A DNA stretch of 51,689 bases. Origin: a virus. Below, one piece after another: positions 1 to 51,689 of this stretch (positions are counted from its first letter, which is position 1; the number at the start of each line of letters is the position of its first letter). The notes under the pieces were generated by a model. That model had not been told where the DNA came from. It made no database searches and saw only the letters and a program-made list of their open reading frames with translations. A program made the translations under genes and the position numbers. Location: the IMG/VR virus record IMGVR_UViG_3300045136_000373, positions 1 through 51,689 of that record; one strand, written 5' to 3'.

Positions 1-4
1 TGTA

Positions 5-2383
5 ATGTCTATTACTCCATCTAGTGATTTTTGGAAAGATACTTCATTCCGACCAGCCAATATTATCAATTTAACAGGTCAATTAGATAACGTACAATTC
101 AGCAATCAGCCTTTTGAAAGCACATTTAATGAATGGAATACAAACTGGAATGGACAAGAAGAAATTATTGAAGAGAGAATGATTAATTGGGATTTATGGA
201 ATAGAATCAATTGGCCTAATGGTCTTCCTGCTGGTGTTACACCTGAAAATGTTTCTATTATCCGGCAAGGAGATATCAATCCGTTTACTGGCGAACGATT
301 TATGGACGGAAGACATGAACCAATTGTATTAGGTCCTGATGGTAGAGCAATTGGTTGGTTTGAAGGCGGTATTTCTACAATGTTTAATATTACTCCAGTT
401 TTAGCGTGGACACAAAGAACAGTCCGGCAAACAACACCTCCAACCCCGCCTAGAGTTACACAACCACAACCTGTTACCCGTTCCGTAACATTTTCTGCAC
501 AGGGAACATCTTCAGACAATTTCGTTGTTTCTGTAGATTATCAACCCTTTATTCGCAGCAGAATAATTTCATTTTCTGCATCTGGTATGAAACCAAATAC
601 TCAAGTTTATCCATTTTTTGATAATGTTGATGTTTCACGTCATGTAACACCAACTGGTGGAACACAAGGTGGAGCATTAATTACTTCAGATAATGGAACA
701 ATTTCAGGAACATTTACAATTCCGCAGAATACATTCTTAGTTGGTGATCGGATTTTCCGTTTAACAGATTCACAAACTAATGATCGTTCACAAGAAACCA
801 CATTTGCTGAAGTGAGATATACTGCATTTGGATTACAAGAAACATCTACTACACTTCAAGTAAATGTTAACGTTCAAACACAAAATACTCCTGTTGTTCA
901 ACAAAATCAAAATATTATATTTACACAAACAAATCAGTCTGATTTCATTGATCCATTAGCACAAGATTTTGTTATTGAAAAAGAAAAATATCCATTTGGT
1001 GTATTTTTGAAATCAGTAAACTTGTATTTCCGTAAAAAAGATAATAAAATTCCAATCAAACTCCAGATTAGAAATATGATTAATGGTTATCCCGGTCCAG
1101 TTATTTTAGGTGAAACTATCAAAGAAGCTTCTGCTGTTAATACTAGTACCAACGCATCAGCAGTTACACAATTTGTATTCAATGACCCAATTTATCTTGA
1201 ACCGGGCGGAAATTACTGCATGGCAATTTTGACAGATAGTAAAGAATATGAGCTTTGGGTTGCACAAATTGGTGATCTGGAACTTGGCACAAATCGTTTA
1301 ATTTCAGAACAACCTTATGTTGGCAGCTTGTTCCTTTCACAGAATGCATATACATGGACTGCCGATCAAACTAAAGACTTGAAATTTGTTCTAAATGTTT
1401 GTGAATTTTCTACAGGAAATTATGAAATTGTAATGAGTGATTGGGATGCAAATCATTTTGACAATAAGATTACTTTGAAGACATATCAACAAACACTTTC
1501 CGGCAATAATAAGCTGTATATTCTTGATTTGCTTAAACATAATATTGTTATTGGTTCAAGAGTATCAGGAACAAATATTCCACTTAATACTGTTGTTACT
1601 GCGGTCAATCATATGGAAAATGTGGTGACTTTGAATAACAATGTTTCTGGAAATATTCCAATAAATACAGATATTACTTTCCTTAGAAAGAAAGAATCTT
1701 CACCAACAAAATCATTCATGGATTTGATTTGTTTGAGCGCTTCTGTATTCAATCCTTTGAATGGTTCCACAGTCAATTATTCATATGTTTCAACTCCGAA
1801 AAACGGTTCGCTTGAAACAACATATACACCAATTATTGCAGGAAAAAACACAGTATTTTCTTCACAACGTGAAATTGCTGTTGCTAATGAAAGCTTCAAA
1901 TTGAAAATTTCTGGAACTAATACAAACAAATATGTTAGTCCAGTTTTCAATCTTGAAAGGATGAATTTTGTTGCAGTTGAAAATATCATCAACAATGATG
2001 TTACTGGTGAAACAAGCGCAAAAGGTGGAAATGCTGTTGCTAGATATATCACCAGAAAAATTACCCTTGACGATCCATCTACTTATTTGAAGGTTTATTT
2101 GACTGCATTTAGGCCATCTGGAACTGATGTAAAAGTCTATTATAAGATCAATCCAATTTCTTCAAATTTGAATTTTGAAGATCAAAATTGGATTGAAATG
2201 AATAAAGAAATCAACACAACCTCTTTCTCCAAACAGGAAAATGAATTTATTGAATTTTCATATATTCCATCTTCAACATCACTAACTCCATTTAATGAGG
2301 TTTCAATTAAAATTGTGTTATTGAGCAACAATACAAGTGTTGTACCAAGAGTAGCAGATTTTAGAGCAATTATTCTGGAGTAA
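5..2383 (+). CDS. Large virion structural protein (fibre/baseplate type), possibly 5'-partial
   Basis: A 792-residue open frame from the first ATG. The codon before it is sense and the frame reaches the window edge, so the true start may lie upstream. The N-terminal third is rich in Asn, Gln, Thr and Pro with a Pro/Thr linker near residue 145. About residue 185 the stretch RSRIISFSASGMKPNTQVY resembles a motif recurring in large structural proteins of T4-like marine phages (family recollection, not a search). The rest is beta-rich with no enzyme motif. It heads a plus-strand run of fibre and tail genes, which supports a virion role; exact position in the particle is unknown. Confidence 0.7.
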   Translation: MSITPSSDFWKDTSFRPANIINLTGQLDNVQFSNQPFESTFNEWNTNWNGQEEIIEERMINWDLWNRINWPNGLPAGVTPENVSIIRQGDINPFTGERFMDGRHEPIVLGPDGRAIGWFEGGISTMFNITPVLAWTQRTVRQTTPPTPPRVTQPQPVTRSVTFSAQGTSSDNFVVSVDYQPFIRSRIISFSASGMKPNTQVYPFFDNVDVSRHVTPTGGTQGGALITSDNGTISGTFTIPQNTFLVGDRIFRLTDSQTNDRSQETTFAEVRYTAFGLQETSTTLQVNVNVQTQNTPVVQQNQNIIFTQTNQSDFIDPLAQDFVIEKEKYPFGVFLKSVNLYFRKKDNKIPIKLQIRNMINGYPGPVILGETIKEASAVNTSTNASAVTQFVFNDPIYLEPGGNYCMAILTDSKEYELWVAQIGDLELGTNRLISEQPYVGSLFLSQNAYTWTADQTKDLKFVLNVCEFSTGNYEIVMSDWDANHFDNKITLKTYQQTLSGNNKLYILDLLKHNIVIGSRVSGTNIPLNTVVTAVNHMENVVTLNNNVSGNIPINTDITFLRKKESSPTKSFMDLICLSASVFNPLNGSTVNYSYVSTPKNGSLETTYTPIIAGKNTVFSSQREIAVANESFKLKISGTNTNKYVSPVFNLERMNFVAVENIINNDVTGETSAKGGNAVARYITRKITLDDPSTYLKVYLTAFRPSGTDVKVYYKINPISSNLNFEDQNWIEMNKEINTTSFSKQENEFIEFSYIPSSTSLTPFNEVSIKIVLLSNNTSVVPRVADFRAIILE

Positions 2384-2387
2384 TTCT

Positions 2388-2564
2388 ATGAAAATAGAAA
2401 CAAAAATTCCTTCTCTATATAGAGATTTGAACTCAAAAGCAATATTAATCAAAGATCCAAAAGGAAAAGAATTGTTTCAACAAAAGCAAAAAATGATGCA
2501 AATGGAAAAGGAAATTGAACAACTTAAATCAGCATTACAACAACTATTAGAAAAAAAAGGATAA
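2388..2564 (+). CDS. Small coiled-coil protein
   Basis: A 58-residue frame starting 4 nt after the preceding stop, so translationally linked to it. The N-terminus is basic. The C-terminal half, about residues 30-58, is rich in Lys, Gln, Glu and Leu with heptad-like Leu/Met spacing (MEKEIEQLKSALQQLLEKK), which predicts a short coiled coil. The family is not recognised. Its position between two virion genes suggests a structural or assembly role, which is inference only. Confidence 0.65.
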   Translation: MKIETKIPSLYRDLNSKAILIKDPKGKELFQQKQKMMQMEKEIEQLKSALQQLLEKKG

Positions 2565-2567
2565 ATA
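2560..2567 (+). promoter_or_regulatory. T4-like late promoter, GATAAATA
   Basis: GATAAATA matches the T4 late -10 element TATAAATA at seven of eight positions. It overlaps the stop of the small coiled-coil gene and lies 6 nt before the ATG of the fibre gene at 2574. Family knowledge: late promoters need no -35 element. A second role as part of the Shine-Dalgarno region cannot be excluded. Confidence 0.5.
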
Positions 2568-2573
2568 GAAGAG

Positions 2574-3839
2574 ATGTCATCTATTCTATCAAGAATCAGA
2601 GCCACAGATTCGTTACCACAATGGGCCGAAAAGATCAACCTGTCTTTTGATTTTATTGAAAATTATGCACAATCTTCTGGTAATATTGTCAATTCAATAA
2701 CACCAGCAAATACACAATTGATTGTTTGGAATACAACAATTTCTTCATGGTCTAATGCTACACTAATTGGTCCAATTACAATTGATCCGACATCATTTTC
2801 GTCTAACCAATTTTCTTTTAAAATCAACCCACCATTGATTTCTAATCTGAATGAATTATCAGAAAATGATTTAGATAGAGATAATGATTTTTTTATGGTG
2901 TTAGATGCATCTGCATCTGAAATCAAAAAAATCAAGCTTTCGTCACAGGTTGTAACTCCCGGTGGATCAAATACCAATGTTCAGTTCAATGATTCTGGTT
3001 CATTTGGTGGTTCTAGTGGACTAACGTTTGATAAAACAACAAATAATTTGTCAGTTTCAAATAATGTCTTAGTTGGAAATAGAATAGGTGTCAATAACTC
3101 AAATCCAACATATGCTATTGATGTTACTGGAAGTGTCAATACTACAACAGGTTATAGAATCAATGGTACACAGGTTCTTACATCAACAACATTAGGTTCC
3201 ACGGTTACAACTTCATCTTTGACTTCTCTTGGTGTTTTAACTTCACTTTCAGTTTCTGGAACTGCAAATTTCAATAGCTCATTGACAGCAAATGCAGGAA
3301 TTCTAACAACTTCTATTACAATCAATAACTTAGACGGAACAAGTCAACCATTTCTTTATTTAAATACAAGTAAACAAGTTTTGGCCGCTCGTGGTGTTGT
3401 AGATGATGATTATGGTTTATATTTTCATTCATCTTTTGGAATTTATAATCGCGGGGATTTTACTATTTGGTCTCGTTTACAATCAAATAGCTCATATGGT
3501 TTGATTTTTGCAAAACAAGGAAATACTACCAGTAAAACTGGCCAAATTAATGCTCAAACGAAAATTGGTGGTATTTATGGTACTGGATGGGATGAAACTT
3601 CAAACTTTAGAGCAATTGCTGGAATTGAAATCTATTCAAATGGAACAGTTACATCAACTAGCAGTCCCGGATTTATTCTATTTGCTACAACACCAGCAGG
3701 ATCAATAAATATGGTAGAAAGAGTAAGAATTTCTAGTAATGGTTATGTCGGAATCAGAAATACATTAGGCCCAAGTCTTATAGATTCAACAACTTATAGA
3801 TTAGTCATCCCTGTTGGTACTGATAGATATGCAACATAA
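2574..3839 (+). CDS. Tail fibre-like structural protein
   Basis: 421 residues. N-terminal segment (1-60) begins MSSILSRIRATDSLPQWAEK. A middle motif, NTNVQFNDSGSFGGSSGLTF near residue 140, is the linker often seen between domains of phage fibres, and a close copy ([20 protein letters not shown]) occurs in the collagen-like fibre at 47789. The C-terminal half is Ser/Thr/Asn-rich with a GIGxxxP-like beta repeat (VGNRIGVNNSNPTYAIDV). No enzyme signature. Preceded by a late-type promoter and followed with an 11-nt overlap by the GIY-YIG gene. Likely a distal fibre or baseplate spike subunit. Confidence 0.7.
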   Translation: MSSILSRIRATDSLPQWAEKINLSFDFIENYAQSSGNIVNSITPANTQLIVWNTTISSWSNATLIGPITIDPTSFSSNQFSFKINPPLISNLNELSENDLDRDNDFFMVLDASASEIKKIKLSSQVVTPGGSNTNVQFNDSGSFGGSSGLTFDKTTNNLSVSNNVLVGNRIGVNNSNPTYAIDVTGSVNTTTGYRINGTQVLTSTTLGSTVTTSSLTSLGVLTSLSVSGTANFNSSLTANAGILTTSITINNLDGTSQPFLYLNTSKQVLAARGVVDDDYGLYFHSSFGIYNRGDFTIWSRLQSNSSYGLIFAKQGNTTSKTGQINAQTKIGGIYGTGWDETSNFRAIAGIEIYSNGTVTSTSSPGFILFATTPAGSINMVERVRISSNGYVGIRNTLGPSLIDSTTYRLVIPVGTDRYAT

Positions 3840-4305
3840 TATATATGAAAATCCTTGGCTCTTTAATGGAAAACCATTTTTACCTGAAGATATCAAAAAT
3901 TTTTATGGTTTTGTTTACAAAATTACAAATAAATTGACAGGAAAAGCATATATTGGGCGAAAATATTTTTACAAATCTATAAAGAAAAAAGGTAAACGCA
4001 GAATTTATATTGAATCAGATTGGAAAGATTATTATTCATCTTGCGACGAATTGAAACAAGACGTAAATAAATTTGGAAAAGAAAATTTTTTGCGTGAAAT
4101 AATTTCTTTGCATGAAACCAAGGGAGACACAAATTATTGGGAAAATTATGAATTATTCCGAAATAACGTTTTAGAAGCTGTTGATTTTAAAGGAGAAAAA
4201 TTATACTATAATAACAATATCATGAATCGTTATTTCATCAGAAAAAACAAACCAGTAAGATTGCTTTCGGAGACGTATTATGGCATTCAAACCATCAACT
4301 CTTGA
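3829..4305 (+). CDS. GIY-YIG family endonuclease (homing-like)
   Basis: 158 residues from the ATG at 3829; a longer in-frame start at 3814 is possible. The N-terminal motif GFVYKITNKLTGKAYIGRKY contains the two-strand GIY-YIG core with a following Arg/Lys, and EFLRE-like and NYWE elements further on fit the catalytic Glu. Family knowledge: single-domain phage GIY-YIG nucleases of this type often sit as free-standing mobile genes between structural genes. It overlaps the fibre gene by 11 nt and the tail-tube gene by 26 nt, so it is tightly wedged in. It could instead have a DNA-processing role in the phage. Confidence 0.75.
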   Translation: MQHNIYENPWLFNGKPFLPEDIKNFYGFVYKITNKLTGKAYIGRKYFYKSIKKKGKRRIYIESDWKDYYSSCDELKQDVNKFGKENFLREIISLHETKGDTNYWENYELFRNNVLEAVDFKGEKLYYNNNIMNRYFIRKNKPVRLLSETYYGIQTINS

Positions 4306-4804
4306 TTTTTCAGCACAATCTCTTTTCAAAATGGTGTTTACTAGAATTCCTAATGTTGAATACTATACATTTTCTGTAACAATTCCGGGTATTACTTTAG
4401 GTGAGGCTACACAACCAACTCCGACATTAGATATCCGACTTCCCGGAGATAAACTGGTATTTGATCCATTTGTTTTGACTTTTTTGGTGCAAGAAGATCT
4501 TCAGAATTATGTTGAAATTTATAATTGGTTAATTGGTTTAGGCAAACCAGTTTCTACAGATCAACATAAAGCATTTGTCAGAAAAGGATTTCCAGAAAGA
4601 ACTGAAAAGCAAAACAAATATTCAGATGCAAGTCTTTTCGTACTTACAAACAAAAACAACCCCACGATTGAGGTTGTTTTTCGTGATATTTACCCTATTT
4701 CTTTGTCTACAATTACCTTTGATAGTTCAGTTGGAGATTATGCTGTCTTAACAGCAGATGTTACATTTAACTATCTATATTACGAATTTAGGAAGAAATC
4801 TTAG
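4280..4804 (+). CDS. Tail tube-type protein (gp19 superfamily)
   Basis: 174 residues with GGAG 7 nt before the ATG. The pattern FSVTIPGITLGEATQPTPTL, then LPGDKLVFDPFVLTFLVQED and YNWL, is the layout of T4 gp19-like tube proteins: an N-terminal beta sheet, then a D-x-(F/W)-x-LTF-x-V-x-ED strand pair and a helix. It could be the major tube protein or a related baseplate tube initiator. Its last 17 nt overlap the 3' end of the convergent radical SAM gene. Confidence 0.7.
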   Translation: MAFKPSTLDFSAQSLFKMVFTRIPNVEYYTFSVTIPGITLGEATQPTPTLDIRLPGDKLVFDPFVLTFLVQEDLQNYVEIYNWLIGLGKPVSTDQHKAFVRKGFPERTEKQNKYSDASLFVLTNKNNPTIEVVFRDIYPISLSTITFDSSVGDYAVLTADVTFNYLYYEFRKKS

Positions 4805-5972
4805 TTTTGATTTGAACTAAGACATTTTTTTGAGCTTCTTGAATGAAAGCTTGTCTTCCACTAGCCCAAATTTTATACATTTCTTCTTCTAATTTCTTCA
4901 GAAGAATAGACTTAGACAATGGTAATACTCCTTTTTCAAGATAATCTTTTTCAAAATACTCAAACAAATTATAGTACATTTGACACAAATTTGTTTTATT
5001 GCGCCAATCATATTTGATGCCAGTTCCGGGACATTGACCTTTACAAAAAATAAAAAATCTACAATCTTTACAACCGCCATATTCTTTTGGAGTATTGTAA
5101 AGAGCTAATTGTCTTTCATAACCATGTTGTTCGGCTTTGATTTGTTCAAATCCATCTTTATTTGTGCGATTGCAATTTACCCGTTCTCCTTGTCCGTTGA
5201 TGCCGCGAACAGCATCTGTTGAGTAATAATCGCAAGAATGAAACGTACAAGTAACATTCTCATTTCCAATTAAAATGTTTTTGATATCATTGAAAAGATC
5301 AAATTTGATGTATTTTAAAGTTTTCTCAAATTCGGCCATCTCCAACATTACACGAACATTTTCTTCAGGAGTTAGTGAAAATTTATCGTCAATTTCGTCA
5401 TAATCTACTTGAAGTGTATGTAATCTGGCTCCTTGAATTGCTTTTCTTTCATCATAATCTTTAATCCAAGCTTTTAGTTTAGGCAATTTTTCTGGAATAG
5501 CATTTATTTTATGTAACGTAATAATCAAACTGACGCTCACTCCATTTTTTACACATTTTTCAATATTTTCTAGAGTCTTTTTTGTTGCTAATCTGGTTTT
5601 TTCCAAACTTCCAGCCCAACGTGCATCATTCAACTCGTCTGGCCCGTCCATTGAGATTCCAACATGAACTTTGTATTTTTTGAATAATTCAATGTGTTTA
5701 TCAGTAATTAGAACTCCATTACTTTGAATACCATTTTTACCATAAGCCTTATAACCAAAATTCCATAATTTTTCCAAAGTGTCAATATCTACAAGGAGAG
5801 GTTCACCACCAAAAATAGAAAATTCGCCACCTTCTTTTTTCAGACCTTCAATCATTTTATTAACATCATAATCAAAAACACCATGATTTCCTGCATCACG
5901 AACTGGGTGTTCATAACAATAAGTACAAGAAAGATTACAAGTTACTCCAATTGGGGTGACTTCAATGCTCAT
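4788..5972 (-). CDS. Radical SAM/SPASM maturase-like enzyme
   Basis: 394 residues. The [4Fe-4S]-SAM motif is C12-x3-C16-x2-C19 (CNLSCTYCYEH), followed by GGEP at 55-58, the SAM-contact motif. The C-terminus carries a complete SPASM signature: C247-x14-G262-x4-C267, then C301-x2-C304-x5-C310-x3-C314 and C330. Family knowledge: SPASM enzymes of this type (anSME, PqqE, ribosomal-peptide and triceptide maturases) bind two auxiliary clusters and modify peptides or proteins. It is last in a minus-strand cassette behind the H-x-D repeat protein and a methyltransferase fusion, overlapping the upstream gene by 4 nt (ATGA). Inference: it modifies the H-x-D protein. An anaerobic sulfatase-maturase role is less likely because no sulfatase gene is visible. 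Confidence 0.93.
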   Translation of the reverse strand: MSIEVTPIGVTCNLSCTYCYEHPVRDAGNHGVFDYDVNKMIEGLKKEGGEFSIFGGEPLLVDIDTLEKLWNFGYKAYGKNGIQSNGVLITDKHIELFKKYKVHVGISMDGPDELNDARWAGSLEKTRLATKKTLENIEKCVKNGVSVSLIITLHKINAIPEKLPKLKAWIKDYDERKAIQGARLHTLQVDYDEIDDKFSLTPEENVRVMLEMAEFEKTLKYIKFDLFNDIKNILIGNENVTCTFHSCDYYSTDAVRGINGQGERVNCNRTNKDGFEQIKAEQHGYERQLALYNTPKEYGGCKDCRFFIFCKGQCPGTGIKYDWRNKTNLCQMYYNLFEYFEKDYLEKGVLPLSKSILLKKLEEEMYKIWASGRQAFIQEAQKNVLVQIKTKISS

Positions 5973-6601
5973 ACCGGAAACATCTCCTCTCCGCTCTTAT
6001 ATTTTTCTTCTACGAAATTATACCAAGATCTAAAATATTGGCCCGTTTTTGCTTGTTCTGAAAATGTAGCTGCGATATATTGTTCGCTAGAAGTTAACTC
6101 ACGATCAATAAATGGATATTCTTTTGATAAATTGTGCCATCCATTATCACAATAATTTACAATATCTTTGTAATAACAATAACCATCAGCAAAGAAAAAT
6201 ACTTCTCCCTTTTCAATATTTTCATACATTGATAATGGAGGATTTTGCGAAAAAATTGTCGTTGGATGAATATATAGTACAAATTGTTGTCCTTTTTTGA
6301 CAATATATTTTTCAAGTAAATACTTATAATTGTCTGATACTTCATTGACAACACTTTTTACTTCCGTTGGCGTGACAAAATATAATGGGTAATCTCGTTC
6401 ATCTTTTTTTGCCATATTATAAATTTTAAACAATAATTGTTCTGATGAAAATGGATTAATAATATCATTTTCAATACCTACATACATATTAACATCAAAA
6501 TTCCGTTTGAAACGGCTGATATAATGCCAAATCAAAACCGATTTATCTAATGTAAGATCGTTGACAATAGTCAAAATATTCAATGGTTTTCTCGTATTCA
6601 T
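5969..6601 (-). CDS. Unknown protein in the radical SAM cassette
   Basis: 210 residues, starting 5 nt after the methyltransferase fusion and overlapping the radical SAM gene by 4 nt, so almost certainly co-translated with both. The fold looks alpha/beta: an N-terminal hydrophobic strand (NILTIVNDLT), a central strand FVLYIHPTTIF, then FFFADGYCYY. The arrangement faintly recalls GT-A glycosyltransferases, but the Asp-x-Asp metal site is absent (YIHP in its place). I do not recognise the family. Co-occurrence makes it a likely partner in modifying the H-x-D protein. Confidence 0.75.
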   Translation of the reverse strand: MNTRKPLNILTIVNDLTLDKSVLIWHYISRFKRNFDVNMYVGIENDIINPFSSEQLLFKIYNMAKKDERDYPLYFVTPTEVKSVVNEVSDNYKYLLEKYIVKKGQQFVLYIHPTTIFSQNPPLSMYENIEKGEVFFFADGYCYYKDIVNYCDNGWHNLSKEYPFIDRELTSSEQYIAATFSEQAKTGQYFRSWYNFVEEKYKSGEEMFPV

Positions 6602-6605
6602 ATTA

Positions 6606-8060
6606 TTAGACTCCTTGCAGTACTAATAGATTTTCCTTCTTATTTGTTACAATTTTTGTCAAATATCCATAATATGCTACAACATTTATGCCTTCTCGCT
6701 TATCCATCATTGTAAATTTAAATCCAGCTTTATTCAATAATTTTACCATTTTATCACTTTTTAGATCTTGAATTCTATCGGCATAAGCATAAAAAATAAT
6801 ACGTTGATTTTCATTAAACTTTTTCAAAAAATTCAATGCTGTAAATTCATCTACCTCAAAAAACCGACCCGGCATAATGATACTCAAAGATGGTTCTTCA
6901 ACATAGATATTGGTTTCAAATATATTTCTTGTAACATATTCAGCTTGCGGAAAATTGATTTTTCCGTGTTTAGCACGTTCTTCATCAATTTCAATTCCAA
7001 TATATCTACAATTTAATTTTAAAGATTCTTCAATTCTACGAAGCAATTCTCCATTACCACAGCCATAATCTACTATTGTTTTATAATCCATTCTGTTTTC
7101 TTTTACTAACGAAAGAATTACATCATGTGAATGTTTCATAGCTTCAAAAGAAAAAAACCCATTATCATTCCAAAGATTTTCTAATAAAATTGACCTTTTA
7201 AAAGAATTTGATTCAGTAATTGGAATTTTTGCTTTATTTACATATGGAAATTTATTTCCAGATACACCTTCTTTTGGATATGAATATCCTTGCTTTTGTA
7301 CAACAACTAAATCGGCTGTGGCATCTGTTCTAGTAGAAATTTTCAAAATTGGAGTTTTAATTTCTGCAATTCCATGTAAGGCACTCCATTCCACGGGCCA
7401 TGAAAGCATTTCTTCTAACCAATCCATTTCTTCGTTATATCCCAATTCACGCCCAAATTCTATATTATTTCTAGCAATTCTGTAAGTATTTTCACAGGAA
7501 AAACTGCATGGAAGATGACTTACCGCACGAACGCCAAGCCAACGAAGTAAAATATTACATTCCTTTGGACCTTCAGTTCCATTCAGACTCATTGGATATG
7601 TAGTATCTACAAAATTTTCTTTGACCCAATATTTTTCAAAAAATTCAATACAACAAGAAGGATAATCTAATAATTCTCCAATTTTTGTATTATTATTAGT
7701 TTTCCATGCTTCTTTCCAATTATCAACATATTGTGGTTGTGTATATGCTACTCTATACGAATTTTTTTCTTGCAGGAGAAAATTTCCATGTGTTGAGTTT
7801 GAATAACTATTACCAAGATATGTTTCCTCAAGTATTACTAATTCTACATTATTCGGTAATCTTTTTATTTCATATTCTACATTTTCTTTTTTTAAAAACG
7901 TTAAATTAGATTTTTTACGACCAGTAAATACACTTTTTCTTTCTATATCAAGAAAAGCACTAGAAATTCTATTGATTCTGGATTGCCAAACATCTCTTGC
8001 TTCTGCGGATGCCCAAATAATACGAGTCCAATCAGGCAAAACAAAATTCAATCTTTTCAT
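6606..8060 (-). CDS. DUF483-like domain fused to a class I SAM methyltransferase
   Basis: 484 residues. Residues about 125-240 carry DYPSCCIEFFE (Cys136-Cys137) and LPCSFSCENT (Cys185 and Cys189), a Cys pattern I associate with the DUF483 family. The C-terminal part, from about 325, is a class I methyltransferase: motif I VDYGCGNGELL (330-340) and acidic motif II GIEIDEERA (355-363). It sits between the H-x-D protein (15 nt away) and the unknown gene (4 nt away). The Cys set could bind a metal or the repeat substrate. The substrate is inferred to be the H-x-D protein; a cap-like or DNA target cannot be ruled out. Confidence 0.8.
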   Translation of the reverse strand: MKRLNFVLPDWTRIIWASAEARDVWQSRINRISSAFLDIERKSVFTGRKKSNLTFLKKENVEYEIKRLPNNVELVILEETYLGNSYSNSTHGNFLLQEKNSYRVAYTQPQYVDNWKEAWKTNNNTKIGELLDYPSCCIEFFEKYWVKENFVDTTYPMSLNGTEGPKECNILLRWLGVRAVSHLPCSFSCENTYRIARNNIEFGRELGYNEEMDWLEEMLSWPVEWSALHGIAEIKTPILKISTRTDATADLVVVQKQGYSYPKEGVSGNKFPYVNKAKIPITESNSFKRSILLENLWNDNGFFSFEAMKHSHDVILSLVKENRMDYKTIVDYGCGNGELLRRIEESLKLNCRYIGIEIDEERAKHGKINFPQAEYVTRNIFETNIYVEEPSLSIIMPGRFFEVDEFTALNFLKKFNENQRIIFYAYADRIQDLKSDKMVKLLNKAGFKFTMMDKREGINVVAYYGYLTKIVTNKKENLLVLQGV

Positions 8061-8075
8061 ATATTCTCCCTTTTA

Positions 8076-9428
8076 TCAAACATTTTTAACAAAAACTGGC
8101 TGATCATTGTGTAATGTATCGGCGTGATCTGAGTGAATATCTTCATGTGTATCTATATGTTGAATATCATTATGGGTATATTGCCCAGTATCTCCATGAT
8201 CATTATGATCAGAATGTGCAACATCAGAATACCAATCAAGATGATCCGTATGATTTGAATATGAATCACTGTGATCTATATGATCATAATGAATATTACA
8301 ACCATCAGTATGATCTGAGTGTGGTACATCATTATATATTGGCATATCGCAATGATCAGAATGATCTGAATGATAATTAACATCAGTATGTGTGGTGCAA
8401 CCATCAGTATGATCTGAGTGTGGTACATCATTATATATTGGCATATCGCAATGATCAGAATGATCTGAATGATAATTAACATCAGTATGTGTGGTGCAAC
8501 CATCAGTATGATCTACATATGGATTGTCCGAATGATCTGAATAGTCTGAATGCATATCACAATAATCTTCATGATAAGCACTTCCATCAATATGAATATA
8601 AGAATCATTATGCCAACCGGGATCTCCTACAAATGTTACATCAAAATGCATTAAACATTCATCTGCATGATCATTATGTGAATCTATATAATCATTATGA
8701 ATTGGCATATCGCAATGATCTTGATGAGAAATAATATCATTATAATCTGAATGTACAGTACAACCATCTGTATGATTTATTAGTTGAACATCATCATGAA
8801 TTGGCATATCGCAATGATCTTGATGGGAAATAATATCATTATAATCTGAATGTACAGTACAACCATCTGTATGATTTATTAGTTGAACATCATTATGAAT
8901 TGGCATATCGCAATGATCAGAATGCTGAGTTGTAGTATTATCGTAATGTGTATCAGAATGTGGATTTGATACATCTCCATGACTATCTTCATGAAGCATG
9001 TCACTATGCGGATTTGTATAATCAATATGTGGATAAATTCCATCACTGTGATCAGAATGAAGAACATCAGAATGAGAATCTGTATGTGTTGGCGCGTCGG
9101 TATGATCTTGATGAGCAGTATCTATATGATATTGAACTTTTTGATTGTTAGGAGTAATCCCTTTTAATGAAGTTCCTTCAACCCACAATGAACCAATACT
9201 ATTTGAATTTCCTACTCCAGTAGCATTTACTGTAAATGGAATTACTCTATGTACATTTGTTTCTGAAATATAATTCAAATATCCATCAGATGTCATCCAA
9301 ATACTACCGGAAGTTGCACTTGGAACTGAAGCGACAAAATTTCCTTGATAACGGTAAACCTCTGTTGAGGTCGGACAATAACAGAGAAATTCTCCTTCAA
9401 CCCAAATGCTTCCCGGTAGTGCTGGCAT
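8076..9428 (-). CDS. His-x-Asp repeat protein with virion-like N-terminus, probable modification substrate
   Basis: 450 residues in two parts. Residues 1-100 hold three copies of a beta motif starting GSIW or GSLW (near 6, 41 and 79), like a fibre or head-decoration domain. Residues about 101-444 are H-x-D triplets every 3-8 residues (HSD, HTD, HCD, HND), with about one residue in three being His or Asp. A 33-residue unit is repeated, each copy bearing HCD and DGC, so Cys is regular too. No signal peptide. It has its own late-type promoter and precedes the methyltransferase fusion, the unknown protein and the radical SAM enzyme. It could be a modified structural protein or a metal-binding protein. 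The reading frame is secure: the opposite-strand frames over this region are shorter and fragmentary. Confidence 0.9.
   Translation of the reverse strand: MPALPGSIWVEGEFLCYCPTSTEVYRYQGNFVASVPSATSGSIWMTSDGYLNYISETNVHRVIPFTVNATGVGNSNSIGSLWVEGTSLKGITPNNQKVQYHIDTAHQDHTDAPTHTDSHSDVLHSDHSDGIYPHIDYTNPHSDMLHEDSHGDVSNPHSDTHYDNTTTQHSDHCDMPIHNDVQLINHTDGCTVHSDYNDIISHQDHCDMPIHDDVQLINHTDGCTVHSDYNDIISHQDHCDMPIHNDYIDSHNDHADECLMHFDVTFVGDPGWHNDSYIHIDGSAYHEDYCDMHSDYSDHSDNPYVDHTDGCTTHTDVNYHSDHSDHCDMPIYNDVPHSDHTDGCTTHTDVNYHSDHSDHCDMPIYNDVPHSDHTDGCNIHYDHIDHSDSYSNHTDHLDWYSDVAHSDHNDHGDTGQYTHNDIQHIDTHEDIHSDHADTLHNDQPVFVKNV
8301..8498 (-). repeat. Two tandem 99-bp repeats in the H-x-D gene
   Basis: Copies at 8301-8399 and 8400-8498, essentially identical, with the first bases of a third copy beginning at 8499 before it diverges. 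Each encodes a 33-residue unit starting HCDMPIYNDVPHSDHTDGCT. The near-identity indicates recent duplication or ongoing homogenisation by recombination. Confidence 0.9.
8704..8901 (-). repeat. Second pair of 99-bp repeats in the H-x-D gene
   Basis: Copies start at 8704 and 8803, with a third partial copy at 8902. They encode the sister unit HCDMPIHNDVQLINHTDGCT plus 13 residues. The period is again exactly 99 bp, so both repeat blocks share one ancestral 33-residue module. Confidence 0.9.
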
Positions 9429-9440
9429 ATGCTATGTTCC

Positions 9441-9448
9441 TATTTATC
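9441..9448 (-). promoter_or_regulatory. T4-like late promoter, GATAAATA, for the H-x-D cassette
   Basis: On the minus strand GATAAATA lies 12 nt before the ATG of the H-x-D gene and overlaps the stop of the gene upstream. Seven of eight bases match the T4 late element. It implies that the H-x-D protein, and probably the three genes after it, are made late with virion proteins even though they follow the early replication block. An AGGA just after it may be the ribosome binding site. Confidence 0.6.
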
Positions 9449-9833
9449 ACTCCTCAAACACGATAAATGGTTCAAGCATTTTTAAATCAATAGCAGACAA
9501 TTTCATATGTTCTAATTCAGAAATTGTTATTTTTTCAAATTGATAAGTAATTTTTGTGGAAAGCAATTCATTCAATTCAGAAGAAAATTTGTCCATGTTT
9601 TCGGCTTTCACGCGCTCCAATTCTTTACCATCTTCAAAAACCCGTTCACCATATTTTCTAATTAGAGATAATCGCATTTGGTCAAAATAGTTTAGTTCTT
9701 TTTCAACAAAATCAAGAAGTTTCTTCAGACGTAATGCAAGTCTAATGTTGATTACGTCTGAAGAAAATACCTTCTTTAATACTTCAACTCTATCAAGTAA
9801 ATCTTTATAGGTCAATACCAATTCAACGGACAT
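9447..9833 (-). CDS. Small helical phage protein, DUF1617-like
   Basis: 128 residues from ATG at 9833, preceded by GGGAG 11 nt upstream; an upstream TTG is less likely. It overlaps regA by 11 nt. Mostly helical: LTYKDLLDRVEVLKKVF, then KKLLDFVEKELNYFDQMR, LIRKYGE and a C-terminal SAIDLKMLEPFI. This layout resembles small widespread phage proteins of the DUF1617 type, by recollection only. Function unknown. It is the last gene of the replication block before the late-promoter cassette. Confidence 0.7.
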   Translation of the reverse strand: MSVELVLTYKDLLDRVEVLKKVFSSDVINIRLALRLKKLLDFVEKELNYFDQMRLSLIRKYGERVFEDGKELERVKAENMDKFSSELNELLSTKITYQFEKITISELEHMKLSAIDLKMLEPFIVFEE

Positions 9834-10242
9834 TTTCGGCTTTTCTCCCAATTTTATATTTTGGTTCAAGAATCCAATCTTTTTCAGAATGCTTCAAAAC
9901 TACAAGATTGCTACGATTGAATGGTAGTTCTTCCTTGGTTTTTTCCGGATCAACCAGCTTGCAAAGACCCCATTCATCTAGTAGATTTGCAATCAAATTT
10001 CTACGTTTGATATCATATTCATCCAACGTAGTCTTGCGTCCATCCAAAGCAAAAAGTTCTTTAAAATGAACAATATAATACTTTCCTTTTTTATGAAGAA
10101 TATGACACGTTTGGAATAATTTTTTTTCCTTTTTTGAAGGAATTCCAATACGAGTCAATGTTTCTTTAATTTTTAAAAAATCTTCGTCAGAAAAAAGCTG
10201 AACTTCAACAAATGTCTTAATCAATTCATCTCTATTTACCAT
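9823..10242 (-). CDS. regA: RegA translational repressor
   Basis: 139 residues. Core matches T4 RegA closely: EDFLKIKETLTRIGIPSKKEK, CHILHKKGKYYIVHFKELFAL, DGRKT and W-L-EPKYKIG. Family knowledge: RegA binds initiation regions of phage early mRNAs and represses their translation, including its own. The N-terminus has about 15 extra residues compared with T4 (122 aa). GGAG lies 9 nt before the ATG. It follows gp62 directly, as in T4 (45-44-62-regA). Confidence 0.95.
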   Translation of the reverse strand: MVNRDELIKTFVEVQLFSDEDFLKIKETLTRIGIPSKKEKKLFQTCHILHKKGKYYIVHFKELFALDGRKTTLDEYDIKRRNLIANLLDEWGLCKLVDPEKTKEELPFNRSNLVVLKHSEKDWILEPKYKIGRKAENVR

Positions 10243-10243
10243 T

Positions 10244-10621
10244 TCATTTTTCTCCTGTTTTCAAAATATTTCGGATATTTTCTAATTCTGAAGCCGAAAG
10301 AATTTTTAAATATTCCCTAGCAATTCTTTTGCTAACTCCATAATATTTAGAAACCAAATCTACATCTTCATTGTTTTCAATTTTTAGCCAAGGAGAATAT
10401 CGCTTTCCCTTTCTGACTCCATTCACATAGTATTTATATTGAATTTTTTTGTCTAAATGCCAATTTTTGTTCATTTCGTTAGAAAGAAGAATTGTTTCGG
10501 GAAAATATGAAAAAATTTTATTTATCACATATGGAACGTAATCTGACGAATTGAAATCATCAATCAAGTCATCGTTTTTGAGATAATTGATAGATTGGAG
10601 AATTTCTTTCAGATTAGGCAT
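10244..10621 (-). CDS. 62: Clamp loader small subunit gp62
   Basis: 125 residues from the ATG at 10621, which overlaps the gp44 stop by 8 nt; a GTG 12 nt upstream is the alternative start. Contains KKIQYKYYVNGVRKGKRYSPW and YYGVSKRIAREYLKIL, typical of gp62 of T4-like phages. It is about two thirds of T4 gp62 length (187 aa). Family knowledge: gp62 joins four gp44 subunits to load the gp45 clamp. Overlap with gp44 suggests translational coupling, as in T4. Confidence 0.88.
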   Translation of the reverse strand: MPNLKEILQSINYLKNDDLIDDFNSSDYVPYVINKIFSYFPETILLSNEMNKNWHLDKKIQYKYYVNGVRKGKRYSPWLKIENNEDVDLVSKYYGVSKRIAREYLKILSASELENIRNILKTGEK

Positions 10622-11561
10622 TTTTGAACACACAATTGGCCATAATTTCAGTGATCATAGCCGATAAATGAATTTCTGGATCAGCAACAAACGGAAGCTG
10701 GTATTGATATTGAGCTAAAATCAAAATCAAAGCTGGACGCGAACTTGGTTCCAGATGATCCTCAAAATGGTCAAAAATTTGACGAATAATATCTTGAGGA
10801 TTGGAATTGAGATTCGCCACCACCCATTTCCGCATTTCTGAAAAATTCTTTTCTTTGACAATTTTCAATAATTCCCGAATATTGCTTTCAGAGAAATATG
10901 TTAAAATACCAACATCAATTTTTCCGTTGGTTTTTGCATATTTCTCCAATTCTGACAAACACTTACGAAAATCAGGATAATTTTTAGCAACAACCGATGC
11001 AACAACATTTTCATCATATTCAACTTTTTCTTCTTTGAGAATCGTCATTGCTCGTTTACCAAAAGCTAGCATGAGATCAATTTTTTCGGCTTTTGGAAAC
11101 GAAAATTCAAATACCGACAGACGGCTAAGCAGAGGTTCAATGATTTTTTGTTTATAATTTCCAGTCAGAATGAAGCGGCAATTTTTACTATATTCTTCCA
11201 TAAATGACCGCATTGCTGGCTGGAATGATTGTGGATTGAGATAATCTGCCTCATCAATAATCAGACACTTTAATGGATTTTTATTGAATGATACCGTTGT
11301 GGCAAAGTTTTTTACTTTGCCACGAAATGTATCAATGCCTGATTCATCACTACCATTGATGATCATGTAGTCCAGATCTAATTCATTACAAAGAGCTTTT
11401 GCTACTGTAGTTTTTCCTGTTCCCGGCCTCCCAATAAAAAGCATATTTGGGAAACTGCCTTCTTTCACATAATTCAAGAAGGCATTTTTTAGAGTTTTTG
11501 GAAGAATACATTCTTTAACTTTCTTTGGTCTATATTTCTCAACCCAAATATCACTCCTCAT
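10614..11561 (-). CDS. 44: Clamp loader ATPase large subunit gp44
   Basis: 315 residues, close to T4 gp44 (319). AAA+ motifs in order: WVEKYRPKK box II, Walker A GRPGTGKTT, Walker B CLIIDEADY, sensor 1 ILTGN and the SRL arginine-finger region. The start at 11561 is chosen because AAGGAG lies 6 nt upstream, inside the gp45 gene; a longer in-frame ATG at 11579 lacks this. Overlaps gp45 by 11 nt. Loads the sliding clamp on primer-template DNA using ATP. Confidence 0.95.
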   Translation of the reverse strand: MRSDIWVEKYRPKKVKECILPKTLKNAFLNYVKEGSFPNMLFIGRPGTGKTTVAKALCNELDLDYMIINGSDESGIDTFRGKVKNFATTVSFNKNPLKCLIIDEADYLNPQSFQPAMRSFMEEYSKNCRFILTGNYKQKIIEPLLSRLSVFEFSFPKAEKIDLMLAFGKRAMTILKEEKVEYDENVVASVVAKNYPDFRKCLSELEKYAKTNGKIDVGILTYFSESNIRELLKIVKEKNFSEMRKWVVANLNSNPQDIIRQIFDHFEDHLEPSSRPALILILAQYQYQLPFVADPEIHLSAMITEIMANCVFKNA

Positions 11562-12225
11562 TGAATTCTCCTTGAACATAATATTTCAATCCCAAAGAAT
11601 CATTATGAAATAAACCAATACCACGCGAATCAATATAGACTTCGTAAGACTCGCTAATAAACTTGAATTTCTCAATGTTGAAAACAAATTTGGAATTTGG
11701 TTTAATTTCTCCAGAAAAAACAACTGAGAGCGAATCAGATGTTTTATTGTTTTGATCCTTCACCGAAATTTTCACTTCTTCATCATTTTCTTCAATAATA
11801 ATGTTTTCACAACCTAAAATTGCTGCTGCTTTTTGTAGTCGGATTAATTCATTTTTTGGTAGCTGAAATGAAGCTGCAATGTCATTTAGAACAACACTTT
11901 TCTTTGGATAATTGATCAATTGTGGTGAACAATAGAAAAACTCAATCTGTTTATTTCCCCCAGTAATTACCAAACTTTTTTCAAAGAATTCAATGGAAGG
12001 ATTTTCTTCGGGAGAATCCAGAAGAAGATAAGCACTCAAAAATTTTTTCAAATCATATAACGCAAAATCAATAGGAAACTGAATCGGACTATTTGCTTCA
12101 GCAATAATAGTCTTATCATCAGAAATTGTTGAAATTACAGAAGAATTTGCTTTGATGTAAATGCTGTTGTTGATTGTAGAAAAATTAGAGAGAATTTTGA
12201 TACAATTTTGTGTTAATTGTGTCAT
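11551..12225 (-). CDS. 45: Sliding clamp gp45
   Basis: 224 residues, matching T4 gp45 in length (228) and order upstream of gp44-gp62-regA. N-terminal LTQNCIKILSNFSTINNSIY and DLKKFLSAYLLLD, then a C-terminal ESYEVYIDSRGIGLFHN, fit the gp45 fold. Family knowledge: the trimeric clamp tethers gp43 polymerase and in T4 also activates late transcription with gp33 and gp55. A sigma70-type promoter lies directly upstream (12247-12275), giving the clamp-loader-RegA unit its own early start. Confidence 0.93.
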   Translation of the reverse strand: MTQLTQNCIKILSNFSTINNSIYIKANSSVISTISDDKTIIAEANSPIQFPIDFALYDLKKFLSAYLLLDSPEENPSIEFFEKSLVITGGNKQIEFFYCSPQLINYPKKSVVLNDIAASFQLPKNELIRLQKAAAILGCENIIIEENDEEVKISVKDQNNKTSDSLSVVFSGEIKPNSKFVFNIEKFKFISESYEVYIDSRGIGLFHNDSLGLKYYVQGEFNEE

Positions 12226-12246
12226 ACATTATTTACCTCACTTACT

Positions 12247-12275
12247 ATGATATCACCGGGTGATTTCAACGTCAA
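12247..12275 (-). promoter_or_regulatory. Sigma70-type promoter before gp45
   Basis: Minus strand TTGACG-N17-TATCAT. The -35 lies inside the end of the DUF6433-like gene. After the -10 comes a short leader with a GAGGT ribosome site before the gp45 ATG at 12225, so unlike other promoters here this one has a normal leader. Confidence 0.7.
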
Positions 12276-12684
12276 GTATGTTATTGAAGTGCTTCTTAAT
12301 GAAATTCTTGTTCAGATTTTTGTAAGGATTATTCTTTTTGACCATATTAACAAGTAATTCTGCTTCTTTTTGAGAAACAGATTCCAAGAAATTTACAAAT
12401 TGTTTCTCCTTCTTTTCTAATGGAATATCAGTTGATTCCAAGAATAAGTACATTTTCTTGGAAATATTTTCGTAATTATTGTCTGATAATCCAAGTGTTG
12501 GAAATTTGTTTACATATTCAAATTGACCACGATGTTTGAAAAATTGAATATTTGGATTATGGAAAGATGCTAATGCAATTTGAACTGGCCGCTGGTTAAT
12601 GTATTTTTTCAAGAACTCAACACGTTCTTGTTCGTTCTCAATAAGATTTGCTTTTTCAAGAACTTCTACGGTAAAATATCTCAT
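12253..12684 (-). CDS. DUF6433-like phage protein
   Basis: 143 residues. The C-terminal half, FVNFLESVSQKEAELLVNMV followed by KN-YKNLNKNFIKKHF, resembles a family annotated DUF6433 in T4-like marine phages, from memory. The N-terminus has ALASFHNPNIQFF. Function unknown. Overlaps rnh by 4 nt (ATGA) and lies just before gp45, so it is part of the replication transcription unit. Confidence 0.75.
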   Translation of the reverse strand: MRYFTVEVLEKANLIENEQERVEFLKKYINQRPVQIALASFHNPNIQFFKHRGQFEYVNKFPTLGLSDNNYENISKKMYLFLESTDIPLEKKEKQFVNFLESVSQKEAELLVNMVKKNNPYKNLNKNFIKKHFNNILDVEITR

Positions 12685-13571
12685 TCAAAGTCTCCTATTT
12701 TCGTTAGTAATGTATTCAAGTTATGTTCTCTCAAGTATTTATATATTGAGATCAATCCCGGCTTTTCTCTTTTTCTTTCTTCAAAGAATTTTTGAAAAAT
12801 TTCATTATAGTATTTTTCTGGAAGTTCAGTCAAATCAATAAGTTTCTTATTTCGTCGGAAACCGTGCTGTTCATTTTCAAGCAAAGAAATATTTGGATAA
12901 GATGAAATTATTTCAGAAATGCGCTTCTTAGACACTCTCTTTTGCCGTTTACCGTTCACGACAAATGTATCATCATCTGATAAATAATTCGGTATCCCGT
13001 CTCCAATATCACCACTCAAAATTTTCTCTAACAAATAAATGGCTGGATTTTCAGCGGAAATGAAATTTTTTTGTGTAGGTGAATACTGCTGGACATTTTC
13101 AAATTGTTGTAATTGAACAAAATCTCTATCTCCCGAAACTATCAACACAGGTTCTATATTTTTTGTTGTTTCTGAAGTATATTTAGTCAAAACGAAAATA
13201 ACATCATCAGCTTCGCATTTATTAACTTCAATAAACAAAAACGCCAGATTTTCACGAATTTCGTCTTTAATTTTGTTTAAAGATTTAAAAATTTCATCCC
13301 AATCTAAATATGACAACTCACGTCGTTTCTTCCTGTTTTCTTTGTAAAAAGGAAAATAATCTTTCCTCCAATATCGTGAAGAATGTGAATCAACGGCGAA
13401 TACAATTTGATGGTTAAATCCAAGAAAAGATTTGAATTTTGTGTTATATAGCCGAATGCTGTTCAGAACCAGATGCCGCAAAAAATTTTCTTCAACATAC
13501 TCATTTTTTGTAATATTGATTTGCTGCATCAGGTTGCTAATCAATAATTGATTTAAGTCTATTAAAATCAT
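12681..13571 (-). CDS. rnh: RNase H (T4 Rnh-type 5'-3' nuclease)
   Basis: 296 residues (T4 Rnh 305). FEN-family acidic motifs: N-terminal MILIDLNQLL, IVFAVDSHSSRYWRKDYFP with KENRKKRR, then EVNKCEADDVIFVL and VSGDRDFVQLQ, and a C-terminal GDIGDGIPNYLSDDD. Family knowledge: removes RNA primers from lagging strands. A stable hairpin lies just upstream (13585-13615). Confidence 0.94.
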   Translation of the reverse strand: MILIDLNQLLISNLMQQINITKNEYVEENFLRHLVLNSIRLYNTKFKSFLGFNHQIVFAVDSHSSRYWRKDYFPFYKENRKKRRELSYLDWDEIFKSLNKIKDEIRENLAFLFIEVNKCEADDVIFVLTKYTSETTKNIEPVLIVSGDRDFVQLQQFENVQQYSPTQKNFISAENPAIYLLEKILSGDIGDGIPNYLSDDDTFVVNGKRQKRVSKKRISEIISSYPNISLLENEQHGFRRNKKLIDLTELPEKYYNEIFQKFFEERKREKPGLISIYKYLREHNLNTLLTKIGDFE

Positions 13572-13584
13572 AATCTTACAAGAA

Positions 13585-13615
13585 AAGGCGAGCGGTGACT
13601 GTCACCACTCGCCTT
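13585..13615 (-). terminator. Hairpin terminator between the early unit and rnh
   Basis: An 8-bp stem AAGGCGAG/CTCGCCTT (13585-13592 and 13608-13615) enclosing an inner GGTGA/TCACC stem. Read on the minus strand, the stem ends in CCTTTTCTT, a short T-rich tail. It would end transcripts from the genes at 13631-15646 before rnh. A weaker plus-strand reading is possible. Confidence 0.65.
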
Positions 13616-13630
13616 ATATTTAGGATAATA

Positions 13631-13894
13631 CTATGCTCCTGAATTTCGTCCCGCCCAATTTTCTGCCGTGAACGGCTTCAAAAATTCGGGAACAACATAC
13701 ACACCGTGAGACAATCTCGTTTGGTTTCCAATTCCCTTTGTCTTTGAGGTAAAGTATTGAAAACCAACAAGATTTTCATCACCAACTTCTTCAAGTTGGC
13801 CACGGTTGAACGTAACTGATGTTGGATTCTTTTCTGTTAGAACCCGAACAAAATTACGGACAGCTTCTTCTCTATCAATCATCTTACGACCCAT
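13631..13894 (-). CDS. Small unknown protein
   Basis: 87 residues from the ATG at 13894, which has AAGGAG 7 nt upstream; longer in-frame starts lack this. Basic N-terminus MGRKMIDREEAVRNFVRVL, then GQLEEVGDENLVGFQYFTSK and a C-terminal VVPEFLKPFTAENWAGRNSG. No recognised family. Lies directly downstream of a tiny Cys-rich gene and before a terminator hairpin, so it ends an early operon. Confidence 0.7.
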   Translation of the reverse strand: MGRKMIDREEAVRNFVRVLTEKNPTSVTFNRGQLEEVGDENLVGFQYFTSKTKGIGNQTRLSHGVYVVPEFLKPFTAENWAGRNSGA

Positions 13895-13905
13895 ATTTCT
13901 TCTCC

Positions 13906-14022
13906 TTAAAATGGTGTTTTGTATTTTCTCCCACATTCCAAACAAATGTAATACCCGTTAATAGGACGGGTAATACTTTTGTGGAAATGATAGCAAATAA
14001 ACTTCTTGATCCTGTTGATCAT
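13906..14022 (-). CDS. Tiny zinc-ribbon-like protein, leaderless
   Basis: A 38-residue frame. It has Cys10 with His12 and His14 nearby, then C-L-E-C-G at 27-31 followed by RKYK, the tail of a small zinc ribbon of a type common in phages. Upstream is TTGACA-N16-TATCAT with only 6 nt between the -10 and the ATG. No Shine-Dalgarno is visible, so the transcript probably starts at the ATG. It stops 11 nt before the next start and contains that gene's ribosome site just after its stop. Confidence 0.65.
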   Translation of the reverse strand: MINRIKKFICYHFHKSITRPINGYYICLECGRKYKTPF

Positions 14023-14028
14023 AATTCT

Positions 14029-14056
14029 ATGATAGATTATTCCAGAAAAATGTCAA
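14029..14056 (-). promoter_or_regulatory. Sigma70 promoter for leaderless zinc-ribbon gene
   Basis: Perfect -35 TTGACA (14051-14056), 16-nt spacer, -10 TATCAT (14029-14034), then AGAATT and ATG. The 6-nt gap from the -10 to the start codon is the same as in the cassettes at 17617, 19132 and 41571. Confidence 0.8.
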
Positions 14057-14072
14057 TTTTGTTTTTCATTTT

Positions 14073-14657
14073 TCAATTTTCTTCTCCCATCAATTTCAGA
14101 TACATTTTCTTTGTAATCTGAACATCTTCCATTGAATTGTGAGAATCTACAATTGGTGTAGGAATTCCCATAAATCGTGCAATCGTGATTTGCTTAAAAT
14201 TTTCAAATTTTGCGCGATGTTCCTTAAACATTTCCATCGCTAGAACCGACACATCAATTGGTGGCCACCAGAATAATTTTTGATATAAATTTCCGGCATT
14301 ATTCAGCCGGAAAAATTCACGCACAAATTTATCATCAAATCCCAAATAATTGTACCCAACAACAAAATATTTGTCACCTTTTAGCTGATATTTTGTAAGA
14401 TCGGAAATAAATTCCGAATACGCACGCTCTGGCTCTGGATTAGACATAATACTTTCGCGTAGTTCTTGCGGAGTGGTTTTAAACAATAAATGAATGTCAT
14501 TTGAAAATTTTTGCCCCGGAAATAGTTTCATTTTCAAAGTTTTACAGACAAGATCCTTCTTTTCTTCGGTATCGTAAATAATGTACGAAAGTTCAAAAAT
14601 TCCGTTTTCTTTATAATCCAAACCCGTTGTCTCTACATCAATGAAAACGTACCTCAT
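14073..14657 (-). CDS. DEDDh 3'-5' exonuclease
   Basis: 194 residues. Exo I FIDVETTGLDY at the N-terminus (D, E), Exo II VGYNYLGFDDKFV about residue 105, and Exo III HNSMEDVQITKK near 173-184 with His and Asp five apart, the DEDDh arrangement of DnaQ/DexA-type nucleases. Likely acts on ssDNA or RNA ends; T4 DexA is a functional parallel but is longer (227 aa). Overlaps the RNA ligase gene by 4 nt, so co-translated with it. Confidence 0.9.
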   Translation of the reverse strand: MRYVFIDVETTGLDYKENGIFELSYIIYDTEEKKDLVCKTLKMKLFPGQKFSNDIHLLFKTTPQELRESIMSNPEPERAYSEFISDLTKYQLKGDKYFVVGYNYLGFDDKFVREFFRLNNAGNLYQKLFWWPPIDVSVLAMEMFKEHRAKFENFKQITIARFMGIPTPIVDSHNSMEDVQITKKMYLKLMGEEN

Positions 14658-15646
14658 TTTTTCTCCTTTTTATTCAAAAATCTTTCACTGACGGCTTTTA
14701 ATACTAGCCGTCCTACTTCTTGTTTATACATCTCTTTTTCTGGCCGCACAACAATGCCTTCACGATGATGAGACGCCAGCATGGATTTTCCTGAAATTTG
14801 ATTTTTTACAAATTCTTCGGAGTGAGGACCTTCTGCGATGATGGGAACTACTCTTTCGGGATGCTTCCCATTTTCTGTCACAAGTTCAACAAATTCAACG
14901 AAATCAAGGAACCTTCCCTGTGCCGAATCAAAGACATCAAACGCCCTGAAGTCAATTACGCCTACATCTTTGTCATAAGACAATTTTTGCACTTTGTATC
15001 CAAAAATTTCGCCGTAGAGCACCATGTTTGGATGCGCCCGACAAAACTCTCCAATCCAAGGAATTTGACGAAATGCTTTCCAATAGATGCAATTAGGGTC
15101 ACTGTCTTGTCTGTAGTTATTCCGGCTTGCGGCATGAAACTTGCCCTCTTGGTATGTAAACCGCGAGTTAGTTCCATCAATTTTTTCAGTAATGAAAACT
15201 TTTGTTCCGTCTGGGATCAAACGTCCGTATTTGAGCCACGACTCCAGATCATAGGTTGGCCCCGAAACAGGCGGAGGAGACGCAAATAGGCCCCTTGTGG
15301 AGTACTCCAGTTCCTTTGGATGAACGTAACGCTTAACCCCAAGAAAATCAGTAACATCCGAACCAATTTCAAATGAATCGGGAACCGGAACCAGAAGTCC
15401 CTGTGATAGAACCCCACGAAGCTTGCATTCTTTAATATGCGTCTTTCCTTTCAAGAATGCAAAAAATTCATTGTCTGGAACCACATTGTCAGGCGGAATC
15501 CACGCCCCCTTAGACCGATCTTTCCAATCCTCTGTGCGCACAACAACGGTATAGAAATCAAACACCCGAACGACAGATAGAGAATCGGCGTTGGGGTGCG
15601 TTTCCAACTTAACAGGAACAACAAAAACCTTATTCAGATCGGACAT
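14654..15646 (-). CDS. RNA ligase, Rnl5/DraRnl-like with N-terminal OB domain
   Basis: 330 residues. Nucleotidyltransferase motif I is EKIDG (Lys155-Ile-Asp-Gly158); motif III LYGEIFG near 211; motif IV EGIVVRPE near 303; motif V LVLKAVS near 318. Before it, about residues 1-110, VKLETHPNADSLSVVRVF and WIPPDNVVP form an OB-like domain as in the DraRnl (Rnl5) family. It joins nicked or broken RNA ends via a ligase-adenylate. GAGGAG precedes the ATG. With RlaP (18226) and Thg1 (41606) it makes an RNA-repair set. More G+C than the replication genes. Confidence 0.9.
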   Translation of the reverse strand: MSDLNKVFVVPVKLETHPNADSLSVVRVFDFYTVVVRTEDWKDRSKGAWIPPDNVVPDNEFFAFLKGKTHIKECKLRGVLSQGLLVPVPDSFEIGSDVTDFLGVKRYVHPKELEYSTRGLFASPPPVSGPTYDLESWLKYGRLIPDGTKVFITEKIDGTNSRFTYQEGKFHAASRNNYRQDSDPNCIYWKAFRQIPWIGEFCRAHPNMVLYGEIFGYKVQKLSYDKDVGVIDFRAFDVFDSAQGRFLDFVEFVELVTENGKHPERVVPIIAEGPHSEEFVKNQISGKSMLASHHREGIVVRPEKEMYKQEVGRLVLKAVSERFLNKKEKK

Positions 15647-15668
15647 TGGTGTTTACTCCTCTAATTTT

Positions 15669-15798
15669 TCAATTTTCAAAAATTTCTGCTGCCAATTCAA
15701 TTTCTTCTTTCGGGCCCACGTTCCAACTCACACCATCAAATGATGCCACATAATGACTAGGCTGCCCGTAGAGACGACCAGTCCTCTTCCACTTTCAT
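15669..15798 (-). pseudogene. Small gene with an apparent frameshift
   Basis: An ATG at 15798 with a perfect AAGGAGG 6 nt upstream opens only 13 codons before TAG (15757-15759). The next frame stays open from just after that ATG to TGA at 15669 and reads RTGRLYGQPSHYVASFDGVS, then WNVGPKEEIELAAEIFEN, a good protein-like sequence with no start codon of its own. One missing or extra base near codons 2-5 would join them into a protein of about 42 residues. It could be a broken gene, a programmed shift or a sequencing error. Confidence 0.45.
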
Positions 15799-15826
15799 AT
15801 TATACCTCCTTCACACAAAAAAATTT

Positions 15827-15915
15827 TGGTGCGGACGGTGGGACTTGAACCCACACGGCCATTTGTGGCCAGCGGATTTTGAGTCCGCTGCGTCTGCCAA
15901 TTCCGCCACGTCCGC
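15827..15915 (-). tRNA. tRNA-Leu (anticodon CAA)
   Basis: 89 nt with encoded CCA. 7-bp acceptor stem GCGGACG/CGTCCGC, anticodon loop CTCAAAA giving CAA, long variable arm closed by TGGCCA/TGGCCG-type pairs, and a normal TTCAAGT T-loop. Decodes UUG. One nucleotide separates it from tRNA-Asn upstream, so both come from one transcript. Confidence 0.95.
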
Positions 15916-15916
15916 A

Positions 15917-15992
15917 TGGCTCCGGGGGCAGGGCACGATCCTGCAACCTTCCGGTTAACAGCCGGATGCTCTACCAATTGAGCTACCCCGGA
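15917..15992 (-). tRNA. tRNA-Asn (anticodon GTT) with unusual T-loop
   Basis: 76 nt with encoded CCA. Acceptor TCCGGGG/CCCCGGA, D-stem GCTC/GAGC, anticodon stem TCCGG/CCGGA with loop CTGTTAA. The T-loop is ATCGTGC rather than TTCRANY: positions 54 and 58 are A and T, the reverse of the usual T and A. Stems are all intact, so the molecule is likely real. Confidence 0.9.
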
Positions 15993-15997
15993 TAAAT

Positions 15998-16222
15998 TTA
16001 AGAATCATAATATTCTTCAACTTCGTCCATCAATTTTCCGCTCAACCGGGAAATCAATTCAAATTCCCGATATTGTTCCGGTTCATCTTTTTTCAAAATC
16101 TCTAGCGCTTCATTAACAGTTAAAAATTTGCTTGTTTGTGGATCAAAGACAATTTTATTGTCCGGACGATTTCTATGAATTTCAAACCCATTAATTTCAA
16201 GAAAATCAATATCTCTCACCAC
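15998..16222 (-). CDS. Small unknown protein
   Basis: 74 residues starting at GTG (16222) with GAGGAGG upstream. Contains FEIHRNRPDNKIVFDPQTSK then a helical EALEILKKDEPEQYREFELI. No recognised family. It lies 9 nt after the basic protein at 16232-16522 and just before the tRNA pair, so these share a minus-strand transcript from the promoter at 17617. Confidence 0.6.
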   Translation of the reverse strand: MVRDIDFLEINGFEIHRNRPDNKIVFDPQTSKFLTVNEALEILKKDEPEQYREFELISRLSGKLMDEVEEYYDS

Positions 16223-16231
16223 AATTCCTCC

Positions 16232-16522
16232 TCAAAACCAGATCCAACGAAGATTCCGTTTGGCAACAGGCAAAATGGGATCTTCCTCCCCGTGCGCCAA
16301 CTGAGACCGAAGAGCCTGATTCATCTTGGCTCTGGCCTTACGATTCAGCTTCTTGCGAAAATGTGCCGGAGGCTGATCTTTCATAAATTTGTCGCTCATA
16401 ACATGAGCAACATAGCTTTCGTAGGTGTGGATATTCTCACACCACATCGGAAATTCGGTTTTCGTCTCGTAAAACTCCTTACGAGACATGATGTTAGGAT
16501 TGTTGCGCTTGGTTCGTGCCAT
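16232..16522 (-). CDS. Small basic unknown protein
   Basis: 96 residues, strongly basic: MARTKRNNPN start, HFRKKLNRKARAKMNQALR in the C-terminal half, ending KRNLRWIWF. Possible nucleic-acid binder, by charge only. It starts 8 nt after the AT-hook protein gene and shares its higher G+C. No family recognised. Confidence 0.65.
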   Translation of the reverse strand: MARTKRNNPNIMSRKEFYETKTEFPMWCENIHTYESYVAHVMSDKFMKDQPPAHFRKKLNRKARAKMNQALRSQLAHGEEDPILPVAKRNLRWIWF

Positions 16523-16530
16523 GTTAGTAT

Positions 16531-17610
16531 TTAGTATACTTTCAAGATTATTTTGTTATTTAACAAACCCGTGGCCCGCTGTGGGCGGACTTTCAAATTT
16601 TCAAAAATTTTAAAAGCCGTCTGTTTGTACGCCGCAAGAAACTGCTTGAAAAATTCCTGCGGCTTGCGAATTTTTCTCTTTTGTGTCCGTTTCTGATCCC
16701 AGTTTACTACCGATGACCCACGAATGTCAAGAGTTTCTCCTTGTTTTGCATGAAAAATTGTGAGATTCCTATACTTAGCATCCCACACGACAGCAGCTTC
16801 AGCGCCAATGATTTTAGTTGCTGGCAACCCCTTGAGACCAAAAGACTTATCTTCAAGCTCAATTTTGACTTTTTTGACCACTTTTTCGGGGTCGCGCTGT
16901 CTCTTTTTCCGGACAACACGCTGCTTTCGCGGTTTTTTGGTGGTCAGAATTTGTTGCAAAAACTCACAATAACGGAGTTTCTGGGAACGAGTCATGAATC
17001 CATACGGATCATCGGCTTCGGAAAATGAAAGTTTCACATCATCCAGCCGACGCTGAATTTTCTCTCGGATCTTCGCCAAATGCTCGTAGGATGGACGGAA
17101 ACTCTTCAACCACTCCTCCATAGAGAATGTAGATTTACAGCCGTTTTGGAGGAAACGGTCGGTTTCCTGTTCCAATGATTCCCAGAGTTCTGCTAGCCGA
17201 AAATCAACGGTTGGTTCAGAAGAAGAAGTCGTTTTGTTAAAAGATTTTCCGGCCTTTTCAGCCTTTTCTTCAAATTTAGAAAATTTTAATTTGAAATTTT
17301 CCAGTTTCTCCTGAATGTAGGGGTCATTCAGGAGACCTCGTTCCGCAATGCGGGCAATGGCTCCCGCTACAGTGAATGACGTGGCGGGGACATGAGGATA
17401 TTTGACTCCGACGACTCGCTCAAAAGCAGCTTTGAGCGAGTCGGGGTCTTCTTTCTTATAGTATGCGAGGGAGGGCTGAATGTCGGTTGACGATTGAATC
17501 GTCATCGGTAAAGACGGTTCACTTTTCTTTTGCTTAGAAATGATCTCCCGTCCCTTGTCTTTGAGACGCGGCCTTCCTCTCCGTTTGGGGGATGCCATTT
17601 GGTCATGCAT
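16531..17610 (-). CDS. AT-hook-containing protein, leaderless start
   Basis: 359 residues from ATG 17610, or 355 from an in-frame ATG at 17598. The N-terminal KRRGRPRLKDKG is an AT-hook, the GRP core that binds the minor groove of AT-rich DNA. The middle is helical (residues 100-240) and residues 225-245 are very basic (KKPRKQRVVRKKRQ). The C-terminus AEAAVVWDAKYRNLTIFHAK is a beta segment of unknown type. Its promoter leaves 6 nt before ATG 17610 and neither start has a Shine-Dalgarno site. Possibly an early DNA-binding protein acting on host or phage DNA; this is inference. Confidence 0.75.
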   Translation of the reverse strand: MHDQMASPKRRGRPRLKDKGREIISKQKKSEPSLPMTIQSSTDIQPSLAYYKKEDPDSLKAAFERVVGVKYPHVPATSFTVAGAIARIAERGLLNDPYIQEKLENFKLKFSKFEEKAEKAGKSFNKTTSSSEPTVDFRLAELWESLEQETDRFLQNGCKSTFSMEEWLKSFRPSYEHLAKIREKIQRRLDDVKLSFSEADDPYGFMTRSQKLRYCEFLQQILTTKKPRKQRVVRKKRQRDPEKVVKKVKIELEDKSFGLKGLPATKIIGAEAAVVWDAKYRNLTIFHAKQGETLDIRGSSVVNWDQKRTQKRKIRKPQEFFKQFLAAYKQTAFKIFENLKVRPQRATGLLNNKIILKVY

Positions 17611-17616
17611 GATTCT

Positions 17617-17645
17617 ATGATAGCAGACAGATGGTCTTCTGTCAA
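17617..17645 (-). promoter_or_regulatory. Sigma70 promoter for leaderless AT-hook gene
   Basis: TTGACA (17640-17645), N17, TATCAT (17617-17622), AGAATC, ATG. Nearly identical downstream sequence to the cassette at 14029. Divergent from the tRNA promoter at 17683, from which it is separated by 37 nt. Confidence 0.85.
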
Positions 17646-17682
17646 GCTTTTTCTAACTTTCAAAAAAAAATTATCCACCCTC

Positions 17683-17711
17683 TTGACAACAGCAGATGAT
17701 TGTGCTATTCT
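17683..17711 (+). promoter_or_regulatory. Sigma70 promoter for tRNA
   Basis: TTGACA (17683-17688), N17, TATTCT (17706-17711). The tRNA begins 6 nt after the -10, so the expected transcription start coincides with tRNA position 1, the same geometry as the leaderless protein genes. Confidence 0.75.
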
Positions 17712-17717
17712 GAAGTT

Positions 17718-17815
17718 GCTCCCGTAGCTCAAAGGTAGAGCACCCGACTTATAACCGGGCAGAGCGGCCTCCAGATTAGAGGCTGGTGTGGGTTCAAGTC
17801 CCGCCGGGAGTACCA
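17718..17815 (+). tRNA. tRNA with TAT anticodon and long variable arm (Ile-like anticodon)
   Basis: 98 nt with encoded CCA. Acceptor GCTCCCG/CGGGAGT (G-T at the end), D-stem GCTC/GAGC, anticodon stem CCCGA/CCGGG with an A-C mismatch at its base of the loop, loop CTTATAA giving TAT, T-arm GTGGG-TTCAAGT-CCCGC. Between the anticodon and T stems lie 28 nt that fold into a 7-bp hairpin with a 7-nt loop. TAT would read AUA (Ile), but Ile tRNAs normally have a short variable loop. The identity is therefore uncertain; class II tRNAs are Leu, Ser and Tyr. Confidence 0.85.
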
Positions 17816-17834
17816 GGTTTAAAAGAAATAGAAT

Positions 17835-18233
17835 ATGAAGCCCAAGCTCATGTTTGAAGTACTTTGTGACGCATACCTTCGCTTTTACTCTCACTTAGCT
17901 CCCGTGGAACACCGGGAGTTTGTGAGAGAACTTTATCAATTCTGCAAAAAAGTGCTTAAAGCATTTCCATACCACGAATTGGCGCGGTTGAATTTTGCGT
18001 ACCACAAAAACGACGGGGGATGGTATGGATTTGAACGAAAAGAACACAAAAAGGTGGTGGAAATTTACGAAATCGTGACGTGGTTCACGATTGAGAGGTG
18101 TCACGAACTGGACACCGAAAATGCTAATCAAAAGTTCATTTTCACAGAACAGGATCGTAAGATTCTGCGTCGTGTGAAGCAGTTGCAGCCCTTTGTTGAA
18201 AAGTGGATTGAAAACGCAGACATTTATGACTAA
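17835..18233 (+). CDS. Unknown early protein
   Basis: 132 residues. Mainly helical, with aromatic-rich segments (MFEVLCDAYLRFYSHLAPVE, NDGGWYGFERKEHKK) and a C-terminal QDRKILRRVKQLQPFVEKWI. No family recognised. It starts 19 nt after the tRNA and likely shares its transcript. Its last 8 nt overlap the RlaP-like gene. Confidence 0.7.
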   Translation: MKPKLMFEVLCDAYLRFYSHLAPVEHREFVRELYQFCKKVLKAFPYHELARLNFAYHKNDGGWYGFERKEHKKVVEIYEIVTWFTIERCHELDTENANQKFIFTEQDRKILRRVKQLQPFVEKWIENADIYD

Positions 18234-18948
18234 ACACATTCTTCAAGCGACCGTAGGCTCAACAGCCTACGGTCTTTCTACATCCACATCTGATGTGGAT
18301 TACATGGGCATTGTTGTCCCGCCGATTGATTATTATATCGGAATCAAAACATTCGGTTGGGGCAGCGGAACCAAAGTAGAAAAAAAGGAGAACGAAGAGT
18401 ATACATTTTACGAATTGAAAAAATTCATTTCTCTTGCCATTGGGTTCAACCCAAACGTAATCCCATTGCTTTTTTTGAAAGAAGAATTTTATAACATTAT
18501 AACTCCAGAAGGCAAGATGCTTTTGGATTGCCGTGATGCATTTCTTTCAAAAAATGCAATCAAAACCCTGCTTGGATATGCTGGCGGACAGAAAGACCGC
18601 ATTTTCCACGAGAATACTGGAAAACTTGGAGAAAAGCGTAAGCAACTTGTAGAAAAATTTGGATATGACACCAAATACGCCATGCACACACTTCGCATCT
18701 TGAACATGGCAAAGGAGTTTTTTGAAACCGGGAAATTGAATGTTTTCCGGGAAAATGAAGCTGAACGGAAGTTTCTAATTTCTGTAAAAGAAGGAAAATA
18801 TTCTCTGGAAGAATGGTTTCGGTTTTATTTTGATACACTGGATACGGTTCATGCAGCTTCAGCCTATGCCAATCTTCCAGAAGAGCCAGACTACGAGAAA
18901 ATTAATGAAATTTGCATGAATATTATTTTTTCATGTACGAATAAATAG
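18226..18948 (+). CDS. RlaP-like nucleotidyltransferase (Pol beta superfamily)
   Basis: 240 residues from ATG 18226, overlapping the upstream stop by 8 nt. The N-terminus GSTAYGLSTSTSDVDYMGIV has the GS...D-x-D nucleotidyltransferase signature (Asp pair at DVDYMG). Then FYELKKFISLAIGFNPN and an AYxGGQKDRI-like helix, as in the YcgL/RlaP family. Family knowledge: RlaP (RNA-ligase-associated protein) is linked to RNA repair. An RNA ligase lies 3 kb away and Thg1 elsewhere in the window. A plain antitoxin-type nucleotidyltransferase is less likely. Confidence 0.85.
   Translation: MTKHILQATVGSTAYGLSTSTSDVDYMGIVVPPIDYYIGIKTFGWGSGTKVEKKENEEYTFYELKKFISLAIGFNPNVIPLLFLKEEFYNIITPEGKMLLDCRDAFLSKNAIKTLLGYAGGQKDRIFHENTGKLGEKRKQLVEKFGYDTKYAMHTLRILNMAKEFFETGKLNVFRENEAERKFLISVKEGKYSLEEWFRFYFDTLDTVHAASAYANLPEEPDYEKINEICMNIIFSCTNK
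18940..18947 (+). promoter_or_regulatory. T4-like late promoter, AATAAATA
   Basis: AATAAATAG at the very end of the RlaP-like gene, 20 nt before the ATG of the small basic gene at 18968. An RNA starting 6-7 nt downstream would begin at about the first base of the 18953-18967 stem. Confidence 0.45.
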
Positions 18949-18952
18949 AGTT

Positions 18953-19038
18953 TGAGGTAGACGGATCATGGCACCCTTCTCCAACCAAAAGAATACAATT
19001 AAACTAGAAGCGCATAGGCCGAAGATCCGTCTACCTCA
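18953..19038 (+). repeat. 15-bp perfect inverted repeat around a start codon
   Basis: TGAGGTAGACGGATC at 18953-18967 pairs perfectly with 19024-19038, leaving a 56-nt loop. The left arm contains the GAGG ribosome site and abuts the ATG at 18968. In RNA the stem would hide the ribosome site, so this is a candidate translational switch. Confidence 0.8.
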
Positions 19039-19135
19039 TCATCCACAGCGTAAGTTCCAGCTAGTCAAAGAGTTACGGAAGAAGACCATCCGGCAAGGCA
19101 AAAAAATTAAGAACTTTAACGAATCTGACTATTGA
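18968..19135 (+). CDS. Small basic protein
   Basis: 55 residues, starting MAPFSNQKNTIKLEAHRPKI and ending KKIKNFNESDY, with many Lys and Arg in the second half (KELRKKTIRQGKKIK). Possible nucleic-acid binder. Its ribosome site GAGG sits inside a 15-bp inverted repeat, and its stop overlaps the -35 of the next promoter. No family recognised. Confidence 0.6.
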   Translation: MAPFSNQKNTIKLEAHRPKIRLPHHPQRKFQLVKELRKKTIRQGKKIKNFNESDY

Positions 19136-19160
19136 CAATCCCTCCCCATCCTGCTATCAT
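19132..19160 (+). promoter_or_regulatory. Sigma70 promoter for leaderless gene at 19167
   Basis: TTGACA (19132-19137), N17, TATCAT (19155-19160), TGAATT, ATG at 19167. Third copy of the same cassette, here on the plus strand. Confidence 0.85.
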
Positions 19161-19166
19161 TGAATT

Positions 19167-19814
19167 ATGACCAACTCAAAGGTTGGGACAAACACAGAGC
19201 TGCTCAGCAAAATCTCCATGCTGAGTAAAGGTGAGGCAGTGTCTTTTTCCGCTGAAGAGGCGGAAACAATTATTTCTTTCTTTTTGATGGATAAAAATTC
19301 ATCCACCCTTCGCGAAATGGTTACTCTCGCGGAGTGTGGTTATAGTCAGAACCCAGAAAAACTGGGTTATGATGGCTGGAGCGAGGATGGACGAAAGTTT
19401 GAAGTAAAGCCGAAGAACATTTCGGCAGGCTCCAATAAAAAACTGGACGGAGGCGGCAATTTCTCTGATTTTACATGGGAACGGTACGACAAATACCTCT
19501 CCGATAACGTATATATGCTCTGTTCTGGGTTCGTTGATGGTAAGCTGGCATACATTATTGAGTTTCCGTTTTCCTCCCTGAAAAAACGGATTGAGGCTTG
19601 TCTTGAGAAACAGTTCCCGAATCGGGAACGTAAAGCAGGAACGTATGCGCGTTCCATTACATTCAGCTTTTCCCATTACAAAAACGGGGAAGTTGATGTT
19701 AAATATTGCGATTTCAATCTGGTCAACGAGCAAACCGTGTGTTCTGAAATTTTGAATTTTTTCAAATTAACCAATCTTCAAAGCAATCAAGCCAGTTGCA
19801 TGATTTCCACTTGA
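19167..19814 (+). CDS. PD-(D/E)xK-like nuclease candidate, leaderless
   Basis: 215 residues. Residues about 66-80, GYDGWSEDGRKFEVKPKN, fit the D-x(n)-E-x-K core of restriction-type nucleases. The rest, GGGNFSDFTWERYDKY and a CSGFVDGKLAYIIEFPF strand, is consistent with an alpha/beta restriction fold. No family is recognised with certainty. The last 16 codons (19767-19814) lie on DNA that on the other strand is the end of a fibre gene fragment, so the C-terminus was probably acquired by insertion. Leaderless from a strong promoter. Could be a free-standing homing-type or anti-host nuclease. Confidence 0.65.
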   Translation: MTNSKVGTNTELLSKISMLSKGEAVSFSAEEAETIISFFLMDKNSSTLREMVTLAECGYSQNPEKLGYDGWSEDGRKFEVKPKNISAGSNKKLDGGGNFSDFTWERYDKYLSDNVYMLCSGFVDGKLAYIIEFPFSSLKKRIEACLEKQFPNRERKAGTYARSITFSFSHYKNGEVDVKYCDFNLVNEQTVCSEILNFFKLTNLQSNQASCMIST

Positions 19815-19973
19815 GTTTACTGGGGTTGCGGCTTTTAACAAAGATGAAGTTGTACCAGCGTTTGTTGCGGCTTGCCCATAAATTGTTGTTGTTGATGAAA
19901 CAATAACAGTTGAACACGAAGCAAAAGTTCCGTTTGGATTTACTGATGGGTGATGTTTAAACTTGTTTTTCTG
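19767..19973 (-). pseudogene. Orphan tail-fibre tip fragment
   Basis: Minus-strand frame ending at TAA 19767-19769. Upstream it is closed by TGA at 19974-19976, so only about 68 codons remain and there is no plausible start. The sequence, with TTTIYGQAATNAGTTSSLLK and SSGNHATGLIALKIG, reads like a fibre C-terminus and has the codon use of the structural genes. The intact collagen-like fibre ends 400 nt away with a different tip. This is best seen as a displaced older tip, separated from its gene by the SleB-like gene. Confidence 0.7.
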
Positions 19974-20354
19974 TCATCATTGGTTCTTTCTACTCCGGTT
20001 CAACCACTAATGGACAGAAATATATCTTGTCTCAAAATATTATTATACAATGAAGCGCGATACGAATCAATAGAAGGAAAAATTGCTGTAATTAACGTTG
20101 TTCAAAACAGAGCAAAAGTATTTAACACAGACTTCTGTAATGTTATTTATCAAAGAAACCAATTTTTTGTAAAAAAAGAATTTAAACTGGAAAACAGATA
20201 TGATATAGAAATTGATGCTCTTTCCCGCCATTATTATATTTTACCAAATGTTGTTGGTCAATCTCTTTTTTTCAAAAGAAGAAAACATCCTTCTCGTTTC
20301 TTCAAAAAACTTAAAAAAATCAAAAAAATAGGAAATCATGAATTTTTTCAATAA
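19953..20354 (+). CDS. SleB-like cell wall hydrolase with signal peptide
   Basis: 133 residues from ATG 19953; a GTG one codon earlier is possible. N-terminal MFKLVFLSSLVLSTPVQP is a signal-peptide-like hydrophobic stretch. The core LYNEARYESIEGKIAVINVV with QNRAK and FCNVIYQRNQFF matches the SleB/Hydrolase_2 family (the Glu of NEAR is the catalytic position). The C-terminus RRKHPSRFFKKLKKIKKIG is very basic, so charge-driven binding to membranes or wall is possible. It lies plus-strand between minus-strand fibre sequences, ending 1 nt before the collagen fibre stop, as if inserted there. Confidence 0.75.
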   Translation: MFKLVFLSSLVLSTPVQPLMDRNISCLKILLYNEARYESIEGKIAVINVVQNRAKVFNTDFCNVIYQRNQFFVKKEFKLENRYDIEIDALSRHYYILPNVVGQSLFFKRRKHPSRFFKKLKKIKKIGNHEFFQ

Positions 20355-21722
<1,368 letters not shown>

Positions 21723-21728
21723 AAATTA

Positions 21729-22142
21729 CTAATATTTCTGAATTGGATAGATGCCTGATGCACCAACAGCACCTGTTGCTCCAACAAGTTTTTGTGTTGC
21801 AGCAGGATATGCTACAACAATTCCATCAATCAATTTGTAAATCTGATTATTTTCATTTTTTACAAAAAAATCAATTACATATCGTCCGCTTTTAATATTT
21901 AACGTTTCTTCCGCTGATAAAAATAGTTGAAACGTTCCTTGATTATATGGTAATAACTTGTTTACTTGTATTTGGTGTACATCTTTATTGTAATAATAAC
22001 TTCTTCTCATCCAACATTCGCCTGTAAATTCAGTAATATCCATAACCTGATTTGCATCATTGTAAAGAGTTACATTTACATAAAAATCTTGACCACAATA
22101 CAAATAAAGAAGAGAATATTCTGGTTTGTTTAGTTGTGCCAT
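21729..22142 (-). CDS. Virion protein, fibre-associated
   Basis: 137 residues. YLYCGQDFYVNVTLYND, CWMRRSYYYN and GRYVIDFFVKNE form a beta-sandwich-like domain, and the end KLVGATGAVGASGIYPIQKY carries a short collagen-like GATGA tail matching the fibre that follows. It probably anchors or caps the fibre. Late promoter at 22151. Confidence 0.7.
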   Translation of the reverse strand: MAQLNKPEYSLLYLYCGQDFYVNVTLYNDANQVMDITEFTGECWMRRSYYYNKDVHQIQVNKLLPYNQGTFQLFLSAEETLNIKSGRYVIDFFVKNENNQIYKLIDGIVVAYPAATQKLVGATGAVGASGIYPIQKY

Positions 22143-22150
22143 TTCTTTTC

Positions 22151-22158
22151 TATTTATT
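22151..22158 (-). promoter_or_regulatory. T4-like late promoter, AATAAATA
   Basis: Minus strand AATAAATAG, overlapping the last codons of gp15 and 8 nt before the ATG at 22142. It would drive the fibre-associated protein and the collagen-like fibre. Confidence 0.5.
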
Positions 22159-22912
22159 CACTTCTAGTAATCTTGATTGTCCAATTATCATCAACATTTG
22201 CGGTAATAGGATCAACCTCAACTGTTGTTGATGAAATTTTTTGACCATTACCCAAATCAAAGAAATTTGTTGTAGCACGTTTGATAACTTTAGCATTTGT
22301 AATTGGTGGAAATACCCAAGCATTTGCAGTAAAATTCATAGTCCACTGAATAATTCTATCTTCTTCAACTGCTCCTTCATAAGTGTCTTCTTTTGAGATA
22401 GATGTAAGTGTAATTGGAACATCTATTTTCATGTCAACATTTTCAATTGGGTTCATTGTAATTGCATAAAATGGACGAAAATAAGGTAAAATTTGTTCAA
22501 TAATCTGCAATCCATCATCCATATATTTTACAAAAATTCCAACTTCAAATTCAACATTATACGGAACAGGACGGAATTGTGATTTGAAAATATTTGGATT
22601 TGTACTCTTGAAAACATTTTTTACTAATTGTTGACTCATTCTTGTCGTATCGTAAGAAATGCCAATAACTTCATAACTCATTCTTGGTAAAGAAATTTTG
22701 ATTTCAGGCAAATTTTTATTTCTAGTTACTACCTGACTCTGAAGCATAGTAATAGTTTTGTCAGCAGATGCGTATGCCAACGGAACTTTGATTACCTTTT
22801 CTACTGTTCCATTATCTTTAATTTTTTGTATCTGTATGTTATTCAACAACTTACCAAATCCAATTACCAAATTCCGAATTGTTGAGAAATAAAATGGATT
22901 GTTTGTAAGCAT
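22154..22912 (-). CDS. 15: Tail sheath stabiliser gp15
   Basis: 252 residues (T4 gp15 272). Signature order matches T4: NPFYFSTIRNLV, IQIQK, KVPLAYASADKTITML, LPRMSYEVIGISYD, then FVKYMDDGLQIIEQILPYFR and the closing WTMNFTANAWVFPP. Family knowledge: gp15 closes the sheath at the head-proximal end. Start overlaps the gp14 stop by 1 nt, and gene order 13-14-15 is as in T4. Confidence 0.94.
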   Translation of the reverse strand: MLTNNPFYFSTIRNLVIGFGKLLNNIQIQKIKDNGTVEKVIKVPLAYASADKTITMLQSQVVTRNKNLPEIKISLPRMSYEVIGISYDTTRMSQQLVKNVFKSTNPNIFKSQFRPVPYNVEFEVGIFVKYMDDGLQIIEQILPYFRPFYAITMNPIENVDMKIDVPITLTSISKEDTYEGAVEEDRIIQWTMNFTANAWVFPPITNAKVIKRATTNFFDLGNGQKISSTTVEVDPITANVDDNWTIKITRSE

Positions 22913-23538
22913 TAGAGGTTTCTCTCAGAAAATGGATTTTTTTCACTAAAATCAATTAGGGGTTCTGCTTTTTGATCTATAATAGTATTTTTACCAAAAA
23001 TTTTGTTAACATCATCATCATAACGAGGTGCAATTGTATCAATTTCTGTATTAGTTTGAATATTTTCGTGTGAATATTTGAAGGTTTCGCAAACAAGCGT
23101 AAAATATTGTCTAGAACCCAAAGGAAACAAAGGATTTTTGTCATCAACCCATTTGATTTCAAAAAGATGCTTACTGACGGGGTAATACACTAAATCGCCT
23201 TCTTTTGGATAAGTTTCGCCGACAATCAAAAAGAATCTTTCTTTTGATACAATAAGTCTCATCTGGTCATTAAGATAAAAACCAAACTTTCCAATCATTT
23301 CACCTTCACCAGTAAATCCATCATAGTTTTCAATGTACATTTCTACTTTGTAATTTTTTGAAAATTCGCTAAGCGTATCCTCTTTGAAAATTTCATCAAG
23401 CTTGACTAATTTTCTTGGAATATAGACAAAATCAATTCCTGCAATTTGAATGGTTTCGTTGACAAGTTGTTGTAGTAATCTCTGTTCTGATTCTGTCCCA
23501 ATACCAAAACCGTGTTGAAAAAAGTGATTAGTTGGCAT
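22912..23538 (-). CDS. 14: Neck protein gp14
   Basis: 208 residues (T4 gp14 256). Shares HFFQHGFG..SEQRLLQQLV, ETIQIAGIDFVYIPRKLV, DEIFKEDTLSEF and EGDLVYYPVSKHLFEIKWVD with gp14. Joins head and tail with gp13. Followed directly by gp15. Confidence 0.93.
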   Translation of the reverse strand: MPTNHFFQHGFGIGTESEQRLLQQLVNETIQIAGIDFVYIPRKLVKLDEIFKEDTLSEFSKNYKVEMYIENYDGFTGEGEMIGKFGFYLNDQMRLIVSKERFFLIVGETYPKEGDLVYYPVSKHLFEIKWVDDKNPLFPLGSRQYFTLVCETFKYSHENIQTNTEIDTIAPRYDDDVNKIFGKNTIIDQKAEPLIDFSEKNPFSERNL

Positions 23539-23544
23539 TTGTTA

Positions 23545-24300
23545 TTATCCTACAAAAAATCTTGGGGGCAATGAAAGGTTACTGATGAGTTTTTGTTCCA
23601 GTCTTTCTACTTCAGCTTGAGCTTCATCATAGATTGATTTTCCATCAATTTGAATACCTCCGGGAAGATTTAGGTTAGTATATTTTTTCAAATTTTCTCC
23701 CCATTGTTTCTTAATAAGTGCTGTTGCATAATCTTTCAAAAATTCATCTTCCCAAATATCAGGATATTTTTCTACATCCAGTTTTTTATAACCATGAATC
23801 AAAATCCTTGGAGCAAGCCGCTGAAGATTTGCTATTCCTGTAGTGAAAACAAGTTTGTTGGTTTTTCTGTTGAATTGAAAAGAGGGAACTGGAGAAAGCC
23901 GATGACGAACCGTAGCCAGATACGACTTCAACAACTCAATATAAGATAGATTTCCTCCAACAAATCCACCAGAACCCCAAAAATCAGACATTAAAAACTG
24001 ATATGTTACATTGAATATTCCAGAACCAGAAGCTAATGAATCTTGTGAAATTGGAACAATTTCATCAACAGCAAAAAATTCATCGGGAAGTTCAATGTAA
24101 TTATTTGTAACATCTTGATTTTCAATAAGATGTATATAATAAATTTCTTCACTTCCATCAAAATGATAATCAAAATATTTTGTTAACGCATCATCAATTC
24201 TGTCTTCTATTTGTTCAGGAGCAACCTCAATTTGAATAACAGGAAACCCAAGTCTTCTTAAACAATAATTTTTGAATTCTTCTCTATTCTGGATTGGCAT
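23545..24300 (-). CDS. 13: Neck protein gp13
   Basis: 251 residues (T4 gp13 309). N-terminal EEFKNYCLRRLGFPVIQIEV, then IDDALTKYFDYHFDGSEEIY, an ELPDEF turn, and PRILIHGYKKLD..PDIWEDEFLKDYATALIKKQWGEN, the common neck-protein core. First gene of the 13-14-15-fibre run; upstream is a CTAAATAG late-like motif at 24318-24325. Confidence 0.93.
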   Translation of the reverse strand: MPIQNREEFKNYCLRRLGFPVIQIEVAPEQIEDRIDDALTKYFDYHFDGSEEIYYIHLIENQDVTNNYIELPDEFFAVDEIVPISQDSLASGSGIFNVTYQFLMSDFWGSGGFVGGNLSYIELLKSYLATVRHRLSPVPSFQFNRKTNKLVFTTGIANLQRLAPRILIHGYKKLDVEKYPDIWEDEFLKDYATALIKKQWGENLKKYTNLNLPGGIQIDGKSIYDEAQAEVERLEQKLISNLSLPPRFFVG

Positions 24301-24353
24301 ATTTTTTCTCTTATCAACTATTTAGGAAAAAGAGTAGACTATGGCCATTATAT

Positions 24354-24373
24354 ATTCTAAGTTTTCTTAGAAT
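24354..24373. repeat. 8-bp hairpin
   Basis: ATTCTAAG/CTTAGAAT with a TTTT loop. On the plus strand a run of eight T follows 14 nt later. No plus transcript is expected to reach it, so its role is unclear. Confidence 0.6.
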
Positions 24374-24482
24374 TTAGGCTTTTAGGTTTTTTTTAGGAAT
24401 CAGGTAGGATAACGAGGTAGGATAAACGGGAATGATGATGATGATTGAAAGGATTATTACCATCATCCATTCCCTCAGACTC

Positions 24483-24512
24483 ATTATAGGCACCTAAAAA
24501 GCTAAATGTCAA
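24483..24512 (-). promoter_or_regulatory. Strong sigma70 promoter, minus strand
   Basis: Perfect -35 TTGACA (24507-24512) and perfect -10 TATAAT (24483-24488) with an 18-nt spacer. It points at the gp13 gene about 180 nt away across repeats. Its product may be an untranslated RNA or the early leader of gp13. Confidence 0.75.
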
Positions 24513-24695
24513 GTGGTTTACCAGAATTATTTTTCCTTTGTTTTCAACAAGATACAAACTTTTTTCGGAAAGACACTTGACAAACTTTGACTACAGTTGT
24601 AGTAATTGAACAGTTTTGACTGCTTATTGCTAAAAATAAAAAATAATAGAACAAGGAAAAGAAATCTGATATTCTAGAATTGAAGGTATGAATTT

Positions 24696-24947
24696 ATGCA
24701 AAATATCATTTTCAACAAATCATTTGATGAATTAGATAAGGAATCATTCTTTGAAATTATTGAGAAAATATCTACGTCTTTTAATTTATCCTATATAGAT
24801 TCTGTGTTATATTTTTGTGAAAAAATGGACGTTGAAATTGATGACCCTTCTATCATAAAGTTGATTTGTCCGGCTTTACGGAGTAAACTAGAAGAAGATG
24901 CAATTCGTTTACATTTAATCAAAAAAAGAAAGAAAACACTACAATGA
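24696..24947 (+). CDS. 33: Late transcription co-activator, gp33-like
   Basis: 83 residues. The segment LSYIDSVLYFCEKMDVEIDD, then IIKLICPALRSKLEEDAIRL and HLIKKRK, follows the pattern of gp33-like late co-activators in T4-like phages. Position is right: T4 has 33 just before 59 and 32. Family knowledge: gp33 bridges RNA polymerase and the gp45 clamp to fire late promoters. Overlaps gp59 by 4 nt (ATGA). Confidence 0.72.
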   Translation: MQNIIFNKSFDELDKESFFEIIEKISTSFNLSYIDSVLYFCEKMDVEIDDPSIIKLICPALRSKLEEDAIRLHLIKKRKKTLQ

Positions 24948-25585
24948 ATGGATTTGAAGTTTACAGAGAATATATTGCAATAAAACTACATTTCACGAAT
25001 GATTACTATGATTATTTCAAAGTTGGGGGACGTACTACAGCTAATATTCATTCATATAATAAAAGAAAAGATCAATATTTTTTTGACTACCTAGCAAAAA
25101 ATGGTGGGGATGAATCAGACATCAAAATGAAATTGGTATTGTATTTTCTCAATGAACGTCATATGTATATTAAAGAAATTGTAGAAGAATATCGCAAACG
25201 GCCAAACTATTTTTTACAATGGTTAGGATTCATTGAGGGGTTTCCATACACTGCTATCAAACAATTTGGTGAAATTCGCGACGGATTCATTAAAGCTAAA
25301 TCCTCCACAATTTCTACACAAAATATAGATGTTTTCCATTCTCCTATAATTTTTGAAAAATATCTTGAAAAAGAAATCTATGCAGAGTCATTTATCTTGT
25401 TTGATTCATTTTTCAAAATTTCTAAGTTATTGAAACACAATCTCTTATGGAAAGAAGAATCTAAGATCTTAAAAAAATATTTTCCTTTTGTTCAGAAATA
25501 TATACAACCACATTTCAATGAACAAACTAAACAACAAATTCTTTCAACTTTTACACTATTCAAAGGAGAAACTACATATGTTTGA
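24944..25585 (+). CDS. 59: Helicase loader gp59
   Basis: 213 residues (T4 gp59 217). N-terminal GFEVYREYIAIKLHFTNDYY, then KRKDQYFFDYLAKN, NYFLQWLGFIE and SFILFDSFFKISKLL follow gp59. Family knowledge: loads gp41 helicase onto gp32-coated forks. Gene order 33-59-(two small)-32 resembles T4. Confidence 0.9.
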   Translation: MNGFEVYREYIAIKLHFTNDYYDYFKVGGRTTANIHSYNKRKDQYFFDYLAKNGGDESDIKMKLVLYFLNERHMYIKEIVEEYRKRPNYFLQWLGFIEGFPYTAIKQFGEIRDGFIKAKSSTISTQNIDVFHSPIIFEKYLEKEIYAESFILFDSFFKISKLLKHNLLWKEESKILKKYFPFVQKYIQPHFNEQTKQQILSTFTLFKGETTYV

Positions 25586-25856
25586 AGACGACGAAATTGA
25601 AGATTTTGACCAATTTGAAGAAGATGAACTGGAATTTTTTGATAAAAATGAAGATAATGAAGAAGCCGATGATGGCGATGGTGATGAAGAAGAAGAAGAT
25701 GTTTCAGAAAAAACAATAGACGAAATTGTTTCTGAAATTATCATCAACATTGAATTGCTTGAAGCGATTTTGTTGGATGTTATGGAAACAAATGAAAAAT
25801 TAAGAAAAGAACTAGAAAAATACAGAGGAGATCAGAATAGCAATGACCCGGACTGA
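25578..25856 (+). CDS. Small acidic protein
   Basis: 92 residues from ATG 25578 (AAAGGAG 9 nt upstream, 8-nt overlap with gp59); a longer in-frame start upstream is not needed. The first half is nearly all Asp and Glu (MFEDDEIEDFDQFEEDELEF). The C-terminal helix EIIINIELLEAILLDVMETN with KLRKELEKY looks coiled-coil. It may mimic DNA or bind basic partners near gp59 and gp32. No family recognised. Confidence 0.7.
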   Translation: MFEDDEIEDFDQFEEDELEFFDKNEDNEEADDGDGDEEEEDVSEKTIDEIVSEIIINIELLEAILLDVMETNEKLRKELEKYRGDQNSNDPD

Positions 25857-26103
25857 GGTAGAGTCTAAATTGTTGAAATTAAAGGAACTTTCTGAAACAT
25901 ATAGATCATTGAAGAAAGATCCAGAAAATTATCTTACAAAAGTTGATCTCATTTTCAGCCGTTTTGAACGCGAAAGTCCCTATTGGTTTTATACTAATAA
26001 TGAAATCAAACCAAAATACTTGAATATTGTGCTGACATTTTTGACGTCTATTGACTACTTTATCTTGAAAATACAAAAGAAATTTGAAGAGAATGCTAAA
26101 TAG
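25843..26103 (+). CDS. Small helical protein
   Basis: 86 residues, overlapping the acidic gene by 14 nt. Helical throughout: VESKLLKLKELSETYRSLKK, then SRFERESPYWFYTNNEIKP and NIVLTFLTSIDYFILKIQKK. The position matches small genes near 32 in T4, but no similarity to DsbA is visible. Function unknown. Confidence 0.65.
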   Translation: MTRTEVESKLLKLKELSETYRSLKKDPENYLTKVDLIFSRFERESPYWFYTNNEIKPKYLNIVLTFLTSIDYFILKIQKKFEENAK

Positions 26104-26112
26104 TAGTATACT
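26084..26112 (+). promoter_or_regulatory. Promoter for gp32
   Basis: TTGAAG (26084-26089), N17, TATACT (26107-26112). A late-like CTAAATAG overlaps the spacer (26096-26103), so early and late use are both possible. The 55-nt leader has two CTGGATAG copies 17 nt apart and an AAGGAG ribosome site, and may be a gp32 autoregulatory site as in T4. Confidence 0.55.
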
Positions 26113-26167
26113 AGACGTTAGGCTGGATAGCGCAACAGTCTGGATAGAATAAAATAAGGAGAATAAA

Positions 26168-27139
26168 ATGCCCCTTTCATATAAAGATCTCAAGAATAAT
26201 TTCAAGAAAAATCAAGAAGCCCTTCTTGATGAACTTTCCAAAATGAAAAAGAAGTATAATGATGATCGCTTTTGGAAGGTAACTGTTGATGAACGAACAG
26301 GAAATGGATCAGCAATTATCCGATTTCTTCCCTCCCGTTTTAACGAAATTCCCTTTGTAACATATTACGAATATGCATTCAAAGGCCCAACAGATTTGTG
26401 GTATATTGAGAAGTCACTTCGTAGTTTGAATAAGCCCGATCCACTAGGAGAACTTAATTCAAAGCTTTGGGCAACAGGCATTGAAGCCAATCGTGATATT
26501 GTCCGTAAGCGTAAGCAAAAGCAGGTATTTATCAGCAACATTTATGTTGTCAAAGATCCTAAACACCCTGAAAATGAAGGTAAGGTTTTTCTTTTCAAAT
26601 TTGGCAAAAAAATTATGGAAAAAATTCAAGATGCATATTCACCTGAATTTGAAGATCAGCCAAAGATTGATGCGTTTGATATGTGGCAAGGTGCCAATTT
26701 CTTGCTTCGTGTAAAGAAAGGTGAAGGTGGATTTCCAAATTATGACAGTTCTTCCTTTGATACTCCTTCTCCTCTTCTTGGTGGTGATGACAAAAAGTTA
26801 GAAGAAATTTTCAACCAAACCTATGATTTGAATGAGTTTATTGCACCAGAAACTTTCAAGACCTATGAGGAACTAAAAGCACGTCTGGAACAGGTTTTGG
26901 GCGAGAAGTTGGATGATTTATCACCAGTAAAGAAAGAAACAACAAAAAATGTTTCCGCAAAACCAAAGGCTACTTCTAAAAAGGAATCTGTTGCAGATGA
27001 AGATGTGCCTTGGGTATTAGATGAAAAAGATGAAATTGAAGAAGAGGAAGATAATGTTGTAGCAGAAAATGATGATGAAGATGATAAAGAAGAAGAATTT
27101 CTTTCTAAATTAAAACAATTAGTGAATGAAGATGAGTAG
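26168..27139 (+). CDS. 32: Single-stranded DNA-binding protein gp32, zinc-less
   Basis: 323 residues (T4 gp32 301). OB-core matches: GNGSAIIRFLPSRFNEIPFV, WYIEKS, RKRKQKQVFISNIYVVKDPK, ENEGKVFLFKFGKKIMEKI and W-QGANFLLRVKKGEGGFPNYDSS. The C-terminus from about 270 is acidic, as needed for partner binding. The protein contains no Cys, so the T4 zinc site (His and three Cys in the WYIE..CPVC region) is gone and that stretch reads SLRSLNKPDPLGELNSKLW. Terminator at 27159 follows. Confidence 0.94.
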   Translation: MPLSYKDLKNNFKKNQEALLDELSKMKKKYNDDRFWKVTVDERTGNGSAIIRFLPSRFNEIPFVTYYEYAFKGPTDLWYIEKSLRSLNKPDPLGELNSKLWATGIEANRDIVRKRKQKQVFISNIYVVKDPKHPENEGKVFLFKFGKKIMEKIQDAYSPEFEDQPKIDAFDMWQGANFLLRVKKGEGGFPNYDSSSFDTPSPLLGGDDKKLEEIFNQTYDLNEFIAPETFKTYEELKARLEQVLGEKLDDLSPVKKETTKNVSAKPKATSKKESVADEDVPWVLDEKDEIEEEEDNVVAENDDEDDKEEEFLSKLKQLVNEDE

Positions 27140-27158
27140 TTGAATGTCTATGTGTATA

Positions 27159-27192
27159 GGGGGGAGGCGGTTTCTCCCCCCCCCAATTTTTT
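27159..27192 (+). terminator. Rho-independent terminator after gp32
   Basis: GGGGGGAG (27159-27166), 7-nt loop, CTCCCCCC (27174-27181), then more C and TTTTTT (27187-27192). Ends the 33-59-32 unit, much as T4 has a terminator after gene 32. Confidence 0.85.
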
Positions 27193-27210
27193 CAGAAAGG
27201 GTTTAATTAT

Positions 27211-27636
27211 ATGTTTATAGATAATTTCTTAAGTAAAATAATAGAAAGAGAAATTCACCTTGAAGACAAAATATCTGCATTGAATCGCCTTATGAGCATT
27301 TTATTGGGAGCATTTTTCTTGATTGTTGTTGGATTATCATTTTTGATTTCATTGAAATTTTATGAAACAAATCCAATAATGTTTGGAATTGCCGTCATTT
27401 TTTTTATTGGTTGTGTGTTGTATTTTTTGAAGTATGTGGAGTTTTTTCATATATTTACGGTTCGTGGACTGTTCATCATTTCTAATTTTATCGTATTTTT
27501 TAAAAAACTTCCACTACACGAAAGAATCCAATTTTATTCTTTATTTCCAACAACTTACAGGCAAATATTATTTGAAATGACTGAAGAAAATGAATTGGAT
27601 CTCGTTACATTAATGCCAATTGTCAAAGGAGACTAA
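27211..27636 (+). CDS. Two-helix membrane protein
   Basis: 141 residues. Hydrophobic segments at about 28-50 (LMSILLGAFFLIVVGLSFLI) and 56-75 (IMFGIAVIFFIGCVLYFL), possibly a third near 84-98. The rest is polar. First gene after the gp32 terminator and start of a run of membrane proteins. Family unknown; a lysis or envelope role is possible. Confidence 0.65.
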   Translation: MFIDNFLSKIIEREIHLEDKISALNRLMSILLGAFFLIVVGLSFLISLKFYETNPIMFGIAVIFFIGCVLYFLKYVEFFHIFTVRGLFIISNFIVFFKKLPLHERIQFYSLFPTTYRQILFEMTEENELDLVTLMPIVKGD

Positions 27637-27638
27637 AT

Positions 27639-27908
27639 ATGATTGGAATGACCAAAGTAGATTATCAAGAATTTTTGATTCAGGAACGAGAGCTGATTAT
27701 TGAGATTCAATATTCTTTAAGGGAGCCTGTAATTGATAGAGAAAAGATTAGTCTAATGTTAGCACATTTGTGGAAACTTAATGAACGGCGGGCTAATAGA
27801 TTGAAAATTCCGGTTCCTCCGCATAAAGATTTAGTGAAAAGAAAAAATGAAATCATTGAACTAGAGCGGATGTATTCAATGGATGAACCACAAAATGGAC
27901 AGAGTTGA
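27639..27908 (+). CDS. Small helical protein
   Basis: 89 residues, starting 2 nt after the preceding stop. Helical: DYQEFLIQERELIIEIQYSL, then REKISLMLAHLWKLNERRAN and VPPHKDLVKRKNEIIELERM. No family recognised. Co-translated with the membrane gene before it and the thioredoxin-fold gene after it. Confidence 0.65.
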   Translation: MIGMTKVDYQEFLIQERELIIEIQYSLREPVIDREKISLMLAHLWKLNERRANRLKIPVPPHKDLVKRKNEIIELERMYSMDEPQNGQS

Positions 27909-28152
27909 ATATAATGACATAATTCAAAAATCCAAAGACATTATTGTCGTTTTTGCATTAAACGACAAATTGAAATTGCGTGTGTTGAATATGTTGAAAG
28001 AACGGCGGTTTTTGTTGTTGGATTATGATGAAAATAAGAACCTTGCTATTTCTTTGAATATTCGGAAATTGCCAACGGTTTTTGTCTATAAGAATGGCGA
28101 GTTAGTAAAAATTTTGAATCTTCCTTTTACAGAAAAAGATCTGGATGTATAG
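27883..28152 (+). CDS. Thioredoxin-fold protein lacking active-site Cys
   Basis: 89 residues (85 from ATG 27895). The order beta-alpha-beta with VVFALNDKLKLRVLNML, LLLDYDENKNLAISLNIRKL and PTVFVYKNGELVKI (cis-Pro turn) is a thioredoxin fold. Where WCxxC should be there is FALNDKL and the protein has no Cys, so it cannot be a redox enzyme. It may bind a partner, perhaps DNA polymerase or membrane proteins; unknown. Confidence 0.65.
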   Translation: MNHKMDRVEYNDIIQKSKDIIVVFALNDKLKLRVLNMLKERRFLLLDYDENKNLAISLNIRKLPTVFVYKNGELVKILNLPFTEKDLDV

Positions 28153-28154
28153 GT

Positions 28155-28883
28155 ATGGATTGGACATATAAACTCAGAAATCTTTCTGTTGTTTGTTTCT
28201 TTTTTGTTTTATCTTATGCCGTTCTTGATTTTCATTTTTACACAAAAAAGAAAATTGACAATATAGAAAAACGAGTTGATACTACTATTGAATATGTTCA
28301 ACAAAAAACAGATTCTATTGAAAACGAAACTTTTACTTTTTTGAATAATATTACAGCCTTATTGGATAATCGTTTGCAAAGTATTGAAAGAAATACATTT
28401 ACTAGAATTGATGTATTGAACACTGAAATTTCTTCGTTGAACAAGGCGGTTCAAGAATCATTGATTGAAGTAAATCAAACTAATGCCGAAAGCCGAAAAA
28501 CATTAATGGCTATTAATGAATACATGGATTGCGAAAACAATTCATTTTGCTGGCCGAATTTGATTCAGGATACAATGATTTCGGTGAGAAATTCTGCACA
28601 AGACACCAATAAAACTATGTTGACCTTGAATGAATCGGTGCCAAAATTGATACAAAATACTGAAAATATTACAGAAAATTTTGCCAAAATTACTAAAGAA
28701 ATTGAATTGGCAACACCAGAATTTACAAGAAATATCAATAACATTTCGGCAAATATTGATCGCATCACCAAACCAAAGTGGTATGATAGATTATTTGGAT
28801 ATGCAGTTAATGCGTTTAGAATATACTTTTTCGTAAATCAAGCTGGTTCGCCCGGCGGGAAAATAGGAACAGGAACAGAATAA
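28155..28883 (+). CDS. Membrane-anchored coiled-coil protein
   Basis: 242 residues. One N-terminal membrane segment (about 10-27, VVCFFFVLSYAVLDFHFY), then 150 residues of heptad-rich helix with many Asn/Thr/Glu. A central Cys pair (CENNSFCW) may form a disulfide. A C-terminal amphipathic region WYDRLFGYAVNAFRIYFFVN precedes a Gly-rich tail. The layout resembles envelope-spanning proteins such as spanins but lacks a lipobox. Function unknown. Confidence 0.65.
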   Translation: MDWTYKLRNLSVVCFFFVLSYAVLDFHFYTKKKIDNIEKRVDTTIEYVQQKTDSIENETFTFLNNITALLDNRLQSIERNTFTRIDVLNTEISSLNKAVQESLIEVNQTNAESRKTLMAINEYMDCENNSFCWPNLIQDTMISVRNSAQDTNKTMLTLNESVPKLIQNTENITENFAKITKEIELATPEFTRNINNISANIDRITKPKWYDRLFGYAVNAFRIYFFVNQAGSPGGKIGTGTE

Positions 28884-28895
28884 AAGGAGACTAAT

Positions 28896-29285
28896 ATGAA
28901 ATCACTAATGACATCAATGCTTTTGCGTGTATTTTCATTTTTGAAGGGGTTACTTCCCGTAGTTGAACGGGTGGCCCCATATGTCAATATGGTATACCCA
29001 ATTGTTGTTGAAATTTCAAAATTAACACCAACAAAAACAGACGACAATATCATCAAAGCTTATGAGAAATTTAAAGTAGAACTTAATATTTCTCAATTGA
29101 CAGCAATGCAAACTCCAGAAGAAAAGTCGTTATTTTTGAGAGATTTGGCTAGAAAAATTCTTCGGGTCAAATTTGGTGTTGATGAACAAAAGGTTGCAGA
29201 TTCGTTGCTAAATGCAGCAATTGAGTTGGCTTATAATAAATACAAGCTGGAAGAAACAGATCAACAAACTGTGCAAACGGAGTAA
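28896..29285 (+). CDS. Holin-like helical protein
   Basis: 129 residues. N-terminal hydrophobic stretch (MKSLMTSMLLRVFSFLKGLL, VAPYVNMVYPIVVEIS) followed by a helical soluble region ending AAIELAYNKYKLEETDQQ. Some phage LLH-type holins share this end pattern, by recollection. AAAGGAG lies 8 nt upstream. Next to a one-span membrane gene, so a holin pair is possible. Confidence 0.5.
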   Translation: MKSLMTSMLLRVFSFLKGLLPVVERVAPYVNMVYPIVVEISKLTPTKTDDNIIKAYEKFKVELNISQLTAMQTPEEKSLFLRDLARKILRVKFGVDEQKVADSLLNAAIELAYNKYKLEETDQQTVQTE

Positions 29286-29287
29286 TA

Positions 29288-29530
29288 TTGCAAAAAAGAG
29301 AATTCAGACCAAAATATATGCGGCGTTGGTATGAATTTTTGCGCTCATTTGAAACTGATGGTGGAATCATTTTCACCTTTGTATTCTTGTTGATTTTGTT
29401 CATAGTATTGAACAAATTTCTCAATTTTGACATCAAAGGTGAATTGACTGCCCAAATTTTGGCAGGTTTGTTGACATTTTTGCGTCTTGGCAATAGAAAT
29501 AAAAACAATGACAATAAAGGAGATTCTTGA
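29288..29530 (+). CDS. One-span membrane protein, holin-like
   Basis: 80 residues from TTG 29288, chosen because GGAG lies 5 nt upstream inside the previous gene's end; ATG 29318 is an alternative with no such site. A single membrane span (GGIIFTFVFLLILFIVLNKF) is flanked by basic termini (KYMRRWYEF, RLGNRNKNN). The size and charge fit small holins or antiholins. Confidence 0.55.
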   Translation: MQKREFRPKYMRRWYEFLRSFETDGGIIFTFVFLLILFIVLNKFLNFDIKGELTAQILAGLLTFLRLGNRNKNNDNKGDS

Positions 29531-30030
29531 TGACATTGCGTTATTACAAACTTGATAAGAATGCATTTGATCCTGTATATGCAACGAAAGGTTCGGCGTG
29601 TTTTGATTTGAAAGCATTTTTACCTAATGATTTTTTTGTAGATATTTACACATTAGGTAACAAAAACATCAAAGTAAAAATCAAAGAAAATCAACTTACA
29701 CTCAAACCCGGAGATAGAGCATTAATTCCAACTGGGTTAATTTTTGATATTCCAGAAGGATATTCTATTCGTTTGCATATTAGATCTTCTGTAAGTTTGA
29801 AAAAAGGATTGATGTTATGCAATTCAGAAGGTGTTATTGATTATGATTATGTAGACCCAACATATATCATGGTTGGAAATTTTTCTTCACAAGGAGTAAC
29901 TATTTACAATGGAGATAGAATTGCACAGGGGGAACTTGTAGAAATAAAGCAAGTTGCAATGGAAGAAATTCCAGAACCTCCTCAACAAAAAACAGATAGA
30001 AATGGTGGATTTGGTTCAACAGGAGTATGA
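29530..30030 (+). CDS. dut: dUTPase
   Basis: 166 residues. All five motifs: ATKGSACFDLKA, IRSSVSLKKGL, SEGVIDYDYVDP, GDRIAQGELVE and the C-terminal RNGGFGSTG. Hydrolyses dUTP to dUMP and PPi, keeping uracil out of phage DNA and feeding dTMP synthesis. ATG 29530 shares one base with the preceding stop, and AAAGGAG lies 7 nt upstream. Confidence 0.95.
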   Translation: MTLRYYKLDKNAFDPVYATKGSACFDLKAFLPNDFFVDIYTLGNKNIKVKIKENQLTLKPGDRALIPTGLIFDIPEGYSIRLHIRSSVSLKKGLMLCNSEGVIDYDYVDPTYIMVGNFSSQGVTIYNGDRIAQGELVEIKQVAMEEIPEPPQQKTDRNGGFGSTGV

Positions 30031-30033
30031 AAT

Positions 30034-31035
30034 ATGAATATTGCATTGGACTTTGATGACGTTCTTATTGTGCCTCAACTTACTGATATTGAATCTAGAA
30101 AAAATGTAAAATTGGAAAATGAACATGGTGTTGTTCCTGTTATTGCCGCAAATATGGCAACAATTGGAACACTCCGTGTAGCCAAAGTTTTGGCAAAATA
30201 CAAAATGGTTACTTGTCTTCATAAGTTTCATAATCTAAAAGACTTTTATGAATTAGAATCGTTTGATCATTATGTGTTGCCTTATGTTGCTATTTCGGCT
30301 GGAATTGATAAAGATTCAAATGATAATCTTGATAATATCATGAAAGAATTTCCACAAATTCGGTTTATTTGTTTAGATGTGGCAAATGGATATATCAAAA
30401 AATTTGTCCATCATGTTGCAAAAATCAAAGAAAAGTATCCAGATAAAATCATATTTGCTGGAAATGTAGCTACTCCCGTCGGCGGAATGGCGTTGTTAGC
30501 CGCTGGTGCTGACTATGTAAAAATTGGAATTGGTTCAGGTTCAGGTTGTCTGACTCGTGTGAAAACAGGTGTTGGGTATCCGCAATTGCAAGCAATTTTG
30601 GATTGTCATGAGAAATTTCCGGGCAAAATCATTTCTGATGGTGGTTGTAAAAATCCCGGCGATATTTGCAAAGCATTTGCTGCTGGAGCCAGTTATGTCA
30701 TGATTGGCGGTATGTTGGCGAATTATGATGAAACAGGTAATTATTTCTATGGAATGAGTTCATTTGTAGCGCAAAAGACGCACTATCAGGATGCTGAAGA
30801 TAAATTTGAGTATAGGGCATCTGAAGGTAGACATATTGTATTTCCCGGCGTTTCTCGTGGCCCATTGGAAAATGCAGTGAAAGATATCCTTGGCGGCATT
30901 AGATCGTGTCTAACTTATTGTGATTACAACAACTTAAGTGATTTCATTAAAGAAGCCGATGTTTCAAGATTTGTTCGGGTATATCCACATTCACAATATA
31001 ACAGAATTTACGAAAATCTAGATTTTGGAAAATAA
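30034..31035 (+). CDS. guaC: GMP reductase (IMPDH/GuaC family)
   Basis: 333 residues. N-terminal LDFDDVLIVPQL, then DVANGYIKKFVHHVAKIK, IFAGNVATPVGGMALLAAGA and the catalytic loop KIGIGSGSGCLTRVKTGVGYPQL with its Cys. DGGCKNPGDICKAFAAGASYVMIGG closes the barrel. The TGVGYPQ and lack of CBS domains favour GMP reductase over IMPDH. Converts GMP to IMP with NADPH. It would help rebalance host purines, here next to dUTPase. Confidence 0.88.
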   Translation: MNIALDFDDVLIVPQLTDIESRKNVKLENEHGVVPVIAANMATIGTLRVAKVLAKYKMVTCLHKFHNLKDFYELESFDHYVLPYVAISAGIDKDSNDNLDNIMKEFPQIRFICLDVANGYIKKFVHHVAKIKEKYPDKIIFAGNVATPVGGMALLAAGADYVKIGIGSGSGCLTRVKTGVGYPQLQAILDCHEKFPGKIISDGGCKNPGDICKAFAAGASYVMIGGMLANYDETGNYFYGMSSFVAQKTHYQDAEDKFEYRASEGRHIVFPGVSRGPLENAVKDILGGIRSCLTYCDYNNLSDFIKEADVSRFVRVYPHSQYNRIYENLDFGK

Positions 31036-31041
31036 GCAAGA

Positions 31042-31049
31042 AATAAATA
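31042..31049 (+). promoter_or_regulatory. T4-like late promoter, AATAAATA
   Basis: AATAAATAG after the guaC stop, followed by CTAAGGAG and then ATG 31084. It gives the virion protein its own late start. Confidence 0.6.
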
Positions 31050-31083
31050 GGTAAGAAAGAAACCTAAGGAGAAAAATAGAAAA

Positions 31084-31569
31084 ATGTCTTGGGGAAATAA
31101 AGAAGTCGTAACAGTAGCCGGAACTTTTACAGTTTCGGGTTCACAAATTATTGGAGCTACTGGAGCTTTATCAGCCGTAAATCCCGGAAATAGTGTATAT
31201 TCAACTGGAGCTACTGGCCCGCTTTCTGCTGGTTTTTTGGGTGTTGTAAAAACAAAGAATGAACACAATAGTATTGTAACTCTTCATGAACCTGTTGCTG
31301 GCGCAACTGCTCCTGTGAGCGGAGTTGGAATTTTTGTTTCACAGATTCCAACATTTGTTGATCCAACAAAAGCCAATTCTGTATTTTTTGTAGATACAAC
31401 TGAAATGGGCGTAGCCGCTAATAAGAAAGGTCAACACGCTGGTTGGGTTCAAGTAAAAACTGGTTCTGGCGGGAGAGCCGGACGTAAAATTGTTGAAACT
31501 CTAGTAGCAATGGGAGTTCCACAGTCTACTTCTGGGGACAGAGAAGATACTGAATTTCCTGATTCCTAA
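31084..31569 (+). CDS. Virion structural protein
   Basis: 161 residues, beta-rich with Gly/Ala/Thr and repeated GATGALSAVNPG-like turns, then GVGIFVSQIPTFVDPTKANS and FFVDTTEMG. The family recurs among uncharacterised structural proteins of large T4-like phages, from memory. Preceded by a late promoter. It may be a head decoration or fibre-associated subunit. Confidence 0.65.
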   Translation: MSWGNKEVVTVAGTFTVSGSQIIGATGALSAVNPGNSVYSTGATGPLSAGFLGVVKTKNEHNSIVTLHEPVAGATAPVSGVGIFVSQIPTFVDPTKANSVFFVDTTEMGVAANKKGQHAGWVQVKTGSGGRAGRKIVETLVAMGVPQSTSGDREDTEFPDS

Positions 31570-31583
31570 TTTTGAAATATAGA

Positions 31584-31624
31584 TTTTGTCCGAATTTTTT
31601 TCTTGTCCGTTTAGAACGGACAAA
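31584..31624 (+). repeat. Hairpin with two alternative left arms
   Basis: TTGTCCGT (31603-31610) pairs with ACGGACAA (31616-31623). An earlier TTTGTCCG (31585-31592) can pair with the same right arm across a run of seven T. No T-run follows, so it is not a simple terminator. It may protect or process the mRNA end of the virion gene. Confidence 0.55.
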
Positions 31625-31635
31625 TACTAGTTTGT

Positions 31636-31643
31636 TCTAAATA
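31636..31643 (+). promoter_or_regulatory. Late-like promoter TCTAAATA
   Basis: Matches six of eight bases of TATAAATA and sits 6 nt before ATG 31650 of the kinase gene. No Shine-Dalgarno is visible before that ATG. Confidence 0.35.
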
Positions 31644-31649
31644 CTTAAT

Positions 31650-32258
31650 ATGAAACAACTTACTGAAACTTTAGTTAAAGATACTTCAAAAATTGCGATA
31701 TATGTTGTTGGTTATCCCGGCTCTGGAAAGAGTACAATTGTTGATAGTATCAAAACAATAGGTAATGGATTTAGCGTATATGATATTGATAAATTGAATG
31801 ATTTGATGATGATTTTTCGTAAAAAACCACCAGGAATGAGTCCTGATGAATACAAAAAATACATAGATAAAAGAATGCAGGAATTGCTCCACGAAAGACG
31901 TGGAATCATCATTACTAAAGTTGGAAGAAATAAAGATTCGGTTAAAAATGAAGTAGAAATGCTTGAAAAATTTGGATATTCGGTTATGATGATTTTCTTA
32001 TACAACGATCCTAATGTAGCATGGCAAAGAGTAAAAGAAAGAGAATCCATCCGTAAAGTTGATAAAGATTACTTTGATAAAGCGGTAAAGGAAATAAACA
32101 ACAACTTTGCATTTTTCAGAAATTTCTTTTCAAAAGAAGGAAGATATTTTCATATATTTCCATCTATTTTTGAATATAATAGTGTAGAATATATTGGTGA
32201 ATTGAATTTTCTTCATAATAAGATAGAAGAGTTTATTAGAAAATCTATAAAAAAATAG
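31650..32258 (+). CDS. P-loop kinase
   Basis: 202 residues. Walker A is GYPGSGKST near residues 24-32. Then DIDKLNDLMMIF, a helical KRMQELLHERRGIIITKVG and an NDPNVAWQRVKERE lid-like helix, as in zeta-toxin or polynucleotide-kinase-like P-loop enzymes. Substrate unknown. The N-terminal MKQLTETLVKD recalls the packaging tags of genes at 34094 and 50850 but is weaker. An RNA-repair kinase role would fit the ligase and Thg1. Confidence 0.72.
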   Translation: MKQLTETLVKDTSKIAIYVVGYPGSGKSTIVDSIKTIGNGFSVYDIDKLNDLMMIFRKKPPGMSPDEYKKYIDKRMQELLHERRGIIITKVGRNKDSVKNEVEMLEKFGYSVMMIFLYNDPNVAWQRVKERESIRKVDKDYFDKAVKEINNNFAFFRNFFSKEGRYFHIFPSIFEYNSVEYIGELNFLHNKIEEFIRKSIKK

Positions 32259-32278
32259 ATAGAAATTGGTGTCTGTGA

Positions 32279-32286
32279 TATAAATA
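32279..32286 (+). promoter_or_regulatory. Perfect T4 late promoter TATAAATA
   Basis: Exact TATAAATAG, followed by TTGGAGGT like a ribosome site, but the coding sequence after it is only a gene remnant (32306-32411). It could still drive the Hsp20-like gene at 32521. Confidence 0.7.
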
Positions 32287-32305
32287 GTATTGGAGGTAAA
32301 AGCCG

Positions 32306-32392
32306 ATATTATCAAATAATAAGAAAAGTATTTCCTGAAGCGTTTGCAGAGGGAATAGAGGGTGTCGGGTTACACCCAATCAGAGTAAACAT
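32306..32392 (+). repeat. 87-bp direct repeat, copy 1
   Basis: Identical over 87 nt to 51591-51677. It contains a hairpin GGGTGT-N6-ACACCC. Read in frame it is the end of a protein (with VFPEAFAEGIEGVGLHPIRV), so it is duplicated coding DNA rather than a regulatory repeat. Confidence 0.95.
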
Positions 32393-32411
32393 TGATGAAT
32401 CATTTTATTAA
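32306..32411 (+). pseudogene. C-terminal gene remnant
   Basis: Same frame as the 87-bp repeat at the window end, here ending NIDESFY and stop at 32409-32411. No ATG precedes it; the frame runs back to the stop of the kinase gene. A perfect late promoter and a GGAGG lie just before it, as though the 5' part had been deleted. Confidence 0.6.
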
Positions 32412-32446
32412 AATTTATAATGATTTTTATGAATTTTAATAAAATG
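32401..32446 (+). repeat. 15-bp perfect inverted repeat
   Basis: CATTTTATTAAAATT (32401-32415) and AATTTTAATAAAATG (32432-32446) with a 16-nt AT-rich loop. It is followed by three TAACC units (32449-32463) and by GATAA/TTATC arms. Too AT-rich for a classic terminator, but could fold in RNA or be a protein site. Confidence 0.75.
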
Positions 32447-32520
32447 GATAACCTAACCTAACCTTATCGGGTTTATCTCCAATAAAAATCTAGCTTTCAA
32501 AGGAAAGGAGATTGGAAAAT

Positions 32521-33045
32521 ATGTATTTTCCTGTAACATTCACTGCACGCGATTGCAACACTTCATCTTCACTTTCTTCTACATTTAATTGGTGGTATGT
32601 TTATGTTCCAGAAAAGGTAAAGGAAAAGGAAATGAAGGTAGATCTATTAGACTTTACTGATGTAATGAAAAAGGTATTTTCAACTTGTGAAATCAATGGT
32701 TTTCCAAAGTATAGACTATTTGTTGATGAAAAAGAACAGAAGGCAATTGTTGAATTTGCTCTAGCTGGTTATCCTAAAGAAAAACTTTCTGTTTCAATAA
32801 AGCCATATGAAAACTCAAAAGATCAAAAAATGTTATGGGTTTCTGGTGAAGAAGTAGAGACTAACATGACAGAAGGTTATGAAATGGTTTCAGGCACAAT
32901 GAAAAGTAGTAGATTCAAATTTGGTGTGTTGCTACCAAAATACATGGAAGTTATTTCTTCAAAATATGAAAATGGTGTGCTGCAAATTCATTTAAAGCAA
33001 AACGTTCCCGAAGACGAAAAGGAAACGAAAATTGCTATTCTGTGA
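32521..33045 (+). CDS. Small heat-shock protein, Hsp20-like
   Basis: 174 residues from ATG 32521 with AAAGGAG 10 nt upstream. The alpha-crystallin core includes FPKYRLFVDEKEQKAIVEFA, LAGYPKEKLSVSIK, LWVSGEE and SSKYENGVLQIHLKQNVP. Many marine T4-like phages encode Hsp20 with virion genes. Probable ATP-independent chaperone, perhaps for virion assembly. Terminator follows at 33068. Confidence 0.82.
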   Translation: MYFPVTFTARDCNTSSSLSSTFNWWYVYVPEKVKEKEMKVDLLDFTDVMKKVFSTCEINGFPKYRLFVDEKEQKAIVEFALAGYPKEKLSVSIKPYENSKDQKMLWVSGEEVETNMTEGYEMVSGTMKSSRFKFGVLLPKYMEVISSKYENGVLQIHLKQNVPEDEKETKIAIL

Positions 33046-33067
33046 TGTAAGTTTGTAACTATATGAA

Positions 33068-33097
33068 ACGGAAGGAGAAATTCTCCTTCCGTTTTTT
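33068..33097 (+). terminator. Rho-independent terminator
   Basis: ACGGAAGGAG (33068-33077), 5-nt loop, CTCCTTCCGT (33083-33092), then TTTTT. Textbook structure after the Hsp20-like gene. Confidence 0.92.
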
Positions 33098-33117
33098 GTT
33101 TAGGAGGAAAAAAAAAA

Positions 33118-33459
33118 ATGAATAGCGTAGATAATTTGAAATATGTATTTGAAAATTTTGAGAAATATGTAGAAAATGAGAAAGAAAATTTGTTAGAATT
33201 TCCAGAAAACAACTTTTTCTTTTACAATGGATCTCAAGCAGTTATATATGGAAAAAGAGCACTTGAAGAAAGGTTGAAAAGACATAAAGAATTGTCTAAA
33301 ATTGATACAGAAAATGCAGCATTTCACAAACAAGAATGGAAGAAATGTAGAGAAATGTTGAAGTTAATAAAATGGTGGGAAGAAAGGAAAAGGAATATTT
33401 CCGACAAACTTACTGCTAAAGATATTAGAATGTTAACGAAATTACTCAATATTTTTTAG
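33118..33459 (+). CDS. Small helical protein
   Basis: 113 residues, AGGAGG 10 nt upstream across a run of A. Highly charged helices: YVFENFEKYVENEKENLLEF, RALEERLKRHKELSKIDTEN and IKWWEERKRN. No family recognised. Lies between a terminator and the endolysin. Confidence 0.65.
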   Translation: MNSVDNLKYVFENFEKYVENEKENLLEFPENNFFFYNGSQAVIYGKRALEERLKRHKELSKIDTENAAFHKQEWKKCREMLKLIKWWEERKRNISDKLTAKDIRMLTKLLNIF

Positions 33460-33477
33460 TATCCTAAATAATCTTGT

Positions 33478-34092
33478 ATGACACCTTCAGAAATCAAAAA
33501 GCGGTTAGAGGAAATGGGTATTACTAACAAATTTGCTCTAGCCGCTATTCTTGGGAACATAAAGAAAGAAAGTAATTTTCGTGTGATTGAAGAGAATTTG
33601 AACTACTCTTCCACATCTAATGATAGAATTAGAAAAATTTTTGGATCTCGTGTTGCTCGTTTTAGTGATGAACAATTGAATCAAATTAAAAGAAATCCAC
33701 AAGAATTTGCTGAAATTGTGTATGGTCATCAAACAACAATTGGCCGTTCAATGGGAAATACAGAACCCGGAGATGGATGGAAATATCGCGGACGCGGATA
33801 TATTCAGATTACAGGCAAATCCAACTATAAGCGATTTGGTGACTTGTTGAAGGCGGATCTTGTCGGAAATCCAGATTTAGCTAAAGATCCTGAAATTGCA
33901 TTGCGTATTGTATTTTATTTCATTGTATCTGGAATTCGTGGTGGGCTTAACCGTTTGAATTCGTATACATCATTGGAAGAAGCCGCAAGAGAAGTAACTC
34001 AAGTTATTGGTGGACAAGGACTTAATTTGAATGTTGGTTATGGGAAAGAACTGTTGACCAAAGTAATTACATTTGGAAAGGAATTTATTTAA
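33478..34092 (+). CDS. Endolysin, GH19 family
   Basis: 204 residues. GH19 signatures: ALAAILGNIKKESNFRVIEE (catalytic Glu in KKES), NLNYSS, VYGHQTTIGRSMGNTEPGDG and WKYRGRGYIQITGKSNYKRF. Cleaves peptidoglycan at lysis. No signal peptide, so it would need a holin; holin candidates are at 28896-29530. CTAAATAA at 33464-33471 may be its late promoter. Confidence 0.93.
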   Translation: MTPSEIKKRLEEMGITNKFALAAILGNIKKESNFRVIEENLNYSSTSNDRIRKIFGSRVARFSDEQLNQIKRNPQEFAEIVYGHQTTIGRSMGNTEPGDGWKYRGRGYIQITGKSNYKRFGDLLKADLVGNPDLAKDPEIALRIVFYFIVSGIRGGLNRLNSYTSLEEAAREVTQVIGGQGLNLNVGYGKELLTKVITFGKEFI

Positions 34093-34093
34093 A

Positions 34094-34846
34094 ATGCAAT
34101 CATTCAAAAGCTTTATCCTAAACGAAGATTATTCCAGAACTCAAATATCAAAAGAAGATACCATTGACTTCATTTTGGAAAATTGTCAACAATGGTTTCA
34201 GGAAATTTATGGAAAAACGTTAAAAAATGAAAAAGATCTAATACAAACATTTGAAAAGAAAAGATTCTATTTGTATCGTGGAATCAGAATTGACGATTAT
34301 TCATTGATTGAAACTGCATCTGATAACAGACCTCCACGAGATACACCATTACCTATTTATAATGCTATCGTTGAAGCTATGAAAAAATTAGGTTTTTCTG
34401 TACATCGTGGTAATTGTCTTTTTGCAACAAATTCAAGGCAACAGGCCAAATTGTATTCAATTGATATAGAACCATATTTAGTATTTCCTATAGATGGATA
34501 TCAGTATACTTATTCTCCCAAAATCAAAGATCTTTATGAAATGGTTAGAACTGTTGATTCCATATTGAAATTAAACAAGTTATTTCCAAATATTGAAATG
34601 CTCAAAAAATATATTGAAGAAGAAGATTATGATCTTGAATATTTGGAAGATTATCCAATTGAAGAGATTATCAACACTATTCCAGATAGTCAATTTTTAG
34701 AAACAATATTTCAAGTAGATGAACAATATCTCAAAAAAGAATATAATTTCAAAAAAACAGACATCAAAACTTTGATATTTAATTCAAAAAAAGAAATTGA
34801 AATAATGTTCCGCCCCAAACTGTTTTTGACGCAGTGGAGACCATAA
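34094..34846 (+). CDS. Candidate capsid-packaged ADP-ribosyltransferase-like protein
   Basis: 250 residues, starting 1 nt after the endolysin stop. N-terminal MQSFKSFILNE resembles the T4 capsid-targeting tag MKTYQEFIAE, cut after Glu by the prohead protease. Then CQQWFQEIYG, LYRGIRIDD (possible catalytic Arg), SDNRPPRDTP, LFATNSRQQAKLYS and EPYLVFPIDGYQYTYSPKIK, in the R, S/T, E order of Alt/ModA-like enzymes. Full-length paralogues are at 35622 and a broken one at 34846. Function is inference; the tag suggests injection with the DNA. Confidence 0.6.
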   Translation: MQSFKSFILNEDYSRTQISKEDTIDFILENCQQWFQEIYGKTLKNEKDLIQTFEKKRFYLYRGIRIDDYSLIETASDNRPPRDTPLPIYNAIVEAMKKLGFSVHRGNCLFATNSRQQAKLYSIDIEPYLVFPIDGYQYTYSPKIKDLYEMVRTVDSILKLNKLFPNIEMLKKYIEEEDYDLEYLEDYPIEEIINTIPDSQFLETIFQVDEQYLKKEYNFKKTDIKTLIFNSKKEIEIMFRPKLFLTQWRP

Positions 34847-35097
34847 TGAAAAATTTCAGAAGCTATATACTGGAAAATAAAAACATCAAAGAAATAAAAA
34901 GCGATATTTTTTCGTTTATTTTGAACAAATGCCAACAATGGTTTAACGAACTTGAAGCACCAAAATTTCAAAAAGAAAAAGAATTAGTTGAATGGTTGAT
35001 AAGTCAAAAATATTCACTATATCGTTCAGTTGGAAATCTTCCAAGTGGAACATATATAAATAATGCAGAAAATTATAGATTACAAGAAAACTTAGCC

Positions 35098-35383
35098 GAA
35101 AGCCCACGACTTTAGTCGTTGGGATGAAGGCTTATTAGATACTTGACACCTATCTAATATTATGCTATATTATAAATAGAGATAGATTAGGTGCTATAAA
35201 TATAATGAAAGCACCTGTGGTAGATGGTGTAGCTTAAAGCGATAGTCTGCCAGCCCAAGATGCTATATGTACTGTCTTGGGAGGGGTGATGACACACCCT
35301 AAACTTTGGGGAACTACAGATACCAGAAATGGACTTCCGACTACCACCAAAGAATCCCCTGACTTTAGTCATGGGGGGTGTCA
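35098..35383 (+). mobile_element. Short IS200/IS605-type element without transposase, with structured RNA
   Basis: Both ends carry subterminal hairpins typical of this family. The left is CCCACGAC-TTTA-GTCGTTGGG (35103-35123) and the right CCCCTGAC-TTTA-GTCATGGGG (35356-35376), each with a bulged T, followed by GGTGTCAA. Neither tnpA nor tnpB is present. Inside are a promoter (35143) and stems AGGTGC/GCACCT (35189-35216) and CCCAAGA/TCTTGGG (35254-35281), like the right part of a TnpB guide RNA. A non-autonomous element (PATE-like) is the best fit. Confidence 0.75.
35143..35171 (+). promoter_or_regulatory. Sigma70 promoter inside the mobile element
   Basis: TTGACA (35143-35148), N17, TATATT (35166-35171). 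A late-like TATAAATAG (35170-35178) overlaps it. It would transcribe the structured stretch up to the right hairpin. Confidence 0.7.
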
Positions 35384-35621
35384 AAAAAAGATAATCGGAA
35401 ATATGAAAATAACACAAACAGAAATGATGAAAAAGTTTCAAAAAGAATATTCCGCCGACGAATTATTGGAGATATTCAAAATTGATGAAAAGGTATTACA
35501 AGAATTGTATGATTTCACAAATAAAGATATCAGAAACTATATATTAACCAAAAGCAACAAAGCCATTGAAATTATGATTCGTCCAAAAGCAGTAATGCTA
35601 TATATTTAAAGGAACTGCCCT

Positions 35622-36245
35622 ATGAAATCCTTAAAACAATTTCAAGAAAATTCAGATAGAATCAACTATTCCTTTATCTTCAATAATTGTACACAATGGT
35701 TCACTGAGGTCTTGGGGGGAAAACCAAAATCTGTTGACGAAATTAAAGAATTTTTGAACAATGAAATTTACAACTTATATATGGGAATTTTTGAAACAAA
35801 AAATACTATTACTGCGTCCCCCGAAGATCGTTTCCTTTTACAAGGAAATATTACATTATTTTCAAAAAAAGAACAAGAAACCCGCATTATTTTGGACAAA
35901 ACATTCAAAAAACTTGGATTTGAAGCAACTCCGCTAAACTCTTTTGTTTGTTATACTTCCAAGGAAGATGCGATGGTTGATGGCGGAAAACCATATCTTG
36001 TTTTCCCGTTAGATGGTTACAAATACGCTTATTCTCCATTTGTTGGGGATATTCTGTTTTTTGTGAAAGACATGTTAAAAAAATTAGAATACGATGACTC
36101 CCACGATCGTGTAACATTAGACGAAAGAGAATTTCAAGAAAAACTGCAATATAGAAATAGCGGACTTGGTAAATATGTAAAACTAAGAAAAGAATTTCAG
36201 GTGTTCCTGCACGGGTCTGTCTATCTTGTCAAAATGATAAAATAA
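35622..36245 (+). CDS. Paralogue of the 34094 protein, candidate packaged protein
   Basis: 207 residues. MKSLKQFQENSDR start, then CTQWFTEVLGGK, YNLYMGIFE (Met where 34094 has Arg), LGFEATPLNSFVCYTSKEDA and PYLVFPLDGYKYAYSPFVGD. The C-terminal FQVDE segment is missing, so it ends earlier than 34094. Loss of the LYRG Arg suggests a changed or lost activity. Preceded by AAAGGAAC-like weak ribosome site. Confidence 0.65.
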   Translation: MKSLKQFQENSDRINYSFIFNNCTQWFTEVLGGKPKSVDEIKEFLNNEIYNLYMGIFETKNTITASPEDRFLLQGNITLFSKKEQETRIILDKTFKKLGFEATPLNSFVCYTSKEDAMVDGGKPYLVFPLDGYKYAYSPFVGDILFFVKDMLKKLEYDDSHDRVTLDEREFQEKLQYRNSGLGKYVKLRKEFQVFLHGSVYLVKMIK

Positions 36246-36287
36246 TAGATGCTGGAACGGAAATCCGGTATACTATGATAAGAACGA

Positions 36288-38777
36288 ATGTATACTAATG
36301 TAATTTTATACAAAAACCACATCCTTTTTCGCGGTTTTGATGAAAAAGGCAAGCGAATCAAAAAGAAAATTGAATTCCATCCAAAGCTGTGGATTCCTTC
36401 TAAGAAAGAAAATGCTAAGTATCGTTCTATTAACAACTTACCACTTGAAGAGTTGACCTTTCCTTCCATCTACGATTGGAAAGAATATGTTTCAGAAGCA
36501 CAAGAAAAAGATCTTCCAATTTTTGGAGTAATCCGACCACAATATCAATTCATTGCTGAAAATTATCCCAGTGAATTACATCCAGATTTTAGTAAAATTC
36601 GCATAGCATATTTTGATATTGAAACCGCGCTCTGTGAAGATGGATCATTTCCATCATCTAATCAAGGCAATGCCAAGATTATTTCTATTACAATCAAATA
36701 CTCAAATTTTGACAAATTTATTGTGTTTGGATTGAAACCGTATGTGAATTACCATCCAGATAAGCAGGTGTATGTTGAGTGCGCATCTGAAACTGAATTG
36801 CTGACGAAATTTCTTGATCTTTGGAAAAACAATTATCCTGATGTTGTAACTGGTTGGTATTCAACTGGTTATGACTTGCCATTTTTGTACAACAGAATTT
36901 GTCGTTTGATTTCAGAAGATGCGGCTAATGAATTGTCGCCTTGGAAAGTAGTTATCAAAGAAAATGTTCTTGATCCAAATTTTAAGGAACGTGAAATACT
37001 GAAAATTTTTGGAATTTCGCAGTTAGATTATCTTGACGTATACAAGAAATTCACCTATACCAATCTGGAGCGATATACTCTTGATTTTGTTGCCGAACAT
37101 GAATTAGGTAAAAACAAAGTAGAGTATTCACATATTGGTACGCTTCATGAATTGTATGAAAAAGACCATCAACTCTTTATTGACTATAACATTAAAGACG
37201 TTGCTTTGGTCATTGAATTGGAAGAAAAACTGAAACTTTTGGAATTGGTCATTACTCTAGCTTATGATTCAAAGGTTAACTATGAAGATTGTTTCTATCA
37301 GGTGCGGATGTGGGATAGTATTATTTTCAACCATTTATTGAAGAAAAACATCATTATTCCAAATAAACGTGAAAATGTTCAAGATCGTGAAATTCAAGGT
37401 GCATACGTCAAAAATCCACAAATTGGATACAAACACTGGATTGTATCGTTTGACGTAACTTCACTATATCCACACCTTATCATGAATTACAATATTTCTC
37501 CAGATACGAAAGTCAATTCATTCAAACAAGTTACTATTGATGATTTGCTTGAAAAACGAGTTGATATGACTGACATCATTAAAGCAAATCATTGTTTAGC
37601 CGCAAATGGACAACCATTTACCCGAAGCCGTAAAGGATTTTTGCCCGAATTGATGGAAATGATGTTTGCACAGCGTAGAGAATACAAGAAAAAAATGATT
37701 GAAGCGGAAAAAAAATATCAAGATACAAAAAATCCAAATTTGATTAAGGAAATTTCTAAGTACAAAAATTTGCAACAAGTTAAGAAGATCTGTCTTAATT
37801 CCGCATATGGAGCGATGGGAAATAAATATTTCCGGTTCTTTGATGTTCGCCTTGCGGAAGCAGTAACCCTTTCCGGTCAGTTGACAATTCGTTGGATTGA
37901 AAATAAACTCAATCAATTTCTCAATAAAGAATTTGGCACAAAAGATCAAGATTATTGTTTGGCAAGTGATACAGATTCTGTTTATTTGAATTTTGAGCCT
38001 TTTGTCAAAAAACTTGAAACAACTAACCAAGATGAAATTTGTCAGAAAATCAATGAGTTTATTCAGAAAAAACTGAACAAATACATTGCCAATTCATTTA
38101 CTGAATTAAGTCAATATATGAATTGCGAAACTAACAAAATTGAGATGAAGCAGGAAGTCATCGCCAACAACGGATTCTTCATTGCCAAGAAACGGTATTG
38201 TCTGAATGTTCTTGAATCTGAAGGAGTTAAGTACAATCCACCTAAGCTGAAAATCATGGGTGTTGAGGCAATCAAATCTTCTACTCCTACATTTTGCAGA
38301 AAAACGTTGAAAGAAGCAATTCGTATTATCCTTCAAGAAGGAGAAGAATCCTTACAACGATATATACAACGAGTAAGAAAAGAATTTCAAGAACAAGATA
38401 TTGAAGATATTGCATTTCCGCGCACTGCAAATAATATTTCAAATTTCATTTCGTTTGATGGTGGATTATACAAAAAAGCAACTCCAATTCATATTCGTGG
38501 TTGTATTTTGTATAACAATTATATTCGCGAGCATGGTTTGAAGTTGCCCGAAATCCGTGATGGAGAAAAAATTAAGTACATTTATTTGACTGTTCCTAAT
38601 TTATTGAAGAAAGAGAACATAATTTCTTTCCCGGGAAAGCTGCCAAAAGAATTTTACGAAATTAGAAATTATGTAGATTATAACACTCAATTTGAAAAAA
38701 GCTTCATCAGTCCTCTCAAGGATATGTTAGAGGCAATCAATTGGTCAACCAAAAAAAGAAGAACTTTGGAGGATTAA
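36288..38777 (+). CDS. 43: DNA polymerase gp43, family B
   Basis: 829 residues (T4 gp43 898). Exonuclease: AYFDIETAL (Exo I), VVTGWYSTGYDLPFLYNRI (Exo II), YNIKDVALV (Exo III). Polymerase: motif A SFDVTSLYPHLIMNYNISPD, motif B KKICLNSAYGAMGNKYFRFF, motif C ASDTDSVYLNF. The C-terminus should bind the gp45 clamp. The gene is plus-strand while 45-44-62-regA are minus-strand 24 kb away, unlike T4. It heads 43-uvsX-(unknown)-41. Confidence 0.97.
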   Translation: MYTNVILYKNHILFRGFDEKGKRIKKKIEFHPKLWIPSKKENAKYRSINNLPLEELTFPSIYDWKEYVSEAQEKDLPIFGVIRPQYQFIAENYPSELHPDFSKIRIAYFDIETALCEDGSFPSSNQGNAKIISITIKYSNFDKFIVFGLKPYVNYHPDKQVYVECASETELLTKFLDLWKNNYPDVVTGWYSTGYDLPFLYNRICRLISEDAANELSPWKVVIKENVLDPNFKEREILKIFGISQLDYLDVYKKFTYTNLERYTLDFVAEHELGKNKVEYSHIGTLHELYEKDHQLFIDYNIKDVALVIELEEKLKLLELVITLAYDSKVNYEDCFYQVRMWDSIIFNHLLKKNIIIPNKRENVQDREIQGAYVKNPQIGYKHWIVSFDVTSLYPHLIMNYNISPDTKVNSFKQVTIDDLLEKRVDMTDIIKANHCLAANGQPFTRSRKGFLPELMEMMFAQRREYKKKMIEAEKKYQDTKNPNLIKEISKYKNLQQVKKICLNSAYGAMGNKYFRFFDVRLAEAVTLSGQLTIRWIENKLNQFLNKEFGTKDQDYCLASDTDSVYLNFEPFVKKLETTNQDEICQKINEFIQKKLNKYIANSFTELSQYMNCETNKIEMKQEVIANNGFFIAKKRYCLNVLESEGVKYNPPKLKIMGVEAIKSSTPTFCRKTLKEAIRIILQEGEESLQRYIQRVRKEFQEQDIEDIAFPRTANNISNFISFDGGLYKKATPIHIRGCILYNNYIREHGLKLPEIRDGEKIKYIYLTVPNLLKKENIISFPGKLPKEFYEIRNYVDYNTQFEKSFISPLKDMLEAINWSTKKRRTLED

Positions 38778-39821
38778 ATGGATTTTCTGAAACAAATCAA
38801 GAAAACTTTAAACAATGAGTATGCATCAATTGTGGATGAAGGCATTCCAACTGGTGATATCACTGGATTTATTGATACTGGATCGTATGCTTTCAACGCC
38901 CTTTTGAGTGGCAATTTATTTGGAGGTCTTCCGAACAACAAAATTACCGTGCTGGCTGGTGAAACCAGCGTTGGTAAGACATATCTTTGTTTGTCAATTT
39001 TGAAGAATTTTCTTGATCAAGATCCAAAAGCAATAGCGATTTATTATGAATCTGAATCGGCATTGACTAAGGAAATGTTTATTGAACGCGGAATTGATAC
39101 AAAACGAGTACTTATTGTACCAGTACAAACGGTACAGGAGTTCCGGCATCAGGTGTTGCTGGTTTTAGATAATTACGAAAAATTGTCGCAAAAAGACCGA
39201 AATCCATTGCTCTTGATTGTTGATTCATTAGGCAATCTATCTACAACAAAAGAAATGGAAGATAGTTTGGAAGGTAAAGAAACTGCTGATATGACTAGAG
39301 CTAGATTGATTAAATCGGCATTCCGAACTATTACTCTGAAATTAGGTAAAGTTGGAGCGGCGTTATTGGCTACAAATCATACTTATGATGAACAGGGGTT
39401 ATTTCCCAGAAAAGTCATGTCTGGCGGTTCTGGGCCGCAATATAATGCTTCTCTGACAGTATTTCTAAGTCGCAGAAAAGAAAAGGACGGAACCGAAGTC
39501 ATTGGTAATGTCATCACTGCCCGTCTGGAAAAAGCCAGAATTACAAAGGAAAACAGCAAAGTTGAACTTTTTCTTTCATACAAAAAAGGATTGCATCGGT
39601 ATTATGGTCTTTTGGATCTGGCTTTAAAATATGGACTTGTTGAAAAAATTGGAAACAAATACAAATTTGCTGGCGACGACAAAACATATTTTGAGAAACA
39701 AATTTACAAAAAACCAGAAGAATTTTTCACACAAGAATTTCTTGAAAAATTGAATGTTTGTGCTGAAAAGGAATTTTGCTATGGAAATCTTTTAGAGGAA
39801 GATGATACACTGAATGAGTGA
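38778..39821 (+). CDS. uvsX: UvsX RecA-like recombinase
   Basis: 347 residues (T4 UvsX 391). Walker A is GETSVGKTYL near 57-66, then ESESALTKEMFIERGID, Walker B LLLIVDSLGNL and the LATNHTYDEQGLFPRKVMSG region (L2-like). Promotes strand exchange and origin-independent replication start. It begins immediately after the gp43 stop. Confidence 0.95.
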   Translation: MDFLKQIKKTLNNEYASIVDEGIPTGDITGFIDTGSYAFNALLSGNLFGGLPNNKITVLAGETSVGKTYLCLSILKNFLDQDPKAIAIYYESESALTKEMFIERGIDTKRVLIVPVQTVQEFRHQVLLVLDNYEKLSQKDRNPLLLIVDSLGNLSTTKEMEDSLEGKETADMTRARLIKSAFRTITLKLGKVGAALLATNHTYDEQGLFPRKVMSGGSGPQYNASLTVFLSRRKEKDGTEVIGNVITARLEKARITKENSKVELFLSYKKGLHRYYGLLDLALKYGLVEKIGNKYKFAGDDKTYFEKQIYKKPEEFFTQEFLEKLNVCAEKEFCYGNLLEEDDTLNE

Positions 39822-39832
39822 GGTAATTTCAA

Positions 39833-40174
39833 ATGGCTAAAAGAAATTCTTACAAAAAGTTAGCAAAAGAATGTGAAGTATTTATGGAACAAGCGGATGA
39901 AAATACACCAAATATCATCCGCTTTCGCGTCCGTCACAAGCCAACTGAAGTATGGATCATGGAATTTCTTGCAACAGATTTTTTTGTTCATGAACTTCAA
40001 GATGATGAAAATAATGTAGAAATTCGTTATAACATTTTGATTACACAAAAAAGTCAGTCATTTGATACTAGAAAATGTTTGGCATTGGCAAGAGTTTTGA
40101 TGCAAGAAATTGTAACAAAATCTATTGAAAAGCAATTAGAAGAAATGGAAAAGAGAGAAAAGCCGAATGATTGA
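39833..40174 (+). CDS. Small protein between uvsX and gene 41
   Basis: 113 residues. Beta-rich middle (WIMEFLATDFFVHELQDDEN, VEIRYNILITQ) and a C-terminal helix LARVLMQEIVTKSIEKQLEE. T4 has gp40 here at a similar size, but I see no clear similarity. Overlaps gene 41 by 8 nt. Confidence 0.7.
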   Translation: MAKRNSYKKLAKECEVFMEQADENTPNIIRFRVRHKPTEVWIMEFLATDFFVHELQDDENNVEIRYNILITQKSQSFDTRKCLALARVLMQEIVTKSIEKQLEEMEKREKPND

Positions 40175-41558
40175 GAAGATTATTCTTCAAAATTTAGTCC
40201 ATAATGAAAAATACATGAGGAAGGTTATTCCCTTCCTCAAGGATGAATATTTTGGCGGAATTCACAAGAAAATTTTCACCAATATCAAAACATTTATTGC
40301 AGAATATAATGATACTCCCTCTATAGATGCTTTGGTTATTTCTTTGACAAATTCAACAAAATTGACAGAAGATGAGTTGAAATCTTCTCTTGAAATCATT
40401 GATGAAATTAAAGAAAAACCAACCAATCAAAATTTTGACTGGCTTGTTGCTGAAACAGAACGATTTTGTAAAGAATCGGCCATTGAGAATGCTATTCGGG
40501 AAAGTATCAATATTATTTCAGGAAAGTCAAAAAAGAAAGACCGTGGTGTTATTCCCGAATTGCTGAAAGAAGCATTGGCAGTCACTTTTGATCCCAGTGT
40601 AGGTCATGATTTTTTTGAAGATTTCAATGAACGTTTTGAGAAATATCACAAAGTTGAAGAACGTCTTCCGTTTGATTTGGATTATCTGAACGAAATAACT
40701 AACGGTGGAGTTCCAAAGAAAACATTAAACATCATCCTTGGTGGTATCAATGTCGGTAAGTCATTGACTTTGTGTCACTTCGCTACTTCATTTTTGTTGA
40801 AGAATAAGAATGTATTGTACATATCGTGTGAGATGGCAGAAGAGGAGGTTGCCAAACGCATTGACGCAAATATTTTAGACATTAGCTTGGATACCTTGAT
40901 GTTTTTGACGAAAAAACAATATGATTCATTGATTCATAATGTACGACAAAAAGTTACGCAAGGCAAACTTATCATCAAAGAGTATCCTACTGGAACTGGG
41001 ACAGTTAACCATTTTCGTGCACTTTTGAGTGAATTGAAACTGAAGAAGAACTTTGTGCCTGATGTGATTTTGATTGATTATCTTAATATTTGTTCTTCTG
41101 TCCGCATCAAAAACAATGGAATGAGCAACACCTATGTACTCGTGAAAGCCATCGCTGAAGAAGTTCGCGGGTTGGCGATGGAGATGAATGTGCCTATTTT
41201 TACAGCAACTCAGTTGACCCGGCAGGGGTATCAATCCACAGACACATCATTAACTGATATTTCTGAATCATTTGCTACAGGCGCAACAGCAGATTTCATC
41301 ATTTCGTTGATTAATACTGAACAACTAGAACAGGCTAACCAAATTATGATAAAACAATTAAAAAATAGGTACGCCGATGTCACCAAGAACAAACGCAGTT
41401 TGGTTGGTATAGATCGTTCAAAACAAAGGCTTTATAACTTGACAGGACAAGCCACATCATCCTGTGATGCGGAAGAAATAATGCAAGAAGTTGAACAAAA
41501 AGCGGAGCAAGAAAGTTTTGAAGAATTGAAAAAAACATTCAAACAATTCAAATTTTGA
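40167..41558 (+). CDS. 41: Replicative helicase gp41
   Basis: 463 residues (T4 gp41 475). Walker A ILGGINVGKSLTL, then CEMAEEEVAKRI (RecA-like H1a region), Walker B DVILIDYLNICSSV, arginine-finger region ATQLTRQGYQSTDTS and KNRYADVTKNKRSLVGIDRS. DnaB-type 5'-3' helicase loaded by gp59. The N-terminal part is helical like DnaB collars. Confidence 0.95.
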   Translation: MIEKIILQNLVHNEKYMRKVIPFLKDEYFGGIHKKIFTNIKTFIAEYNDTPSIDALVISLTNSTKLTEDELKSSLEIIDEIKEKPTNQNFDWLVAETERFCKESAIENAIRESINIISGKSKKKDRGVIPELLKEALAVTFDPSVGHDFFEDFNERFEKYHKVEERLPFDLDYLNEITNGGVPKKTLNIILGGINVGKSLTLCHFATSFLLKNKNVLYISCEMAEEEVAKRIDANILDISLDTLMFLTKKQYDSLIHNVRQKVTQGKLIIKEYPTGTGTVNHFRALLSELKLKKNFVPDVILIDYLNICSSVRIKNNGMSNTYVLVKAIAEEVRGLAMEMNVPIFTATQLTRQGYQSTDTSLTDISESFATGATADFIISLINTEQLEQANQIMIKQLKNRYADVTKNKRSLVGIDRSKQRLYNLTGQATSSCDAEEIMQEVEQKAEQESFEELKKTFKQFKF

Positions 41559-41570
41559 AATAAAATAAAC

Positions 41571-41599
41571 TTGAACGTTGATTATTTTTAAGGTATAAT
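41571..41599 (+). promoter_or_regulatory. Sigma70 promoter for leaderless Thg1 gene
   Basis: TTGAAC (41571-41576), N17, TATAAT (41594-41599), AGTAAC, ATG 41606. The same 6-nt -10 to ATG gap as at 14029, 17617 and 19132. Confidence 0.8.
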
Positions 41600-41605
41600 A
41601 GTAAC

Positions 41606-42388
41606 ATGAGAGATACATTAGAAAATAGAATGAAACTTTACGAAGAACAATGTTCTCAAAAAATTACAAATGACTTTATTGTGGTTCGGGTTGACGGAAA
41701 GGCGTTTTCACATATATTCCGCTATTTGAACGAACAACACTTTTATTCGGAAGATGTTGTTTCGGCGATGAATCAGGCTGCATTTTATACTGCGCTTTCA
41801 GTACAAAATTGTGTGGCTTATTATCCTCAATCCGATGAGTGTTCTTTTCTTTTGCAGGCAAAAAAAGAAAATAATACACAACACTGGTTTAATGGAAAAG
41901 TCAATAAAATCAATTCTGTTACGGCATCTTATTTCACATATTATTTCAACAAATTTCTTCCAGAAACAGCAAAAAAATCAGAATCTTTGAATGATGTTAG
42001 TAATCTTCATGTTCCAGTATTTGATTGCCGCTGTTTCGGTCTTCCAGATGATAAGCCAGAAGAGGTACTCAATTATTTTGTGTGGAGGGTAAAAGACGCA
42101 TACCGAAACGTATTGAATCGGTTTGTGCATTTCTATCAGCCTTCATATTTGTATAGCTCCCGAAAAATTACCACAAAACAGAAAGAAATTCAGAAGTATC
42201 TTGAAATTTATGGAAAGGGAAGTTTTTTCTTTCCATTTTATCATATGGGATTTAGAATGAAAGTGGACGGGGTGTGGTTCACACAAAGACACGTCAATCC
42301 GCCCGAAAACGTTTTTGGTCAAATTCGGGCACTATTTGAAGAATATAATATCGTCAAGCTGGAAGGAGAAAAAACTAATGATTTTTGA
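41606..42388 (+). CDS. Thg1-like tRNA 3'-5' polymerase, leaderless
   Basis: 260 residues. DTLENRMKLYEEQ, then FIVVRVDGKAFSHI and QSDECSFLL (metal-binding Asp positions), CRCFGLPDDKPEEVLNYFVW and RVKDAYRN follow the Thg1 superfamily. Family knowledge: Thg1-like enzymes add nucleotides to 5' ends of tRNAs, adding G to tRNA-His or repairing 5' ends. A phage copy with RNA ligase and RlaP suggests tRNA repair after host nuclease attack. Leaderless from its own promoter. Confidence 0.9.
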   Translation: MRDTLENRMKLYEEQCSQKITNDFIVVRVDGKAFSHIFRYLNEQHFYSEDVVSAMNQAAFYTALSVQNCVAYYPQSDECSFLLQAKKENNTQHWFNGKVNKINSVTASYFTYYFNKFLPETAKKSESLNDVSNLHVPVFDCRCFGLPDDKPEEVLNYFVWRVKDAYRNVLNRFVHFYQPSYLYSSRKITTKQKEIQKYLEIYGKGSFFFPFYHMGFRMKVDGVWFTQRHVNPPENVFGQIRALFEEYNIVKLEGEKTNDF

Positions 42389-43133
42389 ATTTTCTTGCAG
42401 AAAAAATTTTACAGATCCAGTAGAATTTTCAGACAATCTATTATACCGTAGAGTAGACGAAAAAGAAACTTCTTTTTATTCAACGGGTTACGATGTCTTT
42501 TTTGATAAGAGCATAACACAAGGTTCGCTTAGAAACGTTGTTGTTTTGGTTCATGGTTATCGTGGAATTTTTTCTAACGTTCAAAACAAATATTTCAAAA
42601 TTTTCAATCTGAATCGTGTAAGCAAAAAATATAATACTTTCATCTTTTTCTATTGGCCCAGTTCGTGGAGTTCTACCATTGGTTTCATCGGAGCCAAAAA
42701 GCGGGTTCCAGAAACATCGGGGCATTTGTATGATTTGATTAAGATGCTAGAACAACAACAAAAATTAGGAAAATGCGGATCAATTACTATTTCCAGCCAT
42801 TCGTTGGGGTGTGATGTTGTTTTCAATTCAAAAACAAAAAATATTGCGAATTGGAAGTGGCTAGCTCCAGCAATCAATATTAAAGAATTTGTTGAAAAAC
42901 GAAACGAAATAACCTACAATACTAACACCAAGTTTAATATCTATTATTCAAAAAATGATTCGGTATTGAAATATTGGTTCCGAATGGTTCCGGGAAATTG
43001 GTTTTATCCTGCTGTCGGCTACAACGCTAAATTGGTTCCAAATATTGAAAAATTGAAATATATTTGCAACCTAGAATTGCACGATATGTCTGATTTTGTT
43101 TTCGGTCATAGTGATTATGACTTAGAGATATAA
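42378..43133 (+). CDS. Alpha/beta hydrolase-like protein (DUF900-type)
   Basis: 251 residues from ATG 42378, with AAGGAG upstream, overlapping Thg1 by 11 nt. NVVVLVHGYRG is the oxyanion/His-Gly segment; the nucleophile elbow is ISSHSLGCDVVF (GHSLG-like S-H-S-L-G). A later acidic and His (HDMSDFVFGHSDYD) could complete the triad. DUF900-like esterases share this layout. Substrate unknown. Confidence 0.75.
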   Translation: MIFEFSCRKNFTDPVEFSDNLLYRRVDEKETSFYSTGYDVFFDKSITQGSLRNVVVLVHGYRGIFSNVQNKYFKIFNLNRVSKKYNTFIFFYWPSSWSSTIGFIGAKKRVPETSGHLYDLIKMLEQQQKLGKCGSITISSHSLGCDVVFNSKTKNIANWKWLAPAINIKEFVEKRNEITYNTNTKFNIYYSKNDSVLKYWFRMVPGNWFYPAVGYNAKLVPNIEKLKYICNLELHDMSDFVFGHSDYDLEI

Positions 43134-43134
43134 A

Positions 43135-43221
43135 ATGATACGAAAGGCGTTTTTGTTTGTGGTAATAACATTATACACTGTAATGTTTTTGATTCATACT
43201 TTAGAAAAAGGAGAAAAGTGA
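43135..43221 (+). CDS. Tiny one-span membrane protein
   Basis: 28 residues: MIRKAFLFVVITLYTVMFLI then a polar HTLEKGEK. The stop overlaps the next ATG (TGATG), and the next gene's AAAGGAG lies inside it. The pairing with the anchored protein that follows suggests co-translation. Possible inhibitor or membrane peptide; unknown. Confidence 0.55.
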   Translation: MIRKAFLFVVITLYTVMFLIHTLEKGEK

Positions 43222-43913
43222 TGCTTAGAAAAATTTTGAAAGGGTTTCTTTTTGTCGGAATGGCTTTTATAGTTGTATTTTTTGGAATGGTTATTTTTTC
43301 GTTATTTACAGAAAATGTAACCGTACAAAAAACATCTACAAATGAAAACGAAAAAATTGAAGTAAAAAAACAAACTAAATGGGAATTTTTACAAACAGAA
43401 AATCAAACAGGCAATGAGTATATGCTTAAAACTCATGTTCTCTCTAATACAGGAAATGAATATGCAGTTTGTCTTATTTGCATTAAGGATGATCTTGAAA
43501 TTCGCACTGATGATGTTTTCTTTGCAATTGTATCATTTTCCAAGAAATTTGTAGCTCCTACAAGAGAACAAAAATTTACAAATGATTATTCATTAAATAC
43601 ATTTTTTGATGGAAGACACACATTGATTTTCTATGATTATGAAGATCCAGACACAAAAGAATTAGGGTCATCTACTATGTTTGTTCAGCAACGTCATATT
43701 TCTGATAACAATTCTCAAATTTTTGTATATAACAATAAAGTTCATCCTGCAATTGTCAATTCCAACTTTGTTGTTTTCAAATTGAGATCCGCAGATGAAC
43801 CAGAGGAAAAAACAGAATTTATTCGGGTTGTTTTTGATGAGTCTTTTGTCAAGGCGGTATATAAATATTTCAAGCCAAATGGTTGTTATATCAGTAATTT
43901 GAGGGAAAGATAA
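43221..43913 (+). CDS. Membrane-anchored protein with soluble domain
   Basis: 230 residues. Membrane segment 7-30 (KGFLFVGMAFIVVFFGMVIF), then a Lys/Glu linker and a soluble beta-rich domain (YMLKTHVLSNTGNEYAVCLI, TLIFYDYEDPDTKELGSSTM). Likely exposed in the periplasm. No family recognised. Starts at ATG 43221. Confidence 0.65.
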   Translation: MLRKILKGFLFVGMAFIVVFFGMVIFSLFTENVTVQKTSTNENEKIEVKKQTKWEFLQTENQTGNEYMLKTHVLSNTGNEYAVCLICIKDDLEIRTDDVFFAIVSFSKKFVAPTREQKFTNDYSLNTFFDGRHTLIFYDYEDPDTKELGSSTMFVQQRHISDNNSQIFVYNNKVHPAIVNSNFVVFKLRSADEPEEKTEFIRVVFDESFVKAVYKYFKPNGCYISNLRER

Positions 43914-43916
43914 TCT

Positions 43917-45074
43917 ATGCCGAAATACAGATTTCATGTCCTTGGTCTTCCACATACTGTAACAACAAATAAAAAAGGAACTCCTTGGGTTGCTTGTGCT
44001 TATACACAAAAAGTTGTCAAATTATGTAAAATGTTGAAATTGGCTGGACATACAGTTTTCCATTATGGTCATGAAAAATCTAATCCAATGTGTGATGAAC
44101 ATATTACAGTCATTACAGACAGAGATTTTGAGTTAGCATATGGTGATTATGATGTCAGGAAGAATTTCTTCAAATTTGATATGGGAGATCATGCATATCA
44201 AACATTTTACAACAACACAATTCGTGAAATAAGCAAAAGAAAACAAAAGCTTGATTTTCTATTGTGTATGTGGGGTTGGGGACATAAACCTGTTGCTGAT
44301 GCGCATTCCGATCTGATTGTTGTAGAACCCGGAATTGGATATGGTTCTGGTCATTTTGCACGTTGGCGGGTGTATGAATCTTATGCGATTCGCGCAGCTG
44401 TCAACGGAGCACAATCTGTTATGCAATCTGGTCTGGAAGATTGGTATCATGTTGTAATTCCAAATTATTTTGAACCTGAAGATTTTGATTTTTCAGAAAA
44501 AAGAGATGACTATTTTCTCTTTCTTGGTAGAGTATATCCGGGAAAAGGAATTGATATTGCTTACCAAGTTTGTAACACTTTAGGAGAAAAATTGGTTATT
44601 GCTGGTCAGGGTTCTTTGAAAGAATCTGGTTATGAAGAAACTGATAAAATCAAACATATTGGTTTTGCTGATTACGAAAAGCGGCGAGAATTGATGTCAA
44701 AAGCAAAAGGATTTTTCCTGCCTTCTATGTATTGTGAACCCTTTGGTGGAGCGGCAGTAGAAGCTATGTTTTCAGGATGTCCAATTATCACCACAGATTG
44801 GGGAGTCTGGCCGGAGAATAACTTACATGGAATCACGGGTTTCCGTTGCCGGACATTTGACCATTTTGTTTGGGCAGCAAAAAATATTGACAAAATTAGT
44901 CCAAAGAGAGTTAGGCAGTGGGCCATTGACAATTTCTCGTGCGAACGAATTATTAAAATGTATGAAGAATATTGGCAGATGGTTATGGATGTTTATACTG
45001 GAAAGGGGTGGTATCAACAACATCCAGAACGAAAATCTCTAAATTGGTTATATAGGAAATACCCAAATGGTTAG
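43917..45074 (+). CDS. Glycosyltransferase, GT4-like
   Basis: 385 residues. GT-B layout: N-terminal [20 protein letters not shown], then [52 protein letters not shown] and the nucleotide-sugar site [20 protein letters not shown] (E-x7-E). Transfers sugar from a nucleotide donor. It starts a run of sugar and modification genes just before the fibre, so virion fibre glycosylation or host surface change are both possible. Confidence 0.88.
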
Positions 45075-45510
45075 ATTAAAATTGAACACGACAGAAAATT
45101 TGGATTGTGTGTTTCTATCTCCTATTGCACTTTATTTGATGGTTTTGTTTAAGTGTAAAAATTTCATAAAACATTATGATCTAAATAGTTTTCTTTTCTT
45201 GTATTTGAGTGTATTGCCGGGTAATATTTTTGAGTATACTTGGTCAACTGTAGATGAAGAATTTCTTATTAAAGAGACAAAAAAGAACAAAAAGTATGAT
45301 GAAATGAAAATTCAAATTGCTGTAAATACTATTCCGATAAAATATTTGAGTGTTTGGGATGGTAAAATATCTCTTACTGAAAATAAAGAATGTGAATTAG
45401 ATCTTACTGAAAATGATTTTCTGATTATTGAAGATACATTAAATCATTTCTCTTTATCATTATTCAATGGAAATATTCCCTATAAAAAAGTTTTGGAGGT
45501 TGTAAAATGA
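45067..45510 (+). CDS. Unknown protein in glycan-fibre locus
   Basis: 147 residues, overlapping the glycosyltransferase by 8 nt. N-terminal [20 protein letters not shown] resembles the next gene's start (ENVFFSPLVLYYAMGLPC), so the two are likely diverged paralogues. The rest is charged with no motif. Function unknown. Confidence 0.65.
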
Positions 45511-45941
45511 CAATTTTGTTTGAATCTAAAAGTAAAAGAGAAAATGTATTTTTCTCGCCATTGGTGTTGTATTATGCAATGGGGTTGCCTTGTTTCACAA
45601 ACGAGTTAACATTTTCTGTTTGGTATATTTCAAATGATTATAAAGAAAAAATGTTTGAACAAATGGTAGTTTCAGAAAATGAGGTTAAGTTTTTTCAACA
45701 TTTATTAGAAGATGATTGTGATGATTTAGCAAAATTGAAATTGTATTCAAAAACAAATAATAAGGAATTAGATGGTTTTGTTTCCAAACTGGGCATTCAT
45801 GACATCACTACAGAAAAAAAGTTTACAAGATATTTTGGTGAAATTGATTCTAATATGTGGCCACATATTCAAAAGACACAAAATCTTGGATTTTCACCAT
45901 TTCTTCCAAAAAAGGTAAAATATTCGGTAATTCATAAATGA
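45507..45941 (+). CDS. Unknown protein, paralogue of the preceding one
   Basis: 144 residues, 4-nt overlaps on both sides (ATGA). NVFFSPLVLYYAMGLPCFTN and FSVWYISNDYKEKMFEQMVV parallel the preceding gene's [13 protein letters not shown] and [10 protein letters not shown]. No enzyme motif. Tight coupling to the FkbM-like gene suggests a shared pathway. Confidence 0.65.
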   Translation: MTILFESKSKRENVFFSPLVLYYAMGLPCFTNELTFSVWYISNDYKEKMFEQMVVSENEVKFFQHLLEDDCDDLAKLKLYSKTNNKELDGFVSKLGIHDITTEKKFTRYFGEIDSNMWPHIQKTQNLGFSPFLPKKVKYSVIHK

Positions 45942-46528
45942 GATACGATTACATAGACATAGGAACATCAGATTTTGAAACTTCTTTGGAACAACTGAAA
46001 GAGGGGGAAACTCTTATTTTGGTTGAGCCTCTGATTCATTATTTGAACAAATTTCCAAATAAAGAAAATATTTTCAAGTGCCCGTTTGCATTATCAGACA
46101 CGGACGGGATTTTGAAGATGTATTTTGTCAGTGAAGAAAAAATCCGGCAATTAGGTTTACCTGCTTGGGTTCGCGGGTGCAATTCATTAGGCGAGATGCA
46201 CCCAACATTGGTTAATCAATTGAATTTACAATCGGTTATGGATTGCGTCAACGTTCCGGTTCTTTCTGTATCTAACTTTTTTAATTTATATCAGATAACA
46301 GAAATAGGTCAATTGAAAATAGACACAGAAGGTCATGATGCCACAATCTTGAGAGAAGTTTATCAAATTCAAGAAATACAAAGTATTCCAATTCAAAGAA
46401 TTATATTTGAATATATTTGGAGAAAAGAAGAGTTAGACGATTTAATCCAAAAATACCAAATAAAATATGATGTTAAAGTGTTTAAAATTGGTGATAATGT
46501 TATCCTAAATTTTGGAGAAAATATATGA
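45938..46528 (+). CDS. FkbM-like methyltransferase
   Basis: 196 residues. YIDIGTSDFETSLE is a degenerate SAM-binding loop, ILVEPLIHYLNKFPN motif II and LKIDTEGHDATILRE the FkbM hallmark. Family members O-methylate sugars or polyketides. Next to two glycosyltransferases it may methylate the transferred glycan. Confidence 0.82.
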   Translation: MRYDYIDIGTSDFETSLEQLKEGETLILVEPLIHYLNKFPNKENIFKCPFALSDTDGILKMYFVSEEKIRQLGLPAWVRGCNSLGEMHPTLVNQLNLQSVMDCVNVPVLSVSNFFNLYQITEIGQLKIDTEGHDATILREVYQIQEIQSIPIQRIIFEYIWRKEELDDLIQKYQIKYDVKVFKIGDNVILNFGENI

Positions 46529-46638
46529 AAAAATATAAAATTGTATATAAAGGGTTAGTTCAAGAAAACAATTTGATTTTTTTTGTGATAGATATTGGAG
46601 AGAATATGGAATTAAAACAAATTGGAGGTGAAAGATGA
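46525..46638 (+). CDS. Short copy of the KIVYKGLV protein
   Basis: 37 residues. MKKYKIVYKGLVQENN matches the start of the next gene (MNNYKIVYKGLVVENT), then a short polar tail. 4-nt overlaps on both sides. Probably a truncated duplicate, perhaps serving only to couple translation. Confidence 0.55.
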   Translation: MKKYKIVYKGLVQENNLIFFVIDIGENMELKQIGGER

Positions 46639-46892
46639 ACAACTATAAAATTGTTTATAAAGGACTTGTGGTTGAAAATACACAACCATTTGGTGAAGAT
46701 TATTTTTGTGAAGTTTCAAAATGGTTAGAAACAGATTGGATGTCTTTAGAAAGAGCTAATAATATTTTGAATTTATATTATAAAGAAGGCGTTGCGACTG
46801 TATTATTTGCACATACAAAAGATTATTTTTTGGGCGATGTTTTAGAGATCTTAGAGGAACCAAAATTGGTGGAAAAAGAAATCAATGACTAA
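46635..46892 (+). CDS. Small unknown protein
   Basis: 85 residues. MNNYKIVYKGLVVENTQPFG then EVSKWLETDWMSLERANNIL and DYFLGDVLEILEEPKLVEKE. AAGGAGGTG-like ribosome site inside the preceding small gene. No family recognised. Overlaps the second glycosyltransferase by 8 nt. Confidence 0.65.
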   Translation: MNNYKIVYKGLVVENTQPFGEDYFCEVSKWLETDWMSLERANNILNLYYKEGVATVLFAHTKDYFLGDVLEILEEPKLVEKEIND

Positions 46893-47775
46893 TCTTGTAT
46901 TTTTTATACAGAATGATTGGGCTTTTGGAAACATCCATAATTCATTGATAAAACTACTATATCCTTATGGAATTATTGCAAATATCTTGCCTTGGAATGT
47001 GGCTTACCGGATTGAAGACGTTCAAATGATAGACAAAACAACAGATATTTGGGTAACAAATGTTGATGGAATTGGAGCGCTTGCGTCGTATAAAGTTCCG
47101 ATTGAAAAAATGTATGTTTTCGCACATGCTGAATGGGATTTACTTCGGACAATTTCATTAAATGGATATGATATTTTCAATAAACCAAAAAAATTTGCTG
47201 TAGTATCTAACTATCTAAAAAGAAAAGCTTTAGAATTTTGTATTGAACGAATTCCTGAAGTGTTGGAATTAGGTGTGTTTTTTGACTATTTCTATGCTCC
47301 AGTTCCACAAAAATTAGAGAAAATTGGTTATTGCGGAGCTTGGGAAAATAAAAATTGGAAGGGAGAAGAAATCAAGCGCGGACGGCTTGTTCGCCAAATT
47401 GCAAAAAATTCCAAACTACCACTCATTGAACATCAATTCTATCATTGGATTGGAATGCCATCTTATTATAAATCTGTAGATTGTGTGTTTGTGTCTTCAT
47501 TAGAAGAAGGTGCAAGTCTTCCTATTTTGGAAACTTCTGCATCAGGAAGATTGCTTTTTTCTACAAATGTTGGATATTTTCAAGATTATAAGTGTGGCAT
47601 TGAATTACCATTTGATGAAAATGAATATGTCAAACAAGGAACAGAATTGGTTCTTTTCTATCATTTGAATCCTGAAATATATCAAAAGAAGTGTCTTGAA
47701 AATCAAGAAATTGCAAAGTATTCATTTGATTGGCCAAAGAAAATTGAAAAATGGGCAAAGTTCTTTCTTGAATAA
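46885..47775 (+). CDS. Glycosyltransferase, GT4-like (second)
   Basis: 296 residues. FFIQNDWAFGNIHNSLIKLL start, then TTDIWVTNVDGIG, KFAVVSNYLKRKALEF and the donor site VFVSSLEEGASLPILETSAS (E-G-x-S-L-P-x-L-E). Shorter than the GT at 43917 and apparently specialised. It ends 13 nt before the collagen-like fibre gene, whose late promoter lies at its end, a position favouring fibre glycosylation. Confidence 0.8.
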   Translation: MTNLVFFIQNDWAFGNIHNSLIKLLYPYGIIANILPWNVAYRIEDVQMIDKTTDIWVTNVDGIGALASYKVPIEKMYVFAHAEWDLLRTISLNGYDIFNKPKKFAVVSNYLKRKALEFCIERIPEVLELGVFFDYFYAPVPQKLEKIGYCGAWENKNWKGEEIKRGRLVRQIAKNSKLPLIEHQFYHWIGMPSYYKSVDCVFVSSLEEGASLPILETSASGRLLFSTNVGYFQDYKCGIELPFDENEYVKQGTELVLFYHLNPEIYQKKCLENQEIAKYSFDWPKKIEKWAKFFLE

Positions 47776-47778
47776 ATA
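47771..47778 (+). promoter_or_regulatory. T4-like late promoter, AATAAATA
   Basis: AATAAATAAG overlapping the stop of the glycosyltransferase and 10 nt before ATG 47789 of the fibre. GAGAG between may be the ribosome site. Confidence 0.55.
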
Positions 47779-47788
47779 AGAGAGAATT

Positions 47789-49171
47789 ATGCCAACAAAT
47801 CCAGAATTTTTTGCAAATGTTGATCCAGAAAATAATGAAATAGATTTGAATTTAGATATTAATGCTAACCAATTTACTATTAAAAACTTACGAAATCCAA
47901 TTGATCCGAGAGACGCTGCCACTAAAGAATATGTAGATCTTTATGGTGGGGGAGGAGTTGGTGCGTCTGGATTTGTGGGAGCAACAGGTGCAACTGGCCC
48001 GCAAGGAGCAACTGGTTTTACTGGTGCAACTGGATTTCAAGGAGCAACTGGAGAACCGGGACCACAAGGCGCAACAGGAATTCAAGGTCAAATGGGTTTA
48101 CCCGGCCCGCAAGGATTTCAAGGTGCTACCGGATTTCAAGGAGCAACAGGACTGCAAGGAGCAACTGGATTTCAGGGTGCCACAGGATTTACTGGTGCCA
48201 CTGGTGCTACTGGAGTACAAGGATTTCAAGGTGCTACGGGTCTGACAGGTGCAACTGGATTGCAAGGCCTACAGGGCGCAACTGGCTTGCAGGGAGCAAC
48301 TGGTCTAACTGGTGCCACAGGCTCAGGCGCAACAGGTGCAACCGGATTGCAAGGACCGCAAGGCGCAACTGGATTGACTGGTGCCACAGGTTTGCAGGGG
48401 GCAACTGGGTTTCAGGGAGCAACTGGGCCTCCCGGAACAGCAAATCCCGGAGGATTAAATACACAAGTTCAATTTAATCAAAATGGATCGCTAGGAGGAT
48501 CTTCTAATTTTGTTTATGATTATACAAATAACAGAGTTGGAATTGGTATATCTTCTCCACAGAATATTCTTGATGTTTTATCTACATCTTCTCAGAATAT
48601 AGCAATGACAGTAAATTCAGCAACAACAACAGATAGAGCTGGATTGTTACTGAGACATTATGGAACAAATGGCGGTTCAACTCCAAACAATTCAAGAGTT
48701 GGAGTAATTAGTTTTATGGCAATGCCTACAACAGGATCAACGAATTTTGCTTCTGCGGCAATTGATTCATATATTGAAACTAATGGAACATCAAATGCTC
48801 CCGGAGATCTAAGATTTTATACAAATACAGGATCAGGTGTAACAGAAAAACTAAGAATCACAGCAAATGGCCAAATCCTTTCCCGTGAAGGGATGTTTGC
48901 ATATGAATATACGACAGTTTCTTCAAATACAACATTAGTTTCAAATAGAGCGTATTTGGTTACAGCAAATAATTTGACATTGACTCTTCCAGCATCTCCA
49001 AGCAATTTAGATACAATTTGTATTATTGGTACAGGAATTACAGGAACGGTAATAAATAGAAATGGAAATAATATTATGGGTTTAGCTGAAAATATGACTA
49101 TTGATATTTCAAATTTTTTCCTCAAATTAACATATTTTAGTTCAGGAACAAATTGGAGGATTACACCATGA
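47789..49171 (+). CDS. Collagen-like tail fibre
   Basis: 460 residues. An N-terminal cap ([30 protein letters not shown]) leads into Gly-x-y repeats from about 58 to 222 (GATGATG, GFQGATG). The connector [20 protein letters not shown] is shared with the fibre at 2574, and a C-terminal domain ends [18 protein letters not shown]. The start AATKEYVD is frequent in T4-like short fibres. Two glycosyltransferases precede it and two Gly-rich tips follow. The 25-kb-distant fibre at 20355 has the same type of shaft. Confidence 0.9.
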
Positions 49172-49779
49172 GCATTTTCACCCAATTTTTTCAAGGATTA
49201 TCAAAAAGACAACAAATCTTTACTTCTTCAGGCACATTTACTCCATCTGCAAGATTGTTGGCTCTTGGTGGATGGGTAGAGGTTATTTGTGTTGGTGGTG
49301 GGGGTGGAGGATATGCTTCTGGTACAATTAAAACGGGTGGAGGAGGAGCACAAGTAACAAGAAGAATTGTTCAAGTTACTGGAAATGTGACAGTTACAAT
49401 TGGTGCTGGAGGGACAGGTGGAATTACTCCAACTCAGGGAGGCACAACATCCTTTGGGTCGTTAGTTACTGCGGCTGGAGGATTAGCGGCAAATCAATAT
49501 TATGGTGGGGCAAATGATTGGTATACATATGCTTCTTCGGCAGGTGGAATGAGTCAGAATTCGCTTTCTATAAGTATTCCTCTTCCGATCTCTGGATATT
49601 TTTCTGTAGGATTTGGAGGACTTCCACCTTTTGAATCGTATGGTATTGGTGGGCAAGGATCGCTTAATACTGATATTTATAATTATAACTCTACAAATGC
49701 TCCAGCTAATAGTGGAATGGGGGGTCATTATGGAGGAAATGGTGGAAGTGGAATTTGTATAGTAGAATGGTGGGAGTAA
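49168..49779 (+). CDS. Gly-rich fibre tip/adhesin 1
   Basis: 203 residues from ATG 49168 (GGAGG upstream); the start overlaps the fibre stop. [10 protein letters not shown] then [31 protein letters not shown] and many GGxGG runs ending [10 protein letters not shown]. Such Gly-rich sheets form receptor-binding tips in phages like S16 (gp38 type). Near-identical 5' DNA to the next gene; the C-terminal loops differ. Confidence 0.78.
49213..49310 (+). repeat. 98-bp exact duplication, copy 1 (adhesin 1)
   Basis: Identical to 49828-49925 in adhesin 2 (offset 615). A further shared block follows from 49365 (offset 621), covering the [12 protein letters not shown] region to about 49472. Confidence 0.95.
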
Positions 49780-49782
49780 AAT

Positions 49783-50415
49783 ATGTCAACACTCTTACAA
49801 TATATGGCTGGCTTAATTCCTAAGCAGCAAATCTTTACTTCTTCAGGCACATTTACTCCATCTGCAAGATTGTTGGCTCTTGGTGGATGGGTAGAGGTTA
49901 TTTGTGTTGGTGGTGGGGGTGGAGGGTATTATCCGGGAAGCGGCACATTTATGTCTGGGGGTGGTGGGGGTGCTGTAGTTAGAAAAATTGTTCAAGTTAC
50001 TGGAAATGTGACAGTTACAATTGGTGCTGGAGGGACAGGTGGATCTAATCCAACTCAGGGAGGCACAACATCCTTTGGGTCGTTAGTTACTGCTATAGGT
50101 GGATATCCCGGAGGAGCGAGTTATGGAGGTGCAAGTGGTAATGGTTTAATTTCGTCAAATACTGGCGGCGCGGGAGCCGGAGGGTCGCCTTTGGCAATGC
50201 CTCTAATTGTTGGTGGTTATTATACATGGTCGCTTGGAGGTACAATTTGTCTTGGAGGCCCCAATTTATGGGGATATGGTGGAGGGGGATGTGGAACATC
50301 AAATAATAGTTATTATGATTTTTATACCTTTGCTGGCCCTCCAAATACTGGAAGAGGAGGAACCAGAGATAGTGGTGGAACTTCTGGTATTTGTATTGTT
50401 GAGTGGTTTGAATAG
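49783..50415 (+). CDS. Gly-rich fibre tip/adhesin 2
   Basis: 210 residues. Shares [20 protein letters not shown] and [16 protein letters not shown] with adhesin 1, then diverges to its own Gly-rich loops and ends GICIVEWFE. The shared DNA lets the two exchange tips by recombination. Starts 3 nt after the previous stop. Confidence 0.78.
   Translation: MSTLLQYMAGLIPKQQIFTSSGTFTPSARLLALGGWVEVICVGGGGGGYYPGSGTFMSGGGGGAVVRKIVQVTGNVTVTIGAGGTGGSNPTQGGTTSFGSLVTAIGGYPGGASYGGASGNGLISSNTGGAGAGGSPLAMPLIVGGYYTWSLGGTICLGGPNLWGYGGGGCGTSNNSYYDFYTFAGPPNTGRGGTRDSGGTSGICIVEWFE
49828..49925 (+). repeat. 98-bp exact duplication, copy 2 (adhesin 2)
   Basis: See 49213-49310. The identity ends exactly where the encoded loops diverge (GGY followed by ASG versus YPG). 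Confidence 0.95.
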
Positions 50416-50423
50416 GAGGATAT

Positions 50424-50843
50424 ATGGCAAGACTAAAATTACTTAAAAATAATCAAGTATTTAATGTTATAGAAGCTGATCTACAGTGGGCACAGGAAAA
50501 TTATCCAGATTGCGAGATTATAGAGGAGCCATTACCAGTTATTGTTGATCCGGCTCCTCCTCAACCTCCTCCTCAACCTTCTCTAAATACACAACTGACA
50601 AAATATCAGTTTAGAAAACGCTTTACTATGGAAGAATTACTCAAATTTGATTCTCCTGAAGTATTTCTTCAAAATCCAACACAGGAACAATTACTTATTA
50701 TTAAAACATTAAAAAAATCATATGATGATGCAACAAGTATTGATTTGGATGATCCGTTATTACAATATGGATTAAATTTAATGGTTCAATGGGGTCTTCT
50801 GACAGAAGAAAGAAAAAATGAAATTCTTGACAAATTTAAATAA
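50424..50843 (+). CDS. Fibre-associated protein, chaperone-like
   Basis: 139 residues, AGGAGG upstream. N-terminal ARLKLLKNNQVFNVIEADLQ, a Pro-rich linker (VDPAPPQPPPQP) and a helical C-terminus (YQFRKRFTMEELLKFDSPEV, YGLNLMVQWGLLTEERKNEI). The position after the tip proteins fits a fibre assembly helper. Family unknown. Confidence 0.65.
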   Translation: MARLKLLKNNQVFNVIEADLQWAQENYPDCEIIEEPLPVIVDPAPPQPPPQPSLNTQLTKYQFRKRFTMEELLKFDSPEVFLQNPTQEQLLIIKTLKKSYDDATSIDLDDPLLQYGLNLMVQWGLLTEERKNEILDKFK

Positions 50844-50849
50844 TTATAT

Positions 50850-51455
50850 ATGAAAACATTTGCGAATTTTTTTAAAACAATAACTGAATATATCGCATAT
50901 TCCAATCAATATATTTACATGGGTTGGATAGACCCAAAAGGAAAATGGATCTATCCAACTGAACAACAATTGAAAGATCCTAATATTGGATATAATCACA
51001 GCGAATTGTTATTGCGTGGAACAGCAAAAGAATACGATCAAGAATCACTGAAAGGCGAAATTTACAAACATGGCTATATCCGGGTAATGACAGAATATTA
51101 TGATCCAGATACATTATATTTGACTTTTTCTCCATACTATGTTACATATGACCAAATTAAAAAGGGGTTGCAAAATATTGAAAAATCAATACTTTCTGGT
51201 GAACTATATAAAAGAAGTGATACACCTCAATTACGCAGAAAATTCCCAAATGGAATTCCAATTCCTAAAAATATTTCCGTTGGAGTCATTTTTCATAAAC
51301 AAGGAACCGGAAGAAGCGCTCAATATCGTTCAAATGAATACACAACAATAGTTCCATTTAATGCTTCAGCTGTATGGAATTTTGTAGAAAAAGTGAAAGA
51401 AGAAAGGCCTCCAACTAAATATGATTTAGCTCCACCAACGAAAAAATTACAGTAA
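50850..51455 (+). CDS. Unknown protein with possible capsid-targeting tag
   Basis: 201 residues. N-terminal MKTFANFFKTITE matches the MKTYQEFIAE-type tag better than most here, with a plausible cut after Glu13. Then YMGWIDPKGKWIYPTEQQLK, HSELLLRG and SVGVIFHKQGTGRSAQYRSN. No enzyme motif is recognised. Likely packaged and injected, by inference from the tag. Confidence 0.65.
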   Translation: MKTFANFFKTITEYIAYSNQYIYMGWIDPKGKWIYPTEQQLKDPNIGYNHSELLLRGTAKEYDQESLKGEIYKHGYIRVMTEYYDPDTLYLTFSPYYVTYDQIKKGLQNIEKSILSGELYKRSDTPQLRRKFPNGIPIPKNISVGVIFHKQGTGRSAQYRSNEYTTIVPFNASAVWNFVEKVKEERPPTKYDLAPPTKKLQ

Positions 51456-51471
51456 GAAAAGGAAGAAAATT

Positions 51472-51684
51472 ATGAAAAGATTTAAAAATTTTCTACTAAT
51501 TGAAAATGATAAAAAAAGACCAGTAGAAATGAAACTTGAAAAAGCAATTGAATTTATCAACGAAAATTGCAAACAATGGCTACGCGAAGCATATTATCAA
51601 ATAATAAGAAAAGTATTTCCTGAAGCGTTTGCAGAGGGAATAGAGGGTGTCGGGTTACACCCAATCAGAGTAAACATAGCTTGA
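51472..51684 (+). pseudogene. Truncated family member fused to the 87-bp repeat
   Basis: 70 residues. The N-terminus MKRFKNFLLIENDKK and EKAIEFINENCKQWLREA is that of the 34094 family. From codon 41 it is the 87-bp repeat (YYQIIRKVFPEAF to RVNI), then stops after one more codon. It looks like a recombinant stub, although the intact frame and AAGGAAG ribosome site could still make a short protein. Confidence 0.6.
51591..51677 (+). repeat. 87-bp direct repeat, copy 2
   Basis: Identical to 32306-32392, in frame inside the stub gene at 51472. Confidence 0.95.
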
Positions 51685-51689
51685 AATAT

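Follow-up and report, generated by a model that had tools for sequence, protein, structure and literature searches.

Viral H-x-D repeat proteins encoded beside a radical SAM/SPASM enzyme family as probable stapled, fibre-associated proteins

A viral gene cassette was analysed whose product is, with a probability that we put at about 0.7, a multiply stapled, fibre-associated protein. The cassette lies in IMG/VR record IMGVR_UViG_3300045136_000373, positions 1 to 51,689 (the whole stretch analysed, here called the window), and encodes a protein of H-x-D triplets together with a radical SAM/SPASM enzyme, a DUF483–methyltransferase fusion and an accessory protein. The triplets obey the same rules as known three-residue staples, so tail proteins of the viruses that carry this gene set are probably covalently stapled; the chemistry, as inferred from the genes, is likely that of cyclophanes. 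Carriers of the module include many tailed bacterial viruses and one or more virus-like elements from archaea; no earlier description of stapled viral tail proteins was found. The features of the window were as follows:

2574..3839, plus strand: tail-fibre protein with the C-terminal end ..LVIPVGTDRYAT (PHROG tail fibre, 4.3e-10)
4788..5972, minus strand: radical SAM/SPASM enzyme, 394 aa, proposed to form the staples (Pfam Radical_SAM, 2.6e-16)
5969..6601, minus strand: 210-aa accessory protein with no assigned function (closest relatives only)
6606..8060, minus strand: fusion of a DUF483 domain with a class I SAM methyltransferase (Pfam, alignment, AlphaFold2)
8076..9428, minus strand: H-x-D repeat protein, 450 aa, proposed substrate (61 HxD of 62 His; homologues adjoin the radical SAM gene)
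8103..9128, minus strand: H-x-D array with interspersed YND, YSD, YID, YCD and YVD triplets (translation)
9132..9428, minus strand: N-terminal all-beta domain of the H-x-D protein, about 99 aa, with three GSxWVEGxxLHYIDxxG repeats

The four open reading frames of the cassette were located on the minus strand exactly where the first-pass annotation had placed them, with gaps of 15, 4 and −4 nt; the tail genes of this window lie on the opposite strand, a point against the stapling proposed here. The repeat protein consists of H-x-D triplets as described: its 450 aa include 62 His, of which 61 belong to H-x-D and one lies in the N-terminal domain. The epithet 'giant' overstates the window copy, but phage phiLo encodes proteins with 101 and 72 H-x-D. 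Exact HxDHxDHxD DNA matches numbered 4 in the window versus 0.00 expected from shuffles. The HxD-rich open reading frames outside the radical SAM loci that were inspected among the viral-contig matches listed for three tandem HxD codon triplets were set aside: they read collagen-like or low-complexity sequence out of frame, and their X hardly varies (HKD, HLD). The N-terminal domain is common to the viral H-x-D proteins (alignment A5, 28 members, 24–39% identity) and was modelled with AlphaFold2 as strands throughout (mean pLDDT 89.8); no known fold was found for it, the best PDB match (Z 3.4) not being meaningful, and there was one BFVD match. Across the family, the putative substrate proteins are 200 to 1200 aa long with 10 to 100 triplets, His-x-Asp being dominant. 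For the 210-aa protein, no family was found above cutoff (best insignificant match, alpha-glucosyltransferase, E 0.017), and homologues were present at loci L004 and L005 and, weakly, at L096, L249, L250 and L245.

The module of fibre gene, H-x-D protein, radical SAM enzyme and DUF483 protein was found in the Thermus phages phiMa, Cumys and phiLo; it also occurs in many bacteria, on a haloarchaeal plasmid and in some 80 IMG/VR contigs. The laboratory strain Thermus thermophilus HB8 supports growth of phiMa and Cumys. In the three phages, the radical SAM enzymes are 46–51% and the DUF483 proteins 30–33% identical to those of the window, and the third module gene encodes an H-x-D protein. The association of SPASM enzyme and H-x-D protein that had been claimed for the window was borne out by an enzyme-blind scan, in which the enzyme shared a record with 71 of about 83 arrays (67 within the fetched stretch, at a median distance of 6 bp, and 4 elsewhere in the record), and by the H-x-D tails found on the enzymes themselves. 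In an enzyme-first scan, an H-x-D protein was near the enzyme at 82/88 viral and 26/43 genomic family loci; beside unrelated SPASM enzymes it was encountered at 0/37 loci. We consider the link between enzyme and motif near certain. H-x-D arrays without a SPASM enzyme, whose presence in related phages would according to the first-pass annotation refute its reading, were sought and do exist; they lie in records classified as fragments of viruses, and roughly half of these arrays sit at the end of a contig. One 46 kb record with an internal array (G018) has no enzyme and may be incomplete. No recognisable array was detected within 4.5 kb of some bacterial family enzymes (Bradyrhizobium and others), which likewise weighs against stapling.

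For analysis of the motif grammar, 85 arrays were compared with 500 shuffles after 2468 HxD had been set aside. The numbers of HxN (126 versus 11.6 expected), YxD (138 versus 16.0), FxN (66 versus 10.5), FxD (49 versus 6.3) and WxD (17 versus 3.9) were each attained in 0/500 shuffles; HxE (4) and HxH (14) were nearly absent. The arrays follow a strict grammar of aromatic (H/Y/F/W)-x-(D/N), which is triceptide-like and further supports the association of SPASM enzyme and H-x-D protein. In homologous pairs, H and D were substituted at about 2% and X and spacers at 16–19%, H being replaced by Y, F or W in 8/9 cases and D by N in 8/9 cases. Both ends of the motif are under purifying selection. We give next to no credence to the idea that no function is selected in the arrays and that they are simply low-complexity DNA: some contain recent tandem duplications (units MPIHNDV/MPIYNDV in the window), as that idea would have it, but H and D are retained where X and spacers change, synonymous changes are present in homologous arrays, and the same type of array recurs in many viral and bacterial contigs and an archaeal plasmid; drift of this kind was rejected on account of the substitution pattern. 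His and Asp are also common metal ligands, and HxH motifs at phage fibre tips hold iron, a precedent for reading the array as a metal-binding rod or tail with the radical SAM and DUF483 proteins as unrelated neighbours or metal loaders. Metal binding was rejected as very improbable because H and D are replaced by F, W, Y and N, which are poor ligands or none, and not by E; HxE and HxH are scarce, the spacing of the triplets varies (mostly 3 to 9 residues), and the arrays co-occur with one SPASM family whose members bear H-x-D tails.

As read from the sequences, the aromatic-x-(D/N) grammar coincides with that of triceptides (three-residue cyclophanes). In these, an aromatic residue at i, which may be His or Tyr, is bonded to the beta carbon of residue i+2, which may be Asp or Asn; their enzymes accept Trp, Phe, Tyr and His at i, and Asn and Asp are known acceptors (PMC11002830). 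In the window enzyme, the SPASM motif was present as described (C247-x14-G262-x4-C267; C301xxC304x5C310x3C314; C330), and in 10 family members the SPASM cysteines and a CxxxCxxC at 12/16/19 were invariant. Most viral enzymes carry a C-terminal H-x-D tail (300 HxD, 59.4 per 1000 aa, versus 1.26 in enzyme cores and 0.92 in control tails); the window copy is without one, a further point against stapling. The nearest NCBIfam models were YhhB, AmcB, DynA and anSME (anaerobic sulfatase-maturating enzyme). No curated model of a cyclophane former was matched above cutoff (window copy versus YhhB, 56 bits, cutoff 445; versus AmcB, 62 bits, cutoff 425), and anSME, which the window copy matched best, also fell short (85.7 bits, cutoff 349.45); that all scores are far below cutoff and anSME is the closest for this copy tells against stapling. 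The closest solved structures were likewise anSME (4k36/4k37, about 1e-22). It is conceivable, if unlikely, that the enzyme acts on the triplets to give another product: the Asp/Asn beta carbon could be epimerised, hydroxylated or oxidised, a C-N or C-O bond could form, or different chains could be linked and not the residues of a single triplet. The anSME kinship favours this, anSME oxidising a beta carbon with no cross-linking, and genes reveal a substrate and not its product; on the other hand, the aromatic residue at i is kept besides D/N at i+2, which a change at Asp only would not need, and the top models over the 10 members were the cyclophane formers YhhB (2.6e-28) and AmcB (5.5e-28).

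The fusion of DUF483 (E 5.7e-6, above its cutoff) to a class I methyltransferase fold was verified in both parts. Cys136, Cys137, Cys185 and Cys189 of DUF483 were invariant in a 40-member alignment, and a DUF483 homologue was present at 119/131 family loci. The AlphaFold2 model of the fusion (pLDDT 91.3) gave PDB methyltransferase matches with Z of about 15; these filled the structure-search lists, and the DUF483 part is without a match of its own. No curated family with a known function was matched by the radical SAM family or by DUF483. Kolesnik et al. 2024 suggested DNA modification for the radical SAM module of Cumys and phiMa (PMC11437467), which is the same module as here: radical SAM enzyme, DUF483 and a third gene, there without assigned function. 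In favour of that suggestion, some cyanobacteria have homologues of the radical SAM and DUF483 proteins close to deazapurine genes (PMC11437467). We regard it as highly improbable for the module: the H-x-D repeats, the fibre context and the enzyme tails are not reported in the source paper (PMC11437467), the enzyme of a cyanobacterial locus (L322) also adjoins a protein with 13 HxD, the enzymes themselves bear H-x-D, and the neighbours of the viral genes are fibre genes.

In many loci the H-x-D gene comes directly after a fibre gene ending in ..LVxPVGTxxWAT, it lies next to fibre or baseplate genes, and some H-x-D proteins are fused to fibre or lectin domains. The designation 'structural protein' is thereby supported in part only; judged from these sequences, the H-x-D protein is probably located in the virion.

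In the mechanism we propose, the ribosome would make a protein of a small beta domain and a long aromatic-x-Asp/Asn array, mostly His-x-Asp. The radical SAM/SPASM enzyme would abstract hydrogen from the beta carbon of Asp or Asn at i+2, which would be joined to the aromatic ring at i (imidazole, phenol, phenyl or indole), giving repeated three-residue cyclophanes such as triceptide enzymes form on short peptides. The H-x-D tail of the enzyme probably tethers it to the substrate or mimics the substrate, and DUF483, which has four invariant Cys and is often fused to a methyltransferase, is a partner whose role may be to present the substrate or to add a further modification. Close to the fibre tip, the product would form a stiff rod or an adhesive surface that withstands heat and proteases. 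We see a somewhat better than even chance that a widespread viral system, which tailed phages share with a haloarchaeal provirus-like plasmid, makes a virion-displayed poly-cyclophane rod with tens to about 100 staples per chain. To our knowledge, radical SAM cross-linking occurs on short peptides and cofactors, and we know of no case on viral structural proteins. No literature link between phage tails and cyclophanes was found; a coliphage N4 paper cites a cyclophane enzyme in passing. If the proposal is true, this would be the first radical-SAM-modified virion protein known to us, with densely stapled viral fibres made inside the cell, an enzyme family acting on many motifs along one long chain, and an enzyme bearing part of its own substrate, which it perhaps staples as well; it would bear on the resistance of fibres to heat, proteases and drying, and on their grip on the host. 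A likely substrate and role can now be assigned to a radical SAM family and DUF483.

Among known systems, anSME is closest in solved structure, the window copy falling outside that family by score; the substrate candidate beside the enzyme here is the H-x-D protein. The His-Xaa-Ser (HxsA-HxsD) system, reportedly a genome prediction by Haft and Basu, resembles the cassette in its repeated His triplets beside SPASM enzymes, but has Ser as third residue and paired radical SAM proteins HxsB and HxsC, whereas here the third residue is D/N and the window has one radical SAM gene; HxsB matches were weak (6/10 members, best 1.9e-12), and we know of no DUF483 link in that system. Classical RiPPs have a leader and a peptidase; neither was found here, nor was a peptidase or exporter detected among the cassette genes in family searches, and the lack of leader and peptidase counts against stapling. 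Triceptides (XncB, OscB/GrrM, MscB/FxsB, YxdB, HaaB, YhhB) resemble the cassette in that a SPASM radical SAM enzyme adjoins a substrate whose triplets have an aromatic residue at i and an acceptor at i+2, and the radical SAM core and seven-Cys SPASM pattern of triceptide/3-CyFE enzymes are present. In contrast to their short precursors, the window substrate has 450 aa and a predicted folded N-terminal domain, and the substrates of the family are long (200 to 1200 aa), mostly viral and fibre-associated, with 10 to 100 triplets, and no leader, exporter or peptidase was recognised; their enzymes are partnered by DUF483(-methyltransferase) and bear H-x-D tails.

The four minus-strand open reading frames described in the first-pass annotation were present as described, and the radical SAM (rSAM) protein, said there to hold a full SPASM motif, carried all SPASM cysteines. 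Two features anchor the locus:

8076-9428, minus strand, H-x-D protein; 61 of its 62 His lie within H-x-D, with a few Y-x-D triplets besides
2574-3839, plus strand, fibre gene near the cassette

No His was found outside triplets in the array region, and tandem HxDHxDHxD DNA matches in the window numbered 4 vs none in shuffles. The H-x-D gene is followed 3' by a gene fusing a class I methyltransferase to DUF483, by one for a protein of 210 aa for which family searches gave no significant match, and then by the rSAM gene. The record is a virus contig (34% GC), T4-like on the basis of its DNA polymerase, helicase and tail tube genes. A SegE-like GIY-YIG endonuclease (3814-4305, plus strand; Pfam 2.1e-45) overlaps two genes, the fibre gene at its 3' end and the tail tube gene at its start, and two more proteins with collagen-like tail-fibre family matches lie at 20355-21722 (minus) and 47789-49171 (plus). 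A predicted tRNA-His guanylyltransferase (41606-42388, plus strand; phrog_4717, 1.4e-42) may be of interest in a phage making a His-rich protein.

With the enzyme alignment as query, 80 loci from viral contigs and about 43 family loci from bacterial and archaeal genomes were collected; the family was cut at >140 bits, beneath which scores left a gap until 88 bits, the level at which SPASM enzymes of other kinds begin. An H-x-D protein, counted at ≥7 triplets, stood near the enzyme at 82/88 viral or phage loci (counts that are not independent, several viral loci showing the same contig again or a near-identical one) and at 26/43 genomic loci; for the 37 SPASM loci below the gap the count was 0/37. 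Of 78 scored viral cases, 75 had the rSAM gene downstream of the H-x-D gene and in the same orientation. A second search of the viral collection, made independent of the enzyme to avoid selecting on it, used an aperiodic pattern for four HxD triplets in DNA; its untruncated output was 92 stretches, 83 of them genuine arrays by a simple filter (which passed three short artefacts, L408, L422 and L475, and failed three genuine-looking arrays, L413, L470 and L476). For 67 of the 83, an rSAM gene lay inside the fetched stretch (median distance, 6 bp), and 4 further arrays had one elsewhere in the full record; records of arrays without enzyme were classed as virus fragments, with the array at a contig end in about half. 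The link of enzyme and motif, for which the first-pass annotation had named H-x-D proteins of related phages with no SPASM gene nearby as one refuting case, was thus not refuted and is nearly certain. Five Bradyrhizobium loci (L349, L350, L351, L352 and L354) hold a family rSAM and a DUF483-like protein, with no H-x-D array within 4.5 kb. A Nitrospinaceae locus (L325) encodes an rSAM-DUF483 fusion and H-x-D proteins at 3222-4013 (triplets mainly HVD and HID) and 4729-8952.

After dereplication, 85 arrays totalling 15,557 residues held 2692 His, of which 2468 were within HxD. When HxD triplets were held fixed and the remaining residues shuffled 500 times inside each array, related triplets were far above chance (observed vs expected: HxN, 126 vs 11.6; YxD, 138 vs 16.0; FxN, 66 vs 10.5; FxD, 49 vs 6.3; WxD, 17 vs 3.9), and non-aromatic residues were depleted two positions before D; HxE occurred only 4 times. 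Arrays chiefly of HxN stand beside a family enzyme in L284 (12853-13542), L301 and L307 (the last two upstream of rSAM), and that of L358 is mainly YxD. In homologous pairs, of which the more distant (65%) are somewhat uncertain in alignment, H was substituted at 9/405 sites (3 to Y, 3 to F, 2 to W, 1 to G) and D likewise at 9/405 (8 to N, 1 to V), with 75/405 for the middle residue X and 273/1666 for spacers. As F or W is reached from a His codon by more than one base change, the H replacements point to selection for an aromatic ring.

The motif also occurs on the enzymes. Beyond residue 365, 93 distinct family enzymes hold 300 HxD (59.4 per 1000 residues), vs 1.26 per 1000 in their cores and 0.92 in the tails of 37 control SPASM enzymes. 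Such tails, exemplified by ..EHGDYTDHGDAPHGDHWDG (Thermus phage Cumys) and ..DHGDHTDHGDHQD (locus L035), were found at 74/88 viral vs 6/43 genomic loci; none was present on the enzyme of the window or on those closest to it. The L281 and L283 enzymes carry 24 HxD; in the records concerned (G014 and G026) family enzymes form a tandem pair, one with the 24 HxD tail.

Among named relatives, the Thermus phages phiMa, Cumys and phiLo have rSAM proteins 46-51% and DUF483 proteins 30-33% identical to those of the window, and also encode H-x-D proteins. In phiMa and Cumys, baseplate and fibre genes are followed by the H-x-D protein (53 and 54 HxD, respectively), rSAM and DUF483; phiLo has two proteins with 101 and 72 HxD on the opposite strand, a few kb off. 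Kolesnik et al. 2024 (PMC11437467) named this the 'rSAM module', noted DUF483 fusions and proposed DNA modification; neither 'HxD' nor 'histidine' appears in their text. A haloarchaeal (Halomicrococcus) plasmid carries baseplate genes, a fibre-like protein ending in VVLPVGTDRWA, rSAM, a DUF483-like protein and a GSIWVEG protein with 14 HxD and also YxD, FxD and HxN.

The gene preceding the H-x-D gene frequently encodes a C-terminal ..LVxPVGTxxWAT, shared by the window fibre gene; a few such genes match tail-fibre families. In L035 this ending and a GSVWVEG domain occur within a single protein; in L265 and L266 the array is fused to a laminin-G-like lectin domain, and in L258 a module-encoded protein with a collagen-like tail-fibre match bears 25 HxD. 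Some bacterial arrays sit at the end of large proteins, one with tectonin/tachylectin domains (L323), another with an apparent twin-arginine signal and membrane anchor (L324). Adjacency to fibre genes and fusions to fibre, lectin and anchor parts therefore favour a surface, adhesive or structural role, and the product is probably tail-associated.

DUF483 was present at 119/131 family loci, in bacteria often in one protein with the enzyme. The predicted DUF483-methyltransferase model was confident (pLDDT 91.3); its C-terminal half matched class I methyltransferases in structure (Z about 15), with weak sequence similarity to the RiPP methyltransferase BamL, among others. The four invariant cysteines of DUF483 could form a metal or Fe-S site.

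When ten enzymes were compared with curated families, the best matches were the cyclophane formers YhhB and AmcB, then DynA and anSME, all far below cutoff; the closest solved structure was anSME. The family is therefore unnamed and placed near cyclophane formers and the SPASM-group beta-carbon oxidase. In triceptides the enzyme-made bond runs from residue i, which is aromatic (Trp, Phe, Tyr or His), to the beta carbon at i+2, which belongs to Asn, Asp, Arg, Ser or Ala; the linked pairs include Tyr-Asp for YxdB and His-Ala for HaaB, and the ScaB substrate tolerates replacement of H by Y (PMC11002830). Three-residue cyclophanes are the best-supported chemistry, a product that we infer with a probability of about 0.7. 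Although it fails the curated-model and precursor-peptide tests of the triceptide family, the cassette probably works like triceptide systems, and the array grammar found here is identical to theirs.

Follow-up and report, generated by a model that had tools for sequence, protein, structure and literature searches.

Radical SAM crosslinking is familiar from small peptides. Known triceptide precursors are short peptides rather than proteins of 200–1,500 aa, and a short leader–core precursor peptide is a defining feature of the class. Triceptides follow an aromatic-x-Asn/Asp motif linked from residue i to i+2, and Tyr–Asp crosslinks and crosslinks of His are known (PMC11002830); the documented rings are Trp, Phe, Tyr and His, with Asn, Asp, Arg, Ser and Ala as partners (PMC11002830, PMC9062424). 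Triceptide enzymes (XncB, OscB, YhhB, YxdB and HaaB) are radical SAM/SPASM proteins found beside an aromatic-x-Asn/Asp substrate, an arrangement like that of the phage locus described here; a His or Tyr ring and an Asp partner are both possible, and the available text does not list a His–Asp pair (PMC11002830). In the TvgA/TvgB system, as in the one proposed here, one radical SAM enzyme modifies a regular repeat several times, but the motif is TVGG, the product is a poly-cyclopropylglycine with the cyclopropane within Val, and the substrate is a bacterial peptide (PMC9062424). Among phages, Campylobacter phages CP220 and CPt10 carry 11–12 radical SAM genes (PMC2853527). A radical SAM module of the Thermus phages Cumys and phiMa, for which a possible role in DNA modification has been suggested (Viruses 2024; PMC11437467), likewise combines a radical SAM protein, a DUF483 protein and an unknown protein, which we equate with the adjacent array protein. 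The accessible portion of that paper makes no mention of an H-x-D array, a peptide substrate or an H-x-D tail on the enzyme (PMC11437467), and a literature search with thin coverage of subscription journals returned no title or opening of an abstract describing H-x-D arrays in phages.

The window, that is, the whole stretch of DNA analysed, is one entire IMG/VR virus record of 51,689 bases (34% G+C), perhaps a genome fragment. The virus looks T4-like: it encodes a phage DNA polymerase, a helicase, an ssDNA-binding protein and a clamp-loader subunit whose nearest relatives (about 51%) are in Prochlorococcus, Methylophilales and Pelagibacter phages. A protein dense in H-x-D triplets is followed downstream on its own strand by a DUF483–methyltransferase fusion, a 210-aa protein and a radical SAM/SPASM enzyme (Table 1). 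We consider it very probable that the array is the substrate of this enzyme, and we favour, with fair confidence, the fuller reading that three-residue cyclophanes are formed along a tail-type protein. The residue rule of the arrays equals the triceptide motif. The locus differs from triceptide systems in that the predicted substrate, a phage protein of tail type, is large and contains tens of motifs, and in that an enzyme scoring under the family cut-offs is accompanied by a DUF483 partner, often with a methyltransferase.

Table 1. Features of the array locus in the window (positions of the whole stretch).
Feature	Coordinates	Strand	Basis
H-x-D array protein, 450 aa, predicted substrate and predicted tail-associated protein	8076..9428	-	homologues in phiMa, Cumys and phiLo
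N-terminal beta domain, residues 1–100, three G-S-[I/L]-W repeats	9129..9428	-	AlphaFold2, alignment
Array, residues 101–442, 61 H-x-D plus Y-x-D units	8103..9128	-	sequence
99-bp tandem block, 2.3 copies, 97% matches	8691..8918	-	repeat search
99-bp tandem block, 2.2 copies, 100% matches	8299..8514	-	repeat search
C-terminal cap H-N-D-Q-P and tail	8076..8111	-	alignment of 16 proteins
DUF483 domain fused to methyltransferase domain	6606..8060	-	Pfam, family alignment, model
210-aa protein, restricted to the window's lineage	5969..6601	-	sequence comparison
Radical SAM/SPASM enzyme, 394 aa, predicted array crosslinker	4788..5972	-	Pfam PF04055, 2.6e-16
Tail fibre protein ending PVGTDRYAT, context only	2574..3839	+	phrog_9942, 4.3e-10

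All 61 histidines of the window array sit in H-x-D, compared with a mean of 12.5 and a maximum of 24 such triplets in 10,000 shuffles, and the triplets are spaced 3–12 residues apart. An initial sequence-only reading had described a 33-residue module duplicated as 99-bp DNA units with one HCD and one DGC each, and had proposed that such copies vary in number between isolates. The two blocks were recovered by repeat search, HCD recurring at residues 172, 205, 238, 326 and 359 and DGC at residues 188, 221, 309, 342 and 375, and an assembly artefact is unlikely because a separate contig, L004, carries the same units. In L005, the next relative, whose array is incomplete, the exact tandem units are not visible. 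Similarly, Cys recurs every 16–17 residues inside the window blocks but is not a feature of the family, amounting to 0.3% of residues across 56 arrays, with one each in the Cumys and phiMa array proteins and none in that of phiLo (phiLo_137). As far as the sequences go, the 99-bp period and the regular Cys spacing are lineage-specific details, and a Cys-based thioether chemistry was dropped because Cys is not conserved among the arrays. The expected copy-number variation did not appear in L004, the nearest contig, which has equal length and unit count without an indel.

The N-terminal domain is of a G-S-x-W type common to many arrays, and AlphaFold2 models it as a mostly confident beta structure (pLDDT 64–96 per ten-residue block); apart from these 100 residues, only a short strand at the C-terminus is modelled with more than low confidence. 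The array part was modelled without secondary structure (pLDDT 33–46), which lends no support to the beta-solenoid suggested earlier, though this is weak evidence because unmodified repeats may be disordered. Such an unstructured model would fit a chain that needs modification. At the other end of the protein, H-x-D-x-P in the cap is invariant in 16 of 16 aligned proteins, and D-x-P occurs within the last 14 residues of 37 of the 56 arrays.

The constant of the family, judged at the level of residues, is a dense array of aromatic-x-Asp/Asn triplets. Residues were counted in 56 non-redundant arrays (11,184 residues), including two that are not clean, namely L121_7493, which is the tail of another radical SAM protein, and the truncated L001_18639. 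For His, 1912 of 1963 have Asp or Asn at +2 (97%), a value inflated by the choice of arrays by H-x-[D/N] density, which leaves Phe, Tyr and Trp unaffected, so that only the values for these three residues are free of selection. They are 82/204 (40%) after Phe (shuffle mean 16.9, maximum 30), 129/385 (34%) after Tyr (mean 33.4, maximum 51) and 21/75 (28%) after Trp (mean 7.0, maximum 17), compared with 498/8445 (6%) after non-aromatic residues; the shuffles randomised everything except the H and D/N of H motifs. Repeats inside one array are not independent, and F-x-[D/N] is present in 32 of the 46 arrays having any Phe. H-x-N is the majority unit in three arrays (L131, L133 and L134), and the L098 array consists almost throughout of F-x-N. 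The latter matches Pentapeptide_3 (57 bits, cut-off 27), and five residues is the commonest distance between motifs (764 of 2,088), as would be expected if the array were a pentapeptide-like solenoid with its aromatics stacked inside and no crosslink. Yet the motifs are mostly 3, 4 or 5 residues apart, and distances of three (337) and four (531), which a strict five-residue coil disallows, are frequent, the Pfam search of the window array protein gave no pentapeptide match, and AlphaFold2 produced no coil, making a solenoid of this kind very unlikely.

Diverse phages inherit the array and the radical SAM enzyme together. In a tblastn search of 50,697 phage records, the array protein, a close enzyme and DUF483 occurred together in phiLo, phiMa and Cumys, three Thermus phages whose recorded host is T. 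thermophilus HB8. Cumys has the gene order tail collar fibre, short gene, array, enzyme and DUF483, and phiLo carries three consecutive H-x-D-rich ORFs at a distance of a few kb, encoded by the other strand. His falls within H-x-D at 54/54 positions in Cumys_13, 53/53 in phiMa_29 and 72/78 in phiLo_137. An enzyme-first scan, with an alignment of the enzyme against one genome per species and IMG/VR, gave L008 (Chengkuizengella) as the sole close relative among the best 80 genome matches listed. Loci were counted as strong if the enzyme match reached 100 bits; among the matches listed there were 71, of which 59 have an array, a set that still includes contig pairs sharing DNA (for example, L104/L260, L090/L091, L093/L094, L100/L101, L131/L132 and L141/L142). 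Without the six loci found via the array, 53 of 65 enzyme-first loci among the matches listed have one; ten of the 12 arrayless loci lie at contig edges, another has the F-x-N array of L098, and L107 has no array on its 8-kb contig. An array was absent from all 90 loci with weaker, more distant radical SAM matches among those listed.

Conversely, an array-first scan used a DNA pattern for H-x-D-x-H-x-D-x-H-x-D-x-H, which gave at least 120 stretches and, among the matches listed, 14 loci with an ORF of at least 12 H-x-D carrying the pattern. The enzyme lies on the same contig in 11 of 11 loci judged genuine, or 11 of 14 without that judgement, among the matches listed; the other three (L186, L275 and L286) were called low-complexity shadow frames by eye after the absence of the enzyme from them had been seen. 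Six of the 11 genuine loci were new relative to the enzyme-first set. The end of the array and the start of the enzyme are at most a few tens of bases apart in the majority of loci, and in the lineage of the window they are separated by DUF483 and other genes. DUF483 was matched in 62 of the 71 strong loci among the matches listed. The range of the system covers T4-like, Thermus and other tailed phages, plus a haloarchaeal plasmid with baseplate genes, that of the archaeon Halomicrococcus, on which the enzyme (34%) and a DUF483-like gene are accompanied by an array and a baseplate gene. Related radical SAM and DUF483-like genes occur without any array on a plasmid of Halorussus (L291), and therefore the enzyme family may have other substrates.

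Eleven Cys are invariant in 51 of 51 enzyme members, namely C12, C16 and C19 of the CxxxCxxC motif and C242, C247, C267, C301, C304, C310, C314 and C330 of the SPASM region. Each of the 51 gives a match at E 1e-5 to the models for the peptide crosslinkers YhhB, AmcB and DynA, and each also matches sulfatase maturase models. Every NCBIfam match shown for the window enzyme is under its curated cut-off. The best is the anaerobic sulfatase maturase model TIGR03942 (85.7 bits, cut-off 349.45), against 73.1 for DynA, while the scores against the 3-CyFE family cut-offs are 56.3 of 445 for YhhB, 62.3 of 425 for AmcB and 48.4 of 310 for GrrM/OscB. Anaerobic sulfatase maturases are likewise the top PDB match (4k36, 2.2e-13), so that these enzymes provide the best single match in both collections, far under the cut-off in NCBIfam. 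The array substrates are mostly 200–1,500 aa long, and that of the window has a folded N-terminal domain, unlike a short precursor. The locus would work like a triceptide system, but because of these scores and the size of the precursor we do not file it as one. The final 80 residues contain at least two H-x-D in 48 of 67 enzyme members and in 0 of 89 control radical SAM proteins; this tail, absent from the enzyme of the window and its lineage, may be a tethered substrate or guide.

The suggestion of the initial reading that the array is the enzyme's target is thus strongly supported, by co-inheritance in diverse phages together with the motif in the tails of most enzymes. Another of its suggestions was metal binding. 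An unmodified metal-binding or charged spacer, beside an enzyme serving another substrate, would accord with His and Asp being good ligands and with the H-x-D spacing, which should suit chelation. But F-x-N and H-x-N arrays exist, F-x-D and Y-x-D units stand at H-x-D positions, co-inheritance with the enzyme is near-complete, and the enzyme's own tail carries H-x-D; chelation is unlikely as the common purpose, metal binding does not predict Phe-x-Asn, and we hold this explanation to be highly improbable. Hardly any weight falls on the possibility that the enzyme and DUF483 make a DNA modification, with the array a neighbour lacking any functional link. That reading follows the published suggestion, which includes deazapurine-cluster neighbours in cyanobacteria (PMC11437467), but arrays are missing at the 90 other radical SAM loci and found in nearly all of the enzyme family, bacterial and archaeal, the substrate motif lies within the enzyme tail, and the matched models include many peptide-modifying enzymes.

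The DUF483 domain of the window scores 26.8 bits against PF04467 (Pfam gathering cut-off 25), 40 of 47 relatives match the family at E 0.01, and the family alignment has conserved Cys at positions 136, 137, 185 and 189. The AlphaFold2 model is confident (pLDDT 91). DUF483 had no sequence match in the PDB, the model had no Foldseek match at E 0.001, and a second structure comparison gave nothing above Z 6.7 (2guk_A, 102 residues, rmsd 3.8). Methyltransf_25 was matched by 33 of the 47 members, and this frequent fusion is one argument for a different chemistry, in which the enzyme would modify the array by another His/Asp reaction (methylation, epimerisation or decarboxylation) and the methyltransferase would add methyls. 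SPASM enzymes catalyse many reactions, which also counts in its favour. However, a chemistry confined to one residue leaves unexplained why Asp/Asn stands at exactly +2 after His, Phe, Tyr and Trp only, and we regard such a reaction as unlikely, though the most credible of the alternatives to crosslinking. The 210-aa gene occurs, besides the window, only in L004, L005, L092–L094 and L100–L101, and its Pfam matches are all sub-threshold, one of them to a DNA glucosyltransferase.

The array protein is probably located in the tail. Of the proteins near or carrying arrays, 4 of 10 in one set and 6 of 10 in a second matched PHROGs of the tail category (loci L116, L121, L131, L126, L125, L143, L265, L292 and L002), with fibre, spike, host-specificity, tape-measure and baseplate families represented; the remaining proteins in both sets had no match or a non-tail match. 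The array lies within a long protein (about 720–1,480 aa) in L104, L105, L108–L112, L140 and L147, and in L105 it is C-terminal in a long protein with a laminin-G domain. In L114 and L143, a PVGTD stretch like the end of the window tail fibre is fused ahead of the G-S-x-W domain.

Comparison of the window with L004 revealed 36 differences in 7,054 bp, of which 32 fall in the 1,053-bp array (8076–9128), a change of 3.0%, whereas each of the neighbouring genes in these 7 kb differs by less than 0.2%. The array is thus a hypervariable hot spot. For about 20 of the 32 differences, the variant is found in other units of the array in the window, which points to change largely by exchange between the array's own units. 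A diversity-generating retroelement was considered and rejected, as the changes are not limited to A and gene conversion fits the matches to sister units better. Nonsynonymous changes between the window and L004 affect 1 of 122 H/D codons of H-x-D and 19 of 228 remaining array codons, and between Cumys and phiMa 1 of 108 and 13 of 140, respectively; both H/D-codon changes are His to Tyr, which preserves aromatic-x-D/N. The triplet skeleton is therefore held, and it is the middle and linker residues that change.

The data show the operon itself, its co-inheritance, the residue rule, H and D conserved amid variable neighbours, and a setting among tail genes. The mechanism we infer, from the action of the enzyme on the array to the type of bond, the position in the virion and the role, would be a phage-encoded post-translational modification system acting on a tail-fibre-type array protein, which the small beta domain probably docks to the tail. 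The radical SAM/SPASM enzyme would form a bond between the beta carbon of the Asp/Asn at i+2 and the ring of the aromatic residue at i, which is His or in some triplets Tyr, Phe or Trp, resulting in tens of three-residue cyclophanes per chain, and DUF483, the near-constant and often methyltransferase-fused partner, may act in substrate handling or in a second modification. The resulting filament would be stiff and would resist proteases and heat, and its free middle and linker residues would evolve fast, as expected for a receptor-facing surface. We put at about even the chance that a poly-cyclophane is part of the virion, one radical SAM enzyme stapling every aromatic-x-Asp/Asn triplet of the fibre array, and propose a receptor or stiffening role only tentatively. 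If the crosslinking reading is true, His–Asp would be a new cyclophane pairing, the array protein would be the first viral structural protein crosslinked by cyclophane chemistry, with a single enzyme making dozens of crosslinks in each chain, and the published, unassigned radical SAM module would be explained. It would also provide a rigid filament with variable residues that are free to change as host range requires, and a programmable route to stapled protein filaments. Phages hardening and diversifying tail proteins in this way would represent a new principle of virion construction. The reading lends itself to immediate testing, since T. thermophilus HB8 is the recorded host of phiMa, Cumys and phiLo.

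Several further observations concern the surroundings of these genes. Locus L121 encodes a second radical SAM protein (7493–9448, 652 aa) whose tail contains many H-G-D-H-T-D motifs, and a second array (10834–12129) lies beside it. In the window, a gene for a SegE-type GIY-YIG endonuclease (3814–4305, + strand) overlaps the end of the tail-fibre ORF and the start of a tail-tube ORF (4280), and a phage glycosyltransferase at 43917–45074 (+ strand) matches phrog_3408 strongly (1.5e-144). Two collagen-like proteins, at 20355–21722 (- strand) and 47789–49171 (+ strand), have up to 93 and up to 40 consecutive G-x-x triplets, respectively, and the second also resembles a tail fibre.

What the first reader, a model, noticed from the sequence alone, without database searches (positions are those of the whole stretch)
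34846..35609. ART-like gene interrupted by a TnpB-less IS605-type element with an omega-RNA-like core
Both end hairpins have the bulged T of the IS200/IS605 family. The 260-nt interior has a sigma70 promoter and stems but no gene. An element this short that keeps a guide-RNA-like transcript may ride on TnpA/TnpB elsewhere, or the RNA may have a life of its own in the phage.
Basis: partly seen in the sequence, partly recalled or inferred. Interest (0 to 1): 0.75.

Follow-up and report, generated by a model that had tools for sequence, protein, structure and literature searches.

The report
TnpB-less IS605 remnant in a phage
A 301-base leftover of a bacterial jumping gene, which has lost both its protein genes but kept its ends, its promoter and its guide-RNA sequence, sits in a damaged gene of a T4-like phage; such shrunken elements are known, and this one is mainly interesting as a guide-RNA unit that would need its enzymes from elsewhere.

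Summary
The element is real: 301 nt (35084-35384), inserted 3' of TTAC and ending in TCAA, with bulged-T hairpins at both ends. It is an internal-deletion derivative of a full IS200/IS605 element encoding TnpA and TnpB. Relative L014 (1,715 nt) aligns at its first 92 and last 209 bases only, and the left end is 98% identical to copies in a Clostridiaceae MAG. The deletion removed tnpA and all but about 19 codons of tnpB, and placed the ancestral left-end promoter (TTGACA-17-TATATT) just upstream of a complete omegaRNA. That RNA is a strongly covarying family (43 sequences; 97% of cells paired); all 34 pairs tested are intact here. No tnpA or tnpB was found in the window or its three phage relatives, all fragments. 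TnpB-less relatives carrying the same omegaRNA do transpose in bacteria: one Bacilli genome has seven near-identical copies with different flanks. The host gene has lost roughly 100-120 codons besides being interrupted, and 'ART-like' has no support here. Best reading: a PATE-type non-autonomous element dependent on TnpA and TnpB supplied in trans, possibly now inert. The anatomy matches a published 271-nt Halanaerobium PATE. New member of a known kind; moderate-low interest.

The parts
34846..35083 (+). left remnant of the host phage gene (unknown function; one of three tandem paralogues), ending in the TTAC target at 35080-35083
   Evidence: aligns to residues 2-83 of the intact L011 orthologue; synteny with L011 6738-7532
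35080..35083 (+). TTAC target tetranucleotide (expected TAM)
   Evidence: TTAC precedes the left end in nearly all of the 26 distinct left ends listed (exceptions such as L107, L116, L121 differ)
35084..35384 (+). whole 301-nt non-autonomous IS200/IS605-type (PATE-like) element
   Evidence: global alignment to the first 92 and last 209 nt of the L014 full-length element; boundary comparison
35103..35123 (+). left-end hairpin, bulged T at 35119
   Evidence: sequence and fold
35143..35171 (+). ancestral left-end sigma70-like promoter TTGACA-17-TATATT; expected start near 35178
   Evidence: the same site in left ends of full-length relatives
35176..35180 (+). internal deletion junction (about 1,414 nt lost relative to L014)
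35178..35237 (+). last 19 codons and stop of tnpB (RDRLGAINIMKAPVVDGVA*)
   Evidence: TnpB C-termini of L014, L008, L006, L015
35178..35384 (+). omegaRNA (reRNA) scaffold; stems 35218-35225/35245-35252, 35254-35260/35275-35281, 35284-35288/35295-35299, 35304-35309/35347-35352 and the right-end hairpin
   Evidence: covariation over 43 sequences; 34 of 34 pairs intact in the window
35356..35376 (+). right-end hairpin, bulged T at 35372
   Evidence: sequence and fold
35381..35384 (+). right-end cleavage tetranucleotide TCAA
   Evidence: GTGTCAA at all but one (L093) of the right ends listed
35385..35404 (+). inferred guide segment (flank 3' of the right end)
   Evidence: position by homology with reRNA (PMC8612924 passages); single match in the window even at 3 mismatches
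35385..35609 (+). right remnant of the host gene
   Evidence: aligns to residues 205-252 of the L011 orthologue

Best explanation
A non-autonomous (PATE-type) IS200/IS605 element. Shown by sequence: a full TTAC-specific element with tnpA and tnpB lost about 1.4 kb internally, leaving its left end with promoter, the last 19 codons of tnpB, the complete omegaRNA and the right end. Inferred: (1) the left-end promoter makes a short RNA of scaffold plus guide that would need little trimming; (2) Y1 TnpA supplied by a full copy in the host or a co-infecting phage recognises the two hairpins and can peel out and re-insert the element 3' of TTAC; (3) TnpB from the same source can load the RNA and cut the TTAC-plus-flank joint left by excision, so the element would be kept or copied back. 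In this phage the unit depends on enzymes from elsewhere.
For: Ends, target and RNA match full-length TnpA+TnpB elements. Left end 98% identical over 96 nt to four copies in a Clostridiaceae MAG (G012) and RNA part 89-96% identical to copies in G010. The omegaRNA is a covarying family: 97.3% of cells paired against 35-49% when slid, 17 of 34 pairs with changes on both sides, all pairs intact in the window. TnpB-less relatives move: seven near-identical copies with different flanks in G762 and two copies 98% alike in Aneurinibacillus danicus, whose genome also holds a TnpA+TnpB copy. Five of 23 genome loci with 1,900 nt upstream held had no TnpB on the + strand. Published precedent: 271-nt PATE with left end, last 58 nt of tnpB and whole right end (PMC7290912 section 3.8).
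Against: No transcript, excision or cleavage data. One insertion only in this phage lineage. No tnpA or tnpB in the window or three related fragments. No element spanning the full 301-nt query in the bacterial genomes searched, so this exact derivative has not been seen to amplify (one search scored only two candidates per genome). The right end differs from most relatives (GGGGGG against GGGGAG before TGTCAA), with two extra G in L002. The flank 3' of the element is not the ancestral continuation of the gene. Host unknown; a 15.3-kb stretch of the phage matched none of 8 candidate genomes.
Confidence: 0.62

Rival explanations
1. Same origin, but an inert relic: the deletion happened in or just before entry into the phage, nothing in the phage's usual host supplies TnpA or TnpB, and the element persists only because the broken gene is dispensable.
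For: Single shared insertion in three nearly identical records; host gene also lost roughly 100-120 codons; element differs between window and L002 at several sites including the right-end spacer; decaying copies with truncated RNA occur in bacteria (L121, L042).
Against: Every RNA pair tested, the promoter, both hairpins and both cleavage sites are intact; TnpB-less relatives are mobile elsewhere.
Confidence: 0.3
2. A domesticated guide RNA: the phage uses the omegaRNA with a host TnpB or a nuclease-dead TnpB relative to regulate or cut a chosen DNA, in the manner of phage-encoded TldR.
For: Phage-encoded TnpB-derived RNA-guided regulators exist (PMC13418256 passages); this RNA has its own promoter.
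Against: No TnpB-like protein in the window; the guide is simply the flank of the insertion, with no second match in the window at 3 mismatches and none but the same insertion among viral contigs for a longer stretch of the flank.
Confidence: 0.06
3. An IStron-like or self-splicing element that removes itself from the transcript and restores the gene.
For: It interrupts a gene in the sense orientation and is strongly structured.
Against: No group I or II intron match in Rfam; removing exactly 301 nt leaves the two gene pieces out of frame (phase 1 against 2); about 100-120 codons are missing anyway.
Confidence: 0.01

Closest known systems
PATE-like IS605 element of Halanaerobium hydrogeniformans (PMC7290912, section 3.8 read)
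   Same: Short (271 nt); left-end hairpin, no tnpA, last 58 nt of tnpB, entire right end, which is where TnpB reRNAs lie.
   Different: That left end is 28 nt with no promoter described and comes from an element with divergent tnpA/tnpB; bacterial chromosome; published before TnpB reRNA was described. Here the left end is about 95 nt, with a promoter, in a phage.
PATEs of Haloquadratum walsbyi (PMC3119063, passages seen)
   Same: Transposase-free, near-terminal palindromes, no target duplication, some arising from IS605-type elements by core deletion; some mobile.
   Different: Archaeal; extreme forms keep only fused ends (52 bp); omegaRNA content not discussed in the passages seen.
IS608 and ISDra2 type elements with TnpB reRNA (PMC8612924, PMC10278001, passages seen)
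   Same: TTAC target (IS608), subterminal hairpins, RNA covering the 3' end of tnpB and the right end, guide from the flank.
   Different: Those encode TnpA and TnpB; this copy encodes neither.
Full-length element in viral contig L014 (IMGVR_UViG_3300020032_000002)
   Same: 92% identity over the first 92 nt, 95% over the last 209 nt; same target and ends.
   Different: 1,715 nt with intact-looking tnpA and tnpB.

Membership tests
IS200/IS605 family (IS608-like) | Subterminal imperfect hairpins at both ends | tested here: met
IS200/IS605 family (IS608-like) | Insertion 3' of a fixed tetra/pentanucleotide, no target duplication | tested here: met
   TTAC on the left, TCAA at the right end, in this copy and in most relatives at different sites
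IS200/IS605 family (IS608-like) | Y1 (HUH) TnpA in the element | tested here: not met
   no PF01797 in the window; present in full-length relatives L014, L013 and in the L009 record, so this is a derivative, not an autonomous member
PATE (palindrome-associated transposable element) | No terminal inverted repeats, near-terminal palindromes, no target duplication, too short for a transposase, related to an IS605 element | tested here: met
   definition from PMC3119063 passages
PATE (palindrome-associated transposable element) | Mobilised in trans | not testable with these tools
   shown only indirectly for relatives
TnpB omegaRNA (reRNA) | RNA region spanning the 3' end of tnpB and the right end, ending at the element boundary | tested here: met
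   by homology and covariation
TnpB omegaRNA (reRNA) | RNA is made and bound by TnpB with the flank as guide | not testable with these tools
   needs RNA-seq and binding assays
IStron / group I intron element | Catalytic intron core restoring the reading frame | tested here: not met
   no Rfam intron match; frame not restored
ADP-ribosyltransferase (host gene) | ART family or fold | tested here: inconclusive
   no ART family in Pfam or PHROGs, no PDB sequence match, fold model too poor

The most novel reading that the evidence does not exclude
The deletion created a minimal, promoter-driven omegaRNA gene riding in a lytic-type phage: it would borrow TnpB from resident IS copies in the infected cell and cut phage genomes that carry the joined TTAC-plus-flank sequence, an RNA-only homing drive between phages.
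Probability: 0.08. Interest if true: 0.8.

Novelty: new member of a known kind. Interest (0 to 1): 0.35.

Why it matters
It shows how one internal deletion can turn an IS605-type transposon into a self-promoted guide-RNA unit that still has both ends. With the multi-copy TnpB-less relatives found in Bacilli, it makes testable whether such units are parasites of TnpA alone or also use TnpB in trans to bias their own inheritance, including in phages.

Tried and rejected
ART label: Pfam, PHROGs and PDB sequence searches and an AlphaFold model gave no support, and the model (mean pLDDT 37.7) was too poor for a fold search, so none was run. Intron or IStron: no Rfam match and wrong frame. Known RNA family: no Rfam match to the element even at E <= 10. 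Second target for the guide: none in the window at 3 mismatches; a 26-nt stretch of the right flank was found only in the two records with the same insertion. tnpA/tnpB nearby: none in the window or its three relatives, all fragments. Host: 15.3 kb of the phage against 8 genomes that hold the element family, no match; the tool notes an empty answer shows nothing without a positive control. The same 301-nt unit in bacteria: none spanning the whole query in 6 genomes by handle, 391 of the class of G012 or 38 of the order of G009; one search scored two candidates per genome, so it can miss copies. L126 matched the core pattern but has no right end and was dropped as chance.

Full report
What is there. 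The window is an IMG/VR virus record (51,689 bases) from a T4-like phage: its DNA polymerase is about 45% identical to those of cyanophages. Between two tandem genes of unknown function (34094-34846, 35622-36245) lies a third, broken gene that holds a 301-nt insertion at 35084-35384. The insertion starts after TTAC (35080-35083) and ends in TCAA (35381-35384). Comparison with relatives at other sites fixes these ends: TTAC precedes most left ends and GTGTCAA closes all but one of the listed right ends. Both ends carry hairpins with a bulged T. The whole element folds with z -6.0.

Origin. Pattern scans found 8 stretches with the right end and 10 with the RNA core in viral contigs, and 65 with the core in genome contigs. 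L014 (viral) is a full element: left end, Y1 TnpA (PF01797, E 1.7e-44), TnpB (PF07282, E 5.2e-27), RNA, right end. The window element aligns to its first 92 nt (85 identical) and last 209 nt (199 identical) and to nothing between. The left end is 98% identical over 96 nt to four copies in a Clostridiaceae MAG, and the RNA part is 89-96% identical to copies in another. So this is an internal-deletion derivative. What survives of tnpB is its last 19 codons (35178-35237). The promoter TTGACA-17-TATATT is the ancestral left-end promoter: of ten left ends of relatives printed, nine have TTGACA (L106 has TTGATA) and eight have TATATT (L049 and L125 have TATGTT); in those where the sequence continues, the tnpA start codon follows some 30 nt later. 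The deletion therefore put the RNA directly behind that promoter.

The RNA. I aligned 43 distinct copies from window and loci (all with the core pattern, a recognised right end and 67 nt upstream; dropped: copies cut by contig ends, identical copies, copies with N, and L067 and L072 without a right end) and counted a five-stem structure taken from the window: 97.3% of cells pair, against 35-49% when slid, with 17 of 34 pairs showing changes on both sides (0 of 500 shuffles as high). In MAFFT's alignment four pairs of stem 1 have letters in only 14 rows. The window copy pairs at 34 of 34; a broken copy, L042, at 18 of 26. The RNA is thus a conserved, selected structure of the family, and intact here; that says nothing about use in this phage.

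The phage locus. L002/L010 and L007/L012 (two other IMG/VR records, 99.8-99.9% identical) carry the same insertion. L011, 83-89% identical, lacks it and has the intact gene at the same place. Against that gene the left piece covers residues 2-83 and the right piece aligns from 205 to 252, so roughly 100-120 codons are missing. Either the gene had shrunk before insertion, or a deletion followed at the element's right edge. Exact loss of 301 nt would not restore the frame. ART-likeness found no support.

How common TnpB-less copies are. Among the 11 viral stretches, L126 is not a member; of the other ten plus the window, five lack TnpB beyond a stub (window, L002, L007 sharing one insertion; L003; L004) and six (L006, L008, L009, L013, L014, L015) carry TnpB sequence. 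L159 adds another viral TnpB-less element of a different type. In genomes, 5 of the 23 loci with 1,900 nt upstream held show no TnpB on the + strand (the other 42 of 65 had less upstream held). Those are low-copy elements of about 390-440 nt in Exiguobacterium, Ectobacillus and Aneurinibacillus that share an interior of their own. A 21-nt pattern from that interior hit 8 of 398 Bacilli genomes; one, G762, holds seven near-identical copies, each TTAC|...GTGTCAA| with different flanks. That is sequence evidence that TnpB-less, omegaRNA-bearing members of this family transpose, presumably with TnpA in trans. The window's copy is not of that type; it is a separate deletion.

Mechanism. Shown: origin, boundaries, promoter sequence, RNA structure, absence of enzymes in the records searched. 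Inferred from established biology (TnpA peel-and-paste; TnpB-reRNA cutting the donor joint; TnpB trimming only the 5' side of its RNA; PMC8612924 and PMC10278001 passages): an RNA from about 35178 with the guide 35385 onward, usable by a TnpB supplied in trans, and mobility by TnpA supplied in trans. An inert relic is the main rival.

Comparison with print. The nearest published thing is the 271-nt PATE-like element of Halanaerobium hydrogeniformans: left-end hairpin, last 58 nt of tnpB, whole right end (PMC7290912 section 3.8). PATEs from core deletions of IS605 elements are described in Haloquadratum (PMC3119063 passages). I found no report of a TnpB-less omegaRNA element in a phage in the listings of seven answered library searches, but key papers (Meers 2023, Altae-Tran 2021) are not held, so this absence is weak.

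Noticed in passing
L145, L152, L154-L158 (genome G762); L018, L022, L050, L062, L024, L078, L146, L149, L151: A class of TnpB-less IS605-type elements (about 390-440 nt) in Bacilli with a shared interior between left end and omegaRNA, without resemblance to tnpA/tnpB found: stem-loops each followed by TAAAAC (GACAAGTACAAGTCTCTAAAAC, GGTAAAAC, GTCGTCA..AAGACGCTAAAAC). Seven near-identical copies in G762 with different flanks. No Rfam match in the five loci of this class scanned; single-sequence folds of three interiors are unremarkable (z -0.7 to -1.8). Function unknown; possibly the more novel lead.
   Followed up: partly
L159:2150-2530 (IMGVR_UViG_3300031673_006372): A viral contig with a TnpB-less element of that Bacilli-like interior type, TTAC on the left and GTGTCAA on the right.
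   Followed up: partly
L003:2890-3166 and L121 (G010 C55): A second solo element (about 273 nt) in another viral contig, with a different interior that lacks the left-end promoter; a decayed relative with truncated RNA in a Clostridiaceae MAG.
   Followed up: partly
L004:1690-2515: A shrunken IscB-type element (HEARO RNA, Rfam 166 bits, plus a 106-aa ORF that looks like an IscB N-terminus, a recalled resemblance) directly followed by a TnpB-type omegaRNA and right end: two guide-RNA remnants back to back in one viral contig.
   Followed up: partly
L009 record (G005) 95892-98064: Composite in a 126.5-kb viral record: two TnpA hits, a TnpB and a second TnpB C-terminus in a row, as if one IS605 element had inserted into another.
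   Followed up: no
window 32306-32392 and 51591-51677: An 87-nt stretch near the record's right end is identical to one at about 32306; a real repeat or an assembly artefact.
   Followed up: no
window 34094-36245; L011 5223-8152: Tandem array of at least three paralogous phage genes of unknown function (PHROG 11975/15932) upstream of the DNA polymerase, with a further truncated paralogue in L011.
   Followed up: partly
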